Shown: positions 1 through 64,000 of the stretch, piece after piece | Numbering within the stretch: position 1 is the stretch's first letter | How the letters are laid out: each line of letters opens with the position of its first letter | Assembly: GCA_002923315.1 (NCBI GenBank) | Contig: BEHM01000002.1 | Coordinates: forward strand, 1-64,000 | Reading direction: 5' to 3' | Length of the DNA: 64,000 nt | DNA from: a bacterium HR10 | GTDB taxonomy: Bacteria > Acidobacteriota > Blastocatellia > HR10 | Made by a program: the position numbers and the translations under genes | The notes under the pieces: generated by a model | The model's input: the letters and a program-made list of their open reading frames with translations, nothing else | The model's database searches: none | What the model was told of the DNA's origin: nothing

Positions 1-251
1 AATTGACATCCTGTGGTCCTTGGCCATGTCCGCCTCCGGTGTTTCTCCCGTGACTTCGATCTCTCCCCATATCAGGAGGACGCCCCGTCGCTCCCAAAGT
101 TCCCTAGGCCCCTCCCCCTGTATCTGCCAGTCCCTGAAGCCGCCCCTCATGCCCAGCCAAAAAATACCGCCCAGTGCCAGAATCCGCGTCTCCCCTCACA
201 TGCCAACGCCTAATCCCCACGGCCTCATCGGCACCCGATCGGAGGTCCTTC

Positions 252-1625
252 TCATCGAACGTCGTACCGATCAAAGCGAAGGAACGCCAGCGCGATCAGG
301 AAGCCCCACTCCGTGAGCAAGAGCGATACAGGCCACCGGATCGCGCGCACGCGTTCTTTCATGGAGCGCGCCGGAGCCGAGAATGGAGGCGGACGGAACG
401 GCTCACCATGATCCGGGGTTTGAATCCATGGTTTGTCTCGGGCGAACGCGGCGAAGCTCTGAGGCATGAAGGACTCTGCGTCGTATCGCCTCACGGCCTC
501 TAGGAACATTCGGTAATCTTCTGGTCCCGTGCCGCAGAGGTCTCCCAGGGCCGCTTGGAACGCTCCATACGGCGAGATGGATAGGAGCCCTAGTGCCATG
601 CGCTGCTGTTGCTCGACGTGACGCTCGCGGTCATGAATCACGCGCTCGATTCTCTCGCGCCTTCGAGCATTCCAGCGCCTCTTGATCTCGAGATACGCGT
701 TCCATCCCGTCTCGACATCCGCATTTTGAGCCCTCAGTGCGGCCGCCATCTCTCTGTGTTCGGATAATTCACCCCGGGTCACCTCCTGCTGCCGAGTGAG
801 CAGCTCGCGTCGAAAGACTTGGTTTGGTGATACGGGCCGCAAGGAAGCGGCCAGCAGAGGCGCAAGGCTCGGCCAGATCACGATCGCCGCGACCCAGGCA
901 GCTAGAGAGAGGGTGAGGGCCGCCGACGCTGTCCGCACGAGTGTGGAGATCGCGATACCGAGCGTCGTGAAGACTCCGGCGCTCAGAAAGGCGATGGTGG
1001 TGATCAGGGTCAGCTCAAGCAGTCGCTCAGCAGAAGGCTCGAAGACCCCACCGCCGAAGATCGTCACCAAGATCACATAAAGCGCCACACCGTAAAAGAG
1101 CACGACCCCCGTGAGCAACAGCGCTCCCACGAGCTTCGCTGTCAGAACCATGCGCCGCGCTATCGGCGCCGACAGGATCAGCCGGAGGGTCCCGTGTTCC
1201 CGCTCTCCCACAACGGCATCGTGAGTCAACAATACGGCCATCAGCGTGACGATCAGGCCGATGATCGTGCTTAAGTCCGGCATGCGAGAAAGCGCGTCAA
1301 GAGGTCGCAAGTCTTCGATGGATGGAGCCGCGGAGACTGATCCGAGAGCAAGCGTCACCTCATCCGGCAGTCGGCCGTAGAGGCCATTGAAGATCAAGAA
1401 CAGGGGTGGAACCGGACGGGAAATAACGGTCACTTGCTCGTGCATCTCAGAGGGGCGAAGGACCTGACGGCTGATGCGATCTTCAAGAAGCTGCTGATAG
1501 CGATGCGCCTGAACGTAGGCGCTGAGAGGGATGAAAAGAGTCAGGGCTGCCAGGGCACAGAAAAGCGTGAAGTTCGTCGCTCCTTCCTGAAGCTCTCGAC
1601 GAAGGACAATCCAGAGCACCTTCAT
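252..1625 (-). CDS. ABC-2 type transporter permease
   Basis: ORF with TM segments and the ABC-2 permease pattern 'LTHDAVVGEREHGTLRLILSAPIARRMVLTAKLVGALLLTG'. Internal ATG at 1625 overlaps the stop of the upstream permease (ATGA). Confidence 0.85.
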   Translation of the reverse strand: MKVLWIVLRRELQEGATNFTLFCALAALTLFIPLSAYVQAHRYQQLLEDRISRQVLRPSEMHEQVTVISRPVPPLFLIFNGLYGRLPDEVTLALGSVSAAPSIEDLRPLDALSRMPDLSTIIGLIVTLMAVLLTHDAVVGEREHGTLRLILSAPIARRMVLTAKLVGALLLTGVVLFYGVALYVILVTIFGGGVFEPSAERLLELTLITTIAFLSAGVFTTLGIAISTLVRTASAALTLSLAAWVAAIVIWPSLAPLLAASLRPVSPNQVFRRELLTRQQEVTRGELSEHREMAAALRAQNADVETGWNAYLEIKRRWNARRRERIERVIHDRERHVEQQQRMALGLLSISPYGAFQAALGDLCGTGPEDYRMFLEAVRRYDAESFMPQSFAAFARDKPWIQTPDHGEPFRPPPFSAPARSMKERVRAIRWPVSLLLTEWGFLIALAFLRFDRYDVR

Positions 1626-2959
1626 CTCACATCGTACTGCTCGAATCGCCAGTAAGCCGCCACTCCGGCGATCGCCCACCACAGGGCGATCGAGATCAAG
1701 GCTGGTATCGCCGCGCGCGTGCTCTCAGCGACCGATCCCGGCTGTCGTTGGAGCGAAGCCGTTCGTCTCGCCGCCTCTTGAAGCGCCTTCGTGGATTCCT
1801 CCGGTGAGGCCTCGAACCGGCGTTTGTACGCATCGAGCATAAGATCACGGCCCGCGCGAAGGACGTTCAGATGAGCATGATAAGCACGCACGCCCGTGCC
1901 GGCCAGATCGCTCAGGCCGAAGGCGAGAGCCGTGGCCGGAGAGAGCATTCCAATACGGCGCGCGAGAGAGAGCTGCTCGCCCTTTCGCGCGAGATATTCG
2001 TTCATGAGTTGCCGATCCATCTCAAGGAGACGGATCACATAGATCGCGCGCCTCGGGTCGGAGACCAGCTCTCCTTGTGATCGCGCTTCGGCTTCGCGAA
2101 GGATCTGACGTCGCGCTTGTTCGATTCGCGCCCTGGTTTGTGTATACGTCGGCGCGGGGGAGAAGACCTCGGCGACCCGCGTCATCCCTTCGGGGAGCAC
2201 GATCACCACCGCAGCCCAGAAGAATGCGCCCAGGATGACGGCCGTCCTCGTCCGAGTCGTGATCGTCGAGATCAACAGCCCGAAATGGACGAAAGCGAGG
2301 CCATAGATAGCGCTTCCCAGACCAATGAGCAAAAGGCGCATGATCTCGCTCTCGTTCCGGAACAATCCGTAGATGACGGAGAGAAAGACGACGGCGCTCG
2401 CATACGCGACGACCATGGGCACCAGCAGGCTCGCCGAAGCACCCAACATCTTCCCCAAGAGCACGTGGCGTCGGCTCAGGGGATTCGCCAGGACCATTCG
2501 CAGCGTCGCCGCTTCTTTCTCGCGAGTGAGGACGTCCACCGACAAAAAGAGCGCGAGCAAAGACACGATGATCTTCACGACGAAGGCGAGATCGGGGATC
2601 GGAGAGAGCGCTCGAATGGCCGCCTCTTGAGGCTGGCCGATGAGGATCGTCGTGGCCAACGTCACCGGACGATCGAGATCTCCCTCCAGCCCCTTGACCA
2701 AAACTGCTAGTGAGGTGGGCGGCGGCATCGGAGGATCGTGCCCCACGCCGAGGCTTTCATAGAAGTGACCGCCGCGGAGCTCGTATCGAACGACGCCGCC
2801 GACAATGGGATCGCGCTGAGCCGTTTGATTCGCGGTCCAATTCACGAGCCGCTGCTGATAATCCTGAGCGAGCAAATGGGCGGAGATGAGAAAAAGGGCT
2901 ATCAGGATCACAAGCGCTGCCAGAGCCTTCAGGTTCCGAATATTCGCTGCGATCTCCAT
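1622..2959 (-). CDS. ABC-2 type transporter permease (paralogue of the adjacent permease)
   Basis: 'FLSVDVLTREKEAATLRMVLANPLSRRHVLLGKMLGASASLLVPM' matches the pattern in the neighbouring ORF. Start chosen at MEIAANIRNLKALAALVILIALFL. Confidence 0.85.
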   Translation of the reverse strand: MEIAANIRNLKALAALVILIALFLISAHLLAQDYQQRLVNWTANQTAQRDPIVGGVVRYELRGGHFYESLGVGHDPPMPPPTSLAVLVKGLEGDLDRPVTLATTILIGQPQEAAIRALSPIPDLAFVVKIIVSLLALFLSVDVLTREKEAATLRMVLANPLSRRHVLLGKMLGASASLLVPMVVAYASAVVFLSVIYGLFRNESEIMRLLLIGLGSAIYGLAFVHFGLLISTITTRTRTAVILGAFFWAAVVIVLPEGMTRVAEVFSPAPTYTQTRARIEQARRQILREAEARSQGELVSDPRRAIYVIRLLEMDRQLMNEYLARKGEQLSLARRIGMLSPATALAFGLSDLAGTGVRAYHAHLNVLRAGRDLMLDAYKRRFEASPEESTKALQEAARRTASLQRQPGSVAESTRAAIPALISIALWWAIAGVAAYWRFEQYDVR

Positions 2960-3146
2960 CCTAGCGATGCACAATGTCGGAGAAGAGGCCCACCACGGCA
3001 TCTCTCACCTCCAAGAGCGAGGGGACCTCCGTTTATTCGAGCTGCCGGATTCCCCCACATCCCGCAGGCGAGCGGTCGAGACCATCGCCGTGTGCGAAAC
3101 ACATCCTTTGATCAATTCCCGGGCTTCGCTCTGGTGCCTCTCCCCG

Positions 3147-3365
3147 TTACGGATAAATGGGGGGATCATCTTTTATGCACAATCCACAGCCCTGACAGCC
3201 ATAAGGATTGTTGCAAAAGCACTGTCGGCCGCAGTCGCTTCCCGTCGTGCATACGAGGAACTCGCATCCCCCCTCCGCCCTCGCCGTCGTTGGGGCATTC
3301 AGTTGTACGATCGAGAGCATGATCATCAGCCCAGTTAGAATCGCCCACATGGTGGAACCTTTCAT
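3147..3365 (-). CDS. Small secreted cysteine-rich peptide (72 aa, 8 Cys after a signal-peptide-like N-terminus)
   Basis: MKGSTMWAILTGLMIMLSIVQLNAPTTARA then EGGCEFLVCTTGSDCGRQCFCNNPYGCQGCGLCIKDDPPIYP. A strong SD-like AGGTGAGGGGG lies a few nt upstream of the ATG. The ORF sits inside an otherwise co-directional operon. Confidence 0.75.
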   Translation of the reverse strand: MKGSTMWAILTGLMIMLSIVQLNAPTTARAEGGCEFLVCTTGSDCGRQCFCNNPYGCQGCGLCIKDDPPIYP

Positions 3366-3396
3366 ATTGACCCCCTCACCTTTTGGAAGTGGCGAA

Positions 3397-3870
3397 CTAT
3401 TGCTTTCTCGCTGACGCCAGAATGTAAAAGCAGGATAGAATCAACAGGCCGTTTCTGAAGAAGTATCCCCAGCTAACCGGTTCCATAGCTCCGGGGAAAC
3501 AACCGCATTCCACCGGACGTCCTTGGAGGATTGCTATAGCCGTGACTCCCGTGAAGATCAGAAGCAACGTCGCAAGCGCACCTGCAATGATGCTCACCCG
3601 CCATCTGACCATCATCATTAAACCCAGCGTTATTTCGATCCATGGGAGAGCGAGACCGGCAGCATTGATGATCAGCGATGGCAAAAATCCGTAGCTCATC
3701 AAGGCATCTGAAAATTGGCTCCAATAGATCACCTTTAGTGAACCCGAGGCGACGAAAGCGATGCCCACCGTGACGCAGAGGAGAGGAACGAGGTGGTTCG
3801 TGAGCTGCTGCTTCCATAGGTGCCGTCGGGCTATACGATTCCGAGCTGATTGTCCCTCGGTCCGATTCAC
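3397..3870 (-). CDS. MauE/DoxX-like redox-associated membrane protein
   Basis: Four-TM pattern with 'FVASGSLKVIYWSQFSDALMSYGFLP' and 'VECGCFPG', typical of MauE/DoxX-like proteins. Start overlaps the stop of the upstream redoxin ORF. Confidence 0.75.
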   Translation of the reverse strand: MNRTEGQSARNRIARRHLWKQQLTNHLVPLLCVTVGIAFVASGSLKVIYWSQFSDALMSYGFLPSLIINAAGLALPWIEITLGLMMMVRWRVSIIAGALATLLLIFTGVTAIAILQGRPVECGCFPGAMEPVSWGYFFRNGLLILSCFYILASARKQ

Positions 3871-4490
3871 CCTCCCTCCCTCGCTGAGAATCTGATGGAG
3901 AAATATCTCTCAACGCTTTGGCGCTGTTCACCTTGAAGTGCTCCGAGCCACACTGCCCTGACCACGCCGCCGGTGCCGACTGCGATTGTTTGAGGCACGA
4001 TGGAAAATTTATAGTTCACACGGTCGCGCGGGTCGGGCTCAGCGATCACGGTGAAGTCGCTCATGTTGACGCCATGCTCATGGAGATATTGCTGAACTCC
4101 TCTTGGGTCCACAGATACGAAGACGAAACGATAATGCCGCTCATCGAGCGCTTCGAGCAGGACTCTCCAATTCGCCATATTCAGTTCGCACCATCTACAT
4201 CCGGGAGAGAAGACAAACAAGATCGTTTCGCGCGACGGGTCATCATAGCGAATAGTCAGCTGGCGACCTGAAGGATCCAGGCCGCGTAGCGGAGGCAACG
4301 TGTCTCCTGGCTTCAACCGTATCGCTTCGGTTCGAAGAGCGAGATCCCGTTTGAGCTGTTGGTTCTGGAGCATCAGCGCGAGATTGCAAACCAGGAGTAT
4401 GATTCCAAACGAAGCGAGGAGAATTCCCATCTTCGGTTCGATCTGCCAGGACCTCGCTCGAAACCATTGCTCAATACGTTGTCCTCGCAT
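3867..4490 (-). CDS. TlpA/MauD-like membrane-anchored thioredoxin-fold redoxin
   Basis: N-terminal TM, then 'LKPGDTLPPLRGLDPSGRQLTI...FVFSPGCRWCELNMANW' with a CxxC active site and the cis-Pro region 'SIVPQTIAVG'. Confidence 0.8.
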   Translation of the reverse strand: MRGQRIEQWFRARSWQIEPKMGILLASFGIILLVCNLALMLQNQQLKRDLALRTEAIRLKPGDTLPPLRGLDPSGRQLTIRYDDPSRETILFVFSPGCRWCELNMANWRVLLEALDERHYRFVFVSVDPRGVQQYLHEHGVNMSDFTVIAEPDPRDRVNYKFSIVPQTIAVGTGGVVRAVWLGALQGEQRQSVERYFSIRFSAREGG

Positions 4491-4582
4491 CTGCAGTTGT
4501 AACGCCCTCCGAAGCGTCGCGTTTTATTGCGCGTCATTCGTTCGTGGTTAAACCTTCCTTCGCCCACTTCTTCGCAGGCTCT

Positions 4583-4652
4583 ATTCTCTTCATCCCGCCT
4601 TTTCGAGTCAAGCACTTTTCGTTGCCTTTTTTTGCTTTTTCTTGCCTTTTTT
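4583..4652 (-). promoter_or_regulatory. Candidate sigma-70 promoter with an upstream A-tract (UP-element-like)
   Basis: Minus strand: TTGACT (4606-4611), 17-nt spacer, GAGAAT (4583-4588). A-rich repeated tract GCAAAAAAAGGCAA twice just upstream. Confidence 0.4.
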
Positions 4653-5112
4653 TGCTCGTGCGGGGGTGGGAGCCGGCCTTCAATGGGGTGGTGACGGCCG
4701 AGCGGGCGGGGAGAATTCGCCTGAGGGCCTGTCTCCTTCGGTTCCGTTAGGGCCACCTGAGCCTCCTGTGCCTTGGCACGCGTTTCTGGGAGCGAATGAT
4801 GCTCATCGCGGTCGGACAGAGTAATTATGGCATGGCCAAGGATCAATCCACCGAATTCTTCGGTGAGTTGCACCAGACGGCCGCCGTGCGCGACGACCGA
4901 CGGCGGGAAGTATTGATGGCTGTGCTCGCGCGTCGGGATGAGACGACGTCAGACTTGACCTCGCTCAACCCGGAGACGGCGACCAAAACGGCGTGCGCTC
5001 TCTGCACAACTCTATTCGGTAGTCGGCCGCTCGGGCGGCGGGCGCGTGAGGGAGCGGCGACCGAAATCGCCGTCTTCAGGCTCGTCTGACGCCGCGCCGT
5101 CTCGCTCGACCG

Positions 5113-6018
5113 TCAGGTGGAATCTGCTGAAATCCCCTGGTCTTCCTCCTGATTTCGGAGGGCACGCGAGGGGAACGCCCCCTCATATCGGCTCCATCGC
5201 AACAGCATGCCCCGCTTCAGAAATTCCGCTTTCGCACGCAGCGTGATGTCGCTTTGAAATCGGGGCTCGAACCGATGGTCGTAGACGTAGGCCTTCACCC
5301 GCAGCCGAAGGAACGGTCCGTATTCGAACCCATCTTGCAGAAGGACGACGACCGGTTTCGACAGCAGGATGTAGGGCGAACTGTAGGCCGCCTCGTAGCC
5401 GATCTCCAGGGCTTCAATCGGATCGGTATCGTGCGGAAGATAGAGGTCGGTGACGACCTGGCAGGTGGGGACGCCGGAGTTGGCGTTCCACGCCTTGCCG
5501 CTCAAAATCTCACTGTTGGGGATGGTCACGCGGGTGTCGTCGGGAGTGGTCAGTTTCGTGCTCCGCAAGCCGATGTGATCAATCTCCCCGTAAGCATCGC
5601 CGATTTTCACGCGGTCGCCAAGCTGATACGGACGGTCCACCAGAATGACGAGTCCACCGATGAGGTTCTTGACCAAGTCTTGTGCCCCGAGTCCCAGAGC
5701 GATCCCCACCGAGGCCAGCACGGCAAACAGGGTATCTCGCGAAGGCGCGAGAATGGCCAGAACGAGAACCCCACTGCCCAGCCAGAGGACGAAACGAAGG
5801 ATCGGCGCCAGCATCATGAAGAAGAAGCGGGCGCGCGGGGCTCGTTCGGCCAGAGCATACAGAGCCGCCGTGCTCATGCGAACGAGCGCATACGTTGCGG
5901 CGAGCACCAGAAGGACATAGACGATGGTCGTCGGTGAGACCCGGGTGATGATCTCAATGGGAGTCTCCGACGGCACCTGGTAGGCGGGTGGAGGAAAGAC
6001 GAGATGAGGTGTCGGCAT
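5113..6018 (-). CDS. MscS-family mechanosensitive ion channel
   Basis: '[72 protein letters not shown]' is the MscS core signature. Start at 6018 is preceded by GGGAGG. Confidence 0.92.
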
Positions 6019-6037
6019 AGGTGACCTCCCACCGTTC

Positions 6038-8842
6038 TCAGAGCAGATTGCGGCGATAGAGCGCTTCAACGGCTACGCGCAAGGCCTCCGGGCGCACCCG
6101 AAATCCCGGGCGGCCCGGATCCTGCTCGATGATCTCCCGCGCCAGAAGCTCGTCCATCTGGGATCGGCTAGCCGCCGTGCTCGTCTGGAAAACAATGGCG
6201 TGTTCTTCCGGCGTGAGGCTCCCATGCTGGAGAATGGCCACCAGGGTGAAGAGGTCGGAGAGATCAAGGTCCTCGATCACCGGTGAGAGGTCCGGAATCA
6301 TCACCGGCTTGAGATAGAGCACGCCGGCCTCGACCGCCTCGATATGGCCGAGCCAGATCTCAAAAGCCGCTCGATAACTTCCCCCGGACTCCCTGGCCAG
6401 AGCCTCAAAGTAGAATGTCTCCGGATCAACGGGACCTTGGAGGAAGCCCTTGAGGCGGGCCAACAGACCGCGCGGAGAGGGAGGCTCCGGGAATTGGATG
6501 CGCAACCCCGAGAGATTATGGCGCAAGAGGATGGCTTGACGAAGGTCATCCCGAGTGGCCGCGCCGATGGCGAGGCGATGGGAGAAGCTCGCGCCCAAAC
6601 TGACGACGGCATCAAGGAGGCGAAAGGCGACGTCGTTCATCGTGAACATCCAGAGCGTGGAGGAGCAGGTTGCGGCGATCAGGCGTTGCAAAGCCCGAAT
6701 TGCGCCGTAGTATCCCACCTGTCGCAGAAACGTGCGTTCCAGCTCCTCCAGGATCACAACGCGCCGTCGGGCCAGGAGGACCTCCTCCACTCGCGCTGCG
6801 TCGGGGGCTCCGATCAATGCGGCCAGGAACTCCCGCAACTGCGCTTCCGTCGTCAGTCGCTCGGTGAACTCTCCGCGGATGACGTCCAATCCGTCCAGCG
6901 CGCGCTTGAGTGCGCAATTGATCAAGCTCGTCTTTCCGCTCCCCCGCTGCCCCACGATCAGGAGCGAGACGGGCCGACCGGCTTCCCAGAGCGCCCGGGC
7001 TTCCGCAATGGCGGCCAGCTCTCGCTGACGACCGACGAGGAATCGCGGGTCCTGCACCGGCTCGAATCGGAACAGCCGACGATAGAGCGCCGGCAGGTCT
7101 ACTGTCATGAGGTCGAGCGTGAACTCCTCGGGCAGCAACGGGCGAACGATCACCCGCGCTGTGCCCTCTGTGGGGGCCGGTTTCCACCCAATGGCGATCA
7201 GGAAGCGCAGCGCGAGGCGCTCCAGGACGCCGGCCAGGCGGCGCAGGAACTGCACCGCCGCAGTGGCCGCGCTCCGGCTCGCCAACGCCACGGCGCGACG
7301 AAGCCCCTGCTGGGCGAGATAAGCGAGCACGCCGAGTCGGTGGCGACTGAAGACCATCCGCGCCTCAATGAAGACCGAGGCCAGCATCCGCGCCAGCCGC
7401 GAGCTTGCGGCCCTCTGCCAGTCCGGCGTCTCCCGACGCCGATATTCGAGCAGGGAGAGCGCATTCTGGAGCGCTTCTCGAACGACTTGCGCGTCGTCCT
7501 CGCGATCGGAGACGGCTCCTTCCAGAGCGAACGTCACGACCTCCCGCGCTCGTTCGATCTCTTGGACGATCTCTCGATGGTGCGCTTCGATCTCCTCCAA
7601 TATCCGCAGGACTTCGGAACGTCCGCTTCGCCAGAGGGTCTGGCGGAGCACGTCACGAGGGCGGAGGCGCCGTCGGGCCATTCGGCGGCGCGGCGCGGAC
7701 GAGAACCGAGCCCGGAGCTCGCAAAGAGCGGGGAGAGCCTGAAGCGCGCCGTCCAACTCGGCCTCCAGCTCCGACCATCGGCTCATGGCCGGAGCCAGGC
7801 TGGCCCGCGGGGCCGGGAAGTCCTCCTCCCCTTGCTGCTCGAGACGGCGTCGAATCCAGGCGATGGCTTCTTCCAGTTCGGACAGAAGATCCATCCGTTC
7901 GCGGGCCGCATTCTCCAGCAGGTTGTGGACGCTCGTCATGAAGCGATCTTCTGTCTGCTCCCAATGACGTTCCAATTGAAGCTCCGTCTCCGCAGCCCGC
8001 ATTTGGTCAACCCAGTGCGCTTGATGGCTCGCCCGACGCTTCTCGACGTCGGGAGACATCGGGCGCCGAGACCACACGAATTCTCGCGTCAGACGAGCGG
8101 CCACGTGCGGGAGCATGGCTTTGCTCCATTGACGCCATTGGGAGAGAATCGCCTCTCCCCTCTGGATCAGCTCGCGTCGCCGGGTCATCCATCGCTTCCG
8201 TTGGGCGTCGCGGCCCGCCGGAGGATGACCGGCGATCTCGGCATCGAAGGCCGCGCGGGAGGCTTCCCACGGTTCCCTCAGGGAGCGAAAAGCCTCGACT
8301 AGCAGGAGGAAGTACTGATCCTCCAGGTTCAGCCGCCGGAGCTGATGATCTCTCAGCGCGGCTTCCACAAGAGGCCGCACGAGCCGTGAACGGCGCCGAC
8401 GCTTGAGGGCGATCACCCATCGTCGCCATCCGCGCGGCCCCCATACGCCGAGTGCGCCGATGAGCTCCGGACCGGTGATCGGGATCGCCTCAGGCAAGGT
8501 TCTGATGGCATCTCCCACGCCCCGGTCGTAGATCTCAAGGGCCATCAGCGCCCGCCGCATCGGCTGCCTTCGTTCCCACTGGGAAATCGGCTCATGGAGC
8601 AGCGTTCGCGCTCTATCGGCGCGCGCGACCTGCACGGCGCGAAGATCCGGCGAATCGAAGGCAGGCGTCGAGAGCGATTGGGCGGCGCGCGCTTGCTCCT
8701 CGAGCAGACGCTGCACGTCTTGCCAACACCCCTCCAGCTCGGTCAGCAATCGGTCCACGACCGAGCGGAGACGCTCCTCGAATCTGGGCCAGCCCTCGGC
8801 CAGCGGAGAAGAAACAGTGGTTTTCACTTCGGCCTCTCGCAC
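6038..8842 (-). CDS. Large helical AAA/P-loop ATPase (934 aa) with C-terminal winged-helix-like region
   Basis: Walker A '[14 protein letters not shown]', Walker B-like '[11 protein letters not shown]', and an Arg/Glu-rich helical N-terminal ~600 aa. Ends 20 nt before the MscS start. Confidence 0.8.
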
Positions 8843-9171
8843 GTGAAGGATTCTATGGCTGACGGGGAAACGGCGTCAATGAACGTCGCGGGTGATCCGT
8901 TGCGCGTGAAGAAGCAGAGGCGACGGCGCGAGGGGGACTGTCCTTGGGTCTCCTCCGCGTGGCCCACTCGATCGTCGCATCGCGCGACGCATGCCCGAAG
9001 GGAAGCCCCACAGATCGCCCCACGGGGACTCTCCCAATCGCCTCGGACGTGGTCCCTTTCGTCCGAAGCTCCGTTCCTCTTGCGTGTTCAGGCGTTCCCT
9101 TTCCGTCCGCCGCGATCCGTGTTTGAATTGACCTGTCAACGGATCACTTGCCTTCAGATGAGGAGCGAGCT

Positions 9172-10047
9172 ATGGAGTGGACAGAGCGTGTGAGACGCAT
9201 CTTGGACTTTCATCTTTTCGACATCGGTGGACGGGCTATCACACCGGTGCAATTGGTGGTGGTCGTGATCACGCTGACACTCACCTTTGCGATCGCACGA
9301 CTTGCCGAGAAGCTTTGTGAGCAAAGATTCCTCCGTCACCTCGAAACCGGGGCTCGGTACACCTTAATCCGTTTGACCCAGTACGTGATTGGGGCCATAG
9401 GCATCGTGATCGCTCTGAAGGTGCTCAACATTGATCTGACGGCGATCGCGGTGGTGGCCGGTGTGCTTGGCGTGGGTATTGGCTTCGGCCTGCAAAATAT
9501 CGTGGCCAATTTCGTCGCCGGGCTGGTGCTGCTGTTTGAGCGGCCCATCAAGGTCAACGACCGCGTCACGGTTGAGAATATCGAAGGGAACGTCGTGAGC
9601 ATCAGCTTTCGCTCGACCACTATCGTGACCAACGATAACATCGCGGTCATCGTGCCGAATTCCGAATTCATCAATCGCACGGTCATCAACTGGTCGCACG
9701 GCGACCCCCGCGTGCGGATTCATGTGCCGGTGGGGGTCGCTTACGGCTCAGACGTAGAGCTGGTCACGCGCACGTTGCTGGACGTTGCCTTTGCGACGGA
9801 GAGGGTTCTTCGCGAACCGGCGCCGATGGTGTGGTTCAAGGAGTTCGGGGAGTCGTCGCTCAATTTCGAACTGTTGGTGTGGACCGATGAGCCGGAGAAA
9901 CACCTTCAGTTACGGAGCCGCCTCAACTATGCCATTGAGGCGACCTTCCGCGAGCGCGGCATTCAGATTCCATTCCCTCAGCGCGACCTGCACATCAAAT
10001 CGGCCGATGGACTCGCCCGGGCGCTGGGTCGCGTCTCCGGATCGTGA
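9172..10047 (+). CDS. MscS-family mechanosensitive ion channel
   Basis: 'VVAGVLGVGIGFGLQNIVANFVAGLVLLFERPIKVNDRVTVENIEGNVVSISFRSTTIVTNDNIAVIVPNSEFINRTV' MscS core. Start MEWTER preceded by GAGGAG. Confidence 0.93.
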   Translation: MEWTERVRRILDFHLFDIGGRAITPVQLVVVVITLTLTFAIARLAEKLCEQRFLRHLETGARYTLIRLTQYVIGAIGIVIALKVLNIDLTAIAVVAGVLGVGIGFGLQNIVANFVAGLVLLFERPIKVNDRVTVENIEGNVVSISFRSTTIVTNDNIAVIVPNSEFINRTVINWSHGDPRVRIHVPVGVAYGSDVELVTRTLLDVAFATERVLREPAPMVWFKEFGESSLNFELLVWTDEPEKHLQLRSRLNYAIEATFRERGIQIPFPQRDLHIKSADGLARALGRVSGS

Positions 10048-10277
10048 TGCGGAACAGCTCGCGTCATCGCGACCTTGCGGGGAGGTGCTCACACGCTGAG
10101 GATCCTGTGGCTTCCTCTGGGCCGCGTTGAGGGAAGAGGCTCGTATTGGGGCTTGGTCTCGTTCGTTCAACTCTGGGCCGGTAGCTTCCGATTCCCTTGC
10201 GCAGCCGCCTGCCGGTTCACATCTTCGGGACGGGGATGATACAATGAAATTTCCAGAACCTTTGTGTGGAGAGGTTC

Positions 10278-11750
10278 ATGGTGGATACGAACTTATGCCG
10301 TGCGAGGCTTCTCGTCGTATCGAATCGAAGCCCATATAGCTTTCGTCACATCGGACGCCGCTGGAGACCGGAGCGCGCGATCGGGGGATTGGTCGCCGCC
10401 GTCGAACCGGTGCTGCATCGGCTCGGTGGACTCTGGATTGCGTGGGGCGATCGGCCTGTCGCGGGATCGGAGAAGATGCCGGCCCCACCTGATGATCCCC
10501 GCTACCAGATCAAATTCGTCCCTCTTTCGAGCGAAGAGGTCGATGGGTATTACTTCGGATTCGCCAACGATGCGCTGTGGCCCCTCTGTCACTATTTTCT
10601 GGGCAAGTGCAATTTCTCCCGAGAGCACTGGCAGAGCTACAGGAACGTGAATCGAAAATTCGCCGCGGCGACGCTTGAGGAACTGGCCGCCGGAGATATC
10701 GTCTGGGTGCACGACTACCATCTGGCGCTCGTCCCGCAGTATATCCGGGAACGTGAACCGTCGGCGAAAATCGCTTACTTCTGGCATATCCCTTTCCCCG
10801 GCGTAGACCTCTTCCGTGCGCTGCCCTGGCGGAGAGAAATCCTTTGGGGATTGCTGAATAGTGACTTTGTGGGGTTCCATACCGAGACGTATGTTCGGAA
10901 TTTTCTCGACTGTGTTGAGGAGCTGGCGAAGATTCCGGTGGATCGCGAGCAGGGACGGGTGATCGTGGATGGCCGGAGGGTCAAAGTCCGCGCGGTGCCT
11001 CTGGGCGTAGACGTCGGCTATTGTCAGCGGCTGGCGAATTCGCCGGACATGCAGGCGAAAGCCAGAGCGATCCGACAGGCGTTGAGATCGGAGATCATTG
11101 CTCTGGGCGTGGAGCGGCTCGACTACACGAAGGGGATTCTCGAGCGCATCTGGGCGGTGGAGCGGTTGCTGGAGGCGCATCCCGAACTGAAGAGGAAGTT
11201 TTCACTCATTCAAATCGCCGCGCCGAGCCGCACGAAGGTGCCGGAATATGGCAGACTCAAGCGGCTGGTGGATGAGACCATCGGGCGCATTAACGGTCGT
11301 TTTGCCGAACTGGACTGGGTGCCGATCGTCTATTTCTCGAAGAGCGTGCCACGGCCGGAGTTGACGGCTTATTATCAAGCTGCCGACATCGCCCTGGTCA
11401 TTCCGCTCCGGGATGGGATGAACCTGGTGGCGAAAGAGTATGTCGCCTCGCGAACTGATTGCGACGGGGTGGTCATCCTCAGCGAGCTCGCCGGTGTCGC
11501 GGAAGAGTTTGACGAAGCCGTCTTGGTGAATCCATTCGACATTGACCAGGTCGCCGAAGCCATCCGACAAGCCATTGATCTAGATGTGGAGGAGAAACGT
11601 CGGCGCATGCAGCGACTGAGAGAGAAAGTGGAGCGTCGGGATCTGACGTGGTGGCTGGAGCAGATGCTGTATGAGTTCACGGCCCTCTCGGCAGGCGAAG
11701 AGTCGGGAGCCAGAGAAACAGCGTCCGCCGCTGGAGAGCACGTGGGATGA
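10278..11750 (+). CDS. otsA: GT20 alpha,alpha-trehalose-phosphate synthase-like enzyme
   Basis: 'IVWVHDYHLALVPQYIRE', 'IAYFWHIPFPGVDLFRALPWRREILWGLLNSDFVGFHTETY', 'PLRDGMNLVAKEYVASR'. GGAGAGG lies just upstream of this ATG. Confidence 0.9.
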   Translation: MVDTNLCRARLLVVSNRSPYSFRHIGRRWRPERAIGGLVAAVEPVLHRLGGLWIAWGDRPVAGSEKMPAPPDDPRYQIKFVPLSSEEVDGYYFGFANDALWPLCHYFLGKCNFSREHWQSYRNVNRKFAAATLEELAAGDIVWVHDYHLALVPQYIREREPSAKIAYFWHIPFPGVDLFRALPWRREILWGLLNSDFVGFHTETYVRNFLDCVEELAKIPVDREQGRVIVDGRRVKVRAVPLGVDVGYCQRLANSPDMQAKARAIRQALRSEIIALGVERLDYTKGILERIWAVERLLEAHPELKRKFSLIQIAAPSRTKVPEYGRLKRLVDETIGRINGRFAELDWVPIVYFSKSVPRPELTAYYQAADIALVIPLRDGMNLVAKEYVASRTDCDGVVILSELAGVAEEFDEAVLVNPFDIDQVAEAIRQAIDLDVEEKRRRMQRLREKVERRDLTWWLEQMLYEFTALSAGEESGARETASAAGEHVG

Positions 11751-12526
11751 GAGATACGGTGTCGGAACTCCTTGAACAGATCGGTCGTGTCAGACGGGCC
11801 TTTCTTCTGCTCGATTATGATGGGACGTTGGTGCCGATTGCTCCGACGCCGGAGCTAGCGCGTCCGACACCGGAGCTGCTGCGCATCCTGCGCCGTTTGG
11901 TCTCACGCGACCGATGGCAGGTGGCGATTGTCAGTGGGCGCCCCCTTCGAGAGCTGGAAGACCTGGTGCCCGTGGACGGACTTTTCTACGTCGGCGCGCA
12001 TGGGGCGGAGATGCGCGCGCCGAGAGGGGAGCGACAGCGCCTTGCGCCCGACGGCGCCCGAGAACATCTGAAGCTGCTTGCCCGGAAGCTGGATACGACG
12101 CTCACCGGCTGTCCCGGTTGTCAGCTCGAACACAAAGAGTTCAGTCTCGCCCTGCATTATCGGCAAGCCCGGGACGAGGTCGCCCAGACTGCTCTGGCAC
12201 ACTTCTTCCGGTTGGGGGAGCCTTTGGTCCGCACGGGAGCATTCGAGTGGCTCAAGGGGAAAAAAGTCCTCGAGCTGCGCCCTGCCCGGGTGAACAAGGG
12301 GCATGCCGTGCAGGAGCTCCTGAAACAATACGCCCGCCCGGAGGAACAACCTGTCTACATCGGAGATGACGAGACCGATGAGGATGCCTTCCGGATTCTG
12401 CGGGATTCTGGCATCACGGTTCTGGTCTCCCCCGAAGCGCGTCCAACCTGGGCGCGGTATCGGGTGGATTCTCCGCAGGAGGTCCATCGCCTCCTCGAAC
12501 TTCTAGCGGATATCTATGGGGCATGA
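11747..12526 (+). CDS. otsB: Trehalose-6-phosphate phosphatase (HAD superfamily)
   Basis: 'LLLDYDGTLVPIAPTP', 'AIVSGRPL', 'YIGDDETDEDAFRIL'. Overlaps otsA by 4 nt. Confidence 0.93.
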   Translation: MRDTVSELLEQIGRVRRAFLLLDYDGTLVPIAPTPELARPTPELLRILRRLVSRDRWQVAIVSGRPLRELEDLVPVDGLFYVGAHGAEMRAPRGERQRLAPDGAREHLKLLARKLDTTLTGCPGCQLEHKEFSLALHYRQARDEVAQTALAHFFRLGEPLVRTGAFEWLKGKKVLELRPARVNKGHAVQELLKQYARPEEQPVYIGDDETDEDAFRILRDSGITVLVSPEARPTWARYRVDSPQEVHRLLELLADIYGA

Positions 12527-13160
12527 GTTTCAGTTCTACAGCGAAGCCGGTCTTCCCGTCTGGACGGGGATCAAGGCATCCAACCTCCGTTCTCTCCAGA
12601 ACGGCATCCGCCGGGTCAGCGGCTCTTCCATCTTCTATCATGTGCACCACGCGCTGCTGCGGCGCCACTTCACGGCAGCCGAATACATGAATGACTTCGC
12701 CCGGTGGGTGTGGCTCCATCTGAATCAGCCTGCGCTCGCTGAGAAGCTGGCTTCCATAGACCCGTGGGACTTCACCTCCGTGCGGCAGGTGCGGGAGCGA
12801 TTGCTGGAGTATTTGCACACCTACGTGGGGGAGATGGAGACCTTCTTCCGGGTGCCCGAACGAGATGAGTTTCAGTTCCTTGAACTGCGCAGCGTCGTTT
12901 TCCCCACCGGATTGCGGGCGAGAGATCTGCGGAGCTTCCATGATGCCCTGCAGAAGGTGGGGCTGGGATCGCTCTTCTATCATCTGGTCGAAGCTCGATT
13001 GCGGCTCGGACGCCTCTCGAACGATTTCTCCGAATGGCTCTCGGAGCGCTTGAAGGAGGACGAGTTAGCGGAGCGCATCAACGACCTCAGTCCCTACGCG
13101 TATAATCTCTGGCAAATTCGCGACAAGATCGTTGAGATGATCGAGACGAGGCTCTCATGA
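12516..13160 (+). CDS. DUF5752-like protein with two tandem internal repeats
   Basis: Overlaps the otsB and TreT-like ORFs. Repeat 1 'FQFYSEAGLPVWTGIKASNLRSLQNGIRRVSGSSIFYHVHHALLR', repeat 2 'FQFLELRSVVFPTGLRARDLRSFHDALQKVGLGSLFYHLVEARLR'. Confidence 0.75.
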   Translation: MGHEFQFYSEAGLPVWTGIKASNLRSLQNGIRRVSGSSIFYHVHHALLRRHFTAAEYMNDFARWVWLHLNQPALAEKLASIDPWDFTSVRQVRERLLEYLHTYVGEMETFFRVPERDEFQFLELRSVVFPTGLRARDLRSFHDALQKVGLGSLFYHLVEARLRLGRLSNDFSEWLSERLKEDELAERINDLSPYAYNLWQIRDKIVEMIETRLS

Positions 13161-14404
13161 AGACGATCCGACTGGACGAATACGCTCCCTTGGTGGGCGC
13201 CGAGGAGATCGCGGAGATCCGGGCTCTTGCAGCGTGCTTAGGGTCGGTTTCGCTACAGCACATCAACTCCACGTCTCAGGGAGGAGGGGTCGCCGAGATC
13301 CTCTCCTGGCTCGTGCCGCTGATGCAAGACGTGGGTATAGACGCGCGCTGGACCGTCATTGAAGGATCGGCGGAGTTCTTTGAGGTCACCAAGGCTTTCC
13401 ACAACGCCTTGCACGGCATGTCGGTCGAGATCACCCCGGAGATGTTCGCGCTCTTCCGGGAGGTGGGCGAGCAGAATCTCCGCAAAGTGGACGGACAGGC
13501 GGATTTCATCGTGGTGCACGACCCGCAACCGCTGGGATTGATCGCGGCGAAGAGACAGGGGGGCGCTACAAAGTGGATCTGGCGCTGCCACATTGACCTG
13601 TCCGAAGCGGACCTGCGCGTGTGGGGATTTTTACGCACATACGTGGAGCGCTTCGATGCGGCTGTTTTTCACCTGCCCGAATACGCCAAGGAATTGCCTA
13701 TTGACCAGTTCATCCTTCCACCGGCGATTGATCCGCTGAGCGAGAAGAATCGCGAGCTGGACCCGTCGGAGGTGCAGGCGGTGCTGGAGCGTTTCGGCAT
13801 TGATCCTGAAAAGCCCATTGTGCTGCAGGTCTCACGGTTTGACCGGCTGAAAGACCCTGTGGGTGTGCTTGAGGCGTTTCGGCTTGTGCGACGCTCCCAC
13901 GAGTGCCAGCTCATACTGGCCGGAGGGAGCGCGGCAGATGATCCCGAAGGCGCACAAGTGCTGGCAGAGGTACGGGAGCGGGCGGAGAAGCTGCCGGATG
14001 TCCACATCCTGGACCTGCCGCCTACCAGTCATCGGGAGATCAACGCCTTACAGCGGGCGGCGGCGGTGGTGGTGCAGAAATCCATTCGGGAGGGCTTCGG
14101 TCTGGTGGTGACCGAAGCGATGTGGAAGGGCAAGCCCGTCGTGGGGAGCGCCGTGGGCGGCATTCGCCGTCAGATCATCCATGGCGTCACCGGGTTTTTG
14201 GCGCACACAGTAGAAGGCACGGCCTTCCGCATCCGGCAGCTCTTGAGCCATCCCGAGTTGGCTGCCCAGATGGGATGGGCCGCCCGGGAATATGTGCGGA
14301 CGAACTTTCTGCTCACCCAATATCTGAAGAACTGGCTTCTTCTCTTGTTGACCGTCAAGCACCCCTGGCGGGGATCGAAACAGTGGGCAGTGTTCGCCGC
14401 CTGA
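13157..14404 (+). CDS. GT4 glycosyltransferase, TreT/trehalose synthase-like
   Basis: 'LQHINSTSQGGGVAEILSWLVPLMQDVGIDARWTVIEGSAEFFEVTKAFHNALHG' and GT4 motif 'KSIREGFGLVVTEAMWKGKPVVGSAVGGIRRQI'. Confidence 0.88.
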   Translation: MKTIRLDEYAPLVGAEEIAEIRALAACLGSVSLQHINSTSQGGGVAEILSWLVPLMQDVGIDARWTVIEGSAEFFEVTKAFHNALHGMSVEITPEMFALFREVGEQNLRKVDGQADFIVVHDPQPLGLIAAKRQGGATKWIWRCHIDLSEADLRVWGFLRTYVERFDAAVFHLPEYAKELPIDQFILPPAIDPLSEKNRELDPSEVQAVLERFGIDPEKPIVLQVSRFDRLKDPVGVLEAFRLVRRSHECQLILAGGSAADDPEGAQVLAEVRERAEKLPDVHILDLPPTSHREINALQRAAAVVVQKSIREGFGLVVTEAMWKGKPVVGSAVGGIRRQIIHGVTGFLAHTVEGTAFRIRQLLSHPELAAQMGWAAREYVRTNFLLTQYLKNWLLLLLTVKHPWRGSKQWAVFAA

Positions 14405-14409
14405 TAAAG

Positions 14410-14830
14410 ATTGCTGGAGATTCGTCCTCGCGACAAAGCCGCCAGGGAATTGGCTTCATCGCTGGGGGTCAGCGCCAGCAGGCGACCGAGTCCATCCACG
14501 TCCATCTCATCTATAGCGTTCTCAGAGAGGATACTGCCCGAGTGGGTCGGGAATCCGACCTTCTGGGCCGCTTCGAGAGCGGACCGGTCGGTATCGGTCA
14601 GCAACACTCGAAAGCCCTGCGCTTGGAGCACACGGGCGATGGCCTGCGCTCAGGCATGTGCGCCAAAGATCAACACGCCCTGCGGATGGGGTGAGGAGAC
14701 CAAAACTCAGTCGCAGCAAAATAGGCGGAGGCGTCAGGCCGACCACTGCGCCATGGCGCCCAGCACGGTGATGCTTGTCAGACCGATCAGACGATGTTCT
14801 GCCAAGAGGTGGCTCCTCATCCCTTATCTC
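14410..14830 (-). pseudogene. Decayed C-terminal (TrkA_N-like) fragment of a cation:proton antiporter
   Basis: Minus-strand pieces: 'LAEHRLIGLTSITVLGA', then (shifted frame) 'AVVGLTPPPILLRLSFGL', then 'SSPHPQGVLIFGAHA*AQAIARVLQAQGFRVLLTDTDRSALEAAQKVGFPTHSGSILSENAIDEMDVDGLGRLLALTPSDEANSLAALSRGRIS'. In-frame TGA and frame change are visible. Confidence 0.65.
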
Positions 14831-14937
14831 GCTCCCGCCGGAGATCATAGAACGACCCCCTCTCATCGTCGAACGATCCCATCGGTGACTGTGCGCGGCC
14901 ACGGGGAAGAACAGCATCGAGCGTTCCAGGCGGTTCC

Positions 14938-14967
14938 TTGACGTTCTTTCTTGGCCTTGTATAGAAT
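14938..14967 (+). promoter_or_regulatory. Candidate promoter for the APC permease gene
   Basis: TTGACG (14938-14943) followed by TATAGAAT (14960-14967), giving a 16 or 18 nt spacer depending on the -10 register. Confidence 0.45.
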
Positions 14968-15013
14968 GGCCCCGACGATGAGAACGCGCACGGATTCCTC
15001 GGGAGGAAAGGGG

Positions 15014-17278
15014 ATGTCAGCGTCTCACGAGATAACTTTCGGAGAAGAAGTTCGTCTCGCCCGAGAGATGTCCGTCTTCTCCGTGACCATGATCGGCGTG
15101 GGGGCGATGATCGGAGCGGGGATCTTCGTCCTCACCGGCATTGCAGCCGGGATAGCCGGGCCCGCCCTCATTCTGGCGTTTCTCTTGAACGGGATCGTCA
15201 CGCTCTTCACGGCGATGGCCTACGCCGAATTGGGTTCGTGTTTTCACGATGCGGGAGGGGGGTATCTCTGGGTCAAGGAAGGACTCCCGCAACCCAACGG
15301 ATTTCTTTCGGGCTGGATGTCCTGGTTCGCTCATGCGGTGGCGTGCAGCCTCTATGCCCTGGGCTTTGGCGCCTATTTCGGTCACGTCCTGACCGAAGGG
15401 TTTGGGCTGGAGCTTCACGGTCTCCCTCTGGAAAAGACGTTGGCTGTCGTCGCGTGCCTCGTTTTCGCCTATATCAATTTCCGTGGGGCGTCCGAGACGG
15501 GGAAGATGGGAAACATCGTCACGATGGCCAAGGTGTTGGTCATCGGTCTGTTCATCGCCTTTGGCCTTGGAGTTATCGCCGAGAAGGCCGACTGGCAGGC
15601 GGAGTTCACCCCCTTCCTCCCCACGGGGCTTTCCGGCGTCTTCATGGCTATGGGGTTGACCTTCATCGCCTTCCAAGGCTACGAGGTCATCGCTCAATGC
15701 AGCGAAGAGGTCATCGAGCCGAAGCGGAACATCCCGCGCGCCATCTTCTTTGCGCTCCTCATTGTGATCCCCATCTATCTGCTCGTCGCTTTTACGGCCC
15801 TGGGCGCCATCTCGGGCGAGGGCGTGCCTACCTGGCAGTACCTGGGGGAGAAGAAAGAGATCGCGATGGTGGAAGCGGCCAAGCAATTCATGCCCGGAGG
15901 CGCGGTCATCTTCCTCATCGGAGGACTTCTCTCCACGTTGAGCGCGCTCAATGCCACGATCTACTCCTCCTCTCGCGTGGCCTTCGCTATGGGGCGGGAT
16001 GGGAACTTGCCGGACTTTTTCGCCCGCGTTCATCCGCGCCGACGCACGCCTCATCTGTCCATCCTCGCCTCGACGCTCATCGTCATTGGGATGGCTCTGT
16101 GGCTTCCCATCGAAGATGTGGCCAGTGCGGCCGATCTCATGTTCCTCTTGATCTTCATGCAGGTGAACGTGGTCGTCATTCAGCTCAGAAAAAAACGGCC
16201 TGAGCTGGATCGAGGGTTTCGTATCCCCCTTCTTCCGATCATCCCCATGCTGGGCATTCTGACGCAAGTGTTCATCGGCTTCTATCTCATCCGCTATAGC
16301 CCGAAAGCCTTCCTGACGGCCCTTCTTTGGATCGCGGCGGGAGTAGGTGTTTACTATGCGTACGCTTCCAAAAAGGAGGCGCGGCTCGTCACGTTTCGTC
16401 GGGCTCTGGAGCGACTGGCCCGGAAGGAATATCGTATTCTGGTCGCTCTGGGGAACAAAGACAATGTGAGGCCCTTGATGGAAGTGGCGCTGGCATTGGC
16501 TAAGCATTTCGATGGGGAGATCGTGGCTCTGGCCGTCGTGGAGGTTCCTTTTCAAACGCCGCTGACCACGGGTGCCTATCTTCCCGAGGTGAGCGAGAAG
16601 CGAACAGTGTTGCGGCTGGCCGAACATTTGGCCGAGCAGGAGGGGGTCCCTTGCCGACGAGTCATCGAGATCACCCATCGGTTGTCGCAAGGCATTCTCC
16701 AGACGGCGCAGGAAGAAGAATGTAATTTCATCGTCCTGGGGCGATCGCCCCGGCCGCGGCTGGCCTCTCGTGTTGTTCGGACCATTATGGATCAGGTGTT
16801 GAACGAGGCCCCCTGCCATGTGGCGGTGGTCAAGTGCGAGAGGGGCCAACCGGTCGGGCGTGTGACCGCCGTGGTGGAAGACGATCGCAATTCGCGACTG
16901 GCCCTGGAGATACTTCCGGCTCTCGCCGCGCGCTGGAACGTCAGGTCGCGCGTTCTGGTGCTCGGGGCCGATGGTCCGGCCGCTCATGCCCGCGCCCTTC
17001 AGCTCGTGGAACGGCTCCGCACAGACGCGACTCTCCCGGCGGGCGCGGAGGTCACGGTCATCGGCGGCGATCACGTGGTGGACAAGATTCTGGCGGAAGC
17101 CGACGCCCAGGATGTTATCGTCATGGGGGAGGCTTCCAGCTTCGGTCTCGTCCGACTTCTGGCCTTGGACGTTCCCAGCCTGGTCGCCGAGAGAAGCCCG
17201 CAGATGGTGATCTTGACCAAGGCCTTCCATCCACGGCGAAGGCGCTCCTTGCTGGTGCGCTTGCTCACCGGAACGTGA
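15014..17278 (+). CDS. APC-superfamily amino acid permease fused to C-terminal universal stress protein-like domains
   Basis: 'SVTMIGVGAMIGAGIFVLTGIAAGIAGPALILAFLLNG' APC motif. C-terminal 'YRILVALGNKDNVRPLMEVALALAKHFDGEIVALAVVEV...NFIVLGRSPRPRLASRVVRTIMDQVLNEAPCHVAVVK' USP-like. SD ggaggaaagggg before the ATG. Confidence 0.88.
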   Translation: MSASHEITFGEEVRLAREMSVFSVTMIGVGAMIGAGIFVLTGIAAGIAGPALILAFLLNGIVTLFTAMAYAELGSCFHDAGGGYLWVKEGLPQPNGFLSGWMSWFAHAVACSLYALGFGAYFGHVLTEGFGLELHGLPLEKTLAVVACLVFAYINFRGASETGKMGNIVTMAKVLVIGLFIAFGLGVIAEKADWQAEFTPFLPTGLSGVFMAMGLTFIAFQGYEVIAQCSEEVIEPKRNIPRAIFFALLIVIPIYLLVAFTALGAISGEGVPTWQYLGEKKEIAMVEAAKQFMPGGAVIFLIGGLLSTLSALNATIYSSSRVAFAMGRDGNLPDFFARVHPRRRTPHLSILASTLIVIGMALWLPIEDVASAADLMFLLIFMQVNVVVIQLRKKRPELDRGFRIPLLPIIPMLGILTQVFIGFYLIRYSPKAFLTALLWIAAGVGVYYAYASKKEARLVTFRRALERLARKEYRILVALGNKDNVRPLMEVALALAKHFDGEIVALAVVEVPFQTPLTTGAYLPEVSEKRTVLRLAEHLAEQEGVPCRRVIEITHRLSQGILQTAQEEECNFIVLGRSPRPRLASRVVRTIMDQVLNEAPCHVAVVKCERGQPVGRVTAVVEDDRNSRLALEILPALAARWNVRSRVLVLGADGPAAHARALQLVERLRTDATLPAGAEVTVIGGDHVVDKILAEADAQDVIVMGEASSFGLVRLLALDVPSLVAERSPQMVILTKAFHPRRRRSLLVRLLTGT

Positions 17279-17315
17279 TCGCAACGGGGGGCACCCCACG
17301 CGACGGAGGGGATCA

Positions 17316-18071
17316 ATGGATGAGAGCTTTCAAGCGATCTTGCACAAAGCGTGGTTCGTGGTTGCAGAGCAGGTGGCGAACTTTCTGCCCAAACTTCTGG
17401 CGGGAGTCGTCGTCCTGCTCATTGGTTTCGTGATCGCCCGGCTCGTCAGAGGGTTGACGGCCCGGTTCTTCGTCGCCGTCCGGTTGGATCGCATTTCCGA
17501 TCGCCTGGGCATCAGCGCTTTTCTGGCGCGAGGGGATGTTCGCTACACCGTCGCGGAGATCCTGGCCACGGTGATCTACTGGCTGGTCTTGCTGCTCAGC
17601 TTCCAACTTCTGGGGCTGGTCCTGGGCCTGGAAGGATTGGCGCATTTCTTCGGGCAAATCCTCGGATACCTGCCGCGTCTTGTGGTGGCTCTGGTGATTA
17701 TCCTGGCGGGAATTCTGATTGGCTCTTTCTTCGGCGGAGCGGTTCAGGTAGCCGCCTCCAATGCGGGCTTTCCTGCGGCTAAGCCTCTGGGTCAAACAGT
17801 GAAATACCTCATCAGCTTCTTCGCTCTGGTCATGGCCCTGGAAGAGCTTCGCATAGCCACGCAACTGCTGGTCGCTACCCTGCAAATTGTGATCGCAGCG
17901 GTGGCATTGGCGCTGGCTCTGGCCTTCGGGTTAGGATGTAAAGACCTGGCTGGAGAGGCCGTCAGAAGATGGGTGAGCCGAACGTCGAATCCGTCGCGGG
18001 GGGAAGCGCCGAGCGGCGATGAGGGACACCCCGACGTGCAGACGACGACCCGCTCATCAACGAGCAATTGA
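17316..18071 (+). CDS. TM-helix-repeat (CmpX/MscS-related) membrane protein
   Basis: 'FLPKLLAGVVVLLIGFVIARLVRGLTARFF' and 'LPRLVVALVIILAGILIGSFFGGAVQVAA' paired TM-helix pattern. Confidence 0.7.
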   Translation: MDESFQAILHKAWFVVAEQVANFLPKLLAGVVVLLIGFVIARLVRGLTARFFVAVRLDRISDRLGISAFLARGDVRYTVAEILATVIYWLVLLLSFQLLGLVLGLEGLAHFFGQILGYLPRLVVALVIILAGILIGSFFGGAVQVAASNAGFPAAKPLGQTVKYLISFFALVMALEELRIATQLLVATLQIVIAAVALALALAFGLGCKDLAGEAVRRWVSRTSNPSRGEAPSGDEGHPDVQTTTRSSTSN

Positions 18072-18221
18072 AGGCCTTCTTCCGAATCCCTCGGTATCCT
18101 TGATCCCCTTCGCCTCGGTCTGAAGCGGCTGGGGATGGGGTTCAGGGCTGCAGCACGCGTCCGAAGGCGAATCCGGACCTGCAACTTGTTGGTCGGCGCT
18201 GGCGTCTCGCAAAGCGGCGGT

Positions 18222-18251
18222 TTGCGCGGACGCGCCGATCATCTGTACAAT
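18222..18251 (+). promoter_or_regulatory. Candidate promoter for lysC-asd
   Basis: TTGCGC (18222-18227), 18 nt, TACAAT (18246-18251), about 40 nt before the lysC ATG. Confidence 0.4.
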
Positions 18252-18293
18252 ATCGCTTTCTTCATCTTCGCGAGGTGGAGGTCGGGAAGGCGG

Positions 18294-19685
18294 ATGATTG
18301 TGATGAAGTTTGGGGGGACGTCTGTTGGGGGGGCGGAGAATTTGCGGCGCGTGGCGGAGATCATTGTGGCGCATCGGAGGCGGCGTCCCATAGTGGTGGT
18401 GTCGGCGATGAATGGGATCACGGACCTGTTGCTGGCGGCTGCGCATGAGGCGGCGGAGGGCAGAGAGCAGGAGCTGAAGGCGAAGCTGGAGGCGTTTCGT
18501 CATCGGCACGTGCAGGCGATTGCGGGAGCAATTACCGATCCGAAGCTGCGCGCGCACGGGCTGGCGCTGACGGACCGATTCACCGAGGACCTCACGCGCA
18601 TCCTCACGGGCATGAGTTTTCTCGGTGAGGCGACGCCGCGAGCGCTGGATGCCGTCGTCTCCTTTGGCGAGCGGTTGCTGGCGGAGATTCTGGCGGGCGT
18701 TTTGACTGATCGAGGGGTGAAGGCCAAGGCTCTCAATGCGCAGCGGTTCATCATCACGGACGATCATTTTGGAGCGGCGACGCCGCTGAAGGAACTGACC
18801 TATCGGAAGTGTCGGCGGGCAGTGCTTCCGCTGGTGAGGCGAGGGATCATTCCGGTCATCACCGGATTCTTGAGCAGCACGCGCGAGGGGATTCCGACGA
18901 CGCTCGGGCGGGGAGGGTCGGACTACTCGGCGGCGCTCATCGGGGCGGCCGTGGCCGCGCGCGAGATTTGGATCTACACGGATGTGGATGGGATCATGAC
19001 CGCCGATCCGAAGGTCGTCGCGGTGGGGCGGTCGCTCTCGGAGCTGTCGTATCGTGAGGTGGCGGAGTTGGCGTATTTCGGCGCGAAGGTGGTGCATCCG
19101 AAGACGGTCTTTCCGGCCATTGAGCGGGGCATTCCGATTCTCATCAAGAACACGTTCAATCCCGCCTTCCCGGGCACGCGCATTGTGCCGCGCACCCGTC
19201 CGAGCAATCCCATCGTCAAGGCGATCACCTCGATTGGGCGGCTCACGCTCGTGACCGTGGAGGGGGCGGGGATGCTCGGCGTGCCGGAGATCACGGCGCG
19301 GGTCTTCGATACGTTGGCGCGTGAGGGGATCAACGTTCTGCTCATCAGCCAGGCGTCGTCGCAGCAGAGCATCTGCTTCGTCGTTCCGCAGGGGGACGCC
19401 GAACGGGTGCGGCGGGCGCTGGAGCAGGAGTTCGCGCGCGAGCGGCGACAGGGGGATATCAGCTCGATTGAGAAGCAAGATGGCGTGGCCATTGTGGCCG
19501 CTGTGGGCGAAGGGATGCGGGGGACGCCTGGAGTGGCCGGGCGCTTGTTCTCGGCGCTTGGGCGTGAGGGGATCAACATCATCGCCATCGCGCAGGGGTC
19601 GTCGGAGCGGAACATCTCCCTGGTCGTCAGCGAGCGGGATCGCGCGTCGGCCGTTCGAGCCATTCACCAGGAGTTCATCGGATGA
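18294..19685 (+). CDS. lysC: Aspartate kinase
   Basis: 'MIVMKFGGTSVGGAENLRRVAEII', 'TTLGRGGSDYSAALIGAAVAAREIWIYTDVDGIMTADPKVV', C-terminal ACT repeats. Confidence 0.95.
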   Translation: MIVMKFGGTSVGGAENLRRVAEIIVAHRRRRPIVVVSAMNGITDLLLAAAHEAAEGREQELKAKLEAFRHRHVQAIAGAITDPKLRAHGLALTDRFTEDLTRILTGMSFLGEATPRALDAVVSFGERLLAEILAGVLTDRGVKAKALNAQRFIITDDHFGAATPLKELTYRKCRRAVLPLVRRGIIPVITGFLSSTREGIPTTLGRGGSDYSAALIGAAVAAREIWIYTDVDGIMTADPKVVAVGRSLSELSYREVAELAYFGAKVVHPKTVFPAIERGIPILIKNTFNPAFPGTRIVPRTRPSNPIVKAITSIGRLTLVTVEGAGMLGVPEITARVFDTLAREGINVLLISQASSQQSICFVVPQGDAERVRRALEQEFARERRQGDISSIEKQDGVAIVAAVGEGMRGTPGVAGRLFSALGREGINIIAIAQGSSERNISLVVSERDRASAVRAIHQEFIG

Positions 19686-20740
19686 GGGGCGAGAAGATTC
19701 CCGTTGGGATTCTGGGGGCCACCGGGATCGTCGGACAACGTCTGGTGGCGCTGTTGGAGCAGCATCCCTGGTTCGAGGTGACGGAAGTCGCCGCCTCGGA
19801 CCGATCGGCGGGCCTGCGCTATGAGGAGGCCGTGCATTGGCTCTTGCCGTCGCCGATCCCGGAACGGGTGCGACGCCTCGTGGTGAAGGAATGCGCGCCC
19901 GGGCTTGAGTGTCAGCTCGTCTTCTCGGCTCTGCCGGCTGATGTGGCGGCCGAGGTGGAACCGGAATTCGCGCGCGCGGGATATGTCGTCTGCAGCAACG
20001 CGAGCGCTCATCGGCTTGAGCCGGATGTGCCGCTCCTGATCCCCGAGGTCAATCCCGATCATCTGCAGGCCATCGCCCATCAGCGCCGACGGCGCGGATG
20101 GGCGCGCGGCTTCATCGTGACCAATCCCAACTGCTCGACGATTCATCTGACGCTCGTGCTCAAACCGCTCATGGACCGGTTTGGTCTCCGGCAGGTCATG
20201 GTCACGACGCTGCAAGCGCTCTCGGGGGCCGGCTATCCGGGGGTCACCTCGCTCGACATCGTGGACAACGTCATCCCGTTCATCAAGAACGAGGAGGAGA
20301 AGCTGGAGACGGAGACGCGGAAGCTGCTCGGCCGATGGGAGGGGGAGGGGTTCGCCTTCGCTCCGCTGCGCATCAGTGCGCAGTGCAATCGCGTGCCCAC
20401 GCTCGATGGGCATATGGAATGCGTCTCGCTCGCCTTCGAGCGCAGGCCCACGCGGGAGGAGATCATCGAAGCGCTCGCGTCGTTCGCGTCGGTGCCGCAA
20501 CAGCTCCGGTTGCCGACGGCTCCCGCGCGCCCCATCGTCGTGCGCGAGGAGCCGGATCGGCCGCAACCCCGGCTCGATCGCGAAGTCGAGCGTGGCATGG
20601 CCTCGGTCGTCGGGCGCATTCGTCCCTGTGCCATCCTCGACTACAAGATGGTCATCCTCGGGCACAACACGATTCGCGGAGCGGCCGGGGCGGCCCTGCT
20701 CAATGCGGAGCTGCTTCTGGCTCAAGGATGGCTCCCATGA
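19682..20740 (+). CDS. asd: Aspartate-semialdehyde dehydrogenase
   Basis: 'VGILGATGIVGQRLVALLEQHPWFEVTEVAASDRSAG', 'IVTNPNCSTIHLTLVLKPL', 'ISAQCNRVPTLDGH'. Overlaps lysC by 4 nt. Confidence 0.95.
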   Translation: MRGEKIPVGILGATGIVGQRLVALLEQHPWFEVTEVAASDRSAGLRYEEAVHWLLPSPIPERVRRLVVKECAPGLECQLVFSALPADVAAEVEPEFARAGYVVCSNASAHRLEPDVPLLIPEVNPDHLQAIAHQRRRRGWARGFIVTNPNCSTIHLTLVLKPLMDRFGLRQVMVTTLQALSGAGYPGVTSLDIVDNVIPFIKNEEEKLETETRKLLGRWEGEGFAFAPLRISAQCNRVPTLDGHMECVSLAFERRPTREEIIEALASFASVPQQLRLPTAPARPIVVREEPDRPQPRLDREVERGMASVVGRIRPCAILDYKMVILGHNTIRGAAGAALLNAELLLAQGWLP

Positions 20741-20797
20741 GGGGGGCGCTCGCGGATTCCGCGTTCGGGTTGCAAATGGGATTGGATCCTCCTGCGG

Positions 20798-20812
20798 TAT
20801 AATCCCTCTATG
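20798..20812 (+). promoter_or_regulatory. TATAAT box 6 nt upstream of the Nudix ATG (leaderless-type start)
   Basis: TATAATccctctATG. Confidence 0.45.
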
Positions 20813-21388
20813 CCCTCTTGGGTTGAGACGCTGCGCGAGAGACTCCGGGCGTTGGAACGCGCGGCTTCGGAGGAGACCGCGTGGCCGCTTCAAGCCGCCG
20901 TTGTGCTCATCCTTCGAGAGGTCGGCGATGACCTGCAGGCGCTTTTGATCAAGCGCATCGAGGATACGCGTGATCCGTGGTCCGGGCATATTGCGCTGCC
21001 CGGTGGACATCGCGAGCCCCAGGATCGCACGCTCTGGGAAACGGCCGTGCGCGAGACACGCGAGGAAGTGGGCATTGATCTGGAGCGCGAGGGAACGTGG
21101 ATCGGGCAGTTGACGCCACTTTCGCCGAGCAATCCCCGCCTGCCGCCCGTTCGTGTGACGCCGCTGGTCGCCTTGGTCCGCCCCGATGTCACTGTGGTCG
21201 CCGGTCCCGAGGTGGAACGCGCCTTCTGGATCTCGCTGCGCGCGCTTCGGCGGAGCGGGCGATCCGAACGTGTCGAGAAGCTCGTGGATGGGGAGGTGCG
21301 CGTGTGGTTGGCTTACCCCTCTCCCCACGGCCCGATCTGGGGAATGACCGAGCGCATCCTGACGGAATTTCTCACCCTCTGGGACTGA
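20810..21388 (+). CDS. Nudix hydrolase (CoA pyrophosphatase-like)
   Basis: 'HIALPGGHREPQDRTLWETAVRETREEVGID' Nudix box GX5EX7REUXEEXGU. Confidence 0.92.
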   Translation: MPSWVETLRERLRALERAASEETAWPLQAAVVLILREVGDDLQALLIKRIEDTRDPWSGHIALPGGHREPQDRTLWETAVRETREEVGIDLEREGTWIGQLTPLSPSNPRLPPVRVTPLVALVRPDVTVVAGPEVERAFWISLRALRRSGRSERVEKLVDGEVRVWLAYPSPHGPIWGMTERILTEFLTLWD

Positions 21389-21396
21389 GCCGCGCT

Positions 21397-22437
21397 TCAG
21401 GCGCCCTTGCTGTCAGTGGGTGAGGCGCGCGCCTCTCGCCGGGATCGGATCTCGCGAATCGTGTAGATCGGCTTCCGCTGCGATTCGTAGTACGTGCGCA
21501 TGATGATCTCCCCGATCAGGCCGATCGAGATGAGCTGCACGCCCGTGATGATCAGCAGCATCGAGAGCAGCAGCAGCGGCCCATGCCGTTGCAGGAGGCT
21601 GATGCCGTAGAGGAATTTCTTCAGCGTGAGGTAACCGCCCAGGAGCACGCCGCTCGCCAAAGCCAGCAGGCCCACCGGTCCGAAGAAATGCAGCGGGCGC
21701 GTCATGTAGCTCAGCAGGAACTTGATCGTGATGAAATCTAGCAGGACGCGGATCGTGCGGGAGAGTCCATACTTGGACTGTCCGCGATAGCGCGGGCGCG
21801 CGCGCACGGGGATCTCCGCGATGCGCGCGCCCACCAGGCTCGCCAGCGCGGGGATGAATCGGTGCAGCTCACCGTAGAGGCGAATATTCTTGATGATCTC
21901 GCGCCGATAGGCTTTGAACGTGGAGCCGAAGTCCCGAAGCGGCACGCCCGAGAGTCGCGCCATGATCCAGTTCGCGATGCGCGAGGGGAGGCGCCGGGTG
22001 AGGAAATCGTCGGGGCGATCCTTCCGCCAGCCGCTCACGATGTCATACCCCTGCTGCAGCGTCTCCAACAGTCGGGGGATGTCCTGCGGATCGTGGTGCA
22101 GATCGCCGTCCATGGCGATGATGATCGCGCCGTGCGCGAAGTCGAATCCGGCAGCCAGGGCCGCCGTCTGCCCGAAGTTCCGACTGAGGCGTACCAAGTG
22201 CACGGTCGGATCCTCGCGATGGAGCGCGAGCAGCACCTCGTAGGTGCCGTCTTGGCTTCCGTCATCCACGAAGATCACCTCGTAGGGCGCGCCCAAATGT
22301 TCCAGGACGGGCTTCAACTCCCGATAGAGCGGCTCGACATTCTCCGCCTCATTGTAGAGCGGGATGACGATGGAATAGGTGGGCGCCTCGGCAGCTTGCG
22401 CATCCAGTTCCTGTTGGCGAAGGACGGGCGTCATCAT
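21397..22437 (-). CDS. Family 2 glycosyltransferase with C-terminal TM helices (dolichyl/undecaprenyl-phosphate sugar transferase type)
   Basis: 'YSIVIPLYNEAENVEPLYRELKPVLEHLGAPYEVIFVDDGSQDGTYE', 'DGDLHHDPQDIPRLLE', two C-terminal TM helices. Confidence 0.9.
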   Translation of the reverse strand: MMTPVLRQQELDAQAAEAPTYSIVIPLYNEAENVEPLYRELKPVLEHLGAPYEVIFVDDGSQDGTYEVLLALHREDPTVHLVRLSRNFGQTAALAAGFDFAHGAIIIAMDGDLHHDPQDIPRLLETLQQGYDIVSGWRKDRPDDFLTRRLPSRIANWIMARLSGVPLRDFGSTFKAYRREIIKNIRLYGELHRFIPALASLVGARIAEIPVRARPRYRGQSKYGLSRTIRVLLDFITIKFLLSYMTRPLHFFGPVGLLALASGVLLGGYLTLKKFLYGISLLQRHGPLLLLSMLLIITGVQLISIGLIGEIIMRTYYESQRKPIYTIREIRSRREARASPTDSKGA

Positions 22438-22443
22438 CGTCCC

Positions 22444-23865
22444 TCAGGAAGGATCCTTCTTCTCGGTGTCGCGTCGGCGACGCCAGAGCGTGCCCGACCG
22501 CGTGTCCTCCAGGATGATGCCGCGCTCGTAGAGGAGGCGGCGGATCTCATCGGCGCGCGCGTAATCGCGCCGCTGGCGGGCGCGGGCGCGTTCCTCGATG
22601 AGCGCCCGCAGTTCGGGATCGAGCGGCTCCGGCTCGATCTCGCCCAGGACACCGAGCACTTGATCAATGCGCCGCATCCAGGCCAGCCACTGCTGCCGAT
22701 CATCCTCGCGCAGCGATCCCTGGATCAGGGCGCGCGTGACTTCGCCCGCGAGCGTATGCACGGCGCCGAGCGCCTGCGCCGTGTTCAGGTCCTGATCCAT
22801 AGCGTCTTCGAACTCGCGGGCGGCGCGCCGCAGGGCGTCGGCCATCGTCGGATTTGATCCCGGCTCACAGCGCGCCTCGCGCGCGCGCCAGAGGACATCG
22901 CGCAGGTTCGCCAGCGTCGTCTCGGCCGCGCGCACGCCTTCGAAGGTGAAATTGAGCGGCGTGCGATAGGGGACCGACACGAGCGCATATCGAATCGCCA
23001 GGGGATCGAAGCCGCGCGCCAGCAGATCGCGCAGCGTGTAGACGTTCCCCCGCGATTTCGCCATCTTCTCGCCTTCGACCAGGAGGAACTCCGTATGGAC
23101 CCAGTAGCGGACGAAGGGCTTGCCGGTCGCCGCCTCGCTCTGCGCGATCTCGTTCTCGTGATGGGGGAAGATGAGGTCCACGCCACCGCAGTGGATGTCG
23201 AACGTCTCTCCCAGATACTTCATGGACATGGCCGAGCATTCCAGATGCCATCCGGGGCGTCCCGGTCCCAGCTCCGTCTCCCACCGCGGCTCATCCGGCT
23301 CCTTCGGGGCTTTCCACAGCACGAAGTCGCGCACGTCGGCTTTCTCATACTCGTCCACGTCCACGCGCGCGCCGGGCTTGACCTGATCCACGCGGATTTT
23401 GGAGAGCTTCCCGTACTCGGGGAAGGCCGCGATGCGGAAGTAGATCGAGCCCTCGCTGCGGTACGTATACCCCCGCTCCTGCAATCGCTTCACGAGCTGA
23501 ACCATCTCGGGAATATGTTCGGTCGCGCGCGGCATGATCTCGGGCGTCTCCAGATTGAGCGTCCGCATGTCTTCGAGGAATGCGGCGATGTAGCGATCGG
23601 TCAGTTCGCGCAGACTCACCCCTTCTTCGCGCGCGCGCCGGATGGTCTTATCGTCCACGTCGGTGAAGTTCATGACGTGGAGGACCCGGTACCCCTTGTA
23701 CTTCAAGTAGCGCCGGAGGATGTCCACCGAGACGAACGTGCGGAAATTCCCGATGTGCCCGTAGTCATAGACGGTGAGGCCGCAACTGTACAGACGGGCC
23801 GTCTCCCCATCCAGGGGAGTGAAGACCTCCAATTCGCCCGACAATGTGTTGCGCACGCGCAGCAT
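22444..23865 (-). CDS. cysS: Cysteinyl-tRNA synthetase
   Basis: 'CGLTVYDYGHIGNFRTFVSVDILRRYLKYKGY', 'HCGGVDLIFPHHENEIAQSEAATGKPFVRYWVHTEFLLVEGEKMAKSRGN'. Confidence 0.96.
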   Translation of the reverse strand: MLRVRNTLSGELEVFTPLDGETARLYSCGLTVYDYGHIGNFRTFVSVDILRRYLKYKGYRVLHVMNFTDVDDKTIRRAREEGVSLRELTDRYIAAFLEDMRTLNLETPEIMPRATEHIPEMVQLVKRLQERGYTYRSEGSIYFRIAAFPEYGKLSKIRVDQVKPGARVDVDEYEKADVRDFVLWKAPKEPDEPRWETELGPGRPGWHLECSAMSMKYLGETFDIHCGGVDLIFPHHENEIAQSEAATGKPFVRYWVHTEFLLVEGEKMAKSRGNVYTLRDLLARGFDPLAIRYALVSVPYRTPLNFTFEGVRAAETTLANLRDVLWRAREARCEPGSNPTMADALRRAAREFEDAMDQDLNTAQALGAVHTLAGEVTRALIQGSLREDDRQQWLAWMRRIDQVLGVLGEIEPEPLDPELRALIEERARARQRRDYARADEIRRLLYERGIILEDTRSGTLWRRRRDTEKKDPS

Positions 23866-23989
23866 ATGGGTGCGCGCTCCGAAGCCAGAAAAATATCGCG
23901 TCCGCCGCGGGGGTGTCAAACGCGAGATCGGTCCAAAGGCGCCCGGCCGCAATTGACTTCTCCCCGCACTGATGCCTTAATTGTGTAGC

Positions 23990-24003
23990 TCGCGATATCG
24001 CGA
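23990..24003. promoter_or_regulatory. 14-bp perfect palindrome upstream of coaX
   Basis: TCGCGATATCGCGA, centred about 25 nt before the coaX ATG in the cysS/coaX divergent region. Confidence 0.4.
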
Positions 24004-24021
24004 AGAGGCGCGCGAGGACGC

Positions 24022-24801
24022 ATGCTGTTGGTCATTGACGTGGGCAACACGAACATGGCCCTCGGCGTATACGAGGGTGATCGGCTCCGCGTCGTCTGGC
24101 GCTTGACGACGCAGGCGTCGCGGACGGTGGACGAGCTGGGGATTCTCTGCCGCACGCTCTTCACGCTGGAGGGGCTGGAGTTCTCCGCCGTGCACGCCAT
24201 CGTGATCGCCTCGGTCGTCCCTCCGCTCGATTTCGCCCTGCGGAAGATGGCGCAGGTCTACTTTCATCTGGATCCGCTGTTTGTGGACTGGAGCACGCCG
24301 ACGGGCATGCCCATCCTCTACGAGAATCCGCAAGAGGTGGGAGCCGATCGCATCGCCGATGCCGTCGCCGCGTTCGCGAAGTACGGAGGGCCATGCATCG
24401 TCGTGGACTTCGGGACGGCGACGACCTTTGACGCCATCTCCGCGCGGGGCGAATACCTGGGTGGGGTCATCGCCCCGGGCATCACGATCTCAGCCGAAGC
24501 GCTCTTTGAGCGAACGGCGAAGTTGCCCCGTGTGGACATCCGTCGGCCGAGCGCGATCATCGGACGCTCGACGATCGCCAGCATTCAGTCAGGGCTCTAC
24601 TTCGGATACATCGGTCTGGTGGATGGGATTCTCGCGCGGATGTTGGAGGAACTGGGGCCGGAGACGCGCGTCATCGCCACCGGAGGGCTCGCCCACCTCA
24701 TCGGCCGCGCCTCGGCCTATATCCAGGCGCTCGATGACAACCTCACGCTCGACGGGTTGCGCATCATCTATGAGCGATGTCAGGAATCCCGCGCACAATG
24801 A
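24022..24801 (+). CDS. coaX: Type III pantothenate kinase
   Basis: 'MLLVIDVGNTNMALGVYEGDRL', 'VGADRIADAVAAFAKYGGPCIVVDFGTATTFDAISARGEYLGGVIAPGI'. Confidence 0.95.
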   Translation: MLLVIDVGNTNMALGVYEGDRLRVVWRLTTQASRTVDELGILCRTLFTLEGLEFSAVHAIVIASVVPPLDFALRKMAQVYFHLDPLFVDWSTPTGMPILYENPQEVGADRIADAVAAFAKYGGPCIVVDFGTATTFDAISARGEYLGGVIAPGITISAEALFERTAKLPRVDIRRPSAIIGRSTIASIQSGLYFGYIGLVDGILARMLEELGPETRVIATGGLAHLIGRASAYIQALDDNLTLDGLRIIYERCQESRAQ

Positions 24802-25585
24802 CGTGACTCCGCGTGCGGAGGTCGGCGAAGGACCGCCTGCGGACGAGCGGCCGCGCCCTGCCGACGACTTCGTCGTGAACTACTTCAACTACTTCACGGA
24901 GATCGAGGAGCACTTCGCGCGGCGGCGGGGGAAGCATCTGATGCTCTCCACGCTCGATTGGGCGATGATCGAGAGTTGGAAGGATATGGGCATTCCGCTC
25001 CATGTCGTGCTGCGCGCCGTGGACCGGGTCTTCGACGCTTACGAGGCTCGCCCGCGACGGCGGCGCATCAACTCGATCCTCTACTGCCAGCAGGAGGTGA
25101 TGGCGTGCTTCGAGGAGTACCAGCACACGCGGATCGGCGCGCGCGAGGAGGCCGATGGGGCTCGGCCCGCGGCCGCCCCTTTCTCTCGGGAGATGGTGCT
25201 CGACTACCTGGAGCGCGGTCGGAGTGACCTCTGGCGCATCGCCCAGAGGTACGCGGGGGCGACGTTCGCCTCCTTACGCGAGGCGGTCGAGCGGGTGATG
25301 GCGCGGCTCGGGACCCTTCTTGAGGATGTGCGCGCCGCGCGCGAGCTGGATTTCGAGACGCTCGAGCGGGAGCTGGGACGCCTGGAGCAGATCCTCGACG
25401 ACGCGCTGCTGGCGTGCCTCCCCGAAGAACGCCTGGAGCAGATTCGGCGAGATGGCGAGGCGCAGCTCAAGGAGCACAAGAAGCGCATGGCGAAGGAGCT
25501 GTACGAACAAACGCTCGCCAATTATGTCAAGAAGCGCGTGCGTGAGGAATATGGCGTGCCGCGCCTCAGCCTCTTCTATCTCTGA
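24770..25585 (+). CDS. Conserved-looking hypothetical protein
   Basis: ORF from ATG 24770 overlapping coaX end: 'DDFVVNYFNYFTEIEEHFARRRGKHLMLSTLDWAMIESWKDMGIPLHVVLRAVDRVFDAYEARPRRRRINSILYCQQEVMACFEEY'. Co-directional and tightly packed before trpD. Confidence 0.75.
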   Translation: MSDVRNPAHNDVTPRAEVGEGPPADERPRPADDFVVNYFNYFTEIEEHFARRRGKHLMLSTLDWAMIESWKDMGIPLHVVLRAVDRVFDAYEARPRRRRINSILYCQQEVMACFEEYQHTRIGAREEADGARPAAAPFSREMVLDYLERGRSDLWRIAQRYAGATFASLREAVERVMARLGTLLEDVRAARELDFETLERELGRLEQILDDALLACLPEERLEQIRRDGEAQLKEHKKRMAKELYEQTLANYVKKRVREEYGVPRLSLFYL

Positions 25586-25591
25586 CCGGCC

Positions 25592-26641
25592 ATGGGACAC
25601 CCGCTGCTCGAGAAGTTGATGCGACGAGAGGACCTGACGCGGGAGGAGGCCGCCGCGCTCCTTGGGGAGTTGCTCGCGGCGGAGACGAGCGAGGCCTTCA
25701 TCGCGGCCGCGCTCGTCGCTCTCGCGATGAAGGGGGAGACGGTCGAAGAGCTCGTCGGTTTCGCCGAGACGATGCGCGCGCACGCCGTGCGCATTCAGGC
25801 CGCGCGGCCCGATGTCGTGGATACGGCGGGCACAGGGGGGAGCCGCCGCAAACCCTTCAACGTCTCGACGGCAGCGGCCATTGTGATCGCCGCTGCAGGC
25901 GTCCCCGTCGCCAAACACGGGAATCGCGCTTCCAGCAGTCCGACCGGCAGCGCCGATGTCTTGAGGGCCCTCGGCGTCCGCATTGATCCTCCGCCCTCGA
26001 TCGTGCAGCGCTGTCTGGACGAGATCGGCCTCTGCTTCATGTTCGCTCCCCACTTCCATCGCGCGACTGCGCGCGTGGCGCACGTGCGTCGCCAGCTCGG
26101 TGTTCGCACGATCTTCAATCTGCTCGGTCCGCTGACCAATCCCGCGCGGCCGAAGCGTCAGCTCATCGGTGTCTCCGATCTGCCGAGCATGGAGAAGATC
26201 GGGCGAGCGCTCGTTCACCTGGGCGTCGAGCAGGCCTGGGTCGTTCACGGCAGTGACGGCGCGGATGAGATCACCGTCTCCGGGCCGACGCATGTCCTGG
26301 AGGTGTGCCAGGGGAGACTGCGCCGTTTCCTCCTGGACCCCCGCGAGGCCGAAGTGGCCGTGCGCGACCTCAACGGCGTGCGCGCGGCCTCTCCCGAGGA
26401 GAGCGCGACCATTGTCCGGGAGGTGCTCGTCGGCGATCGTCGGGATGCCGCGCGGGATCTGGTGTTGCTCAATGCCGCGGCGGGGCTTCGGGTGAGCGGT
26501 CGCGTCGGCACGCTGCGCGAGGGGGTGGAGTTGGCGGCCGAGGCGATCGCCACCGGCGCCGCTTGGAGGAAGCTCGAAGCGTTGATCGCTCTCACCAATG
26601 CGCCGCCCTCGGCGGACGACGCCGTGGAGAGGAAGCAATGA
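25592..26641 (+). CDS. trpD: Anthranilate phosphoribosyltransferase
   Basis: 'DTAGTGGSRRKPFNVSTAAAIVIAAAGVPVAKHGNRASSSPTGSADVLRALGV', 'TIFNLLGPLTNPARPKRQLIGV'. Confidence 0.96.
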   Translation: MGHPLLEKLMRREDLTREEAAALLGELLAAETSEAFIAAALVALAMKGETVEELVGFAETMRAHAVRIQAARPDVVDTAGTGGSRRKPFNVSTAAAIVIAAAGVPVAKHGNRASSSPTGSADVLRALGVRIDPPPSIVQRCLDEIGLCFMFAPHFHRATARVAHVRRQLGVRTIFNLLGPLTNPARPKRQLIGVSDLPSMEKIGRALVHLGVEQAWVVHGSDGADEITVSGPTHVLEVCQGRLRRFLLDPREAEVAVRDLNGVRAASPEESATIVREVLVGDRRDAARDLVLLNAAAGLRVSGRVGTLREGVELAAEAIATGAAWRKLEALIALTNAPPSADDAVERKQ

Positions 26642-27432
26642 GTGATGTGCTGACCCGCATCGTCGCGCGGAAGGCCGAACGTCTCGCGGAGGCGAAACGT
26701 CGGACCCCGCTCCCCGCATTGCAGGCGGCGCTCGCCGGGCGTCCAAAAGAGCGGCCCTCGTTCCTTCGCGCCTGTGCGCGAACGGACCGCCTCAACGTCA
26801 TCGCGGAGGTGAAGCGCGCTTCGCCCTCGCGAGGGGTGATCCGGGAGGACTTCGATCCGGTCGCCCTGGCACGCGAATACGAACAGAACGGAGCGGCGGC
26901 GATCTCGGTCCTCACCGAAGAGGATCACTTTCAGGGAGCGCTGGCGCACCTTGTGGCGATCCGTCGCGCGGTGCGCGTGCCGCTCTTGCGCAAGGATTTC
27001 CTCTTCGATCCGTATCAGCTCTATGAGGCGGCGGCGGCCGGAGCCGATGCTGTGCTGTTGATCGCTGCCATTCTCGACACGGCGCGACTTCGGGACCTGC
27101 GTCAACTCGCCGAGGAGCTGGCCCTCGATGCGCTCATCGAGGTCCATGATCCAGCCGATCTGGAGAAGGCGCTCGCGGCCGGCGCGCGCCTCATCGGTGT
27201 GAACAACCGCGACCTGCGGACGTTCACCGTGGATCGCACCGTCTCGTTCGAGCTGGCCGCGCGCGTGCCCTCAGACGTCGTGCTCGTCAGCGAGAGTGGC
27301 CTGAGCGCGCGGCCTGAGCTGGAGGAGCTGCGCCGCGTCGGGTATCGCGCTTTTCTGATCGGCGAATATCTGATGCGCGCGGCGCGCCCGGGCGAAGCGC
27401 TTCGAGCGCTCCTTGAGCCGTCGGAGACGTGA
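26638..27432 (+). CDS. trpC: Indole-3-glycerol phosphate synthase
   Basis: 'NVIAEVKRASPSRGVIREDFDPVALAREYEQNGAAAISVLTEEDHFQG', 'LIGVNNRDLRTFTVD', 'VSESGL'. Confidence 0.96.
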   Translation: MSDVLTRIVARKAERLAEAKRRTPLPALQAALAGRPKERPSFLRACARTDRLNVIAEVKRASPSRGVIREDFDPVALAREYEQNGAAAISVLTEEDHFQGALAHLVAIRRAVRVPLLRKDFLFDPYQLYEAAAAGADAVLLIAAILDTARLRDLRQLAEELALDALIEVHDPADLEKALAAGARLIGVNNRDLRTFTVDRTVSFELAARVPSDVVLVSESGLSARPELEELRRVGYRAFLIGEYLMRAARPGEALRALLEPSET

Positions 27433-27460
27433 GGTCGCGCCGGACTCAACAGGTTCATCC

Positions 27461-28138
27461 ATGGTGCGCGTGAAGATCTGCGGGATCACCAATCTGGAAG
27501 ACGCGCTGGCGGCTGTCGAGGCGGGGGCCGATGCGCTCGGCTTCAACTTTTACCCGAAGAGTCCGCGCTACATCGAGCCCGAGCGCGCCCGCGCGATCAT
27601 CGAACGGCTGCCGCCGTTTGTCACGCCCGTGGGGGTCTTCGTGAACGAATATGACCTGGAGGCCATGGCGCGCGTGGTGACGGGCGCGCGCCTGGCCGTT
27701 GTTCAGCTCCACGGGGATGAGCCACCGGCCTTCTGCCGGCAGGTCGCCGAACGATGGCGCGTCATCAAGGCCGTGCGCGTCGCTGCTGAGCTTGACCCGC
27801 GCGGATTGGCCGACTATGCCGTTCACGCCCTCCTGCTCGACGCCGCGCGTCCGGGCGCGTACGGGGGGACGGGCGGGCGCTTCAATTGGGAGCTGGCCCG
27901 ACGTGTGGCGCATGTCGTTCCCACGCTGATTCTGGCCGGTGGCCTCTCCCCGGAGAATGTCGCCGAGGCGATTCGCCTCGTCCGTCCCTACGCCGTGGAT
28001 GTCTGCACGGGTGTTGAAGCGCGCCCGGGGAAGAAAGACCCGGAGCGGATACGCGCGTTCATCGCCGTGGCGAAGGCGGCCGGGCGCCACGAGCATCCAG
28101 GCTGTTCGACCCTTCGCGAAGGAGGGGGGGAATTGTGA
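27461..28138 (+). CDS. trpF: Phosphoribosylanthranilate isomerase
   Basis: '[42 protein letters not shown]', '[23 protein letters not shown]'. Confidence 0.95.
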
Positions 28139-29361
28139 GCACCATCGTGTCGCTTCCCGATGCGCGTGGACATTTCGGTCCCTATGGCGGGCGTTTCGTG
28201 CCGGAGACGCTCATGTATCCACTGGAGGAGTTGACCGCTGCTTACCTGGCGGCGCGCGAGGATCCGGAGTTCCAGCGCGAGCTGCGCGAGCTGTTGCGCA
28301 CCTATGTGGGCCGACCGACGCCGCTCTTCTTCGCGCGGCGATTGACGGCGCATCTGGGGGGCGCGAAGGTCTATCTCAAGCGCGAGGACCTGTGCCATAC
28401 GGGAGCGCACAAGATCAACAATGCCCTGGGCCAGGCGCTGCTGGCCAAGCGCATGGGGAAGACGCGCGTGATCGCCGAGACGGGCGCCGGGCAGCATGGC
28501 GTGGCGACGGCGACGGCCTGCGCGCTGCTCGGCCTGCAGTGCGTCATCTACATGGGGACGGAGGATATGCGGCGCCAGGCGCTGAACGTCTTCCGCATGG
28601 AGCTGCTCGGCGCCGAAGTGCGGGGCGTGGAGGCCGGAAGCCGCACGCTGAAGGATGCCATCAGCGAGGCCTTGCGCGACTGGGTGACGCACGTGGAGAC
28701 GACGCACTATCTGCTCGGCTCGGTGCTCGGCCCGCATCCCTATCCCATGATCGTCCGCGATTTCCAATCGCTCATCGGGCGCGAGACGCGCCAGCAGATT
28801 CTCGAAAGCGAAGGACGATTGCCCGATGTCCTGGTGGCCTGCGTCGGTGGGGGGAGTAATGCCATCGGTCTGTTCTATGAGTTTCTCGCCGAACCCGGAG
28901 TGCGCCTGATCGGCGTGGAGGCCGGCGGCTGCGGCGGCGCGCTCGGTCAGCACGCGGCGCGCTTCGCCGGAGGCCGGCCCGGTGTGCTGCACGGCACGTA
29001 CACCTATGTCTTACAGGACGAGGATGGGCAGATCGCCCTGACGCATTCGGTGGCCGCCGGATTGGATTACGCGGCCGTTGGCCCGGAGCACGCCTATTGG
29101 CGCGATCAGGGCCGGATCGAGTACGTCTCGGTCAGCGATCAAGAGGCGTTGGAGGCCTTCCAACTGCTGGCGCGCGTGGAGGGCATTCTCCCGGCTCTGG
29201 AGAGCGCGCACGCCTTGGCGTATGTCTGTCGTCTGGCGCCGGCGATGCATCCGGATCAGATCCTCATCGTCAATCTCTCCGGTCGGGGAGACAAGGACGT
29301 GCAGACGGTCGCCGAGCAGCTCGCCCGAGAGCGCGCGGAAAGAGGAGCGGCTCGGCCATGA
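28135..29361 (+). CDS. trpB: Tryptophan synthase beta subunit
   Basis: '[27 protein letters not shown]', '[50 protein letters not shown]'. Confidence 0.97.
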
Positions 29362-30164
29362 GTCGGATTCGCGAGCGCTTTGACGCCCTGCGACGGGCCG
29401 GACGGAAAGGATTCATCCCCTATCTCACCGCTGGGGATCCGGATCCGGAGACGACCGTTCGCTTGATTCGCGAACTGGAGGCATCGGGCGCGGATCTGGT
29501 CGAGCTGGGCGTCCCCTTCTCCGATCCGATCGCCGATGGACCCATCATCCAGCGCGCTTCCGAGCGCGCCTTGCGCCGCGGCACGCGGCTGCGCGATTGT
29601 TTGGACATCGTCGCGGAGGTGCGTCGGCATTCGAGCATTCCCATCGTGCTTTTCAGCTACCTCAACCCCTTGCTACAATTCGGGCTCGAACGCTTGGCGG
29701 CGGAGATGACGAGCGTGGGCGTTGACGGCGTGCTCGCGACGGATCTCGTTCCGGAGGAAGCGGAGGACTTCTGTCGCCTCATGCGCGCGCGGGGGATCGA
29801 GACCATCTTCCTGGTCGCGCCGACGAGTCCGGACAGACGGATCGCCGAGATTGTGCGCGCGGCTTCGGGCTTCATCTACGTCGTCTCCCGCACCGGCGTG
29901 ACGGGGACGCGCGAGCACCTCTCGGAAGCGATGCGGCCGACGGTCGAGCGTGTGCGTCGCTACACGGACCTGCCCGTCGCCGTGGGGTTCGGCATCTCGC
30001 GACCGGAGCATGTCCGCGAGACGTGGCGCTATGCGGATGCGGCGGTCGTGGGTAGCGCGCTGGTGCAGGAGATCGAGCGCCGTCTGGGACGGCCGGACCT
30101 GGTCGCGCGCGTCGGACGCTTCGCCCGCTGGTTGAAGAGCGGGGAAGGTGACATCGCCGACTGA
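29358..30164 (+). CDS. trpA: Tryptophan synthase alpha subunit
   Basis: '[56 protein letters not shown]', '[11 protein letters not shown]'. Confidence 0.96.
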
Positions 30165-30177
30165 AGGAGGCAACACG

Positions 30178-30486
30178 GTGGACATTGAGGATTGGCGGCG
30201 GATGATTGACGAGATTGACGCGCAATTGGTCGAACTGTTGAATCGGCGCTCCCGCTGCGCCATTGAGATCGGGAAATTGAAGCGGGCGCAGAACCTGCCC
30301 ATCTATTCTCCCGAGCGGGAGCGGGAGGTGCTCGAACGCGTGCGGCGTCTCAACCGTGGTCCGCTCGATGACGAGGCGCTCCATCGCCTCTTTGAGCGCA
30401 TCATTGACGAATCGCGCCGACTGGAGCGGCTCGCCGCCGAACACGCCGAAGGCTTCCCGGAGAGGACGAGGGAGGAACGGTCATGA
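30178..30486 (+). CDS. Chorismate mutase (AroQ fold)
   Basis: GTG start preceded by AAGGAGG. 'DWRRMIDEIDAQLVELLNRRSRCAIEIGKLKRAQNLPIYSPEREREVLERV'. Confidence 0.92.
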   Translation: MDIEDWRRMIDEIDAQLVELLNRRSRCAIEIGKLKRAQNLPIYSPEREREVLERVRRLNRGPLDDEALHRLFERIIDESRRLERLAAEHAEGFPERTREERS

Positions 30487-31493
30487 TCATCGTCATGGAA
30501 GAGAACGCCACCGAGGAACAAATCGCGCGCGTCATCGAGAAGCTCGTGCAGCTGGGGTTTGACGTCCATCGTTCGACGGGCGTCACGCGGACGGTGCTGG
30601 GGGCCGTCGGGCACAAGGTCGTGGACGCGCGTGAGCTGGAGCTGCTGGAGGGGGTCGCCGAGGTGATCCGCGTGACGACGCCCTATAAGCTCGTGAGCCG
30701 ATCTTTCCGCCCCGAGGGTTTGGAGATTCGCATCGGGGATGTCGTGATCGGCGGGCGCGAGATCATCCTCATGGCGGGGCCGTGTGCGGTCGAGAGCCGC
30801 GAGCAGGTGCTGGAGATCGCCGATGCGGTTCATCGCGCGGGCGCGAAGATCCTGCGCGGGGGCGCGTTCAAGCCGCGCACCTCGCCCTACAGCTTCCAGG
30901 GACTCGGCGAGGAGGGCTTGCGCTACCTGCGCGAGGCTGCCGATCGCTACGGTCTGCTCGTCGTCTCGGAGGTGATGGAGATCGCGCACATCCCCCTCAT
31001 GTCCGAATACGTGGACATCCTGCAGGTCGGCGCGCGCAATATGCAGCATTTCAATATGCTCAAGGAGCTCGGCCGACAGCCCAAGCCGGTCCTCCTCAAG
31101 CGCGGTCCGGCAGCGACGATCGAAGAGACGCTCTTGGCGGCCGAGTACATCGTCTCCGGCGGCAATCCGAACGTCATCCTGTGCGAGCGCGGGATTCGCA
31201 CCTTCGAGACCTCGCTCCGCTACACGCTCGATATCTCGGCCATTCCTGTCTTCAAGAAGCTCACCTACTTGCCGGTGATCGCCGATCCGAGCCACGGCAC
31301 GGGGCGCCGCGATAAGGTCCCCCCCATGGCGCGCGCGGCTGTGGCGGCTGGAGCTGACGGCTTGCTCATCGAAGTGCATCATCGGCCCGAAGAGGCTCTG
31401 TGCGATGGCCCGCAGGCGCTTCTGCCCGAGCAGCTCTTCGAGCTGGTTGGACAGCTGCGGCACATCGCGGCTGCCGTGGGGCGCACGATGTGA
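30483..31493 (+). CDS. aroF: 3-deoxy-7-phosphoheptulonate (DAHP) synthase
   Basis: '[55 protein letters not shown]', '[15 protein letters not shown]', N-terminal ferredoxin-like domain. Confidence 0.95.
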
Positions 31494-31524
31494 GTCGGTG
31501 CATCACCGTGGAAGAGGGGCTCTC

Positions 31525-32322
31525 TCACGAGCCCGGAGGGCGAAACTGCGATTCCTCGATCTGCATCCCGTAGGCGACTTCCGTGAATCGAATCTCCTGC
31601 ACCAGACGCCCGTCCTCATAGCGCTCGGTGCGATATGGCACGAGCGTCGTCTGCACGACGCGGAAGTCATAGAAGGAGTCTCGAAAGCGAATCGGCCGAT
31701 TCACCAGCGGGACGGTGACGTCGTACTCCAGGTGCAGGATGCGGAACGTTCGCGCGCTGATGAAATAGCGCGTGGTCGAGCCATCGGGCCGCACCAGGTC
31801 CAGGACATCTACATCAATACCGCTCCGCTTCTCCCGCCCGACGTATTTCACCTGGGCTTTGTATTCGCGATACCGCAGAAGCGCCTCATAATTGTGCTTC
31901 AGCTCGGCGCGAAAGGCCGCCTCCGTGCGCAGGCGCAGGACGATGGGGGCGCCGTTCTCCGTCCCCCACACGCGCTCGCCGTCATAGGTGATGATGAGCG
32001 TCGGGGCATTCGGGAAGCGCAGCTCGACCTGCCGAAGTTCATCCTGTTTCTCCAGGCGGTGAAGGAACCGGATCGTGATCTCCCCTTCGCGCGTGCTCCC
32101 GTCCTCCAAATAGGCTTTGACGAAGCCGCGCAATTGCCCGCGCTGACGGAGCAGATACACGGAGGCCTCGCCACCATAGGCGGCGATGGTGCGCTGCACG
32201 ATCTCCAGGGCTTTCTTGTCAGACCCCTCTTGGGCGCCTGAGGGAACCGTCGCGCTCGTCAAAAGAAGCGCAGCCAGCAGGACGATCCATCTGCCTCGAG
32301 ATGCTCGACCTCCCCACGTCAT
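31525..32322 (-). CDS. Exported outer-membrane lipoprotein-sorting (LolA-like) protein
   Basis: Signal peptide 'WIVLLAALLLTSATVPSGAQ'. 'ALEIVQRTIAAYGG...LVRPDGSTTRYFISARTFRILHLEYDVTVP' pattern. Confidence 0.6.
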   Translation of the reverse strand: MTWGGRASRGRWIVLLAALLLTSATVPSGAQEGSDKKALEIVQRTIAAYGGEASVYLLRQRGQLRGFVKAYLEDGSTREGEITIRFLHRLEKQDELRQVELRFPNAPTLIITYDGERVWGTENGAPIVLRLRTEAAFRAELKHNYEALLRYREYKAQVKYVGREKRSGIDVDVLDLVRPDGSTTRYFISARTFRILHLEYDVTVPLVNRPIRFRDSFYDFRVVQTTLVPYRTERYEDGRLVQEIRFTEVAYGMQIEESQFRPPGS

Positions 32323-32363
32323 GACGTCTCAGAGCATAAGCCGAATGCTCGCCCCAGGACAAG

Positions 32364-33344
32364 TCACCGTCGAGGGCGAAGCCATCGAGGCGCCGCGGGA
32401 TCACGCACATCCACGAGATATTCGACCTCGGTCAGTGCGCCCGTCTTCGCCTCGTAGAGCCGCACCCGGAAGCGGTGCAGTGTCGCCTCGCGCCGGTGCT
32501 CAATGGGCAGAAGGCCATGCGCGATCTCCCATCGGCCGATCGTGTACCGATGTCGCTTGAGATCCCACACCCACAGGCGCACGCGCTCGAAATCCGTGCC
32601 CGGGACGGGGGCCGTCCGATGGGTGTCGAAGGTCAGGTAGTGCGCCGATGTCCCGATCTCCGGATCTTCGACCTGCGCCAGCTCATACCAGGCGACGAAT
32701 GGGTATTCGCCCTGGAGATGGCGCAACCGATCCGGCACCTTCAGCTCCACAAGCGGCGCATAGACCCATCCCACGCGCACGAGGAACGAGTCGGGCAAGC
32801 GCACGCAGTACCAGAGGTCCGAGGCCGACTCCGCCTCTGGACGGGCGCGCGGCTCATAGTGACGGGGGATCAGCTCCTGACTCATCCGGCGCGTGCGCTC
32901 GCGTCGCAAGATGTCTACGAGCGTCCCCTGGGGCGCGTGAAAGAGGACGTTCTCCTCTGACGCGCGACCGGGGGTCAGCCGAATGGCGGCGCTTCCCAGG
33001 AGCTGCCCGAGCGCCTGTCGCTCGATCGTAGCCATCTCCCGCTCCAGGGCGCGCGCCTGCTCGAATGCGCGTTTGCTCAGCACGTGACGGGCTTCCACCC
33101 ATCCCTCGATCCCTTCACGCGTGCGCACGCGCACCCACTCCGTCCCTTTTCGCTCGAGAATCTCCACCTCTTCAGCCTGCCGAAGCTGCGTCAATTCGAC
33201 GGCCAGGACGGCCGTCGAATTCCGAACGGGCACGCCCGATGAGAGGATGACGCCGTCCTCCAGCTTCGGCCGTCGCGCCGTCCGCTCACATCCTCCAGAA
33301 GAAGCCCAGAGGAGAATGAGGAGTATCACGCTGATGCGGCGCAC
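32364..33344 (-). CDS. Putative SH3-domain exported protein/lipoprotein
   Basis: Signal 'ISVILLILLWASSGGC' then SH3-like 'AEEVEILERKGTEWVRVRTREGIEGWVEARHVL'. Confidence 0.65.
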   Translation of the reverse strand: MRRISVILLILLWASSGGCERTARRPKLEDGVILSSGVPVRNSTAVLAVELTQLRQAEEVEILERKGTEWVRVRTREGIEGWVEARHVLSKRAFEQARALEREMATIERQALGQLLGSAAIRLTPGRASEENVLFHAPQGTLVDILRRERTRRMSQELIPRHYEPRARPEAESASDLWYCVRLPDSFLVRVGWVYAPLVELKVPDRLRHLQGEYPFVAWYELAQVEDPEIGTSAHYLTFDTHRTAPVPGTDFERVRLWVWDLKRHRYTIGRWEIAHGLLPIEHRREATLHRFRVRLYEAKTGALTEVEYLVDVRDPAAPRWLRPRR

Positions 33345-33546
33345 TGTCGCCCTCTTCCTCCGAGTACAAGGGGCTTCAGTGTAGACAAACCGTCATCGCG
33401 AGGTCAAGAAATGAGGATCTCGGGCTGCGAGCGAGAGGGGGGAGAGCGGAGAGGCCACATGAGCGTCTCATCGAATGCGCGAGGAGCTGGGTGCCGGACG
33501 GGGCAATGGGCGCATCCTATGAAGGGTGAGGTTTGAAGGGGTCGCG

Positions 33547-34650
33547 TCAGGCGAAAGTCCAGAGAGAGCCGTTCGTCTGACGTTCACGCGAGGGAGCCTC
33601 CGACTCGATGCGCGCGATCCGCCAGATGCGCTCCAGGACGCATGGGGTCGGCTCCTGATGGAGTGGGAGAGAGGACGGGGCGAGGGATCGGCTGACGAGC
33701 CGCTGCGAATAGGCGAGGCGCAATCGAACGTAGCTCTGCAGATCGCCGAGTACTGGGGCGATCTGCGAACGATATTCGGCGAGGACCTCGAGCTTGGCCG
33801 GGAGGACGTCGCCGATCTCACACAGCTCCGGGACGAGCCAGAGTCGGGGGCGCGCGCGACGGCTCACCCACTTCCCCCGCGCGAATTGAAGGATCAGGAA
33901 CCCGCGGGTCGCCGCGCGCCACATCGCGCGCCCGACTTCTGCCCGAACGGACGAGAGCGTCATCATCGTGGCATGCGCTTCGCGAGCGCGCGCCCAAATC
34001 GAATGCGAGGGCGCAACCTCTTGCTGGATCGAACGCGCGCGCACCATGTTCAACCGATGTTCGGTGAGATAGGGGATCAGGGCATAGGGCGCGTCCTCGT
34101 AGAAGCAGACTTCGGGATGCAAGGGGCGATCCCTGACCGTCGTCCCATCGCTCCATCGCTCGGCCAGGAGCAGGGCGGCTTCGAACACCACGCGATGATC
34201 GGCGTGATGACCAACCCCCAAGGGGCAATAGAGGCGTCGCGGGCGCACGCGCTCCACCAGGTGCTCGAATTCGGAGGCCAGGCGGGCGATCCATTCTCGA
34301 TCCGAAGTCGCCAGGCGCGAGAGCGCGCCCACGAGCGTGTGATAGGCGCGATCGCGGAAGATCGCCTCCGGGTGCTCGAGCCAGAGGAAGTCCGCGCCCA
34401 GGCGCGCCATCGCCCGCTCGTCCTCGCGACGGCGCTCGGCCATATCACCGACGCGCGCGCGGACATGCGGGGGGATCTCCCGACACGGTCCCGCGTCTGC
34501 CGTGAAGACCGTGACGACAAGCACCGATCGCCCCACGGCGCGCTCGCGCAGGATTCGCCCCCCACAGGAGAGCGCGACATCATCCAGATGCGGGGAGATG
34601 TAGACGTCGTCGAACGGGCGATCTACAGCGGCGAGCGACGCATAGCGCAT
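33547..34650 (-). CDS. PIG-L/LmbE-family deacetylase
   Basis: 'FDDVYISPHLDDVALSCGGRILRERAVGRSVLVVTVFTADAG' and 'PLGVGHHADHRVV' PIG-L motifs. Confidence 0.9.
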   Translation of the reverse strand: MRYASLAAVDRPFDDVYISPHLDDVALSCGGRILRERAVGRSVLVVTVFTADAGPCREIPPHVRARVGDMAERRREDERAMARLGADFLWLEHPEAIFRDRAYHTLVGALSRLATSDREWIARLASEFEHLVERVRPRRLYCPLGVGHHADHRVVFEAALLLAERWSDGTTVRDRPLHPEVCFYEDAPYALIPYLTEHRLNMVRARSIQQEVAPSHSIWARAREAHATMMTLSSVRAEVGRAMWRAATRGFLILQFARGKWVSRRARPRLWLVPELCEIGDVLPAKLEVLAEYRSQIAPVLGDLQSYVRLRLAYSQRLVSRSLAPSSLPLHQEPTPCVLERIWRIARIESEAPSRERQTNGSLWTFA

Positions 34651-35363
34651 GACGCCTCTGCGGCCTCTGACGGTTGGAGGTCAATCACCACGAGTTTGGC
34701 ATACCACCGCGTGCCCGTGATGCGTTCCCACAGGGAGAAGCGCCGGATGGCGGCGATGCGGGCGCCGTAGAACCGCTGATAGAAGTGCGTCAGCCGTTCG
34801 TCTCCTTCCTCTTCGGCGATCGCGCCCTGGATGCCACGCACGCCCGCCTCGCGAAGGTGCGCCATCACCGCGTGGCCGAGCCGCATCCCGATCTTCAACA
34901 GGGCGAGCTTCTCCTCGGTGAACGCCGGGTCCACGTTGACGTGGACGTGACCCGGATAGGCTCTCACGGATACTGATGGGATCTCCCGCCAGGCGCGGGT
35001 GAGCACCCACCAGAGCGTGCGATATGTCTCCGGTCGCCGATAGCGCCGGAGCACCACGGCGCTCACAACACGCCCGAGGACCCGCGGAAGAATGCGCCAG
35101 ATCATGATGCGACGGTATCGCCGCGTGTCCTTGCACGCGAGCGCATATCCCACGACCTCCCCATCCACTTCGGCCACGAAGCAGGACTCCGGCTCGTGGT
35201 CGAGGTAATAATCGGCGAAGAGTCGACTCACGATCTCCACATCCTCGAAGATCCGCTCCGTCGGATACCCGCGCAGGACCGAGCGTTGACAAATCGCGCG
35301 AATCCGCTCGCGATCCTCCGGGCGAGCGGGTCGCACGCGAACGTCCGCGAGTCTCCCGCTCAT
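34623..35363 (-). CDS. GNAT-family N-acyltransferase
   Basis: 'VRVRPARPEDRERIRAICQRSV', 'CFVAEVDGEVVGYALACKD', 'VDPAFTEEKLALLKIGMRLGHAVMAHLREAGVRGI'. Start overlaps fabF stop (ATGA). Confidence 0.8.
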   Translation of the reverse strand: MSGRLADVRVRPARPEDRERIRAICQRSVLRGYPTERIFEDVEIVSRLFADYYLDHEPESCFVAEVDGEVVGYALACKDTRRYRRIMIWRILPRVLGRVVSAVVLRRYRRPETYRTLWWVLTRAWREIPSVSVRAYPGHVHVNVDPAFTEEKLALLKIGMRLGHAVMAHLREAGVRGIQGAIAEEEGDERLTHFYQRFYGARIAAIRRFSLWERITGTRWYAKLVVIDLQPSEAAEASCAMRRSPL

Positions 35364-36589
35364 CAGACCCTCCGCGCGACGAGGACGGCGTTGATGCCTC
35401 CGAAGGCGAACGAGTTGGAGAGGACGACGCGCAGCGGCTGCTCCCGCGCGCGATTGGGGACATAATCGAGATCGCATTCGGGATCGGGCTCGGTGTAGTG
35501 CGCCGTGGGCGGGATGATCCCATACTGCAGGGCCAGCAGCGCGGCCACGAATTCGATGGCGCCGGCAGCCCCCATCGCGTGGCCATGCACGGCCTTGGTC
35601 GAGCTGATGGCGACGCGCCGCGCATGCGCGCCGAAGATGAGCTTGATCGCCTCAGTCTCGATGCGATCATTGGCTTTCGTGGCCGTGCCGTGCGCGTTGA
35701 TGTAGTCCACCTCCTCGGGAGCGATCCCAGCTTCGGCCAAGGCAGCGCGCATGGCGCGCGCCGGCCCTTCGATGGAGGGATCCGTGATGTGGCCGGCATC
35801 GGCGGACGTCCCATAGCCGACGATCTCAGCGTAGATGCGCGCTCCACGCGCGCGCGCCCGTTCATAGTCCTCCAGCAGCACGACGGCAGCTCCTTCGCCC
35901 ACGACCATCCCCTCGCGATCTCGACTGAAGGGACGGCACGCGCGCGTCGGATCCCCGCGGCCACTGGCGAGCACGCGCAACGCTTCCCATGCTCTCATCA
36001 CGCCGAAGGTGATGGGCGCGTCCGCCCCTCCGGCGAGCATGACATCGGCCGAGCCATACTTGATCTGCTGATACGCCCACCCGATGGCTTGCGCGCCCGA
36101 GGCGCACGCCGTGCTGATGGCCAGAATCGGACCCCGCGCGGAGAAGAACATGGAGAGCTGCGAGGCCGCCGCATTGTACATGACGCGGGGAATCGTGAGC
36201 GGATGGAGTCGCAGATTTCGCTCTCCGTACAGCCGCTCGTATCCGGCCTCCAGCGTCGTCATGCCGCCGAACGACGTCCCGATGGCGACGCCGAAGCGCT
36301 CGGACTCGGCCTCCGTCGGCGAGAACCCGGCATCCGCGAGGGCCTGACGCGCGGCGACCAGTGCGAACTGCGCGAACCGGTCGAGCAGCCCCATCTCCTT
36401 GGTCGTGAAGTGCGCCGAGGGATCGAAGGCCTTGACTTCTGCGGCGACTTTGACCGTCAGCGCATCGGTGGGGAATCGCGTGATCTCACCGACGCCCGAG
36501 CGCGCGCGAACGAGGTTCTCGAAGAATTCCTCGGCCGTTTGGCCGACGGCCGAGATCACACCAAGTCCGGTGACGACGACACGCCGCAT
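35363..36589 (-). CDS. fabF: Beta-ketoacyl-ACP synthase II
   Basis: 'VVVTGLGVISAVGQTAEEFFENL', 'ISTACASGAQAIGWAYQQIKYG', 'YINAHGTATKANDRIE', 'KAVHGHAMGAAGAIE', 'SNSFAFGGINAVLV'. Confidence 0.95.
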   Translation of the reverse strand: MRRVVVTGLGVISAVGQTAEEFFENLVRARSGVGEITRFPTDALTVKVAAEVKAFDPSAHFTTKEMGLLDRFAQFALVAARQALADAGFSPTEAESERFGVAIGTSFGGMTTLEAGYERLYGERNLRLHPLTIPRVMYNAAASQLSMFFSARGPILAISTACASGAQAIGWAYQQIKYGSADVMLAGGADAPITFGVMRAWEALRVLASGRGDPTRACRPFSRDREGMVVGEGAAVVLLEDYERARARGARIYAEIVGYGTSADAGHITDPSIEGPARAMRAALAEAGIAPEEVDYINAHGTATKANDRIETEAIKLIFGAHARRVAISSTKAVHGHAMGAAGAIEFVAALLALQYGIIPPTAHYTEPDPECDLDYVPNRAREQPLRVVLSNSFAFGGINAVLVARRV

Positions 36590-36691
36590 GTGGCTCTCCC
36601 GGGGATTCGTGATGCTCCATCGGCTCGCTCCGAACGGCGGGGAAGGAACACCCCGTGTGCGCCTCCCTTCACTCGCGGAGAAGATGCGTCT

Positions 36692-36955
36692 TCAAGACGA
36701 GGGTTCGGTCGCGAATCCCCCTGCGCCCTCGAAGACCGTTCGGAGCCGCTCGATGACATCTCGCACCGAGCGCATTCCCACCGCGACATTCTCCGGGATG
36801 GAGACCTTGAACTCCTCCTCCAGCTCGAAGACGATCTCCAGGCCCTTGAGGGAATCCACGCCCAGCTCTTCAAATGTCGCTTCCGGATGCACCTGCTCCG
36901 GATCGAGCTGACACGCGCGCGCGATGGCTCGGATCACTCTCTCCTGTACGTTCAT
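36692..36955 (-). CDS. acpP: Acyl carrier protein
   Basis: 'TFEELGVDSLKGLEIVFELEEEFKVSIPENV' phosphopantetheine site DSL. Confidence 0.93.
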   Translation of the reverse strand: MNVQERVIRAIARACQLDPEQVHPEATFEELGVDSLKGLEIVFELEEEFKVSIPENVAVGMRSVRDVIERLRTVFEGAGGFATEPSS

Positions 36956-36990
36956 AGTCACTCTCACCCGGTCGTTCGGTGTGAGCCTCT

Positions 36991-37019
36991 TTAATATCGC
37001 AAATCGCCGGCGAAGTCAA
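36991..37019 (-). promoter_or_regulatory. Candidate sigma-70 promoter for acp-fabF cluster
   Basis: Minus strand TTGACT (37014-37019), 17 nt, TATTAA (36991-36996), about 30 nt before the acp start. Confidence 0.6.
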
Positions 37020-37127
37020 CGTTCGGCTGAGTGACCTGCTCGCTGGGGGACACGACGGTGAGCCGACTCACTCACTGGAGAGGCGCATCCGACACGCCGA
37101 ATGTCAGGTCACGGAGCCTCCGGTTGA

Positions 37128-37156
37128 TTGACATCCCCAAGCGGTTCGTCTATAGT
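37128..37156 (+). promoter_or_regulatory. Candidate sigma-70 promoter for the nuo operon
   Basis: TTGACA (37128-37133), 17 nt, TATAGT (37151-37156), about 30 nt before nuoA ATG. Confidence 0.7.
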
Positions 37157-37192
37157 TTCCCTTTGTTTCGGGAGGGTTCGGAGAACGCCGGG

Positions 37193-37573
37193 ATGACCGA
37201 GACGGTGCATTTTCTGCCGATCCTGCTGACTTTCGTGATCGCGACGGGGCTCGCCCTGGCTCTGGCGTTCGCGCCGCGACTGCTGGCGGTGCGGCGACCG
37301 ACGCCGGAGAAGATGATCCCCTACGAGTGTGGTAAGGACCCGATCGGATCGGCGCGAGAGCGGTTCTCGGTCGCGTTCTATCTGGTGGCGATGATCTTCA
37401 TCCTCTTCGACATCGAGGCGATCTTCCTCATCCCGTGGGGGGTCGTCTTTCGCGATCTCGCGCGCGAGACGTCCGGGGGGTTCGTCTTCGCGGAGATGCT
37501 GGTCTTCCTCGGCGTCCTGTTCGCGGGATACCTCTACGCCTGGAAGAAGGGCGTGTTCGATTGGAATCGGTGA
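37193..37573 (+). CDS. nuoA: NADH-quinone oxidoreductase subunit A
   Basis: '[42 protein letters not shown]'. Confidence 0.96.
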
Positions 37574-37577
37574 GCGT

Positions 37578-38099
37578 ATGGGGGGGGCATTGGAGAAGAC
37601 CGGGGTTCCGGAGATCATCACGGCGCGCTTTGAGGATTTGGTGAAATGGGCGCGCAAATCGAGCTTGTGGCCGATGCAGTTCGGCTTGGCCTGCTGCGCC
37701 ATCGAGATGATGGCCATGATCGCCTCGCGCAATGACATCGCGCGCTTCGGGGCGGAAGTCTTTCGCGGATCGCCCCGACAATCGGACGTGATGATCGTCG
37801 CCGGGCGCGTCTCGCAGAAGATGGCGCCGGTGGTGCGCCGGCTCTATGAGCAGATGCCCGAGCCGAAATGGGTCATCGCCATGGGCGTCTGCGCCTCGGC
37901 CGGGGGGATGTTCGACAACTACGCTATCGTGCAGGGGGTGGATAAGGTGATCCCCGTGGACATCTACGTACCGGGGTGCCCCCCGCGACCCGAGATGCTC
38001 ATCTACGGGATCATGAAGCTGCAGGAGAAGATCGAGCGGGAGCGGTTGCGCCGCCGCGCCGTTGTGGACGAGGAGGCAGTGGTGGTGAGCGCTCGCTGA
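37578..38099 (+). CDS. nuoB: NADH-quinone oxidoreductase subunit B
   Basis: '[58 protein letters not shown]', '[12 protein letters not shown]'. Confidence 0.96.
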
Positions 38100-38124
38100 G
38101 TCGGAGCGCGTGTGCGAACGCCGT

Positions 38125-38598
38125 ATGGAGGGGCAGGAACATCAGACGCGACGTCACATCTTCCAGCAGCGATTCGGGCCGCATATTGTGGAAGCGAAGG
38201 AGCAATGGGGGGAGCTGACCTTCGTCATCGCCCGCGAAGCGCTCATTGAGATCTGTCAGGCCCTGCGCGATGATCCCGCCTTCGACTACAAGATGCTCGT
38301 GGACCTCTGCGGCGTGGATCGCGGCGTAGGCGCCGATCCCCGGTTCGAGGTGGTCTATCATCTCTATTCCCTCACGCATCGGCATCGGCTTCGCCTGAAA
38401 GTGCGGGTGAACGAGGAGGAAGCGGTGCCCTCGGTGACGGGCATCTGGCCGAATGCGAACTGGTACGAGCGGGAGGTGTATGACATGTTCGGCGTGCGGT
38501 TCGAGGGACATCCCGAATTGCGGCGGTTGCTGATGCCGGAGGACTGGGAGGGGTATCCGCTGCGGAAGGATTATCCGCTGCGGGGATATCGAGGGTGA
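38125..38598 (+). CDS. nuoC: NADH-quinone oxidoreductase subunit C
   Basis: 'VNEEEAVPSVTGIWPNANWYEREVYDMFGVRFEGHPELRRLLMPEDWEGYPLRKDYPL'. Confidence 0.95.
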   Translation: MEGQEHQTRRHIFQQRFGPHIVEAKEQWGELTFVIAREALIEICQALRDDPAFDYKMLVDLCGVDRGVGADPRFEVVYHLYSLTHRHRLRLKVRVNEEEAVPSVTGIWPNANWYEREVYDMFGVRFEGHPELRRLLMPEDWEGYPLRKDYPLRGYRG

Positions 38599-38601
38599 CG
38601 C

Positions 38602-39810
38602 ATGGCGGAATCGGAGGTCCTGCTGGAGGTCCGGCGCAATCCACTGGAGACCACGATGATGGTGAATATGGGGCCGCAGCATCCGTCCACGCACGGGGTG
38701 TTGCGGCTCGTGCTCACCCTCGAAGGCGAGCGCGTCGTGGACGCTAAGCCCGACATCGGGTATCTCCACACGGGGATGGAGAAGCTGGCCGAGCACAAGA
38801 AGTACCAGCACGTGATCACGATCACGGATCGCACCGATTATCTCAACGCCATGGGGAACAATCTCGGCTACGTCCTGGCCGTGGAGAAGATGTTGGGCGT
38901 AGAGGTCCCCCCGCGCGCGCAGGTCATTCGGGTGATGATGGCCGAGCTGCAGCGGATCGCGAGCCACCTGGTGTGGATTGGGACGCATGGCTTGGACCTC
39001 GGGGCGATGAGCCTGTTCTTCTACGCCTTCGCCGAGCGAGAGAAGATCCTGCAGCTGTTCGAGGCGGTGTCGGGAGGGCGGCTCACGCCGAGTTACCTGC
39101 GCATCGGAGGGGTCATGGCCGATCTGCCCGAGGGGTTCACCGCGCGCGTTCTCGACTTTTGTCGGGAGTTCCCTCGGGCGCTGGAGGAATTCGATCGGCT
39201 CTTGACCCACAATCCGATCTTTCGCATGCGGACTGAGGGCGTCGGGCGATTGAGCGCTGAGGAGGCCATTCGCTGGGGCGTGACGGGGCCGAGTTTGCGC
39301 GCTTCCGGTGTCCCATATGATCTGCGGCGCGTCCACCCTTACAGCGGCTATGAGACCTACGATTTCGACGTGCCCACGCGCACCGAGGGCGACGTCTACG
39401 CCCGCTATCTCGTGCGCGTGCAGGAGATGCGCGAATCGCTGAAGATCATTCGCCAGGCCGTGGAGAAGTTGCCTCCGGGGCCGGTCAAGTGCGACGATCC
39501 GCGCGTCTCGCTGCCCCCGCGCGAGAAGATGCTCACGCAGATGGATGCCCTCATCTATCATTTCCTGCTCACGGCCGAGGGGTTGAAGGTGCCTCCGAGC
39601 GAGGTCTACGTCGCCGTCGAGAGTCCGCGCGGGGAACTCGGCTACTACATCGTGAGCGATGGCGGCCCCATGCCTTATCGCGTGCACATCCGTGCGCCCT
39701 CGTTCGCGAACGTCCAAGCCCTGCCCCTCATGGTGCGCGGACAATTGATCGCTGACGTCGTGGCCGTGATCGCGAGCATTGATATTGTGCTCGGCGAGAT
39801 TGACCGGTGA
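38602..39810 (+). CDS. nuoD: NADH-quinone oxidoreductase subunit D
   Basis: 'NMGPQHPSTHGVLRLVLTLEGERVVDAKPDIGYLHTGMEKLAEHKKYQHVITITDRTDYLNAMGNN'. Confidence 0.97.
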   Translation: MAESEVLLEVRRNPLETTMMVNMGPQHPSTHGVLRLVLTLEGERVVDAKPDIGYLHTGMEKLAEHKKYQHVITITDRTDYLNAMGNNLGYVLAVEKMLGVEVPPRAQVIRVMMAELQRIASHLVWIGTHGLDLGAMSLFFYAFAEREKILQLFEAVSGGRLTPSYLRIGGVMADLPEGFTARVLDFCREFPRALEEFDRLLTHNPIFRMRTEGVGRLSAEEAIRWGVTGPSLRASGVPYDLRRVHPYSGYETYDFDVPTRTEGDVYARYLVRVQEMRESLKIIRQAVEKLPPGPVKCDDPRVSLPPREKMLTQMDALIYHFLLTAEGLKVPPSEVYVAVESPRGELGYYIVSDGGPMPYRVHIRAPSFANVQALPLMVRGQLIADVVAVIASIDIVLGEIDR

Positions 39811-39822
39811 GAGGCGGATCCG

Positions 39823-40293
39823 ATGGGCATGCTTTCGGCCGAAGCGGAGAAGAAGATTCAGGAGATCATCGCGCGGTATCCGGTGAAGCGATCGGCCCTG
39901 TTGCCCGTGCTCTTCGTCGTGCAGCAGGAGCTGGGGTATCTGCCGGATGAGGCGCTCGAGGAGGTCGCGCGATGGCTCGATCTGACTTTCCTGGATGTGG
40001 CGACGACCGTCAGTTTCTACACGATGTTTCATCGGCGCCCGATCGGACGGTATCACATTCAGATCTGCCGCAATGTCTCTTGTTACCTCTGCGGGGGCGA
40101 GGCCATCCGCGAGCATCTGGAGGAGCGCTTGGGGATCCGCTGCGGGGAGACGACAGCCGATGGCCGGTTCACGCTGAGCGAGGTCGAATGCATCGGGGCG
40201 TGCAGTTGGGCGCCGGCCATGCAGATCAATTTCACGTTCTATCACCACCTGACGCCGGAGCGCGTGGATGAGATCCTCCGGTCGCTTCCGTGA
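39823..40293 (+). CDS. nuoE: NADH-quinone oxidoreductase subunit E
   Basis: 'CRNVSCYLCGGEAIREHLEERLGIRCGETTADGRFTLSEVECIGACSWAPAMQIN'. Confidence 0.95.
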   Translation: MGMLSAEAEKKIQEIIARYPVKRSALLPVLFVVQQELGYLPDEALEEVARWLDLTFLDVATTVSFYTMFHRRPIGRYHIQICRNVSCYLCGGEAIREHLEERLGIRCGETTADGRFTLSEVECIGACSWAPAMQINFTFYHHLTPERVDEILRSLP

Positions 40294-40301
40294 GGGGGGA
40301 T

Positions 40302-41609
40302 ATGGAGAAGGTGCGAGTGCTCAGCGCGCGGTTCGACCTCCCGGATTCGCATACGATCGAGGTCTATCTGCGAACGGGGGGGTATCAGGCGTTGCGGAAG
40401 GCGCTCACGACGATGACGCCCGATGAGGTCATCGAGGAGGTGAAGCGCTCGGCCTTGCGCGGGCGCGGAGGGGCGGGCTTCTCCACGGGGATGAAGTGGA
40501 GCTTCGTCCCTCGGGACACCGACAAGCCCAAGTACGTCATCGCCAATGCCGATGAGAGCGAGCCCGGGACGTGCAAGGATCGCGTCTTGATGGAGAAGGA
40601 TCCCCATGCGGTGATCGAAGGGATTCTGCTGGCCGCGTACGCCGTGGACGCGCATCTGGCGTTCATCTATATTCGCGGCGAGTATTGGTACCTCAAGGAG
40701 CACTTGGAGCGCGCCATCGAGGAGGCGCGGGAGCGCGGGTTCGTCGGCGCGAACATCCTGGGGAGCGGGTTCTCCTGCGAGATCATCGTCCATCCGGGTG
40801 CCGGGGCGTACATCTGCGGCGAGGAGACGGCGCTCATGGAGTCGCTCGAGGGGAAGCGGGGGTATCCGCGCATCAAGCCGCCGTTTCCGGCCGTGGTCGG
40901 CCTCTACGGCTGTCCGACGGTGATCAATAATGTGGAGACATTGGCCTCGGTGCCGCCGATCATCCTCCATGGTGGGGAGTGGTTCCGACAGTTGGGGACG
41001 GAGAAGAGTGGCGGAACGCGCCTGTTCGCCGTGAGCGGGCATGTGGCGCGGCCAGGGGTGTATGAGCTGCCGATGGGGTATCCGATGAAGCGCATGATCG
41101 AGGAGGAGTGCGGGGGGATTCGTGGGGGGAAGCGCTTGAAGGCGGTGATCCCCGGGGGCTCCTCGGCGCCGATTCTGACGGCTGAGGAGGTCGAGCGGTG
41201 CACGCTCGATTTCGAATCGCTGGCGGCGCTCAAGTCCATGCTCGGCAGCGGCGCCATCATCGTCATGGATGAGGACACGGACATCGCGCAGGTCGTCTAT
41301 CGGATCACGAAGTTCTACGAGCACGAATCCTGCGGCTGGTGCGTGCCCTGCCGCGAGGGGACGCGTTGGATGCGGAAACTGCTGGAGCGCCTCCTCAGTG
41401 GGGGAGGGCGACCCAAGGATCTTGACCTCCTCTACGAACTGGCGCGCAACATCTTCGGCACGACGCATTGTCCGCTGGGGGATGCGGCGGCCTGGGCCGT
41501 CTATCCGGCCATCGAGAAATTCCGCGCCGATTTCGAGAAGTATGTGCGCGCGCCGGTCGTCTCGGCGGAGCTCCCGGAGGTCTCGGCGCCGCGCCGCTTG
41601 GCCGTGTGA
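40302..41609 (+). CDS. nuoF: NADH-quinone oxidoreductase subunit F
   Basis: 'RGRGGAGFSTGMKWSFVP', 'NADESEPGTCKDRVLMEKDPH', 'HESCGWCVPCREGTRWM'. Confidence 0.96.
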   Translation: MEKVRVLSARFDLPDSHTIEVYLRTGGYQALRKALTTMTPDEVIEEVKRSALRGRGGAGFSTGMKWSFVPRDTDKPKYVIANADESEPGTCKDRVLMEKDPHAVIEGILLAAYAVDAHLAFIYIRGEYWYLKEHLERAIEEARERGFVGANILGSGFSCEIIVHPGAGAYICGEETALMESLEGKRGYPRIKPPFPAVVGLYGCPTVINNVETLASVPPIILHGGEWFRQLGTEKSGGTRLFAVSGHVARPGVYELPMGYPMKRMIEEECGGIRGGKRLKAVIPGGSSAPILTAEEVERCTLDFESLAALKSMLGSGAIIVMDEDTDIAQVVYRITKFYEHESCGWCVPCREGTRWMRKLLERLLSGGGRPKDLDLLYELARNIFGTTHCPLGDAAAWAVYPAIEKFRADFEKYVRAPVVSAELPEVSAPRRLAV

Positions 41610-41621
41610 GGGGGGGCGAGT

Positions 41622-43907
41622 ATGGAGACCGTGAAGGTGATCATCAACGGGAAGGAGGTCGAGGCGCCGAAGGGGAAGTTGCTGCTGGAGGTCTGTTTCG
41701 ACGCCGGCTTTCCGATCCCGAATTTCTGCTACTACAAGGACCTGCCGCCGCAGGCCGCGTGCCGCATGTGCCTGGTGCGGATCGAGAAGATGGGCCGATT
41801 GCAAACGGCCTGCACCGTGCGGGTGAGCGAGGGGATGGTTGTGACGACCGAGAGCGAGGAGATCCGGCAGGCGCGCAAGGCGATGGTGGATTTCATCCTG
41901 GCGAATCATCCGCTCGATTGTCCCGTGTGCGACAAAGGGGGGGAGTGCGAGCTGCAGTGGATGGCGATGAACTACGGCGATCTGCTCGCCCGCTTCGATG
42001 AGCAGAAGGATGCGACCGACGAATATCCGCTCAGCCCCTTCATCTGGCTCGATCCGCAACGGTGCATCCTCTGCTACCGATGTATTCGCGTGTGCGATGA
42101 GTGGGTGGGGAATCATGCGCTGGGGGTGCGCGGTCGTGGCGCGCACAGCGTGATCGTGGGGAATCGCACGGATGGGACGCTGGAGTGCGAGCAGTGTGGC
42201 AACTGCGTGGAGGTGTGCCCCGTGGGCGCGCTGACGAGCGCCAATTTTCGGTTCCGCGCGCGGCCGTGGGACATTCGGGATACGGTGACGACCTGTACGT
42301 ATTGCTCCGATGGCTGCCAATTGCGGCTGAGCGTGCGCGACGGTCGGGTCGTGCGGGCGTGGGCCAAGGACCTGACGAAGATGGACGCGGAATTCGCGAA
42401 CAAGGTCCTCTTCAGCTTCAGGACAGCGCCTGAGACGCGGCACAACTGGATCAATGAGGAGTTCCTCTGCGTGAAGGGCCGCTATGGGAACGAGTTCGTC
42501 AACAGTCCGGACCGACTGACGGTGCCGCTTGTGCGTCGCAACGGGCGTTTGGAGCCGGCCACCTGGGAGGAGGCGCTCCGGCAGGTGGCGCAGCGATTGC
42601 TGGAGATCAAGCGGGCGTACGGACCGGAGAGCATCGCGTGCATCGGCTCGCCGCGGCTGACCAATGAGGACCTCTACATCCTGGCGAAGTTCGGGCGACA
42701 GGTCGTGGAGACGCCCGTGGTGACGCATGCCATGGATGTCGACTGGCGGCCATTCTTCCGGCGGCTGACGGTGCCGCTGCTGACGCAGCCCATGTTGCGC
42801 GACGAGATGCGGACCATTCTGCTCATTGGGGGGAACCCGCCGGAGTACAATCCGCTGACGGCTTACAGCCTGCGCGCGGCGGTTCACCGGCGCGGGGCGC
42901 AACTGTTCATCGTTGGCGCGCGTCCGCTCAGTCGGATGCGCGTCGCGACGCGATTCTTTCACATTCGTCCGGGATCGGAAGCGGCGGTGTTGCTGGCGCT
43001 GCTGGATGAAGGCGAGGTGGAACGCGCGGCCGAGGCGACGCTGCTGACCCGCGAAGAGGTGGAGGCACTGCGGCGCATCGTGTGGGAGTCCGATCGCCTG
43101 GCCGTGCTCATCAGTCGAGAGGTGATGGGTGCGGCCTTGGAAGCCGCCGCCGTCCTGGGGGGGATCTTGGCGGCCGAAGGCCGGCGCCAGGTGCGCGTGC
43201 TGCCGCTACTGCGCTTCAACAATTCGCTCGGGGCTCTCGACATGGGCCTGACGGCGGATCTGCCCGCGCCCGAGCAGGTGGGCCCGCAGATCAAGGCGCT
43301 CTATCTCATGGGGTGCGATCTGGTGCGCTTTTACGGAGACGTCTGGCGCGAGGCGCTGGCGCGGGCGGAACTGGTCGTCGCGCATGAGCTGTTTCTGACG
43401 CGCACGGCCGAGATGGCGCACGTCGTGCTGCCGGCCATGAGCTTCGCTGAGCTGGATGGCACGTTCACCAACAATGCGGGGCAGGTGCAGCGGATTCGGC
43501 GCGCGCTCAGTGCCACGGGCGATTGGCGCCCCGATTGGATGATCATTGATCAAATCGCGGCGAAGATGGGCGCGGATCTGGGCTGTCGCCGCTCGGTGGC
43601 GAATATCTTCCGCGAGATCGCCGAGACGATCCCTGGCTATCAGGGGATCACCTACGCGCGCTTGAACGAGGAGGGGGCCATTCAGACGGAGCGACCGCTG
43701 GTCCCTCTGACGGCCATTGATCGCGGGAAGCTCTTGGAGCGGTTGCGCGCGCAGGTCGCGACGATTGATCGCGCGGCGGAGCGCCTCCGGGAGCCGGCGC
43801 CGCTCGGGGAGGGCCTCTTCGAGCCGGGGACGCTCACCGAGCACGTCCCCCTCTTGCGGAAGGCCTTCGGATGGGGGGAGCGCGAGCGGGTCGAAGCCTC
43901 GCGCTGA
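41622..43907 (+). CDS. nuoG: NADH-quinone oxidoreductase subunit G
   Basis: N-terminal 2Fe-2S domain 'FCYYKDLPPQAACRMCLVRIE', 'HPLDCPVCDKGGECELQ', 'CILCYRCIRVCDEW', 'CEQCGNCVEVCPVGAL', then a molybdopterin-oxidoreductase-like domain. Confidence 0.95.
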   Translation: METVKVIINGKEVEAPKGKLLLEVCFDAGFPIPNFCYYKDLPPQAACRMCLVRIEKMGRLQTACTVRVSEGMVVTTESEEIRQARKAMVDFILANHPLDCPVCDKGGECELQWMAMNYGDLLARFDEQKDATDEYPLSPFIWLDPQRCILCYRCIRVCDEWVGNHALGVRGRGAHSVIVGNRTDGTLECEQCGNCVEVCPVGALTSANFRFRARPWDIRDTVTTCTYCSDGCQLRLSVRDGRVVRAWAKDLTKMDAEFANKVLFSFRTAPETRHNWINEEFLCVKGRYGNEFVNSPDRLTVPLVRRNGRLEPATWEEALRQVAQRLLEIKRAYGPESIACIGSPRLTNEDLYILAKFGRQVVETPVVTHAMDVDWRPFFRRLTVPLLTQPMLRDEMRTILLIGGNPPEYNPLTAYSLRAAVHRRGAQLFIVGARPLSRMRVATRFFHIRPGSEAAVLLALLDEGEVERAAEATLLTREEVEALRRIVWESDRLAVLISREVMGAALEAAAVLGGILAAEGRRQVRVLPLLRFNNSLGALDMGLTADLPAPEQVGPQIKALYLMGCDLVRFYGDVWREALARAELVVAHELFLTRTAEMAHVVLPAMSFAELDGTFTNNAGQVQRIRRALSATGDWRPDWMIIDQIAAKMGADLGCRRSVANIFREIAETIPGYQGITYARLNEEGAIQTERPLVPLTAIDRGKLLERLRAQVATIDRAAERLREPAPLGEGLFEPGTLTEHVPLLRKAFGWGERERVEASR

Positions 43908-43943
43908 TGCTGTTTCCGCTGGCGGAGTCGGGAGGAGAGGAGG

Positions 43944-44960
43944 ATGGGGCTGATTGTCGAGGCGGCGATCAAGATCGTCATCGTCTTTGGCATCGTGCTC
44001 ACGTTCCTCGCCTATCTGGCGCTCTTTGAGCGGAAGATCCTGGGGTGGATTCAGCTCCGCTACGGTCCGAATCGCGTCGGTCCGTGGGGATTGTTGCAAC
44101 CGCTGGCCGATCTGCTGAAATTCCTCTTCAAGGAGGACGTGCGACCGAATACGCCCAATCCCGTCCTCTTCACCGTGGCGCCGATTCTGGCGCTCGTCCC
44201 GGCGCTCATGACCTATGCCGTGATTCCGTTCGGCGATCGGATCGTACTGTTCGGTCGCGAGATCACGCTCTACATCACCAGCGTCAACGTGGGACTGCTC
44301 TATCTCTTCGCCTTGAGTGGGCTCGGCGTTTACGGGATCGTGCTCGCCGGATGGGCGTCCAACAGCAAGTATTCGCTGCTCGGGGGGTTGCGCTCGGCCG
44401 CACAGATGATCAGCTATGAACTGACGCTCACGCTCTCGGTCGTCGGCGTGCTCATCCAGGCGGGTTCGCTCGATCTGGTGGAGATCGTGCGGGCGCAATC
44501 GGGGACATATTGGGGGATCATCCCGAGATGGCACGTCTTCTGGTATCAACCGCTCGGCTTTCTGCTCTTCTTCATCGCGGCCATCGCCGAGACCAATCGC
44601 GTACCGTTCGATCTGCCGGAGGCGGAGACGGAATTGGTCGCGGGCTATCACACGGAGTATTCGGCGACGAAGTTCGCCATGTTCTACGTGGCCGAATATG
44701 CGAACATTCTCGCCGTCTCGGCCCTGGCGACGACGCTCTTTCTCGGAGGGTGGAACGGTCCGGGCGCGGCGCGCGCGCCGCTGCTGGGGGTCGTCTATTT
44801 CGCGGCGAAGACGGCCGTGTTCCTCTTCATCTATATCTGGCTGCGCGCGACCTTGCCCCGCTTCCGGTACGATCAATTGATGCGATTCGGGTGGAAGGTG
44901 CTCGTGCCTCTGGCCTTCGCGAACGTCGTGTTCTCTTCGGCGATGGCCTTGGTCGTATGA
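43944..44960 (+). CDS. nuoH: NADH-quinone oxidoreductase subunit H
   Basis: 'RKILGWIQLRYGPNRVGPWGLLQPLADLLKFLFKEDVRP', 'AETNRVPFDLPEAETELVAGYHTEYSATKFAMFY'. Confidence 0.96.
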   Translation: MGLIVEAAIKIVIVFGIVLTFLAYLALFERKILGWIQLRYGPNRVGPWGLLQPLADLLKFLFKEDVRPNTPNPVLFTVAPILALVPALMTYAVIPFGDRIVLFGREITLYITSVNVGLLYLFALSGLGVYGIVLAGWASNSKYSLLGGLRSAAQMISYELTLTLSVVGVLIQAGSLDLVEIVRAQSGTYWGIIPRWHVFWYQPLGFLLFFIAAIAETNRVPFDLPEAETELVAGYHTEYSATKFAMFYVAEYANILAVSALATTLFLGGWNGPGAARAPLLGVVYFAAKTAVFLFIYIWLRATLPRFRYDQLMRFGWKVLVPLAFANVVFSSAMALVV

Positions 44961-44990
44961 GAGCGAGATTCCCGCAAGGCGAGGGGCGAT

Positions 44991-45029
44991 GGGGGCCTCG
45001 GGCGCTCCGGGCGAGCGCGCGAGGCCCCC
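44991..45029 (+). promoter_or_regulatory. Strong inverted repeat/hairpin at the nuoH-nuoJ junction
   Basis: GGGGGCCTCG-g-GCGCTC-cgggc-GAGCGC-g-CGAGGCCCCC: 10 bp + G/G mismatch + 6 bp stem with 5-nt loop, verified base by base. Confidence 0.7.
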
Positions 45030-45042
45030 GTGGGAGGGGGGT

Positions 45043-45537
45043 ATGGAGCGCGCGCTCTTTCTGATCTTCGCGCTCACGGCCATTGTGGCCGCGTTCAATG
45101 TCGTGCTGCGGCGGCATCCGCTGCAGAGCGCCCTGGCGCTTCTGGTCGTGCTCGGGGCGCTCACCGGACTCTACATCTTGCTCGGCGCCTACTTCCTGGC
45201 CGTGATTCAGGTCGTGATCTACGCCGGCGCCATCCTCGTGCTCTTCCTCTTCGTCATCATGCTGCTCAATCTTCGAGCGGAGGAAGCGCGGCTGGAGCGC
45301 CGTCCGCTCTTGCGATGGCTCGCCATTCCTTTCGCCGCGCTCCTCGGCGTGGAGATCATCTCTCTGGTGCGCCTCTTTGAGGAGAACCCCATTCCTTCGG
45401 GCACGAGCGTCGGCGTGACTGAATCCATCGGGCGCGAGCTGTTCACGACGTATCTGCTGCCGTTCGAGCTCACCTCGATCCTGATCCTCATCGCCCTGTT
45501 GGGCGCGGTCGTCTTGGCGCGAAGGGAGGGACGATGA
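45043..45537 (+). CDS. nuoJ: NADH-quinone oxidoreductase subunit J
   Basis: 'RHPLQSALALLVVLGALTGLYILLGAYFLAVIQVVIYAGAILVLFLFVIMLLNL'. Confidence 0.95.
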   Translation: MERALFLIFALTAIVAAFNVVLRRHPLQSALALLVVLGALTGLYILLGAYFLAVIQVVIYAGAILVLFLFVIMLLNLRAEEARLERRPLLRWLAIPFAALLGVEIISLVRLFEENPIPSGTSVGVTESIGRELFTTYLLPFELTSILILIALLGAVVLARREGR

Positions 45538-45842
45538 CGACGATTCCCATCTCCTGGTATCTGGCGGTCGCGGCCGTGCTCTTCACGATCGGCACGGTCA
45601 CGGTCTTCGTCAAGCGGAATGCGATCGTGATGCTGCTGGGGATCGAGCTGATGTTGAACGCGGCCAATCTCACGCTGGTCACCTTCTCCAGTTACTTCCG
45701 CGAGCTGGCGGGGCAGATCATGGTCTTCTTCGTCATGGTCGTGGCGGCGGCCGAGGCCGCTGTGGGATTGGCCATTGTCGTGTTGCTCTTCCGGCATCGC
45801 GAGACGTTGAACGTGGATGAGGCGCAGTTGTTGAAGCTCTGA
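45534..45842 (+). CDS. nuoK: NADH-quinone oxidoreductase subunit K
   Basis: 'KRNAIVMLLGIELMLNAANLTLVTFSSYF...VMVVAAAEAAVGLAIVVLLFR'. Confidence 0.96.
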   Translation: MTTIPISWYLAVAAVLFTIGTVTVFVKRNAIVMLLGIELMLNAANLTLVTFSSYFRELAGQIMVFFVMVVAAAEAAVGLAIVVLLFRHRETLNVDEAQLLKL

Positions 45843-45862
45843 CGCGCAGGAGGGGAGGGGGG

Positions 45863-47842
45863 ATGCTGAAAGCGCTCGTCATGATCCCGCTCATCTCCGC
45901 AGGGATCATCGGGATCTTCGGTCGGCGGTGGAGCGAGCGGCTCATCGCTGTGATGGGCTGTGGCTCGGTGGGCCTCTCCCTGCTTCTGGCCGTCCGCGTG
46001 TTCTTCGTCGAGCTGTGGGCGCGACCACCAGAGCAGCGCCTGATCCTGGAACCGTTCTTCTCGTGGATCGAGTCGGGGCCGCTGCGCGTGGAGTGGGGAT
46101 TTCAACTGGACGCGCTCTCGGGCGTCTATATCCTCTTTGTCACGTTCGTCGGCTTTTGGATCCACGTCTTCGCCGTCGGCTACATGCGGGGGGATCCCGG
46201 CTACGCGCGCTTCTTCGCCTACATGAACCTCTTCATGTTCATGATGCTCGTGCTCGTGCTGGCCGATAATTTCCTGGTCATGTTCATCGGATGGGAAGGG
46301 GTTGGGCTGTGCTCGTATCTGCTCATCGGGCACTACTTCGATCGTGCGGATGCGGCGCGCGCGGCGAAGAAGGCGTTCATCGTGAACCGCATCGGGGATT
46401 TCGGCTTCGCTCTGGGCATGATCCTGATCTTCGCCACGTTTGGGACCTTGCGGTTCCCGGAGGTCATGGGAGCTATCGCCGCTCGATTCCCCGAGCCGGA
46501 GGCGTTGGGTGAGGTGGGGATCGTGACGGCGATCGCGCTGCTCTTGTTCGTGGGAGCCACGGGGAAGAGCGCGCAGATCCCCCTCTACGTCTGGTTGCCG
46601 GACGCGATGGCGGGGCCGACGCCGGTCTCCGCCCTCATCCACGCGGCGACGATGGTGACCGCGGGAGTGTACATGATCGCGCGCTGCAGCGAACTCTATG
46701 CGCGATCCCTCACGGCGCTCTCTGTCATCGCGGTCGTGGGGGCGCTGACGGCCTTCTTGGCGGCGACCATCGGTCTGGCGCAGTGGAACATCAAGAAGGT
46801 GCTCGCGTATTCGACGATCTCGCAGTTGGGATACATGTTCCTGGCCTGCGGGGTCGGCGCGTTCTCGGCCGCGATCTTTCACGTCGTCACGCATGCGTTC
46901 TTCAAGGCCGTGCTCTTCCTCGGCGCGGGGTCGGTCATCATCGCGCTCCATCATGAGGAGGATATGCGGCGGATGGGGGGGCTGAAGCGGTACATGCCCC
47001 TCACCTATGGGGCGGTGCTCTGCGGATGGCTGGCGATCGCGGGTCTCCCCCCCTTCTCCGGATTCTTCAGCAAGGATGAGATCCTGTGGCGCGCGTGGGC
47101 GAGCCCGGTGCTTCCGGAACCCTGGGGGCATGTGCTGTGGGGGGTAGGATTCGTGACGGCGATCCTCACAGCCACGTACATGACTCGATGGATCGTGCTG
47201 ACGTTTGAGGGCCACGAGCGCTTCGCCCATTCTCCTGAGGGACACGGAGGGATCGCCGCGCCTCGCGAATCGCCGCGGGTGATGACGATCCCGCTCCTTG
47301 TGCTCGCCGCGCTCTCCATCGGTGGAGGATGGATGGGCATCTCCGAAGCGTATACGGGAGGGCGCCTGGCGAATTGGTTCGAGCAGTTCGTCGGACCGGC
47401 GCTGGCGCGCGCGCCGGTTCATCCCGATCGTCTCGCGGTCGTCGCGGATGAGCCGGGGCATGGATGGGAAGTGGGGCTCGCGGCCGTGACCGCGCTCGCC
47501 GTGCTCGTCGCGCTGCTGTGGGCGCGCCGCTTCTATCGGCGCGATCCCCTGCGCCCGGCGCCCTCTCTCTTGGAGAACAGGTACTACGTGGACGAGATCT
47601 ATGAGGGCCTCTTCGTCCGCCCCCTGGTGCGAGGCGCGACCGTGCTGCTCTGGAGATTCTTCGATGTGACGATCATTGATGGCATGGTGAATGGGGTGGC
47701 GGCCTTCGTCGCTGCGTGCGCGGCCGTCTTGCGGCGGCTGCAAACGGGGTTGGTGCGCAGCTACGTCGTCATGTTCGTCATTGGCGCGCTCATCGTGCTC
47801 GGGTATTTCATCTTCATCGGAGATCGGATCCCGGCTCGGTAG
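45863..47842 (+). CDS. nuoL: NADH-quinone oxidoreductase subunit L
   Basis: 'FIGWEGVGLCSYLLIGHYF', 'KKAFIVNRIGDFGFALGM', 'GPTPVSALIHAATMVTAGVYMIAR', 'KKVLAYSTISQLGYMFLACGVGAF'. Confidence 0.96.
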   Translation: MLKALVMIPLISAGIIGIFGRRWSERLIAVMGCGSVGLSLLLAVRVFFVELWARPPEQRLILEPFFSWIESGPLRVEWGFQLDALSGVYILFVTFVGFWIHVFAVGYMRGDPGYARFFAYMNLFMFMMLVLVLADNFLVMFIGWEGVGLCSYLLIGHYFDRADAARAAKKAFIVNRIGDFGFALGMILIFATFGTLRFPEVMGAIAARFPEPEALGEVGIVTAIALLLFVGATGKSAQIPLYVWLPDAMAGPTPVSALIHAATMVTAGVYMIARCSELYARSLTALSVIAVVGALTAFLAATIGLAQWNIKKVLAYSTISQLGYMFLACGVGAFSAAIFHVVTHAFFKAVLFLGAGSVIIALHHEEDMRRMGGLKRYMPLTYGAVLCGWLAIAGLPPFSGFFSKDEILWRAWASPVLPEPWGHVLWGVGFVTAILTATYMTRWIVLTFEGHERFAHSPEGHGGIAAPRESPRVMTIPLLVLAALSIGGGWMGISEAYTGGRLANWFEQFVGPALARAPVHPDRLAVVADEPGHGWEVGLAAVTALAVLVALLWARRFYRRDPLRPAPSLLENRYYVDEIYEGLFVRPLVRGATVLLWRFFDVTIIDGMVNGVAAFVAACAAVLRRLQTGLVRSYVVMFVIGALIVLGYFIFIGDRIPAR

Positions 47843-47853
47843 GGGGGTATCAG

Positions 47854-49452
47854 ATGGGGGAGCATCTGCTGAGCTGGCTCACATTCGCACCGACGGCCGG
47901 CGCGCTGCTGCTCCTTGTGGCGCGCGTGCTCCTGGCCGCACGAGAGGAGGCGATTCGTCGCCTGGCCCTGGCGGTCTCCCTGGTTCCGCTGGGGCTCTGC
48001 GGATCCATGCTCGTGAAGTTCGATCCAGCGGCTTCCGGTCCGCAACTGGTCGAGCGCGCCCCCTGGATCAGATTCTTCGGCTTCAATGTGGACTATTTCG
48101 TGGGCGTGGACGGGGTGAGCCTGTGGCTCGTGGTCCTGAGTGCGCTGCTGGTGCCGGTCTCGATCCTGATCAGCTGGCGCGCCATCGAGCGGCATGTCCT
48201 GGAATTTCACGTCTTCCTCCTGCTTCTGGAGACGGGCGTGATCGGCGTCTTCGTCGCCCTGGACATGTTCCTCTTCTTCATCTTTTGGGAAGTCATGCTC
48301 GTGCCGATGTACTTCCTGATCGGCATCTGGGGATATGAGCGACGCATCTACGCTGCTGTCAAGTTCATCATCTATACGATGGTCGGATCGGCGCTCATGC
48401 TGGCGGCGATCATCAGCCTCTACTACCTGAACGGGGGGACGACGTTCGACATCCTGGCCATCACGGAGAACGTGCGCGCGGGGCGACTCGTTTGGGATGC
48501 GCAGACGGAGCGCTGGCTCTTCTGGGGCTTCGCGCTGGCGTTTCTGATCAAGGTGCCCCTCTTCCCCTTTCATACCTGGTTGCCGGACGCGCACGTGGAA
48601 GCGCCGACGGCCGGATCGGTGATCCTGGCGGGCATCCTCTTGAAGATGGGGGGGTATGGATTGCTGCGGTTCAATCTCCCGCTCTTCCCGCGGGCGACGG
48701 AGGAATTCGCCGGGGTGCTGGGCGCGCTCGCCGTCATCAGCATCATCTATGGCGCGCTCGTCTCCCTGGTGCAGCCCGATCTGAAGAAGCTGATCGCGTA
48801 CTCGTCGGTCAGCCATATGGGCTTTGTCGTGCTCGGCATCATGGCGCGGACGGAGATGGGGATGCAGGGCGCGATCTTCCAGATGCTCAGTCACGGGATC
48901 GCGACCAGCGCGCTCTTCATGATCGCGGGGATTCTCTCGGAGCGGCGCCACACGCGGCTGATCGCGGAGTTCGGGGGATTGGCCCATCCGATGCCCGTCT
49001 TCTCGGCGCTCTTTGGGATTCTCGCCCTGGCCTCGGCGGCGCTGCCGACGTTGAGTGGATTCGTGGGCGAATTCCTCGTGCTCGTGGGCACGTATACGTC
49101 CGAACTGGCGCAGGGGCGCGTATACACGGTCCTGGCGGCGACGGCGATGATCCTTTCGGCCGCGTACATGCTCTGGACGCTGGAGCGCGTCCTCTTTGGG
49201 GAGATCACGCGCGAGGAGAATCGGCAGCTGCCCGATGTGAACGCGCGGGAGCGGCTCGCGCTTGTTCCCATGGCCGCGCTCGTGATCCTGATGGGCGTGC
49301 TGCCGAATCCGATCTTGCGGCGCACGGATCACGCGGTCCTGGAGCTGCAGCGCGCGGCTTCGCGGACCATCCTGGTGCAGCGGGCGCATCCGGCTCCGCC
49401 GGATCGAGGGCGCCTCGCGCCTCCGGGAGCCGAAGTCCTCGAGCGGAGGTGA
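47854..49452 (+). CDS. nuoM: NADH-quinone oxidoreductase subunit M
   Basis: 'FFIFWEVMLVPMYFLIGIWG', 'VPLFPFHTWLPDAHVEAPTAGSVILAGILLKMGGYGLLR', 'DLKKLIAYSSVSHMGFVVLGI'. Confidence 0.96.
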   Translation: MGEHLLSWLTFAPTAGALLLLVARVLLAAREEAIRRLALAVSLVPLGLCGSMLVKFDPAASGPQLVERAPWIRFFGFNVDYFVGVDGVSLWLVVLSALLVPVSILISWRAIERHVLEFHVFLLLLETGVIGVFVALDMFLFFIFWEVMLVPMYFLIGIWGYERRIYAAVKFIIYTMVGSALMLAAIISLYYLNGGTTFDILAITENVRAGRLVWDAQTERWLFWGFALAFLIKVPLFPFHTWLPDAHVEAPTAGSVILAGILLKMGGYGLLRFNLPLFPRATEEFAGVLGALAVISIIYGALVSLVQPDLKKLIAYSSVSHMGFVVLGIMARTEMGMQGAIFQMLSHGIATSALFMIAGILSERRHTRLIAEFGGLAHPMPVFSALFGILALASAALPTLSGFVGEFLVLVGTYTSELAQGRVYTVLAATAMILSAAYMLWTLERVLFGEITREENRQLPDVNARERLALVPMAALVILMGVLPNPILRRTDHAVLELQRAASRTILVQRAHPAPPDRGRLAPPGAEVLERR

Positions 49453-49455
49453 CCG

Positions 49456-50937
49456 ATGGAGTGGCTGGGGATCAGCTATCGCGCTATTGGGCCGGAACTG
49501 GTGCTGGCGGTGACGGGTGTGCTCGTCATGCTGCTGGAGGCGTTCTCTCCGGGGAAGAAGAGGCGAGACGGGATCCTCGCGGCCGCGGGCACGATCCTGG
49601 CCGGGGTCGTGGCGCTCACTCTCTGGGACGAGGGGCCGCGGTTGGCCTTCTCGCGGATGATCATCGTGGATGGCTTTCGGGTCTTCTTCACGCTGGTCAT
49701 TCTGCTCGGCACGCTGTTGACCATTTTCATCTCCTGGACGTTCCTGGACGAGGAGCGCATCCCGCCGGGCGAGTATTTCGCCCTGCTCTTGTTCGGGGCG
49801 GTGGGGATGACGCTGCTGGTGGCCAGCAATGATCTGGTGATGGTCTTCCTGGCGCTGGAGACGATCACGATCGCCACCTACGTCCTGGCGGGGTATCGGC
49901 GGGAGGATCTCCGCTCGATGGAATCGGCGCTGAAGTATTTCATCCTCGGGGCGTTCTCCTCGGCGTTCCTGGTCTATGGGATCGCTCTGGTGTACGGCGC
50001 GACGCGCACGACGAATCTCGCGGAGATGGCGCGTCTGGTGAGCGGGTCGCTCGGGCGCGCGGAAGTCGTCCTGTTGATGGCCGGGGTGGCGATGTTGCTG
50101 ATCGGCTTCGGATTCAAGGTGGCGACGGTGCCGTTCCATGTGTGGACGCCCGATGTCTACGAAGGCGCGCCGACGCCGGTGACGGCCTTTCTCTCGACGG
50201 CGCCGAAGGCGGCAGGATTCGCCGCCTTCCTGCGGGTCTTCTCCCTCACGTTCGCGCCCCTGGGGATCGAGAGCGTCGCCGATCAGCTCGCTGCGCATTG
50301 GGTGGCAGTGGTCACGGCCATGTCCATTTTGAGCATGACCTTTGGGAATTTCATCGCCATCGCGCAGACGAACATCAAGCGAATGCTCGCCTATTCGTCC
50401 ATCGCGCATGCTGGATATGTCTTGATCGGCGTCCTGGCGCGCGATTGGGCGGCCGTGGCCTTCTACCTGCTCGTCTACACGATCATGAACCTCGGCTGTT
50501 TCGCGATCGTCGCGCTCTGGGCGCGTCGCGGGGATGAACGCGTGTTGATCGTCGATTATGCCGGATTGGGCTTCCGGCAGCCGATGTTGAGCTTCCCGTT
50601 GGCCATCTTTCTGGTGAGCCTGGCTGGATTCCCCGGCACGGCCGGCTTCATCGCCAAGTTCTGGCTCTTCAAATCGGCATGGGGCGCGGGCTTCCCCGAG
50701 CTGGTCCTCATCGGTGTCTTGAATACGGTCGTCTCCGTCTACTACTACCTCTACGTCGTGATCGTCATGTTCTTCCGCGAGCCGAGGGAGGAGGTGGCGC
50801 GCGTCCCCCTCTCGCGCGCGTTCGTGGCGACGCTTGTCGTGACCGTGGTCGGCGTCTTCTACCTGGGGCTTCTGCCCACGCGCGTCTTCGCCATCCTGAA
50901 CGCCGCTCAGAGTCTGCTGGCGGTCGGCATGCGCTGA
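49456..50937 (+). CDS. nuoN: NADH-quinone oxidoreductase subunit N
   Basis: 'VPFHVWTPDVYEGAPTPVTAFLSTAPKAAGFAAFLRV', 'NIKRMLAYSSIAHAGYVLIGV'. Confidence 0.96.
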   Translation: MEWLGISYRAIGPELVLAVTGVLVMLLEAFSPGKKRRDGILAAAGTILAGVVALTLWDEGPRLAFSRMIIVDGFRVFFTLVILLGTLLTIFISWTFLDEERIPPGEYFALLLFGAVGMTLLVASNDLVMVFLALETITIATYVLAGYRREDLRSMESALKYFILGAFSSAFLVYGIALVYGATRTTNLAEMARLVSGSLGRAEVVLLMAGVAMLLIGFGFKVATVPFHVWTPDVYEGAPTPVTAFLSTAPKAAGFAAFLRVFSLTFAPLGIESVADQLAAHWVAVVTAMSILSMTFGNFIAIAQTNIKRMLAYSSIAHAGYVLIGVLARDWAAVAFYLLVYTIMNLGCFAIVALWARRGDERVLIVDYAGLGFRQPMLSFPLAIFLVSLAGFPGTAGFIAKFWLFKSAWGAGFPELVLIGVLNTVVSVYYYLYVVIVMFFREPREEVARVPLSRAFVATLVVTVVGVFYLGLLPTRVFAILNAAQSLLAVGMR

Positions 50938-51052
50938 AGGGGCCAGTCCCCGCGGCCGTCGTCGCAGTGGAAGCCCAGAGGTCCTTGTGATAGACTCTCG
51001 GCCCGAAGGGGCCCGGATCAGAGAGCAGCCAGAGGGGCGAGGAGGAGAGCGC

Positions 51053-52408
51053 ATGAGCGGACGGGGAATTCTCGCTGGAATCGTGATGGTCGCGCTCGCG
51101 ACGGTCGCGAGGGCGCAATCCTCACTTGTGCCACCACCGCTTCGGTTTCAGGTGACGACGCTCAAGAACGGACTGCGTGTCATCACGCATGAGGATCATT
51201 CGGCGCCGGTCATCAACCTGCAGGTGTGGTATCACGTGGGCTCGAAGGACGAGCGGCCCGGGCGAACGGGGTTCGCGCACCTGTTCGAGCATTTGATGTT
51301 CAAGGGCTCGAAGAACGTCGCTCCCGAGGAACACACGGAGCTGATCAAGAGCATCGGCGGGGTGGATAATGCCTACACGACCGAGGACGTGACCGTCTAC
51401 TGGCAGACCTTTCCGAGCAACTATCTGGAGATGGTCCTCTGGCTCGAGGCGGATCGCATGGCCTCGCTGGCCATCACCGAGGAGAACTTCCGATCCGAGC
51501 GGGAGGTCGTCAAGGAGGAGCGGCGCCTGCGCGTCGAGAATCCGCCCTATGGGCGCGTCCTCGAGGTGCTCTACGCGAATGCCTTCGAGGTGCATCCGTA
51601 TCGGCACATCGTCATCGGGAGCATGGACGATCTGAATGCGGCGACGGTCGAGGATGTGCGCGAGTTCTTCCAGACGTACTACGTCCCCAATAACGCGACG
51701 CTCGTGATCGTCGGGGATTTCGACACGCGCCAGGCGCTGGCGTGGGTGGAGAAGTATTTCGGGAACATTCCGCGCGGGACGCGCCCGATCCCGCGCGTGA
51801 CGGTGAAGGAGCCTCCCAAGACGCGCGAGAAGCGCCTCATCGAACGGATGAACGTGCCGCTGCCGGCGCTGCTGGCGGGGTATTATATCCCCGAGGATGG
51901 GCATCCCGATGCGTATCCGTTGAAGATCATCTCGCGCATTCTCTCGGTCGGTCAGAGTTCGCGCCTCTATCGCAAGCTGGTCTACGAGCTGCGCCTGGCG
52001 GCCGCAGCGTTCGGGGCTGGGAACTTCACCGAGCATCCGAATCTTTTCTTCGCCGGGGCCATCCTGAATCCCGGGCATACGCCGGAAGCCGCCGAGAAGG
52101 CTATTGTCGAAGAGCTGGAGCGATTGAAGCGGGAGCTTGTGCCCGCGCGCGAGTTGGAGAAGGCGAAGAATCAGATGATCGCGGAGATCCTCTTCGCTCG
52201 TCAATCGAACCAGGGGAAGGCGGATGCTCTGGGGCGGGCGGCTGTTCTTGGGAAGGACCCGGCGCGCGTCAATACGGAAGTCGAGCGCATCTTGGCTGTG
52301 ACGCCGGAGGAGATTCAGCGCGTGGCGCGACGATATTTCACCGAGACCAATCGGATCGTGCTCACCATTCTCCCGCAGCAACTGGAGGAGAAGCGCCCTG
52401 GGCCGTGA
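51053..52408 (+). CDS. M16-family zinc peptidase, catalytically intact
   Basis: Signal peptide, then 'RTGFAHLFEHLMFKGSKNV' HxxEH motif and 'LRVENPPYGRVLEVLYANAF'. Confidence 0.92.
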   Translation: MSGRGILAGIVMVALATVARAQSSLVPPPLRFQVTTLKNGLRVITHEDHSAPVINLQVWYHVGSKDERPGRTGFAHLFEHLMFKGSKNVAPEEHTELIKSIGGVDNAYTTEDVTVYWQTFPSNYLEMVLWLEADRMASLAITEENFRSEREVVKEERRLRVENPPYGRVLEVLYANAFEVHPYRHIVIGSMDDLNAATVEDVREFFQTYYVPNNATLVIVGDFDTRQALAWVEKYFGNIPRGTRPIPRVTVKEPPKTREKRLIERMNVPLPALLAGYYIPEDGHPDAYPLKIISRILSVGQSSRLYRKLVYELRLAAAAFGAGNFTEHPNLFFAGAILNPGHTPEAAEKAIVEELERLKRELVPARELEKAKNQMIAEILFARQSNQGKADALGRAAVLGKDPARVNTEVERILAVTPEEIQRVARRYFTETNRIVLTILPQQLEEKRPGP

Positions 52409-52439
52409 TCGAAGCGCGATCCGCACGCCGTGAAGGGGG

Positions 52440-54593
52440 ATGACGATGACGCGACAGGTCATGTCAGGAGGTCTTCTTCTCCTCATCCTGCTGGGCCTCG
52501 CTGGGGGATCAGGGTTCGGGCAGAAGCCGACGCTGCCTCCCCCGCAGCCTCCTCGGCCCTTTCGATTCCCAGAATTCGCGTCGCGGACGCTGCCCAATGG
52601 GTTGCAGGTCGTCGTCATCGAGCATCGAGAGCAGCCTGTTGTCAGCTTACGTCTCTTGGTGCGAGCGGGAACCGAGCAGGATCCGCCCGATCGTCCGGGA
52701 TTGGCCTCGTTGACGGCGGCCCTTTTGGATCAGGGGACGAAGACGCGAAGCGCCATGGAGATCGCCGAGACCATTGAGGCCGTCGGGGGGCAGATCAGCA
52801 CGGGGGCCTCGTGGCATCACTCGTTCGCGGTCATCTCCGTGCTCAAGCCAGCTGTGGATGTGGCGTTTGAGATCCTCGCCGACATCGTGCGAAACCCGGC
52901 GTTCAAAGAGGAAGAGATCGAGCGGCAGCGGCAACAACTCCTCTCCAGCTTGCGCGTTCAAATGAACGACCCGGGATATTTGGCGTCGGCGGCGATCGAG
53001 CGCGCTATCTTCGGCGGGCATCCGTATGGGCATCCGCCGGAGGGGACGTTGGATTCGATCCCGCGCTTGAAGCGCGACGATCTGGTTGCCTTTCATCAGG
53101 CCGTATATCACCCGAATAATGCCCTCCTCGCCATCGCCGGGGACATCGCGGTCGCCGAGGCGTTCGCGAAGGCGGAGAAATATTTCGGCGATTGGCCTCG
53201 AGGGGAAGTCCGAGCCGCGGCCATTCCGCCTCCGGCGCCGACGCGCGGACGGAAGCTGATCGTTATTGACAAGCCCGATGCCGTGCAGACGGAGATCCGA
53301 CTCGGTCGCGTAGGGATCGCGCGGCGTGATCCTGAGTATTTCGCCCTTCAGGTGCTCAACGCCATCTTGGCGAGCGCTTCTGGGAGTCGCCTCTGGGATG
53401 TCTTGCGGCGAGAGCGCGGTCTGACCTACGGTGTGAGCGGTCGTCTCGAGGCGCGGCAGCAGCCGGGCAGCATGACTATCTCCACATTCACGCGCACGGA
53501 GACAACGCGCGAGACGCTTGAGCTGGTCCTCCGAGAGTTGGAGCGCATCTCGCGGGAGCGCGTCCGGGAAGAAGAGCTGCAGAAGGCGAAGAGCTTTCTG
53601 GCGGGTGTTTTTCAATTGCGCCTGGAGACGCCAGACGCTCTGGCCACGATTGTCCTGGATGCCCTCAATTATGGGTTCGACTACGCCTACCTGAACACCT
53701 ATCGGGATCGGATCCTCGCGGTGACGGCCGAGCAGGTGCAAGAGGTCGCGCGAAAGTATTATCGACCCGAGGATCTGGTCATTGTGCTCGTGGGGAACGC
53801 CAGCGCCTTCGAGCGCGAAGTCGCGTCCGTGGCGCCGCTGGAGCGGATCGCTTACACGGAGGTGGACCTCACGCGCCCGGATTTGAAGCGGGAGCGACCC
53901 GCGGCCGTGGCCGCGACGCCGGAAGCCATCGCGCGCGCTCGAGAGATTCTCGCGGCCGCGCTTCGAGCCGTCGGCGGTCGTGAGGTCGTGGCCAATATTC
54001 GGGATGTCACGATCGCCGGAGAAGCGACGGTCTCCACGCCCTTTGGGGAGTTCAAGGGTGAGCAGCGGATGGTCTTGCAAGCGCCCGATCGGTTGCGCGT
54101 GGAGGTGAAGCTGCCGCAGATGACGATCGTGCAGGTGCTCAGCGGCGAGTCCGGGTGGGTGGGCACGCCGATGGGGACGCAGGAAGTCCCCGCCCCGCTC
54201 CTGAAGGAGCTGCGCGCGACGCTCCGTCGGCAGTTCTTCCAACTCCTGCTGGCCGGAGAGCGCGAGGGCACCACGGTCTCCTATGTGGGGCGCGAGTCGG
54301 TGGAGGGGAAGCCCGTCGAAGTCCTCCAATATCAGGAGGGCGAGCACGTCTTTCGACTCTATGTGGAAGAGGGCTCGCATCTGCCGCTGAAACTCAGCTA
54401 CCAAGGGACCGACCCCTTCTCCGGAGCGAGAACGGAGTTCGAGGAGATGTACGCCGACTATCGCGAGGTCTCCGGTGTGAAATATCCCTTCCGCACAGTG
54501 ACGCGGCAGGCGGGGAAGCTCTTCTCGGAATTCGTCGTGAAGGAGATGAAGATCAATGCCGGAGTGGCCGAGGAATGGTTCAAGAGGCCGTGA
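52440..54593 (+). CDS. M16-family peptidase-like protein lacking HxxEH, with C-terminal LolA-like extension
   Basis: M16 fold signature 'TLPNGLQVVVIEHREQPVVSLRLLVRAGTEQDPPDRPGLASLTAALLDQGTKTRSAMEIAETIEAVGG', but the active-site motif position reads LASLTAALLDQGT. C-terminal ~230 aa beta-rich domain. Confidence 0.88.
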   Translation: MTMTRQVMSGGLLLLILLGLAGGSGFGQKPTLPPPQPPRPFRFPEFASRTLPNGLQVVVIEHREQPVVSLRLLVRAGTEQDPPDRPGLASLTAALLDQGTKTRSAMEIAETIEAVGGQISTGASWHHSFAVISVLKPAVDVAFEILADIVRNPAFKEEEIERQRQQLLSSLRVQMNDPGYLASAAIERAIFGGHPYGHPPEGTLDSIPRLKRDDLVAFHQAVYHPNNALLAIAGDIAVAEAFAKAEKYFGDWPRGEVRAAAIPPPAPTRGRKLIVIDKPDAVQTEIRLGRVGIARRDPEYFALQVLNAILASASGSRLWDVLRRERGLTYGVSGRLEARQQPGSMTISTFTRTETTRETLELVLRELERISRERVREEELQKAKSFLAGVFQLRLETPDALATIVLDALNYGFDYAYLNTYRDRILAVTAEQVQEVARKYYRPEDLVIVLVGNASAFEREVASVAPLERIAYTEVDLTRPDLKRERPAAVAATPEAIARAREILAAALRAVGGREVVANIRDVTIAGEATVSTPFGEFKGEQRMVLQAPDRLRVEVKLPQMTIVQVLSGESGWVGTPMGTQEVPAPLLKELRATLRRQFFQLLLAGEREGTTVSYVGRESVEGKPVEVLQYQEGEHVFRLYVEEGSHLPLKLSYQGTDPFSGARTEFEEMYADYREVSGVKYPFRTVTRQAGKLFSEFVVKEMKINAGVAEEWFKRP

Positions 54594-54648
54594 GGAGAGA
54601 TCATCCCGGCGCCAGGCGCTCATCTTCGGGCTTGAGGAGGCGGTCAGC

Positions 54649-57096
54649 ATGAGGAAGGGGATCATTCTCTTGCTCGTTCCGCTTTTCCTCAGTGGCACAG
54701 GGATCACCGTCTCGGCAGCGAAGAAGCGGCTCACCATGCGCGATATGCTCGCGTTTCGGCTGGTGAGCAGTCCTGCGCTCTCGCGGGACGGTCGGCGTGT
54801 GGCCTTCGTCGTCGCCGAGGCCGATTTCCAGGAGAGCCGATATCGCACAGATATTTGGGTCGTCGAGACGGACGGGGGAAAACCGCGACCGTTCACGCGA
54901 AGTGCGGAGGATGAGTCCATGCCGCGGTGGTCTCCGGATGGTCGCTGGTTGGCCTTCCTCTCGAATCGGCCGGCACGCGCACCGGAGGCTCGGCAAGAAG
55001 AGGAGGAGCGAAGGCCGAAGAATCAGGTGTGGCTCATGCCGAGCGATGGGGGTGAAGCCGTTCAGCTCACGAACGCCGAAGAAGGCGTGATCGCTTACGA
55101 GTGGTCGCCCGATAGCCGGACGATCATCTACCTGACGCGCGAGGCGCTGCCCAAGCCGGAGCGCGAGCGGCGCGAACGCGAACGCCGGCAAAAATTCGAC
55201 GCCGTCGTGGAGGAGAAGGAGCGCTACCGGCGCGAATTCTGGAGCATCGAGATCGAGACGAAGAAGGCGACGCGATTGTTCGAGGGGGACTATGGGATCG
55301 GCGAATTCGACATCGCGCCGGACGGGAAGCGGATCGCCTACGCGACGAATTACACGGGCAAGGTGGACGATGGCAAGAAGTTTGACATCTGGGTCTTCTC
55401 CATCGAGGAAGGGAAGGCGCGGCAGGTGACGCGTCGGCCCGGCGGCGAACGCTCGCCGCGCTGGTCGCCCGATGGGCGGCAGATCGCTTTCCTGGCGCCT
55501 CAGCTGAGCGACATCCCTTATTCGCAGAGCGAGGTCTTCCTCGTCTCCGCCGCAGGAGGAGACCTGCAGGAGGTGACGAGAGCGTTCGACCGGGGGATCG
55601 AAGGGTTCCGATGGCATCCGGCGGGGCGAGATCTCTATGGGCTCGCCGCGCTGGGGACGGAGACGCATATCTTGCGCGTGCCGATAGAGGGAGGCTCCCC
55701 GGAGCCGATCACGCGCGGCGCGCTCGTCGTCTCGGCCTTCGATCTCTCGGCCGATGGTCGGACGCTCGTGTATGTCGGCGAGGATGCTCGCTCGCTGCCC
55801 GATCTGTGGCTGCTGCGGACGGGCAGCGACGGAGTGACGCGGCTCACGGAGATGAATCCCGAGCTTCGGGAGTTCGAGATCGCCGAACAAGAGGTCATCC
55901 GGTGGCGGAGCGTGGATGGATGGGAGATCGAAGGGGTCTTGACGAAGCCGGTCGGCTATGAGCCGGGGAAGCGGTATCCATTGCTCGTCGCCGTGCACGG
56001 CGGGCCGCATTCGCGCGTGGTGAACGCTTTCCGGCAGTACTACAACTTCCAGATCTGGGCGGCCCACGGCTATGCCGTCTTCGCCCCGAATTTCCGAGGC
56101 AGCTCCGGATACCACGGGGCGTTCGATATCGCGAATCGGCGCGATCTCGGCGGGAAGGATTTCCAGGACATCATGACCGGTGTGGATCATCTCATTCGGA
56201 TCGGCATCGCGGATCCCGATCGGTTGGGCATCTTCGGCGGGAGCTACGGTGGTTATATGACGAATTGGGCGATCACGCAGACAGATCGGTTCAAGGCCGC
56301 CGTCTCCATGTACGGGATCTTCAACCTCATCACCGACTTCAGCAACTCCTATCTCCCCAGTTGGGAGCCGGATTATCTGGGTGCGTACTACTGGGACGAT
56401 CTCGACATCTACATCCGGCGATCGCCCTTCGCCTACGTGAAGAACATCAAGACGCCGGTGCTCATCCTGCATGGGGAGGCCGATCCGAACACGTTCATCT
56501 CGAATTCCAAAGAGATGTACGCAGCGCTCACGCACCTGGGGAAGACCGTCGAGTTCGTCCGCTATCCGCGCGAGGGGCATGGATTCCGCGAGTTGAGCCA
56601 TCGGCTCGATGAGGTGCGTCGGTGTTTGGACTGGTTCGATCGCTATGTCAAGGGCGAGACGAAGATGGAATATGGGCTTGAGGAGTGGGTGCCAGCCGGC
56701 GATTGGGTGTTCGAGGTCACGGCGGTGAATTCGAACGTCGCCTATCCGGGATACGCGACCGAGGGGACCCTGATCGAAGTCTCGCTCATGTTCAAGAGCA
56801 CGAGCCGCGAGAGCCAATCGCTTGAGTTGATCATCGAGCGCGATATCGTCGTCGTGGATGACCAGGGGAACGCGCTGGCCCCCCGTGGCGTCCCGGTAGA
56901 GATGGGGGGCGCCCGCGCGCTCGTCCTCGGGGGTGGACGGTTCATCGCGGCAGTCGCCGCTGGGGAAGCGACGACCTATGTCCCGCTTCGTCTCACGTTC
57001 GACGTGCCCAAGGGGCGTCAGGCCGTTCGGCTGCGCGTGCGGGACTTTCCCGTCGTGAACCTTCAGGCTCGATGGCGGGAGCTGGCGCGCCCGTGA
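54649..57096 (+). CDS. S9-family prolyl oligopeptidase-like serine peptidase with C-terminal extension
   Basis: Signal peptide, beta-propeller repeats ('PRWSPDGR...'), 'LGIFGGSYGGYMTNWAITQT' nucleophile elbow, 'LILHGEADPNTF', 'REGHGF'. Confidence 0.93.
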   Translation: MRKGIILLLVPLFLSGTGITVSAAKKRLTMRDMLAFRLVSSPALSRDGRRVAFVVAEADFQESRYRTDIWVVETDGGKPRPFTRSAEDESMPRWSPDGRWLAFLSNRPARAPEARQEEEERRPKNQVWLMPSDGGEAVQLTNAEEGVIAYEWSPDSRTIIYLTREALPKPERERRERERRQKFDAVVEEKERYRREFWSIEIETKKATRLFEGDYGIGEFDIAPDGKRIAYATNYTGKVDDGKKFDIWVFSIEEGKARQVTRRPGGERSPRWSPDGRQIAFLAPQLSDIPYSQSEVFLVSAAGGDLQEVTRAFDRGIEGFRWHPAGRDLYGLAALGTETHILRVPIEGGSPEPITRGALVVSAFDLSADGRTLVYVGEDARSLPDLWLLRTGSDGVTRLTEMNPELREFEIAEQEVIRWRSVDGWEIEGVLTKPVGYEPGKRYPLLVAVHGGPHSRVVNAFRQYYNFQIWAAHGYAVFAPNFRGSSGYHGAFDIANRRDLGGKDFQDIMTGVDHLIRIGIADPDRLGIFGGSYGGYMTNWAITQTDRFKAAVSMYGIFNLITDFSNSYLPSWEPDYLGAYYWDDLDIYIRRSPFAYVKNIKTPVLILHGEADPNTFISNSKEMYAALTHLGKTVEFVRYPREGHGFRELSHRLDEVRRCLDWFDRYVKGETKMEYGLEEWVPAGDWVFEVTAVNSNVAYPGYATEGTLIEVSLMFKSTSRESQSLELIIERDIVVVDDQGNALAPRGVPVEMGGARALVLGGGRFIAAVAAGEATTYVPLRLTFDVPKGRQAVRLRVRDFPVVNLQARWRELARP

Positions 57097-57099
57097 GCG

Positions 57100-57714
57100 T
57101 CACGGCTTCATCCCGCTGGCGACGACGCGCGTCTGATCGAGGAAGTCTTTCCATGCGCCTTCCATGAGCAGCACAGCGAAGGGGTCGCGAATCGGCGTGT
57201 AATACGTGAGACGCGGATCGGGGAAGGAGCGCCACTCGCTTGCCGGTGCGCCGAGTGTTTGCTCGACCGCCCAGCGAAAATCTTCGCGCTTGAGCTCAGC
57301 CCGCTTCAAGAAAACGAGATACTCGCCACCGGGCAGAAACGCTGCCTTGCCGAATTCCCGAGGATCGGCCAACCGACCCGGCACGTAGAGGAGAAGCGTC
57401 TCGCCCAGCTGCCCGACCGGGAGCCCGCGTTCGACGTGCTTCGGGTGGCGGTAGATCACCTCGCGCACGGTCATCTGGTAGACGACGCCGAGCATGTAGC
57501 GTTCGGCGCGCGCCGGATCGAGCACGGGACTGCGCTCGCGCTCCCGACGATATTTGAGCTGGTCAATGACCGGACGGTACGTGTCGGCGACGGCGACGAC
57601 GACCAGATCGCTCTTGTCTAAGAGGTCCCGGATCTGCTCCAGGCGCCGCTCGCTCTGCCCGAACCCTGAGAGAGCCAGAAGGACGATGAGTCCAATGTGC
57701 GTGAGCATCCTCAC
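57100..57714 (-). CDS. Exported hypothetical protein
   Basis: Signal peptide 'MRMLTHIGLIVLLALSGFGQ'. No family recognised. Confidence 0.65.
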   Translation of the reverse strand: MRMLTHIGLIVLLALSGFGQSERRLEQIRDLLDKSDLVVVAVADTYRPVIDQLKYRRERERSPVLDPARAERYMLGVVYQMTVREVIYRHPKHVERGLPVGQLGETLLLYVPGRLADPREFGKAAFLPGGEYLVFLKRAELKREDFRWAVEQTLGAPASEWRSFPDPRLTYYTPIRDPFAVLLMEGAWKDFLDQTRVVASGMKP

Positions 57715-57736
57715 CGTTGCGGAGACAAAAAAATCA

Positions 57737-57812
57737 TGGTAGCGGCGGCAGGACTCGAACCTGCGACCTAGGGGTTATGAATCCCTCGCTCTACCACCTG
57801 AGCTACGCCGCC
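57737..57812 (-). tRNA. tRNA-Met (anticodon CAT; elongator type most likely)
   Basis: Minus strand GGCGGCGTAGCTCAGGTGGTAGAGCGAGGGATTCATAACCCCTAGGTCGCAGGTTCGAGTCCTGCCGCCGCTACCA folds as cloverleaf. TTCGAGT T-loop, encoded CCA. Confidence 0.93.
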
Positions 57813-57841
57813 ACCTTGCCATCTCTCCGAATCAGGGCCTA

Positions 57842-57870
57842 ACTATAGCACAAGCCAACACGGTGTTCAA
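57842..57870 (-). promoter_or_regulatory. Candidate sigma-70 promoter for tRNA-Met
   Basis: Minus strand TTGAAC (57865-57870), 17 nt, TATAGT (57842-57847), about 30 nt before the tRNA 5' end. Confidence 0.6.
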
Positions 57871-57977
57871 GATACCCGGCCCCATACCTTTCATGCCTTC
57901 CCGCTCAGAGGCGGTGGTATCTCGACGCCAGTGGGCGAACAGGGTGGCGGATCATCCCGTTGAAGCGATCGGCCGGG

Positions 57978-58859
57978 TCACGCGCCTGCGATCCACGCGC
58001 GTAGGGTTTCCTCCCAGAAGAAGACGCGACCATCTTGTAAGACAGCCACCTGCTGCTCGCGCGTTGATTCTTCCGCCCCCTGCGTCAACCGTTCCCCAGC
58101 CACCATGGGGATCACCCGGTATCCCGCTCGGCGCAAGAGGGTCGCCCGTCGTCGCGCTCGCTCCACATCCCCCTGATCCACGACGGCTGAGACCTCCACC
58201 GCAAGCCAGAGTTCCGAGATCTCCGGTTGTTGCCGAGGTTGTCCTCGGATGAGCAAGTCCAGTTGCAGCAGGTCGAGGAACTCCTCTTCGGAGAGGTGGG
58301 CGCGCAACGCCTCTTCCAGCTCATAAGGGTTCACCACTTGCAATCGTCGCAATATCGCGCCAAAGTAGGCCGTGGCCTTATCCCGATAGGTTTGCTCCAG
58401 CATGCGCCCCTTCAGATCGCCCACTGTATCCGTGAGGCGTCGTTGGCTCTCGGCCAACGCCTGCAGTGCTTCATTCGTGTGACGTTGTGCTTCGGCTAAG
58501 GCTGCCAGCTCCACCTCCACGCGCCCCACGCGTTCTTCGACTCGTCCCACGCGTTCCTCGACCCGTCCCACGCGTTCCTCGACCCGCCCCACGCGTTCCT
58601 CGACCCGTTCCACACGCTCCTCCAGCCGCCCCACGCGTTCTTCGACTCGCCCCACGCGTTCCTCCGTGCGGCGCTGGGCCTCGACGAGCGCGCGAAGTTG
58701 CTCCTCGGTTCGCCGCTGCGCTTCCGCCAGCTCCCGCACGATTTGCGGCAGCGCCAGCAACTCGTCCGTCAGCAGAAGTCGCCGCAGCTCCGCCCGCCAC
58801 TCCGGATGCTCTTCCAGCAGGCGAAGTAACGCCAAATAATCTTCCACTTCGAAGGCCAT
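57978..58859 (-). CDS. Coiled-coil heptad-repeat protein with C-terminal nuclease-like (PD-(D/E)XK-like) domain
   Basis: Repeated RVEERVG heptads, then 'DLLIRGQPRQQPEISELWLAVEVSAVVDQGDVERARRRATLLRRAGYRVIPMVAGE'. Confidence 0.7.
   Translation of the reverse strand: MAFEVEDYLALLRLLEEHPEWRAELRRLLLTDELLALPQIVRELAEAQRRTEEQLRALVEAQRRTEERVGRVEERVGRLEERVERVEERVGRVEERVGRVEERVGRVEERVGRVEVELAALAEAQRHTNEALQALAESQRRLTDTVGDLKGRMLEQTYRDKATAYFGAILRRLQVVNPYELEEALRAHLSEEEFLDLLQLDLLIRGQPRQQPEISELWLAVEVSAVVDQGDVERARRRATLLRRAGYRVIPMVAGERLTQGAEESTREQQVAVLQDGRVFFWEETLRAWIAGA
58527..58673. repeat. 21-bp tandem repeat, about 7 units, coding for heptads
   Basis: Units such as CACGCGTTCCTCGACCCGTCC repeated with a 21-nt period. 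Confidence 0.85.
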
Positions 58860-58884
58860 CGCGTCCTCTCCCGAATCCAATCGC

Positions 58885-58913
58885 AATATACACGATGATC
58901 CCCCTCTCTTCAA
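58885..58913 (-). promoter_or_regulatory. Candidate sigma-70 promoter for the coiled-coil gene
   Basis: Minus strand TTGAAG (58908-58913), 17 nt, TATATT (58885-58890). Confidence 0.55.
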
Positions 58914-59100
58914 GCGCACTGGCTTTGGTCGCAAACCGGTCAGCCCGGGCTTCGCATCCGGTGAGCGTTACCCCGGAAGCGCCAGACTTGCTCAAGAAGA
59001 GACAGCGGCTTACCATTCCCCGCTCAGGAGCGAAAAGATGGATCGGGCGAGCACCGTTGGCCAACGCCCTTCGTGTGAGGCGGCAGCGCGCGGCATCGCG

Positions 59101-60009
59101 ATGGAAGAGGTCGTACTCCCCATCGGGGAGTTCGATTTGGAGATGACGTTGGAGAGTGGACAGTGCTTCCGTTGGCGGCGCGTGGGCGAGAGGGGGTACA
59201 TGGGCGTCATCGGGCGAAGCGTCATCCACGCGCGGCATGTTCCGATGGGACACGGGCGCGTCGGTGCGCTCGCAGTGCGCGTGGTCGGGGGGACCGTCCC
59301 TGATCGCCTGGAGGCGCTCATCGTCCACTACTTCGACCTGGCGCGCGATTATCCGGCGATCTTACGCACACTGCGGTGCGACCAGGCGTTCGCGCGCGTG
59401 GCGCCGCGACGAGCCGGGATTCACATTCTGCGGCAGGATCCGTTTGAGGTGATCATCTCGTTCATCGTCTCGGCCAACAATCACATCCCGCGCATTCGGC
59501 GGATTCTCGATCGGCTCTGCGCCCGTTATGGGGAGGAGATCTGGACGCCGTTTGGGCCGATGTACAGTTTTCCGCGTCCGGAGGTCTTAGCCGAAGCTCG
59601 GCTCAGTGAGCTTCGGCACGAGTGCGGCCTGGGCTATCGCGATCAGTACGTACGGGCGACCGCGCGGGCCATCGCCGAGGACGCGGATTTCGCCCAGTGG
59701 GCCGAGTGGCCCACATCGGTCTTGCGGCGGCGGCTGCTCGCGCTCGAGGGCGTGGGGGAGAAGGTCGCCGAGTGCATTCTCCTCTTCGGCTTTCATCGCC
59801 TGGAGGCGTTCCCCGTAGATGTATGGATCGCGCGAGCAATGCGCGCGCTCTATTTCCCGGATCGAATGCCGCGCGTGCGGGAGATTCAGGCGTGCGCCGC
59901 CGAGCGCTTCGGCGCGTATGCCGGAATTGCGCAGCAATACCTCTATGCCGCTTTCCGTTCCAGTGGGAGCAGGAAGCGACAGCCATTGCCAGGGGAAGGG
60001 GCGGAATGA
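59101..60009 (+). CDS. 8-oxoguanine DNA glycosylase (OGG1-like, HhH-GPD)
   Basis: 'IISFIVSANNHIPRIRRILDRLC', 'LLALEGVGEKVAECILLFGFHRLEAFPVDVWIARAMRALYF' HhH-GPD with catalytic K and D. Confidence 0.9.
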   Translation: MEEVVLPIGEFDLEMTLESGQCFRWRRVGERGYMGVIGRSVIHARHVPMGHGRVGALAVRVVGGTVPDRLEALIVHYFDLARDYPAILRTLRCDQAFARVAPRRAGIHILRQDPFEVIISFIVSANNHIPRIRRILDRLCARYGEEIWTPFGPMYSFPRPEVLAEARLSELRHECGLGYRDQYVRATARAIAEDADFAQWAEWPTSVLRRRLLALEGVGEKVAECILLFGFHRLEAFPVDVWIARAMRALYFPDRMPRVREIQACAAERFGAYAGIAQQYLYAAFRSSGSRKRQPLPGEGAE

Positions 60010-61208
60010 GCGGAGCGCGCCGCGATTTGAGCGAATCGGCGAAGAAGATGTCCGGCGATCGTCGAGATCGCCGGGAGGAATCCGCACATCTCGATCCTCG
60101 GCTTGTGAGCCGATTGCACCGATCGCTCATGCGATGGCACGCGGGGGTGAGGCGCGATGTGCCCTGGCGGCAGACGACGGACCCGTATCGGATTCTCGTC
60201 GCAGAGTACATGTCGCAGCAGACGCAGCTTGAACGCGTGCGCGCGTACTACGAACGATTCCTTCAACGGTTCCCCACGATCGAAGTGTTGGCGCGCGCTT
60301 CTCTGCATGAGGTGCGGAAAGCCTGGGAGGGACTCGGATATTACGCGCGGGCTCGCCATCTGCATGAGGCCGCGCGACGGATCGTGCGAGAGTATGGGGG
60401 GTGCATCCCCGATGATCCCGCGCAGTTGCAGACGCTGCCCGGATGCGGGCCCTATACGGCGGCGGCTGTGGCGAGTCTGGCCTTCAATCGGCCCGTGCCC
60501 GTGGTGGATGGGAACGTGCGGCGCGTCCTCTGCCGGCTCTTCGCTCTCGGCGAGGATCCGAGGCGGCCTGCCCTTGAGCGGCAGCTTCGAGCATTCGTCG
60601 CTAGGCTGATCGCCGTCGGAGGAGGGGCGCGAGGGGTCAATCAGGCGCTCATGGACTTGGGCGCGCTCATCTGCCGTCCTCGCGCACCACAGTGCGCGCG
60701 CTGTTGTTGGAATTTCGCCTGTCGCGCGCGGCAGCTCGCATCGCCGACGGCATTCCCACGGGCGGCCTCCCGGACGCGTCCCCACTATGAGATCGCCGTG
60801 GGTGTGGTCTGGCGAGATCGGGCGGGCGCGACCTCTCGTCACGGCGAGGGCGAGGTGCTCATCGCGCAGCGGCGGGAGGGGGGATTGCTGGGGGGCCTGT
60901 GGGAGTTCCCCGGAGGGAAGCGCGAGCCGGGAGAGAGCTTGCGCCGGTGTTGCGCGCGCGAGATCCGGGAAGAAGTGGGACTCCGCGTGCGCGTCGGTCG
61001 AAAGCTCATGACGATCCGACATGCGTACACCCACTTTCGGATCACGATGCACGTCTTCGAATGTCGCCCGCTCGACGGTTCCCCCCGTGCGCTCGGGTGT
61101 CAACGGGTGCGGTGGGTTCGCTGTCGGCACCTTCATCGGTATCCCTTCCCGGCCGCCAATCTGCGGATCGTCGAGGCCTTGCGAAAGGGCGAGCTTGTGC
61201 CGAAGTGA
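60006..61208 (+). CDS. mutY: A/G-specific adenine glycosylase
   Basis: '[28 protein letters not shown]', '[34 protein letters not shown]', FeS '[17 protein letters not shown]', C-terminal Nudix-like '[12 protein letters not shown]'. Confidence 0.94.
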
Positions 61209-61356
61209 GGAAGGGGGATGCGTCCTCGGGTCGGGTGCCGGCGAGCGCGCGCGAAAGAGGACTGCTGGCGTCGCGCAGTTGAATCCTCGTGGCTCTCCTC
61301 GCTGCGCGTTGTTATCATTAGAGGGCTCATCGCGCATATTCGTCAGGAGGGGGGAG

Positions 61357-63060
61357 ATGAAGCGATTCAACCAATGGCTTGTGTGGATATGTTCTTTGTG
61401 CACGGTTTTCGCAGGATGTGTGGCCTTTGCCGGTCCGTCGGGCGAGCGGGCCGGTTCGCTTCAGGAGGCGCTCAAGAGTATCACGGCCGAAGGACTGGCG
61501 ACGCACATTCGGCGTCTGGCGTCGGATGAATTCGAAGGGCGAGCGCCGGCGACGCGGGGGGAGGAGCTGACGGTTCGCTATCTGATCGAGCACTTCCAGC
61601 GGCTCGGACTGCGGCCGGGTAATCCCGATGGGACGTACGTCCAAAAAGTGCCGCTTGTGGGGATCACGACCGATCCGTCGGCCTCGCTCACTGTCACGGC
61701 AGATGGGAAACGGATGTCGCTGCGCTATGGGCAAGACTTCGTCGCGTGGACGCGGCGCGTCGTGGAGACGTCGAGCGTCGAGGCGGATCTCGTCTTCGTC
61801 GGCTATGGCGTTCAAGCGCCCGAATTCCAATGGGATGATTTCAAAGGAACGGACGTGCGGGGGAAAATCCTCCTCGTCCTCATCAACGATCCACCGGTGC
61901 CCGATCCGCGCGATCCGTCGCGATTGGACGAGCGGGTGTTCGGCGGGCGCGCCATGACCTACTACGGACGTTGGACCTACAAGTTCGAGAAGGCAGCGGA
62001 GTTGGGGGCAGCCGGTGCCCTGATCATTCACGAGACGGAGCCGGCGGGGTATCCCTGGACCGTCGTGCGCGGCAGTTGGACCGGCGAGCAATTCACGCTC
62101 ATCGCGCCGGATCGCAATATGTCCAAGTGTGCCGTCGAGGGATGGGTCACCTCTGATCACGCCAAAGCGCTCTTCGCTATGGTCGGGAAGGACCTGGACG
62201 CCTTGAAGAGAGCGGCCGTGAGCCGGGACTTCCGTCCCGTGCCCTTGGGCGCGCGCGCGGCGATCACGCTCCGGAACGCCATCCGCACCATCGAGTCGCG
62301 CAATGTGATCGCTCGGCTGGATGGGAGTGACCCGAAGCTCAAGGAGGAATACGTCATCTACGTCGCGCATTGGGATCATCTGGGCATCGGTCCTGAGGTG
62401 AACGGGGATCGCATCTACAATGGTGCGGTGGACAATGCCTCCGGGACGGCGGGATTGTTGGAGATCGCTCGAGCCTATACTCGTCTCTCGCCACCTCCGC
62501 GCCGTTCGATCCTCTTTCTGGCCGTGACGGCGGAGGAGAAGGGATTGCTCGGCTCTCAATACTATGCTGAGCATCCGCTCTACCCGCTGGAGCGGACCGT
62601 CGCCGTCATCAACATGGATGGCTTGAACGTGTACGGGCGGACGCGCGACATCACGGTCATCGGATTGGGGAATTCGACGCTCGATGAGCACGTGCGAGCT
62701 GTGGCCGCGGAGCAGGGGCGGGTGGTGCGCCCGGATCCGGAGCCGGAGAAGGGGTTCTTCTATCGGTCGGATCATTTCAGTTTCGCGAAGCAAGGGGTTC
62801 CCGCCCTCGATCCCGATTCGGGCATTGAGTACATCGGGAAGCCGGAAGGCTGGGGATTGGAAGTGCGCCGTCGGTACACGGCCGAGCGCTACCATAAGCC
62901 GCAGGACGAATTCGATCCGAGTTGGGATCTGAGCGGCGCTGTCGAAGACCTGCAGCTGCTGTTTCTGGTCGGCTATCGCGTGGCCAACGAGGACCGATGG
63001 CCGGAGTGGTATCCGGGAACGGAGTTCAAGGCCAAGCGGGAGGCGATGCTGAGGCGGTGA
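61357..63060 (+). CDS. M28-family metallopeptidase with PA-like insert
   Basis: Signal peptide, '[40 protein letters not shown]', '[22 protein letters not shown]'. Confidence 0.93.
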
Positions 63061-63073
63061 GGCCGCCAGGCCC

Positions 63074-63997
63074 TCAGTCATAGAGAGGAGGCTCGCCCGG
63101 CGGGCGCGTCTGCCAGCGTTTGTGAACCCAGAGCCAGTGGTCGGGGTAGCGGCGGATGACGGATTCCAGGATCTGGTTGAACCGCTCGGTATTGAGCTGA
63201 ACGTCGCGCTCCTGGTCTCCGGTTCGGATGAGGGGGATGGGCGGATCGAAATGCAAGACATGCGTGCGCGTTCGCTCATCCCAGATGAGGAAACCGGGGA
63301 CGACGGGCGCCCCCGTGCGCAGGGCTAAGCGCGCGATCAACGGGGACGTGCAAGCGGGTCGTCCGAAGAACTCGCAGAAGAGACCCTCATGCGGTTGCGT
63401 GTTCACGTCCATGAGGACGCCGATGGTCTCGCCCGCGCGCAGGGCTCGCAGGATGTGTCGCGCGGCGTCCCGCTTGGAGATGAGGCGATTGCCGCTCAGC
63501 GTGCGATAGGCCTCGATCAGGCGGTCGAGCCGAGGATTGTCCAAGGGACGGACGACGACGGCCATCGGGTAGCCGTAGAGCGCATGGGCGAAGGCGCTCA
63601 GCTCCCACGCGCCGAAATGCGCTGTGAGGATAAGCACCCCGCGCCCGTGCGCCCGCGCGCGCTCGTAGTGTTCCAAGCCCTCATAGGTGACGATCGCGCG
63701 AATCGTCTCCGGCGTCAATCGCGGGAACTGGCTGAACTCGCCGAGCAGGCGCCCGAGATTTCGAAAGGACCGCTTGAGAAGATGTCGCCGCTCGTGCGCG
63801 CTGAGCATGGGGAAGGCGAGCATGAGATTCCGATGACCGACCTTCCGCAGCCGCCTCCAGGCGTAATAAGTGAGCCATCCCACGCGTTCGCCGATGGCGA
63901 GCGCCCAGGATCGAGGGAGGCTGCCCAACGTTTTCAGCATGACCCAGGCGGATGCATATTCGAGCCAGTGACGGATGATTGTCATCCACCGCCGCAT
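63074..63997 (-). CDS. Lipid A biosynthesis acyltransferase (LpxL/HtrB-like)
   Basis: 'GRGVLILTAHFGAWELSAFAHALYGYPMAVVVRPLDNPRLDRLIEAYRTLSGNRLISKRDAARHILRALRAGETIGVLMDVNT' HX4D-type motif region. Confidence 0.88.
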   Translation of the reverse strand: MRRWMTIIRHWLEYASAWVMLKTLGSLPRSWALAIGERVGWLTYYAWRRLRKVGHRNLMLAFPMLSAHERRHLLKRSFRNLGRLLGEFSQFPRLTPETIRAIVTYEGLEHYERARAHGRGVLILTAHFGAWELSAFAHALYGYPMAVVVRPLDNPRLDRLIEAYRTLSGNRLISKRDAARHILRALRAGETIGVLMDVNTQPHEGLFCEFFGRPACTSPLIARLALRTGAPVVPGFLIWDERTRTHVLHFDPPIPLIRTGDQERDVQLNTERFNQILESVIRRYPDHWLWVHKRWQTRPPGEPPLYD

Positions 63998-64000
63998 GGT

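What the first reader, a model, noticed from the sequence alone, without database searches (positions are those of the whole stretch)
252..4490. Operon for an exported 8-cysteine peptide with a dedicated redox pair and two ABC-2 permeases
Seen: five co-directional minus-strand genes in the order TlpA/MauD-like redoxin (CRWC), MauE/DoxX-like membrane protein (CGC), a 72-aa pre-peptide, and two paralogous ABC-2 permeases. The first two ORFs overlap by 4 nt, as do the two permeases. The peptide has a signal-like N-terminus and a compact Cys core C-x4-C-x5-C-x3-C-x1-C-x5-C-x2-C-x2-C ending KDDPPIYP, with a strong SD. Established: MauD/MauE act in periplasmic disulfide formation for the Cys-rich MauA subunit. 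This peptide is too short to be MauA and no mauB is visible. Inference: the redoxin/MauE pair oxidises a small knottin-like secreted peptide (toxin, signal or metallophore-like), with the ABC system exporting it or giving self-protection.
Basis: partly seen in the sequence, partly recalled or inferred. Interest (0 to 1): 0.72.

Follow-up and report, generated by a model that had tools for sequence, protein, structure and literature searches.

The report
Secreted cysteine-rich mini-protein with folding helpers
An uncultured Acidobacteriota bacterium carries genes for a tiny exported protein packed with cysteines, next to two genes that probably form its disulfide bridges and a likely ABC transporter; relatives carry the same kind of redox gene beside very different cysteine-rich mini-proteins, which points to a widespread and largely undescribed family of bacterial secreted mini-proteins, a few with cysteine spacing like plant knottins.

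Summary
In detail: redoxin (CRWC), MauE, a 72-aa 8-Cys pre-peptide and two ABC-2/DUF3526 permeases lie on the minus strand, with both 4-nt overlaps. The contig begins at window position 1, so the operon may run off its end. The peptide alone looks like an orphan, but its neighbourhood recurs. Of 41 regions, nearly all picked by redoxin similarity only, 30 have a co-directional small exported Cys-rich ORF within 1 kb; such ORFs are about 40 times denser there than further out. Six peptides in three other genomes share the window peptide's core, C-x3/4-C-x5/6-C-x2/3-C-x-C-x6-11-C; five of the six carry an S-x-x-Q-L leader motif, and four lie beside a redoxin. A profile of the core picks mostly knottins from the PDB, weakly. 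All three unfused MauE-redoxin pairs found in the class are followed by a Cys-rich exported protein; one (G148) repeats the whole plan with an FtsX-type ABC exporter. Most likely the peptide is Sec-exported, oxidised by redoxin/MauE and handled by an ABC exporter. What happens after folding, and the peptide's role, are inferred. MauE beside precursors with 8 or more Cys was already predicted in Streptomyces, so this is a new variant, not a new category.

The parts
3867..4490 (-). Redoxin (TlpA/MauD-like), 207 aa, N-terminal membrane anchor, CRWC active site and cis-Pro region (VPQT)
   Evidence: C-x-x-C and the P-x-T motif invariant in a 12-sequence alignment
3397..3870 (-). MauE family membrane protein, 157 aa, invariant C-x-C (CGC)
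   Evidence: PF07291 E=2.5e-23; C122 and C124 invariant in 5 MauE proteins
3147..3365 (-). 72-aa Cys-rich pre-peptide; leader with SIVQL motif; predicted mature part residues 31-72 (DNA 3150-3275) with 8 Cys
   Evidence: six core Cys (C34, C39, C45, C49, C51, C63) conserved in relatives
3366..3390 (-). Shine-Dalgarno-like region of the peptide (AAAAGGTGAGGGGGTCAAT before ATG)
   Evidence: sequence read
1622..2959 (-). ABC-2 permease with DUF3526 (here ABC2)
   Evidence: PF12679 E=4e-26, PF12040; closest relatives in G040, G029, G008
252..1625 (-). ABC-2 permease with DUF3526 (here ABC1)
   Evidence: PF12679 E=2.5e-28, PF12040; homologue next to the ABC2 homologue in G040
1..251 (-). Contig end just after ABC1; any further operon gene, such as an ATPase, is cut off here
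   Evidence: window = G000:C2:1-64000; no clear coding start in the 251-nt tail

Best explanation
The locus makes a secreted, disulfide-rich mini-protein with its own folding enzymes. The pre-peptide is exported by Sec (leader seen in the sequence, export inferred). In the periplasm the membrane-anchored redoxin (CRWC), with MauE (CGC) as its membrane partner, forms or proofreads the disulfides (inferred from linkage and the Mau precedent). The compact peptide, a six-Cys core with knottin-like spacing plus one extra Cys pair, is then moved out of the cell, or away from the producer's membrane, by an ABC transporter made of the two DUF3526 permeases and an ATPase not on this contig (inferred). 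Mature parts vary greatly between relatives while redoxin and leader stay recognisable, which suits a peptide acting on variable outside targets, most likely in competition between bacteria (inference).
For: Small exported Cys-rich ORFs cluster within 1 kb of redoxins of this family: 30 of 41 regions, density 0.47 against 0.012 per kb, 36 of 38 near ORFs on the redoxin's strand (also 35 of 67 against 2 of 67 antisense). Relatives of the window peptide with the same Cys core lie beside redoxins in G040, G382 and G392, most with an S-x-x-Q-L leader. All three unfused MauE-redoxin pairs found in the class precede a Cys-rich exported protein, one of them MauA-like. G148 has MauE, redoxin, Cys-rich peptide, FtsX permease and ATPase in a row. 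Redoxin loci with MacB-like or ABC-2 exporters: L112, L175, L178, L179, L180, L181. Precedents: dedicated oxidoreductases for bacteriocins (PMC4919988); Sec, DsbA then MacAB for a disulfide peptide (PMC5985334).
Against: No structure, expression or activity data; AlphaFold failed (pLDDT 53). Most redoxin-peptide loci lack MauE, and most MauE-redoxin fusions lack a small Cys-rich neighbour. The permeases start 187 nt after the peptide and no ATPase is visible; G040 has its permease homologues on another contig. ABC frequency near redoxins was not tested against background. TlpA-type redoxins can also be reductants.
Confidence: 0.55

Rival explanations
1. The peptide is a secreted metal-binding peptide (metallothionein-like or a metallophore part). 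The redoxin keeps its Cys reduced, and the ABC-2 permeases serve metal or sulfur handling.
For: C-x-C and C-x2-C-x2-C motifs in the window peptide; permeases belong to PF12679, a family that, from own knowledge, includes NosY of copper-enzyme maturation; TlpA-type redoxins can be reductants.
Against: The core Cys spacing resembles disulfide knottins; the C-x2-C-x2-C part is not conserved in relatives; unfused MauE-redoxin pairs also serve a MauA-like protein, a disulfide protein; Cys counts and spacing vary widely among relatives.
Confidence: 0.15
2. The peptide is oxidised as proposed, but the ABC permeases do not export it: they protect the producer or form an unrelated neighbouring unit.
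For: 187-nt gap before the permeases; G000 has several other DUF3526-type permease pairs on C11, C12 and C89; the C63 ATPase has lantibiotic-protection and drug-resistance ATPases among its top models, all below cut-off.
Against: ABC exporters of three types recur beside redoxin-peptide genes; MacB-type pumps export periplasmic disulfide peptides elsewhere (PMC5985334).
Confidence: 0.2
3. The peptide is a shortened methylamine-dehydrogenase light chain (MauA) or other amine dehydrogenase subunit, with MauE and a MauD-like redoxin in their classical role.
For: MauE is a true PF07291 member; a MauA-like protein (PF02975 E=9e-7) takes the same place in L033.
Against: No PF02975 match for the window peptide even at E up to 5; homologous peptides sit beside redoxins without MauE; no MauB match in the genome, though that search had no positive control.
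Confidence: 0.03
4. The small ORF is not a real gene and its Cys pattern is chance.
For: No close homologue by single-sequence search.
Against: Core Cys, leader motif and redoxin neighbour recur; SD-like site and 31-nt spacing to MauE.
Confidence: 0.04

Closest known systems
MauE/MauD-containing candidate RiPP families of Streptomyces (decRiPPter, PMC7794033)
   Same: MauE (once with MauD) beside a small precursor with at least 8 Cys and no other mau genes; proposed to modify the peptide.
   Different: Actinomycetes, not diderm Acidobacteriota; precursor sequences not comparable here (supplement not readable); the redoxin without MauE is the constant partner in Acidobacteriota.
mau maturation genes of methylamine dehydrogenase (MauE, MauD)
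   Same: MauE family membrane protein plus redoxin acting on an exported Cys-rich polypeptide.
   Different: The substrate here is a 72-aa peptide with no PF02975 match; MauB not found in this genome (no positive control).
Bacteriocins with dedicated thiol-disulfide oxidoreductases (pediocin PedC, sublancin BdbA; PMC4919988)
   Same: Small Cys peptide, thioredoxin-like folding enzyme and ABC transporter encoded together.
   Different: Sec-type leader and MauE/redoxin here; different ABC families; no activity known; Gram-positive producers there.
Sec, DsbA and MacAB-TolC route of an E. coli disulfide peptide (PMC5985334)
   Same: Sec export, periplasmic disulfides, ABC pump for the outer membrane; MacB-like permeases lie beside several redoxin-peptide loci.
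   Different: Window permeases are ABC-2/DUF3526, not MacB; no adaptor or TolC seen in the window operon.
Knottins / inhibitor cystine knots (squash and metallocarboxypeptidase inhibitors)
   Same: x5-C-x3-C-x-C part of the spacing; most PDB profile hits are knottins.
   Different: Loop 1 shorter, extra Cys pair, E-values weak (best 0.02), no structure; eukaryotic families.
NVEALA peptides of Bacteroidota (from memory, a lead only)
   Same: Small secreted peptides with a conserved leader and a Cys-rich variable end; 6-bladed propellers also occur beside the redoxin loci here (L185, L236).
   Different: No PF14055 match in this genome; the positive control rang in Bacteroides.

Membership tests
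MauE family (PF07291) | Profile match above the curated cut-off with the C-x-C motif | tested here: met
   83.2 bits against cut-off 27; C-x-C invariant in 5 proteins
Redoxin-associated exported Cys-rich peptides of Acidobacteriota (described here) | Small leader-bearing ORF with at least 5 Cys, within 1 kb of a redoxin of this family | tested here: met
   in the window MauE lies between redoxin and peptide
Redoxin-associated exported Cys-rich peptides of Acidobacteriota (described here) | S-x-x-Q-L leader motif of the Blastocatellia-type subset | tested here: met
   SIVQL; S/T-x-x-Q-L in 10 of 38 near-redoxin peptides against 2 of 112 Cys-poor ORFs
MauA / methylamine dehydrogenase light chain (PF02975) | Profile match | tested here: not met
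   no Pfam family at E up to 5 for the window peptide
mau cluster | MauB (PF06433) in the genome | tested here: inconclusive
   no match, but no control genome rang either
Knottin / inhibitor cystine knot | Six Cys with knottin-type spacing | tested here: inconclusive
   profile hits in the PDB mostly knottins, best E=0.02; Pfam Squash 0.025 for one alignment member only
Knottin / inhibitor cystine knot | Cystine-knot connectivity and fold | not testable with these tools
   AlphaFold model unusable; needs disulfide mapping or NMR
NVEALA (PF14055) | Profile match | tested here: not met
   no match in the genome, control rang in Bacteroides
Bacteriocin with dedicated thiol-disulfide oxidoreductase | Antibacterial activity of the mature peptide | not testable with these tools
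   needs an experiment
Bacteriocin with dedicated thiol-disulfide oxidoreductase | Peptide, oxidoreductase and ABC genes together | tested here: inconclusive
   together in the window and G148, but the ATPase is missing in the window and the permeases start after a 187-nt gap

The most novel reading that the evidence does not exclude
Acidobacteriota carry a large, hypervariable class of secreted disulfide mini-proteins, some of them true cystine knots, each made with its own periplasmic oxidation enzyme (sometimes with MauE) and moved out by a paired ABC exporter: a bacterial counterpart of plant and animal knottin arsenals.
Probability: 0.22. Interest if true: 0.85.

Novelty: new variant of a known kind. 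Interest (0 to 1): 0.62.

Why it matters
If right, a phylum that is abundant in soils and poorly cultured has a common route for making secreted disulfide-rich mini-proteins that the family libraries tested here miss, because the mature parts are short and variable. The redoxin neighbour is a simple handle for finding them. It would also give MauE a more general role as the membrane partner of dedicated oxidative-folding enzymes, outside methylamine dehydrogenase, and would make it testable whether knottin-like folds exist in bacteria.

Tried and rejected
The peptide as a single query in 58 relatives gave only noise; viral contigs and plasmids gave nothing. A 12-sequence redoxin alignment was too diverse for the pattern scan; the 3-sequence one found only L112-L114 among named genomes. 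AlphaFold of the mature peptide with one relative gave pLDDT 53, so no fold search was made. PADLOC showed no defence family. Many class-wide hits of the core profile are weak, often in frames with stops, and were not counted. Most other MauE hits in the class are 330-570 aa MauE-redoxin fusions without a small Cys-rich neighbour, so the three-of-three statement holds for unfused pairs only. The idea that contig C63 (NEW3-domain protein plus ATPase) continues directly from window position 1 was considered: the NEW3-ATPase pairing is also seen in G005 and G008, but the 251-nt tail of C2 shows no clear start of a NEW3 protein, so it is left open. A shortened MauA was rejected. Searches of open-licence papers found no report in Acidobacteriota; bacterial defensins of actinobacteria and myxobacteria are known (PMC8819291) and were not compared here.
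Full report
What is there. The window is the first 64 kb of contig C2 of an 88%-complete, 118-contig assembly. Its class is Blastocatellia (Acidobacteriota), judged from the named record of a same-class relative (G040 corresponds to JAHFUG010000419). MauE is a clear PF07291 member; both permeases are PF12679 with DUF3526; the redoxin is a weak AhpC-TSA match with CRWC; the 72-aa peptide matches nothing in Pfam (E up to 5) or NCBIfam (E up to 1). MauE to peptide is 31 nt and peptide to first permease 187 nt, so redoxin-MauE-peptide is the tight unit.

The peptide alone looks like an orphan: no convincing homologue in 58 relatives, and none of the four same-genus genomes searched has this MauE. 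The locus is therefore accessory in its genus.

The neighbourhood is not an orphan. Searching with the redoxin and reading the surrounding DNA showed a repeated pattern: a redoxin of this family with a small ORF beside it that has a hydrophobic leader and a Cys-rich rest. With a fixed, motif-blind rule (45-130 aa, basic start, hydrophobic leader, at least 5 Cys and 8% Cys in the rest), 35 of 67 redoxin loci have such an ORF on the same strand within 1.5 kb and 2 of 67 on the other strand. In 41 larger regions, 38 of 42 such ORFs fall within 1 kb of the redoxin, where 19% of the scanned sequence lies (binomial p=3e-23), and 30 of 41 regions have a co-directional one. All but one of these regions were chosen by redoxin similarity only; L237 was chosen after its peptide had been seen. 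Related genomes are not independent, so the p-value overstates the case, but the forty-fold density difference is seen in many families.

A leader motif. In Blastocatellia and a few other families the peptides share S-x-x-Q-L late in the leader (window SIVQL, L112 SLTQL, L093 SLTQL, L095 SVEQL, L175 SAAQL, L176 SARQL and others). S/T-x-x-Q-L is in 10 of 38 near-redoxin peptides against 2 of 112 comparable Cys-poor ORFs (p=2e-5). The motif was first noticed in part of the same data, so this is support rather than an independent test.

A core family for the window peptide. The window peptide, L112, two peptides of L175, L176 and two tandem peptides of L201 share C-x(3,4)-C-x(5,6)-C-x(2,3)-C-x-C-x(6-11)-C; the window's C57 and C60 are extra. 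The L201 pair, in the same genome as L176, has no redoxin beside it in the 14 kb read. Against shuffles that keep Cys in place, the window-L175a alignment is significant (p=0.0015), L175b and L176 nominally so (0.013, 0.008), and L112 and the L201 pair are not; for those the case rests on leader, spacing and, for L112, the neighbouring redoxin. A profile of five members against the PDB gives 29 hits, the great majority knottins (metallocarboxypeptidase inhibitors, squash trypsin inhibitors, designed cystine knots), best E=0.02. Pfam AtDEF-like (best 7e-4) and Squash (0.025) appear for alignment members other than the window peptide. This shows knottin-like spacing, not a knottin fold or common descent. 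AlphaFold gave no usable model.

MauE. Three unfused MauE-redoxin pairs were found in the class, and all three are followed by an exported Cys-rich ORF: the window; L033, where it is a MauA-like protein (PF02975 9e-7); and L059/L237, a peptide with 11 Cys. A MauE-redoxin fusion in L114 is followed by a Cys-rich protein with a type IX secretion tail. Most fused MauE-redoxin proteins in the class have no such neighbour. The MauE C-x-C and the redoxin C-x-x-C are invariant in the alignments.

ABC genes. L237 has MauE, redoxin, peptide, an FtsX-type permease and an ATPase of the LolD/MacB type in a row, the same plan as the window with a different exporter family. L178 has peptide, redoxin, MacB-like permease, HlyD-type adaptor and ATPase; L175, L179 and L181 have MacB-like permeases; L112 an ATPase; L180 an ATPase and an ABC-2 permease. 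G040, which holds the L112 peptide, also has the closest ABC2 homologue with an ABC1 homologue beside it, on another contig. The frequency of ABC genes near redoxins was not tested against a background. The ATPase for the window permeases is unknown: contig C63 carries a NEW3-domain protein and an ATPase 78-80% identical to those of the DUF3526 clusters in G005 and G008, near a contig edge.

Mechanism. Shown: gene order, family membership of MauE and permeases, recurrence of redoxin plus exported-looking Cys-rich peptide, conserved core Cys. Inferred: Sec export, oxidation by redoxin and MauE, ABC-driven release or self-protection, and the outside target. The oxidation step seems likely because unfused MauE-redoxin pairs sit beside Cys-rich exported proteins, one MauA-like, and because MauE has been linked to disulfide formation in that subunit (van der Palen et al. 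1997, as cited in PMC7794033). Export and self-protection cannot be separated here.

Prior knowledge. MauE, once with MauD, beside precursors with at least 8 Cys was predicted in Streptomyces RiPP candidates (PMC7794033). Dedicated oxidoreductases for bacteriocins are known (PMC4919988), as is Sec-DsbA-MacAB handling of a disulfide peptide (PMC5985334). I found no report of this in Acidobacteriota, though only open-licence papers could be searched. Hence a new variant of a known kind.

Noticed in passing
L099:6818-8458, L100:7328-8851, L101:7054-8475, L096:7237-8781 and, longer, L094:5957-7858, L103:4018-5979: Secreted-looking proteins of about 470-650 aa with no Pfam match directly follow many of the redoxins; they recur enough to be a partner of the redoxin-peptide system of unknown function.
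   Followed up: partly
L111 (G000:C12:15000-28000): 1101-1391, 4725-6617, 6505-7098: The window's own genome has a second redoxin of this family next to a 630-aa unnamed protein, with a 13-Cys exported-looking small ORF about 5 kb upstream.
   Followed up: no
L185:145-1227, L189:5102-6226, L236:2452-3576: Propeller-type genes beside redoxins (DUF5128, 6-bladed beta-propeller, matched in L185 and L236; L189 by resemblance only), recalling Bacteroidota peptide loci.
   Followed up: no
L182, L183, L184, L186 (peptides near redoxins): Peptides outside Blastocatellia often have an L-T-T-like end of the leader in place of S-x-x-Q-L, as if each lineage had its own leader motif.
   Followed up: no
L235:7070-8614, L236:7418-9001, L232:2-652: Proteins with a NEW3 domain (an OEP-like N-terminal part in L235) sit just before the ATPase of DUF3526 ABC clusters; possible transporter partner. 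Match in L236 by resemblance only.
   Followed up: partly
window 5113-6069 and 9148-10047, around 6038-8842: Two MscS-like channel genes flank a 934-aa P-loop protein (judged by reading only).
   Followed up: no
window 10266-14404: Apparent trehalose-related cluster (OtsA-like, OtsB-like, a small protein and a glycosyltransferase), judged by reading only.
   Followed up: no
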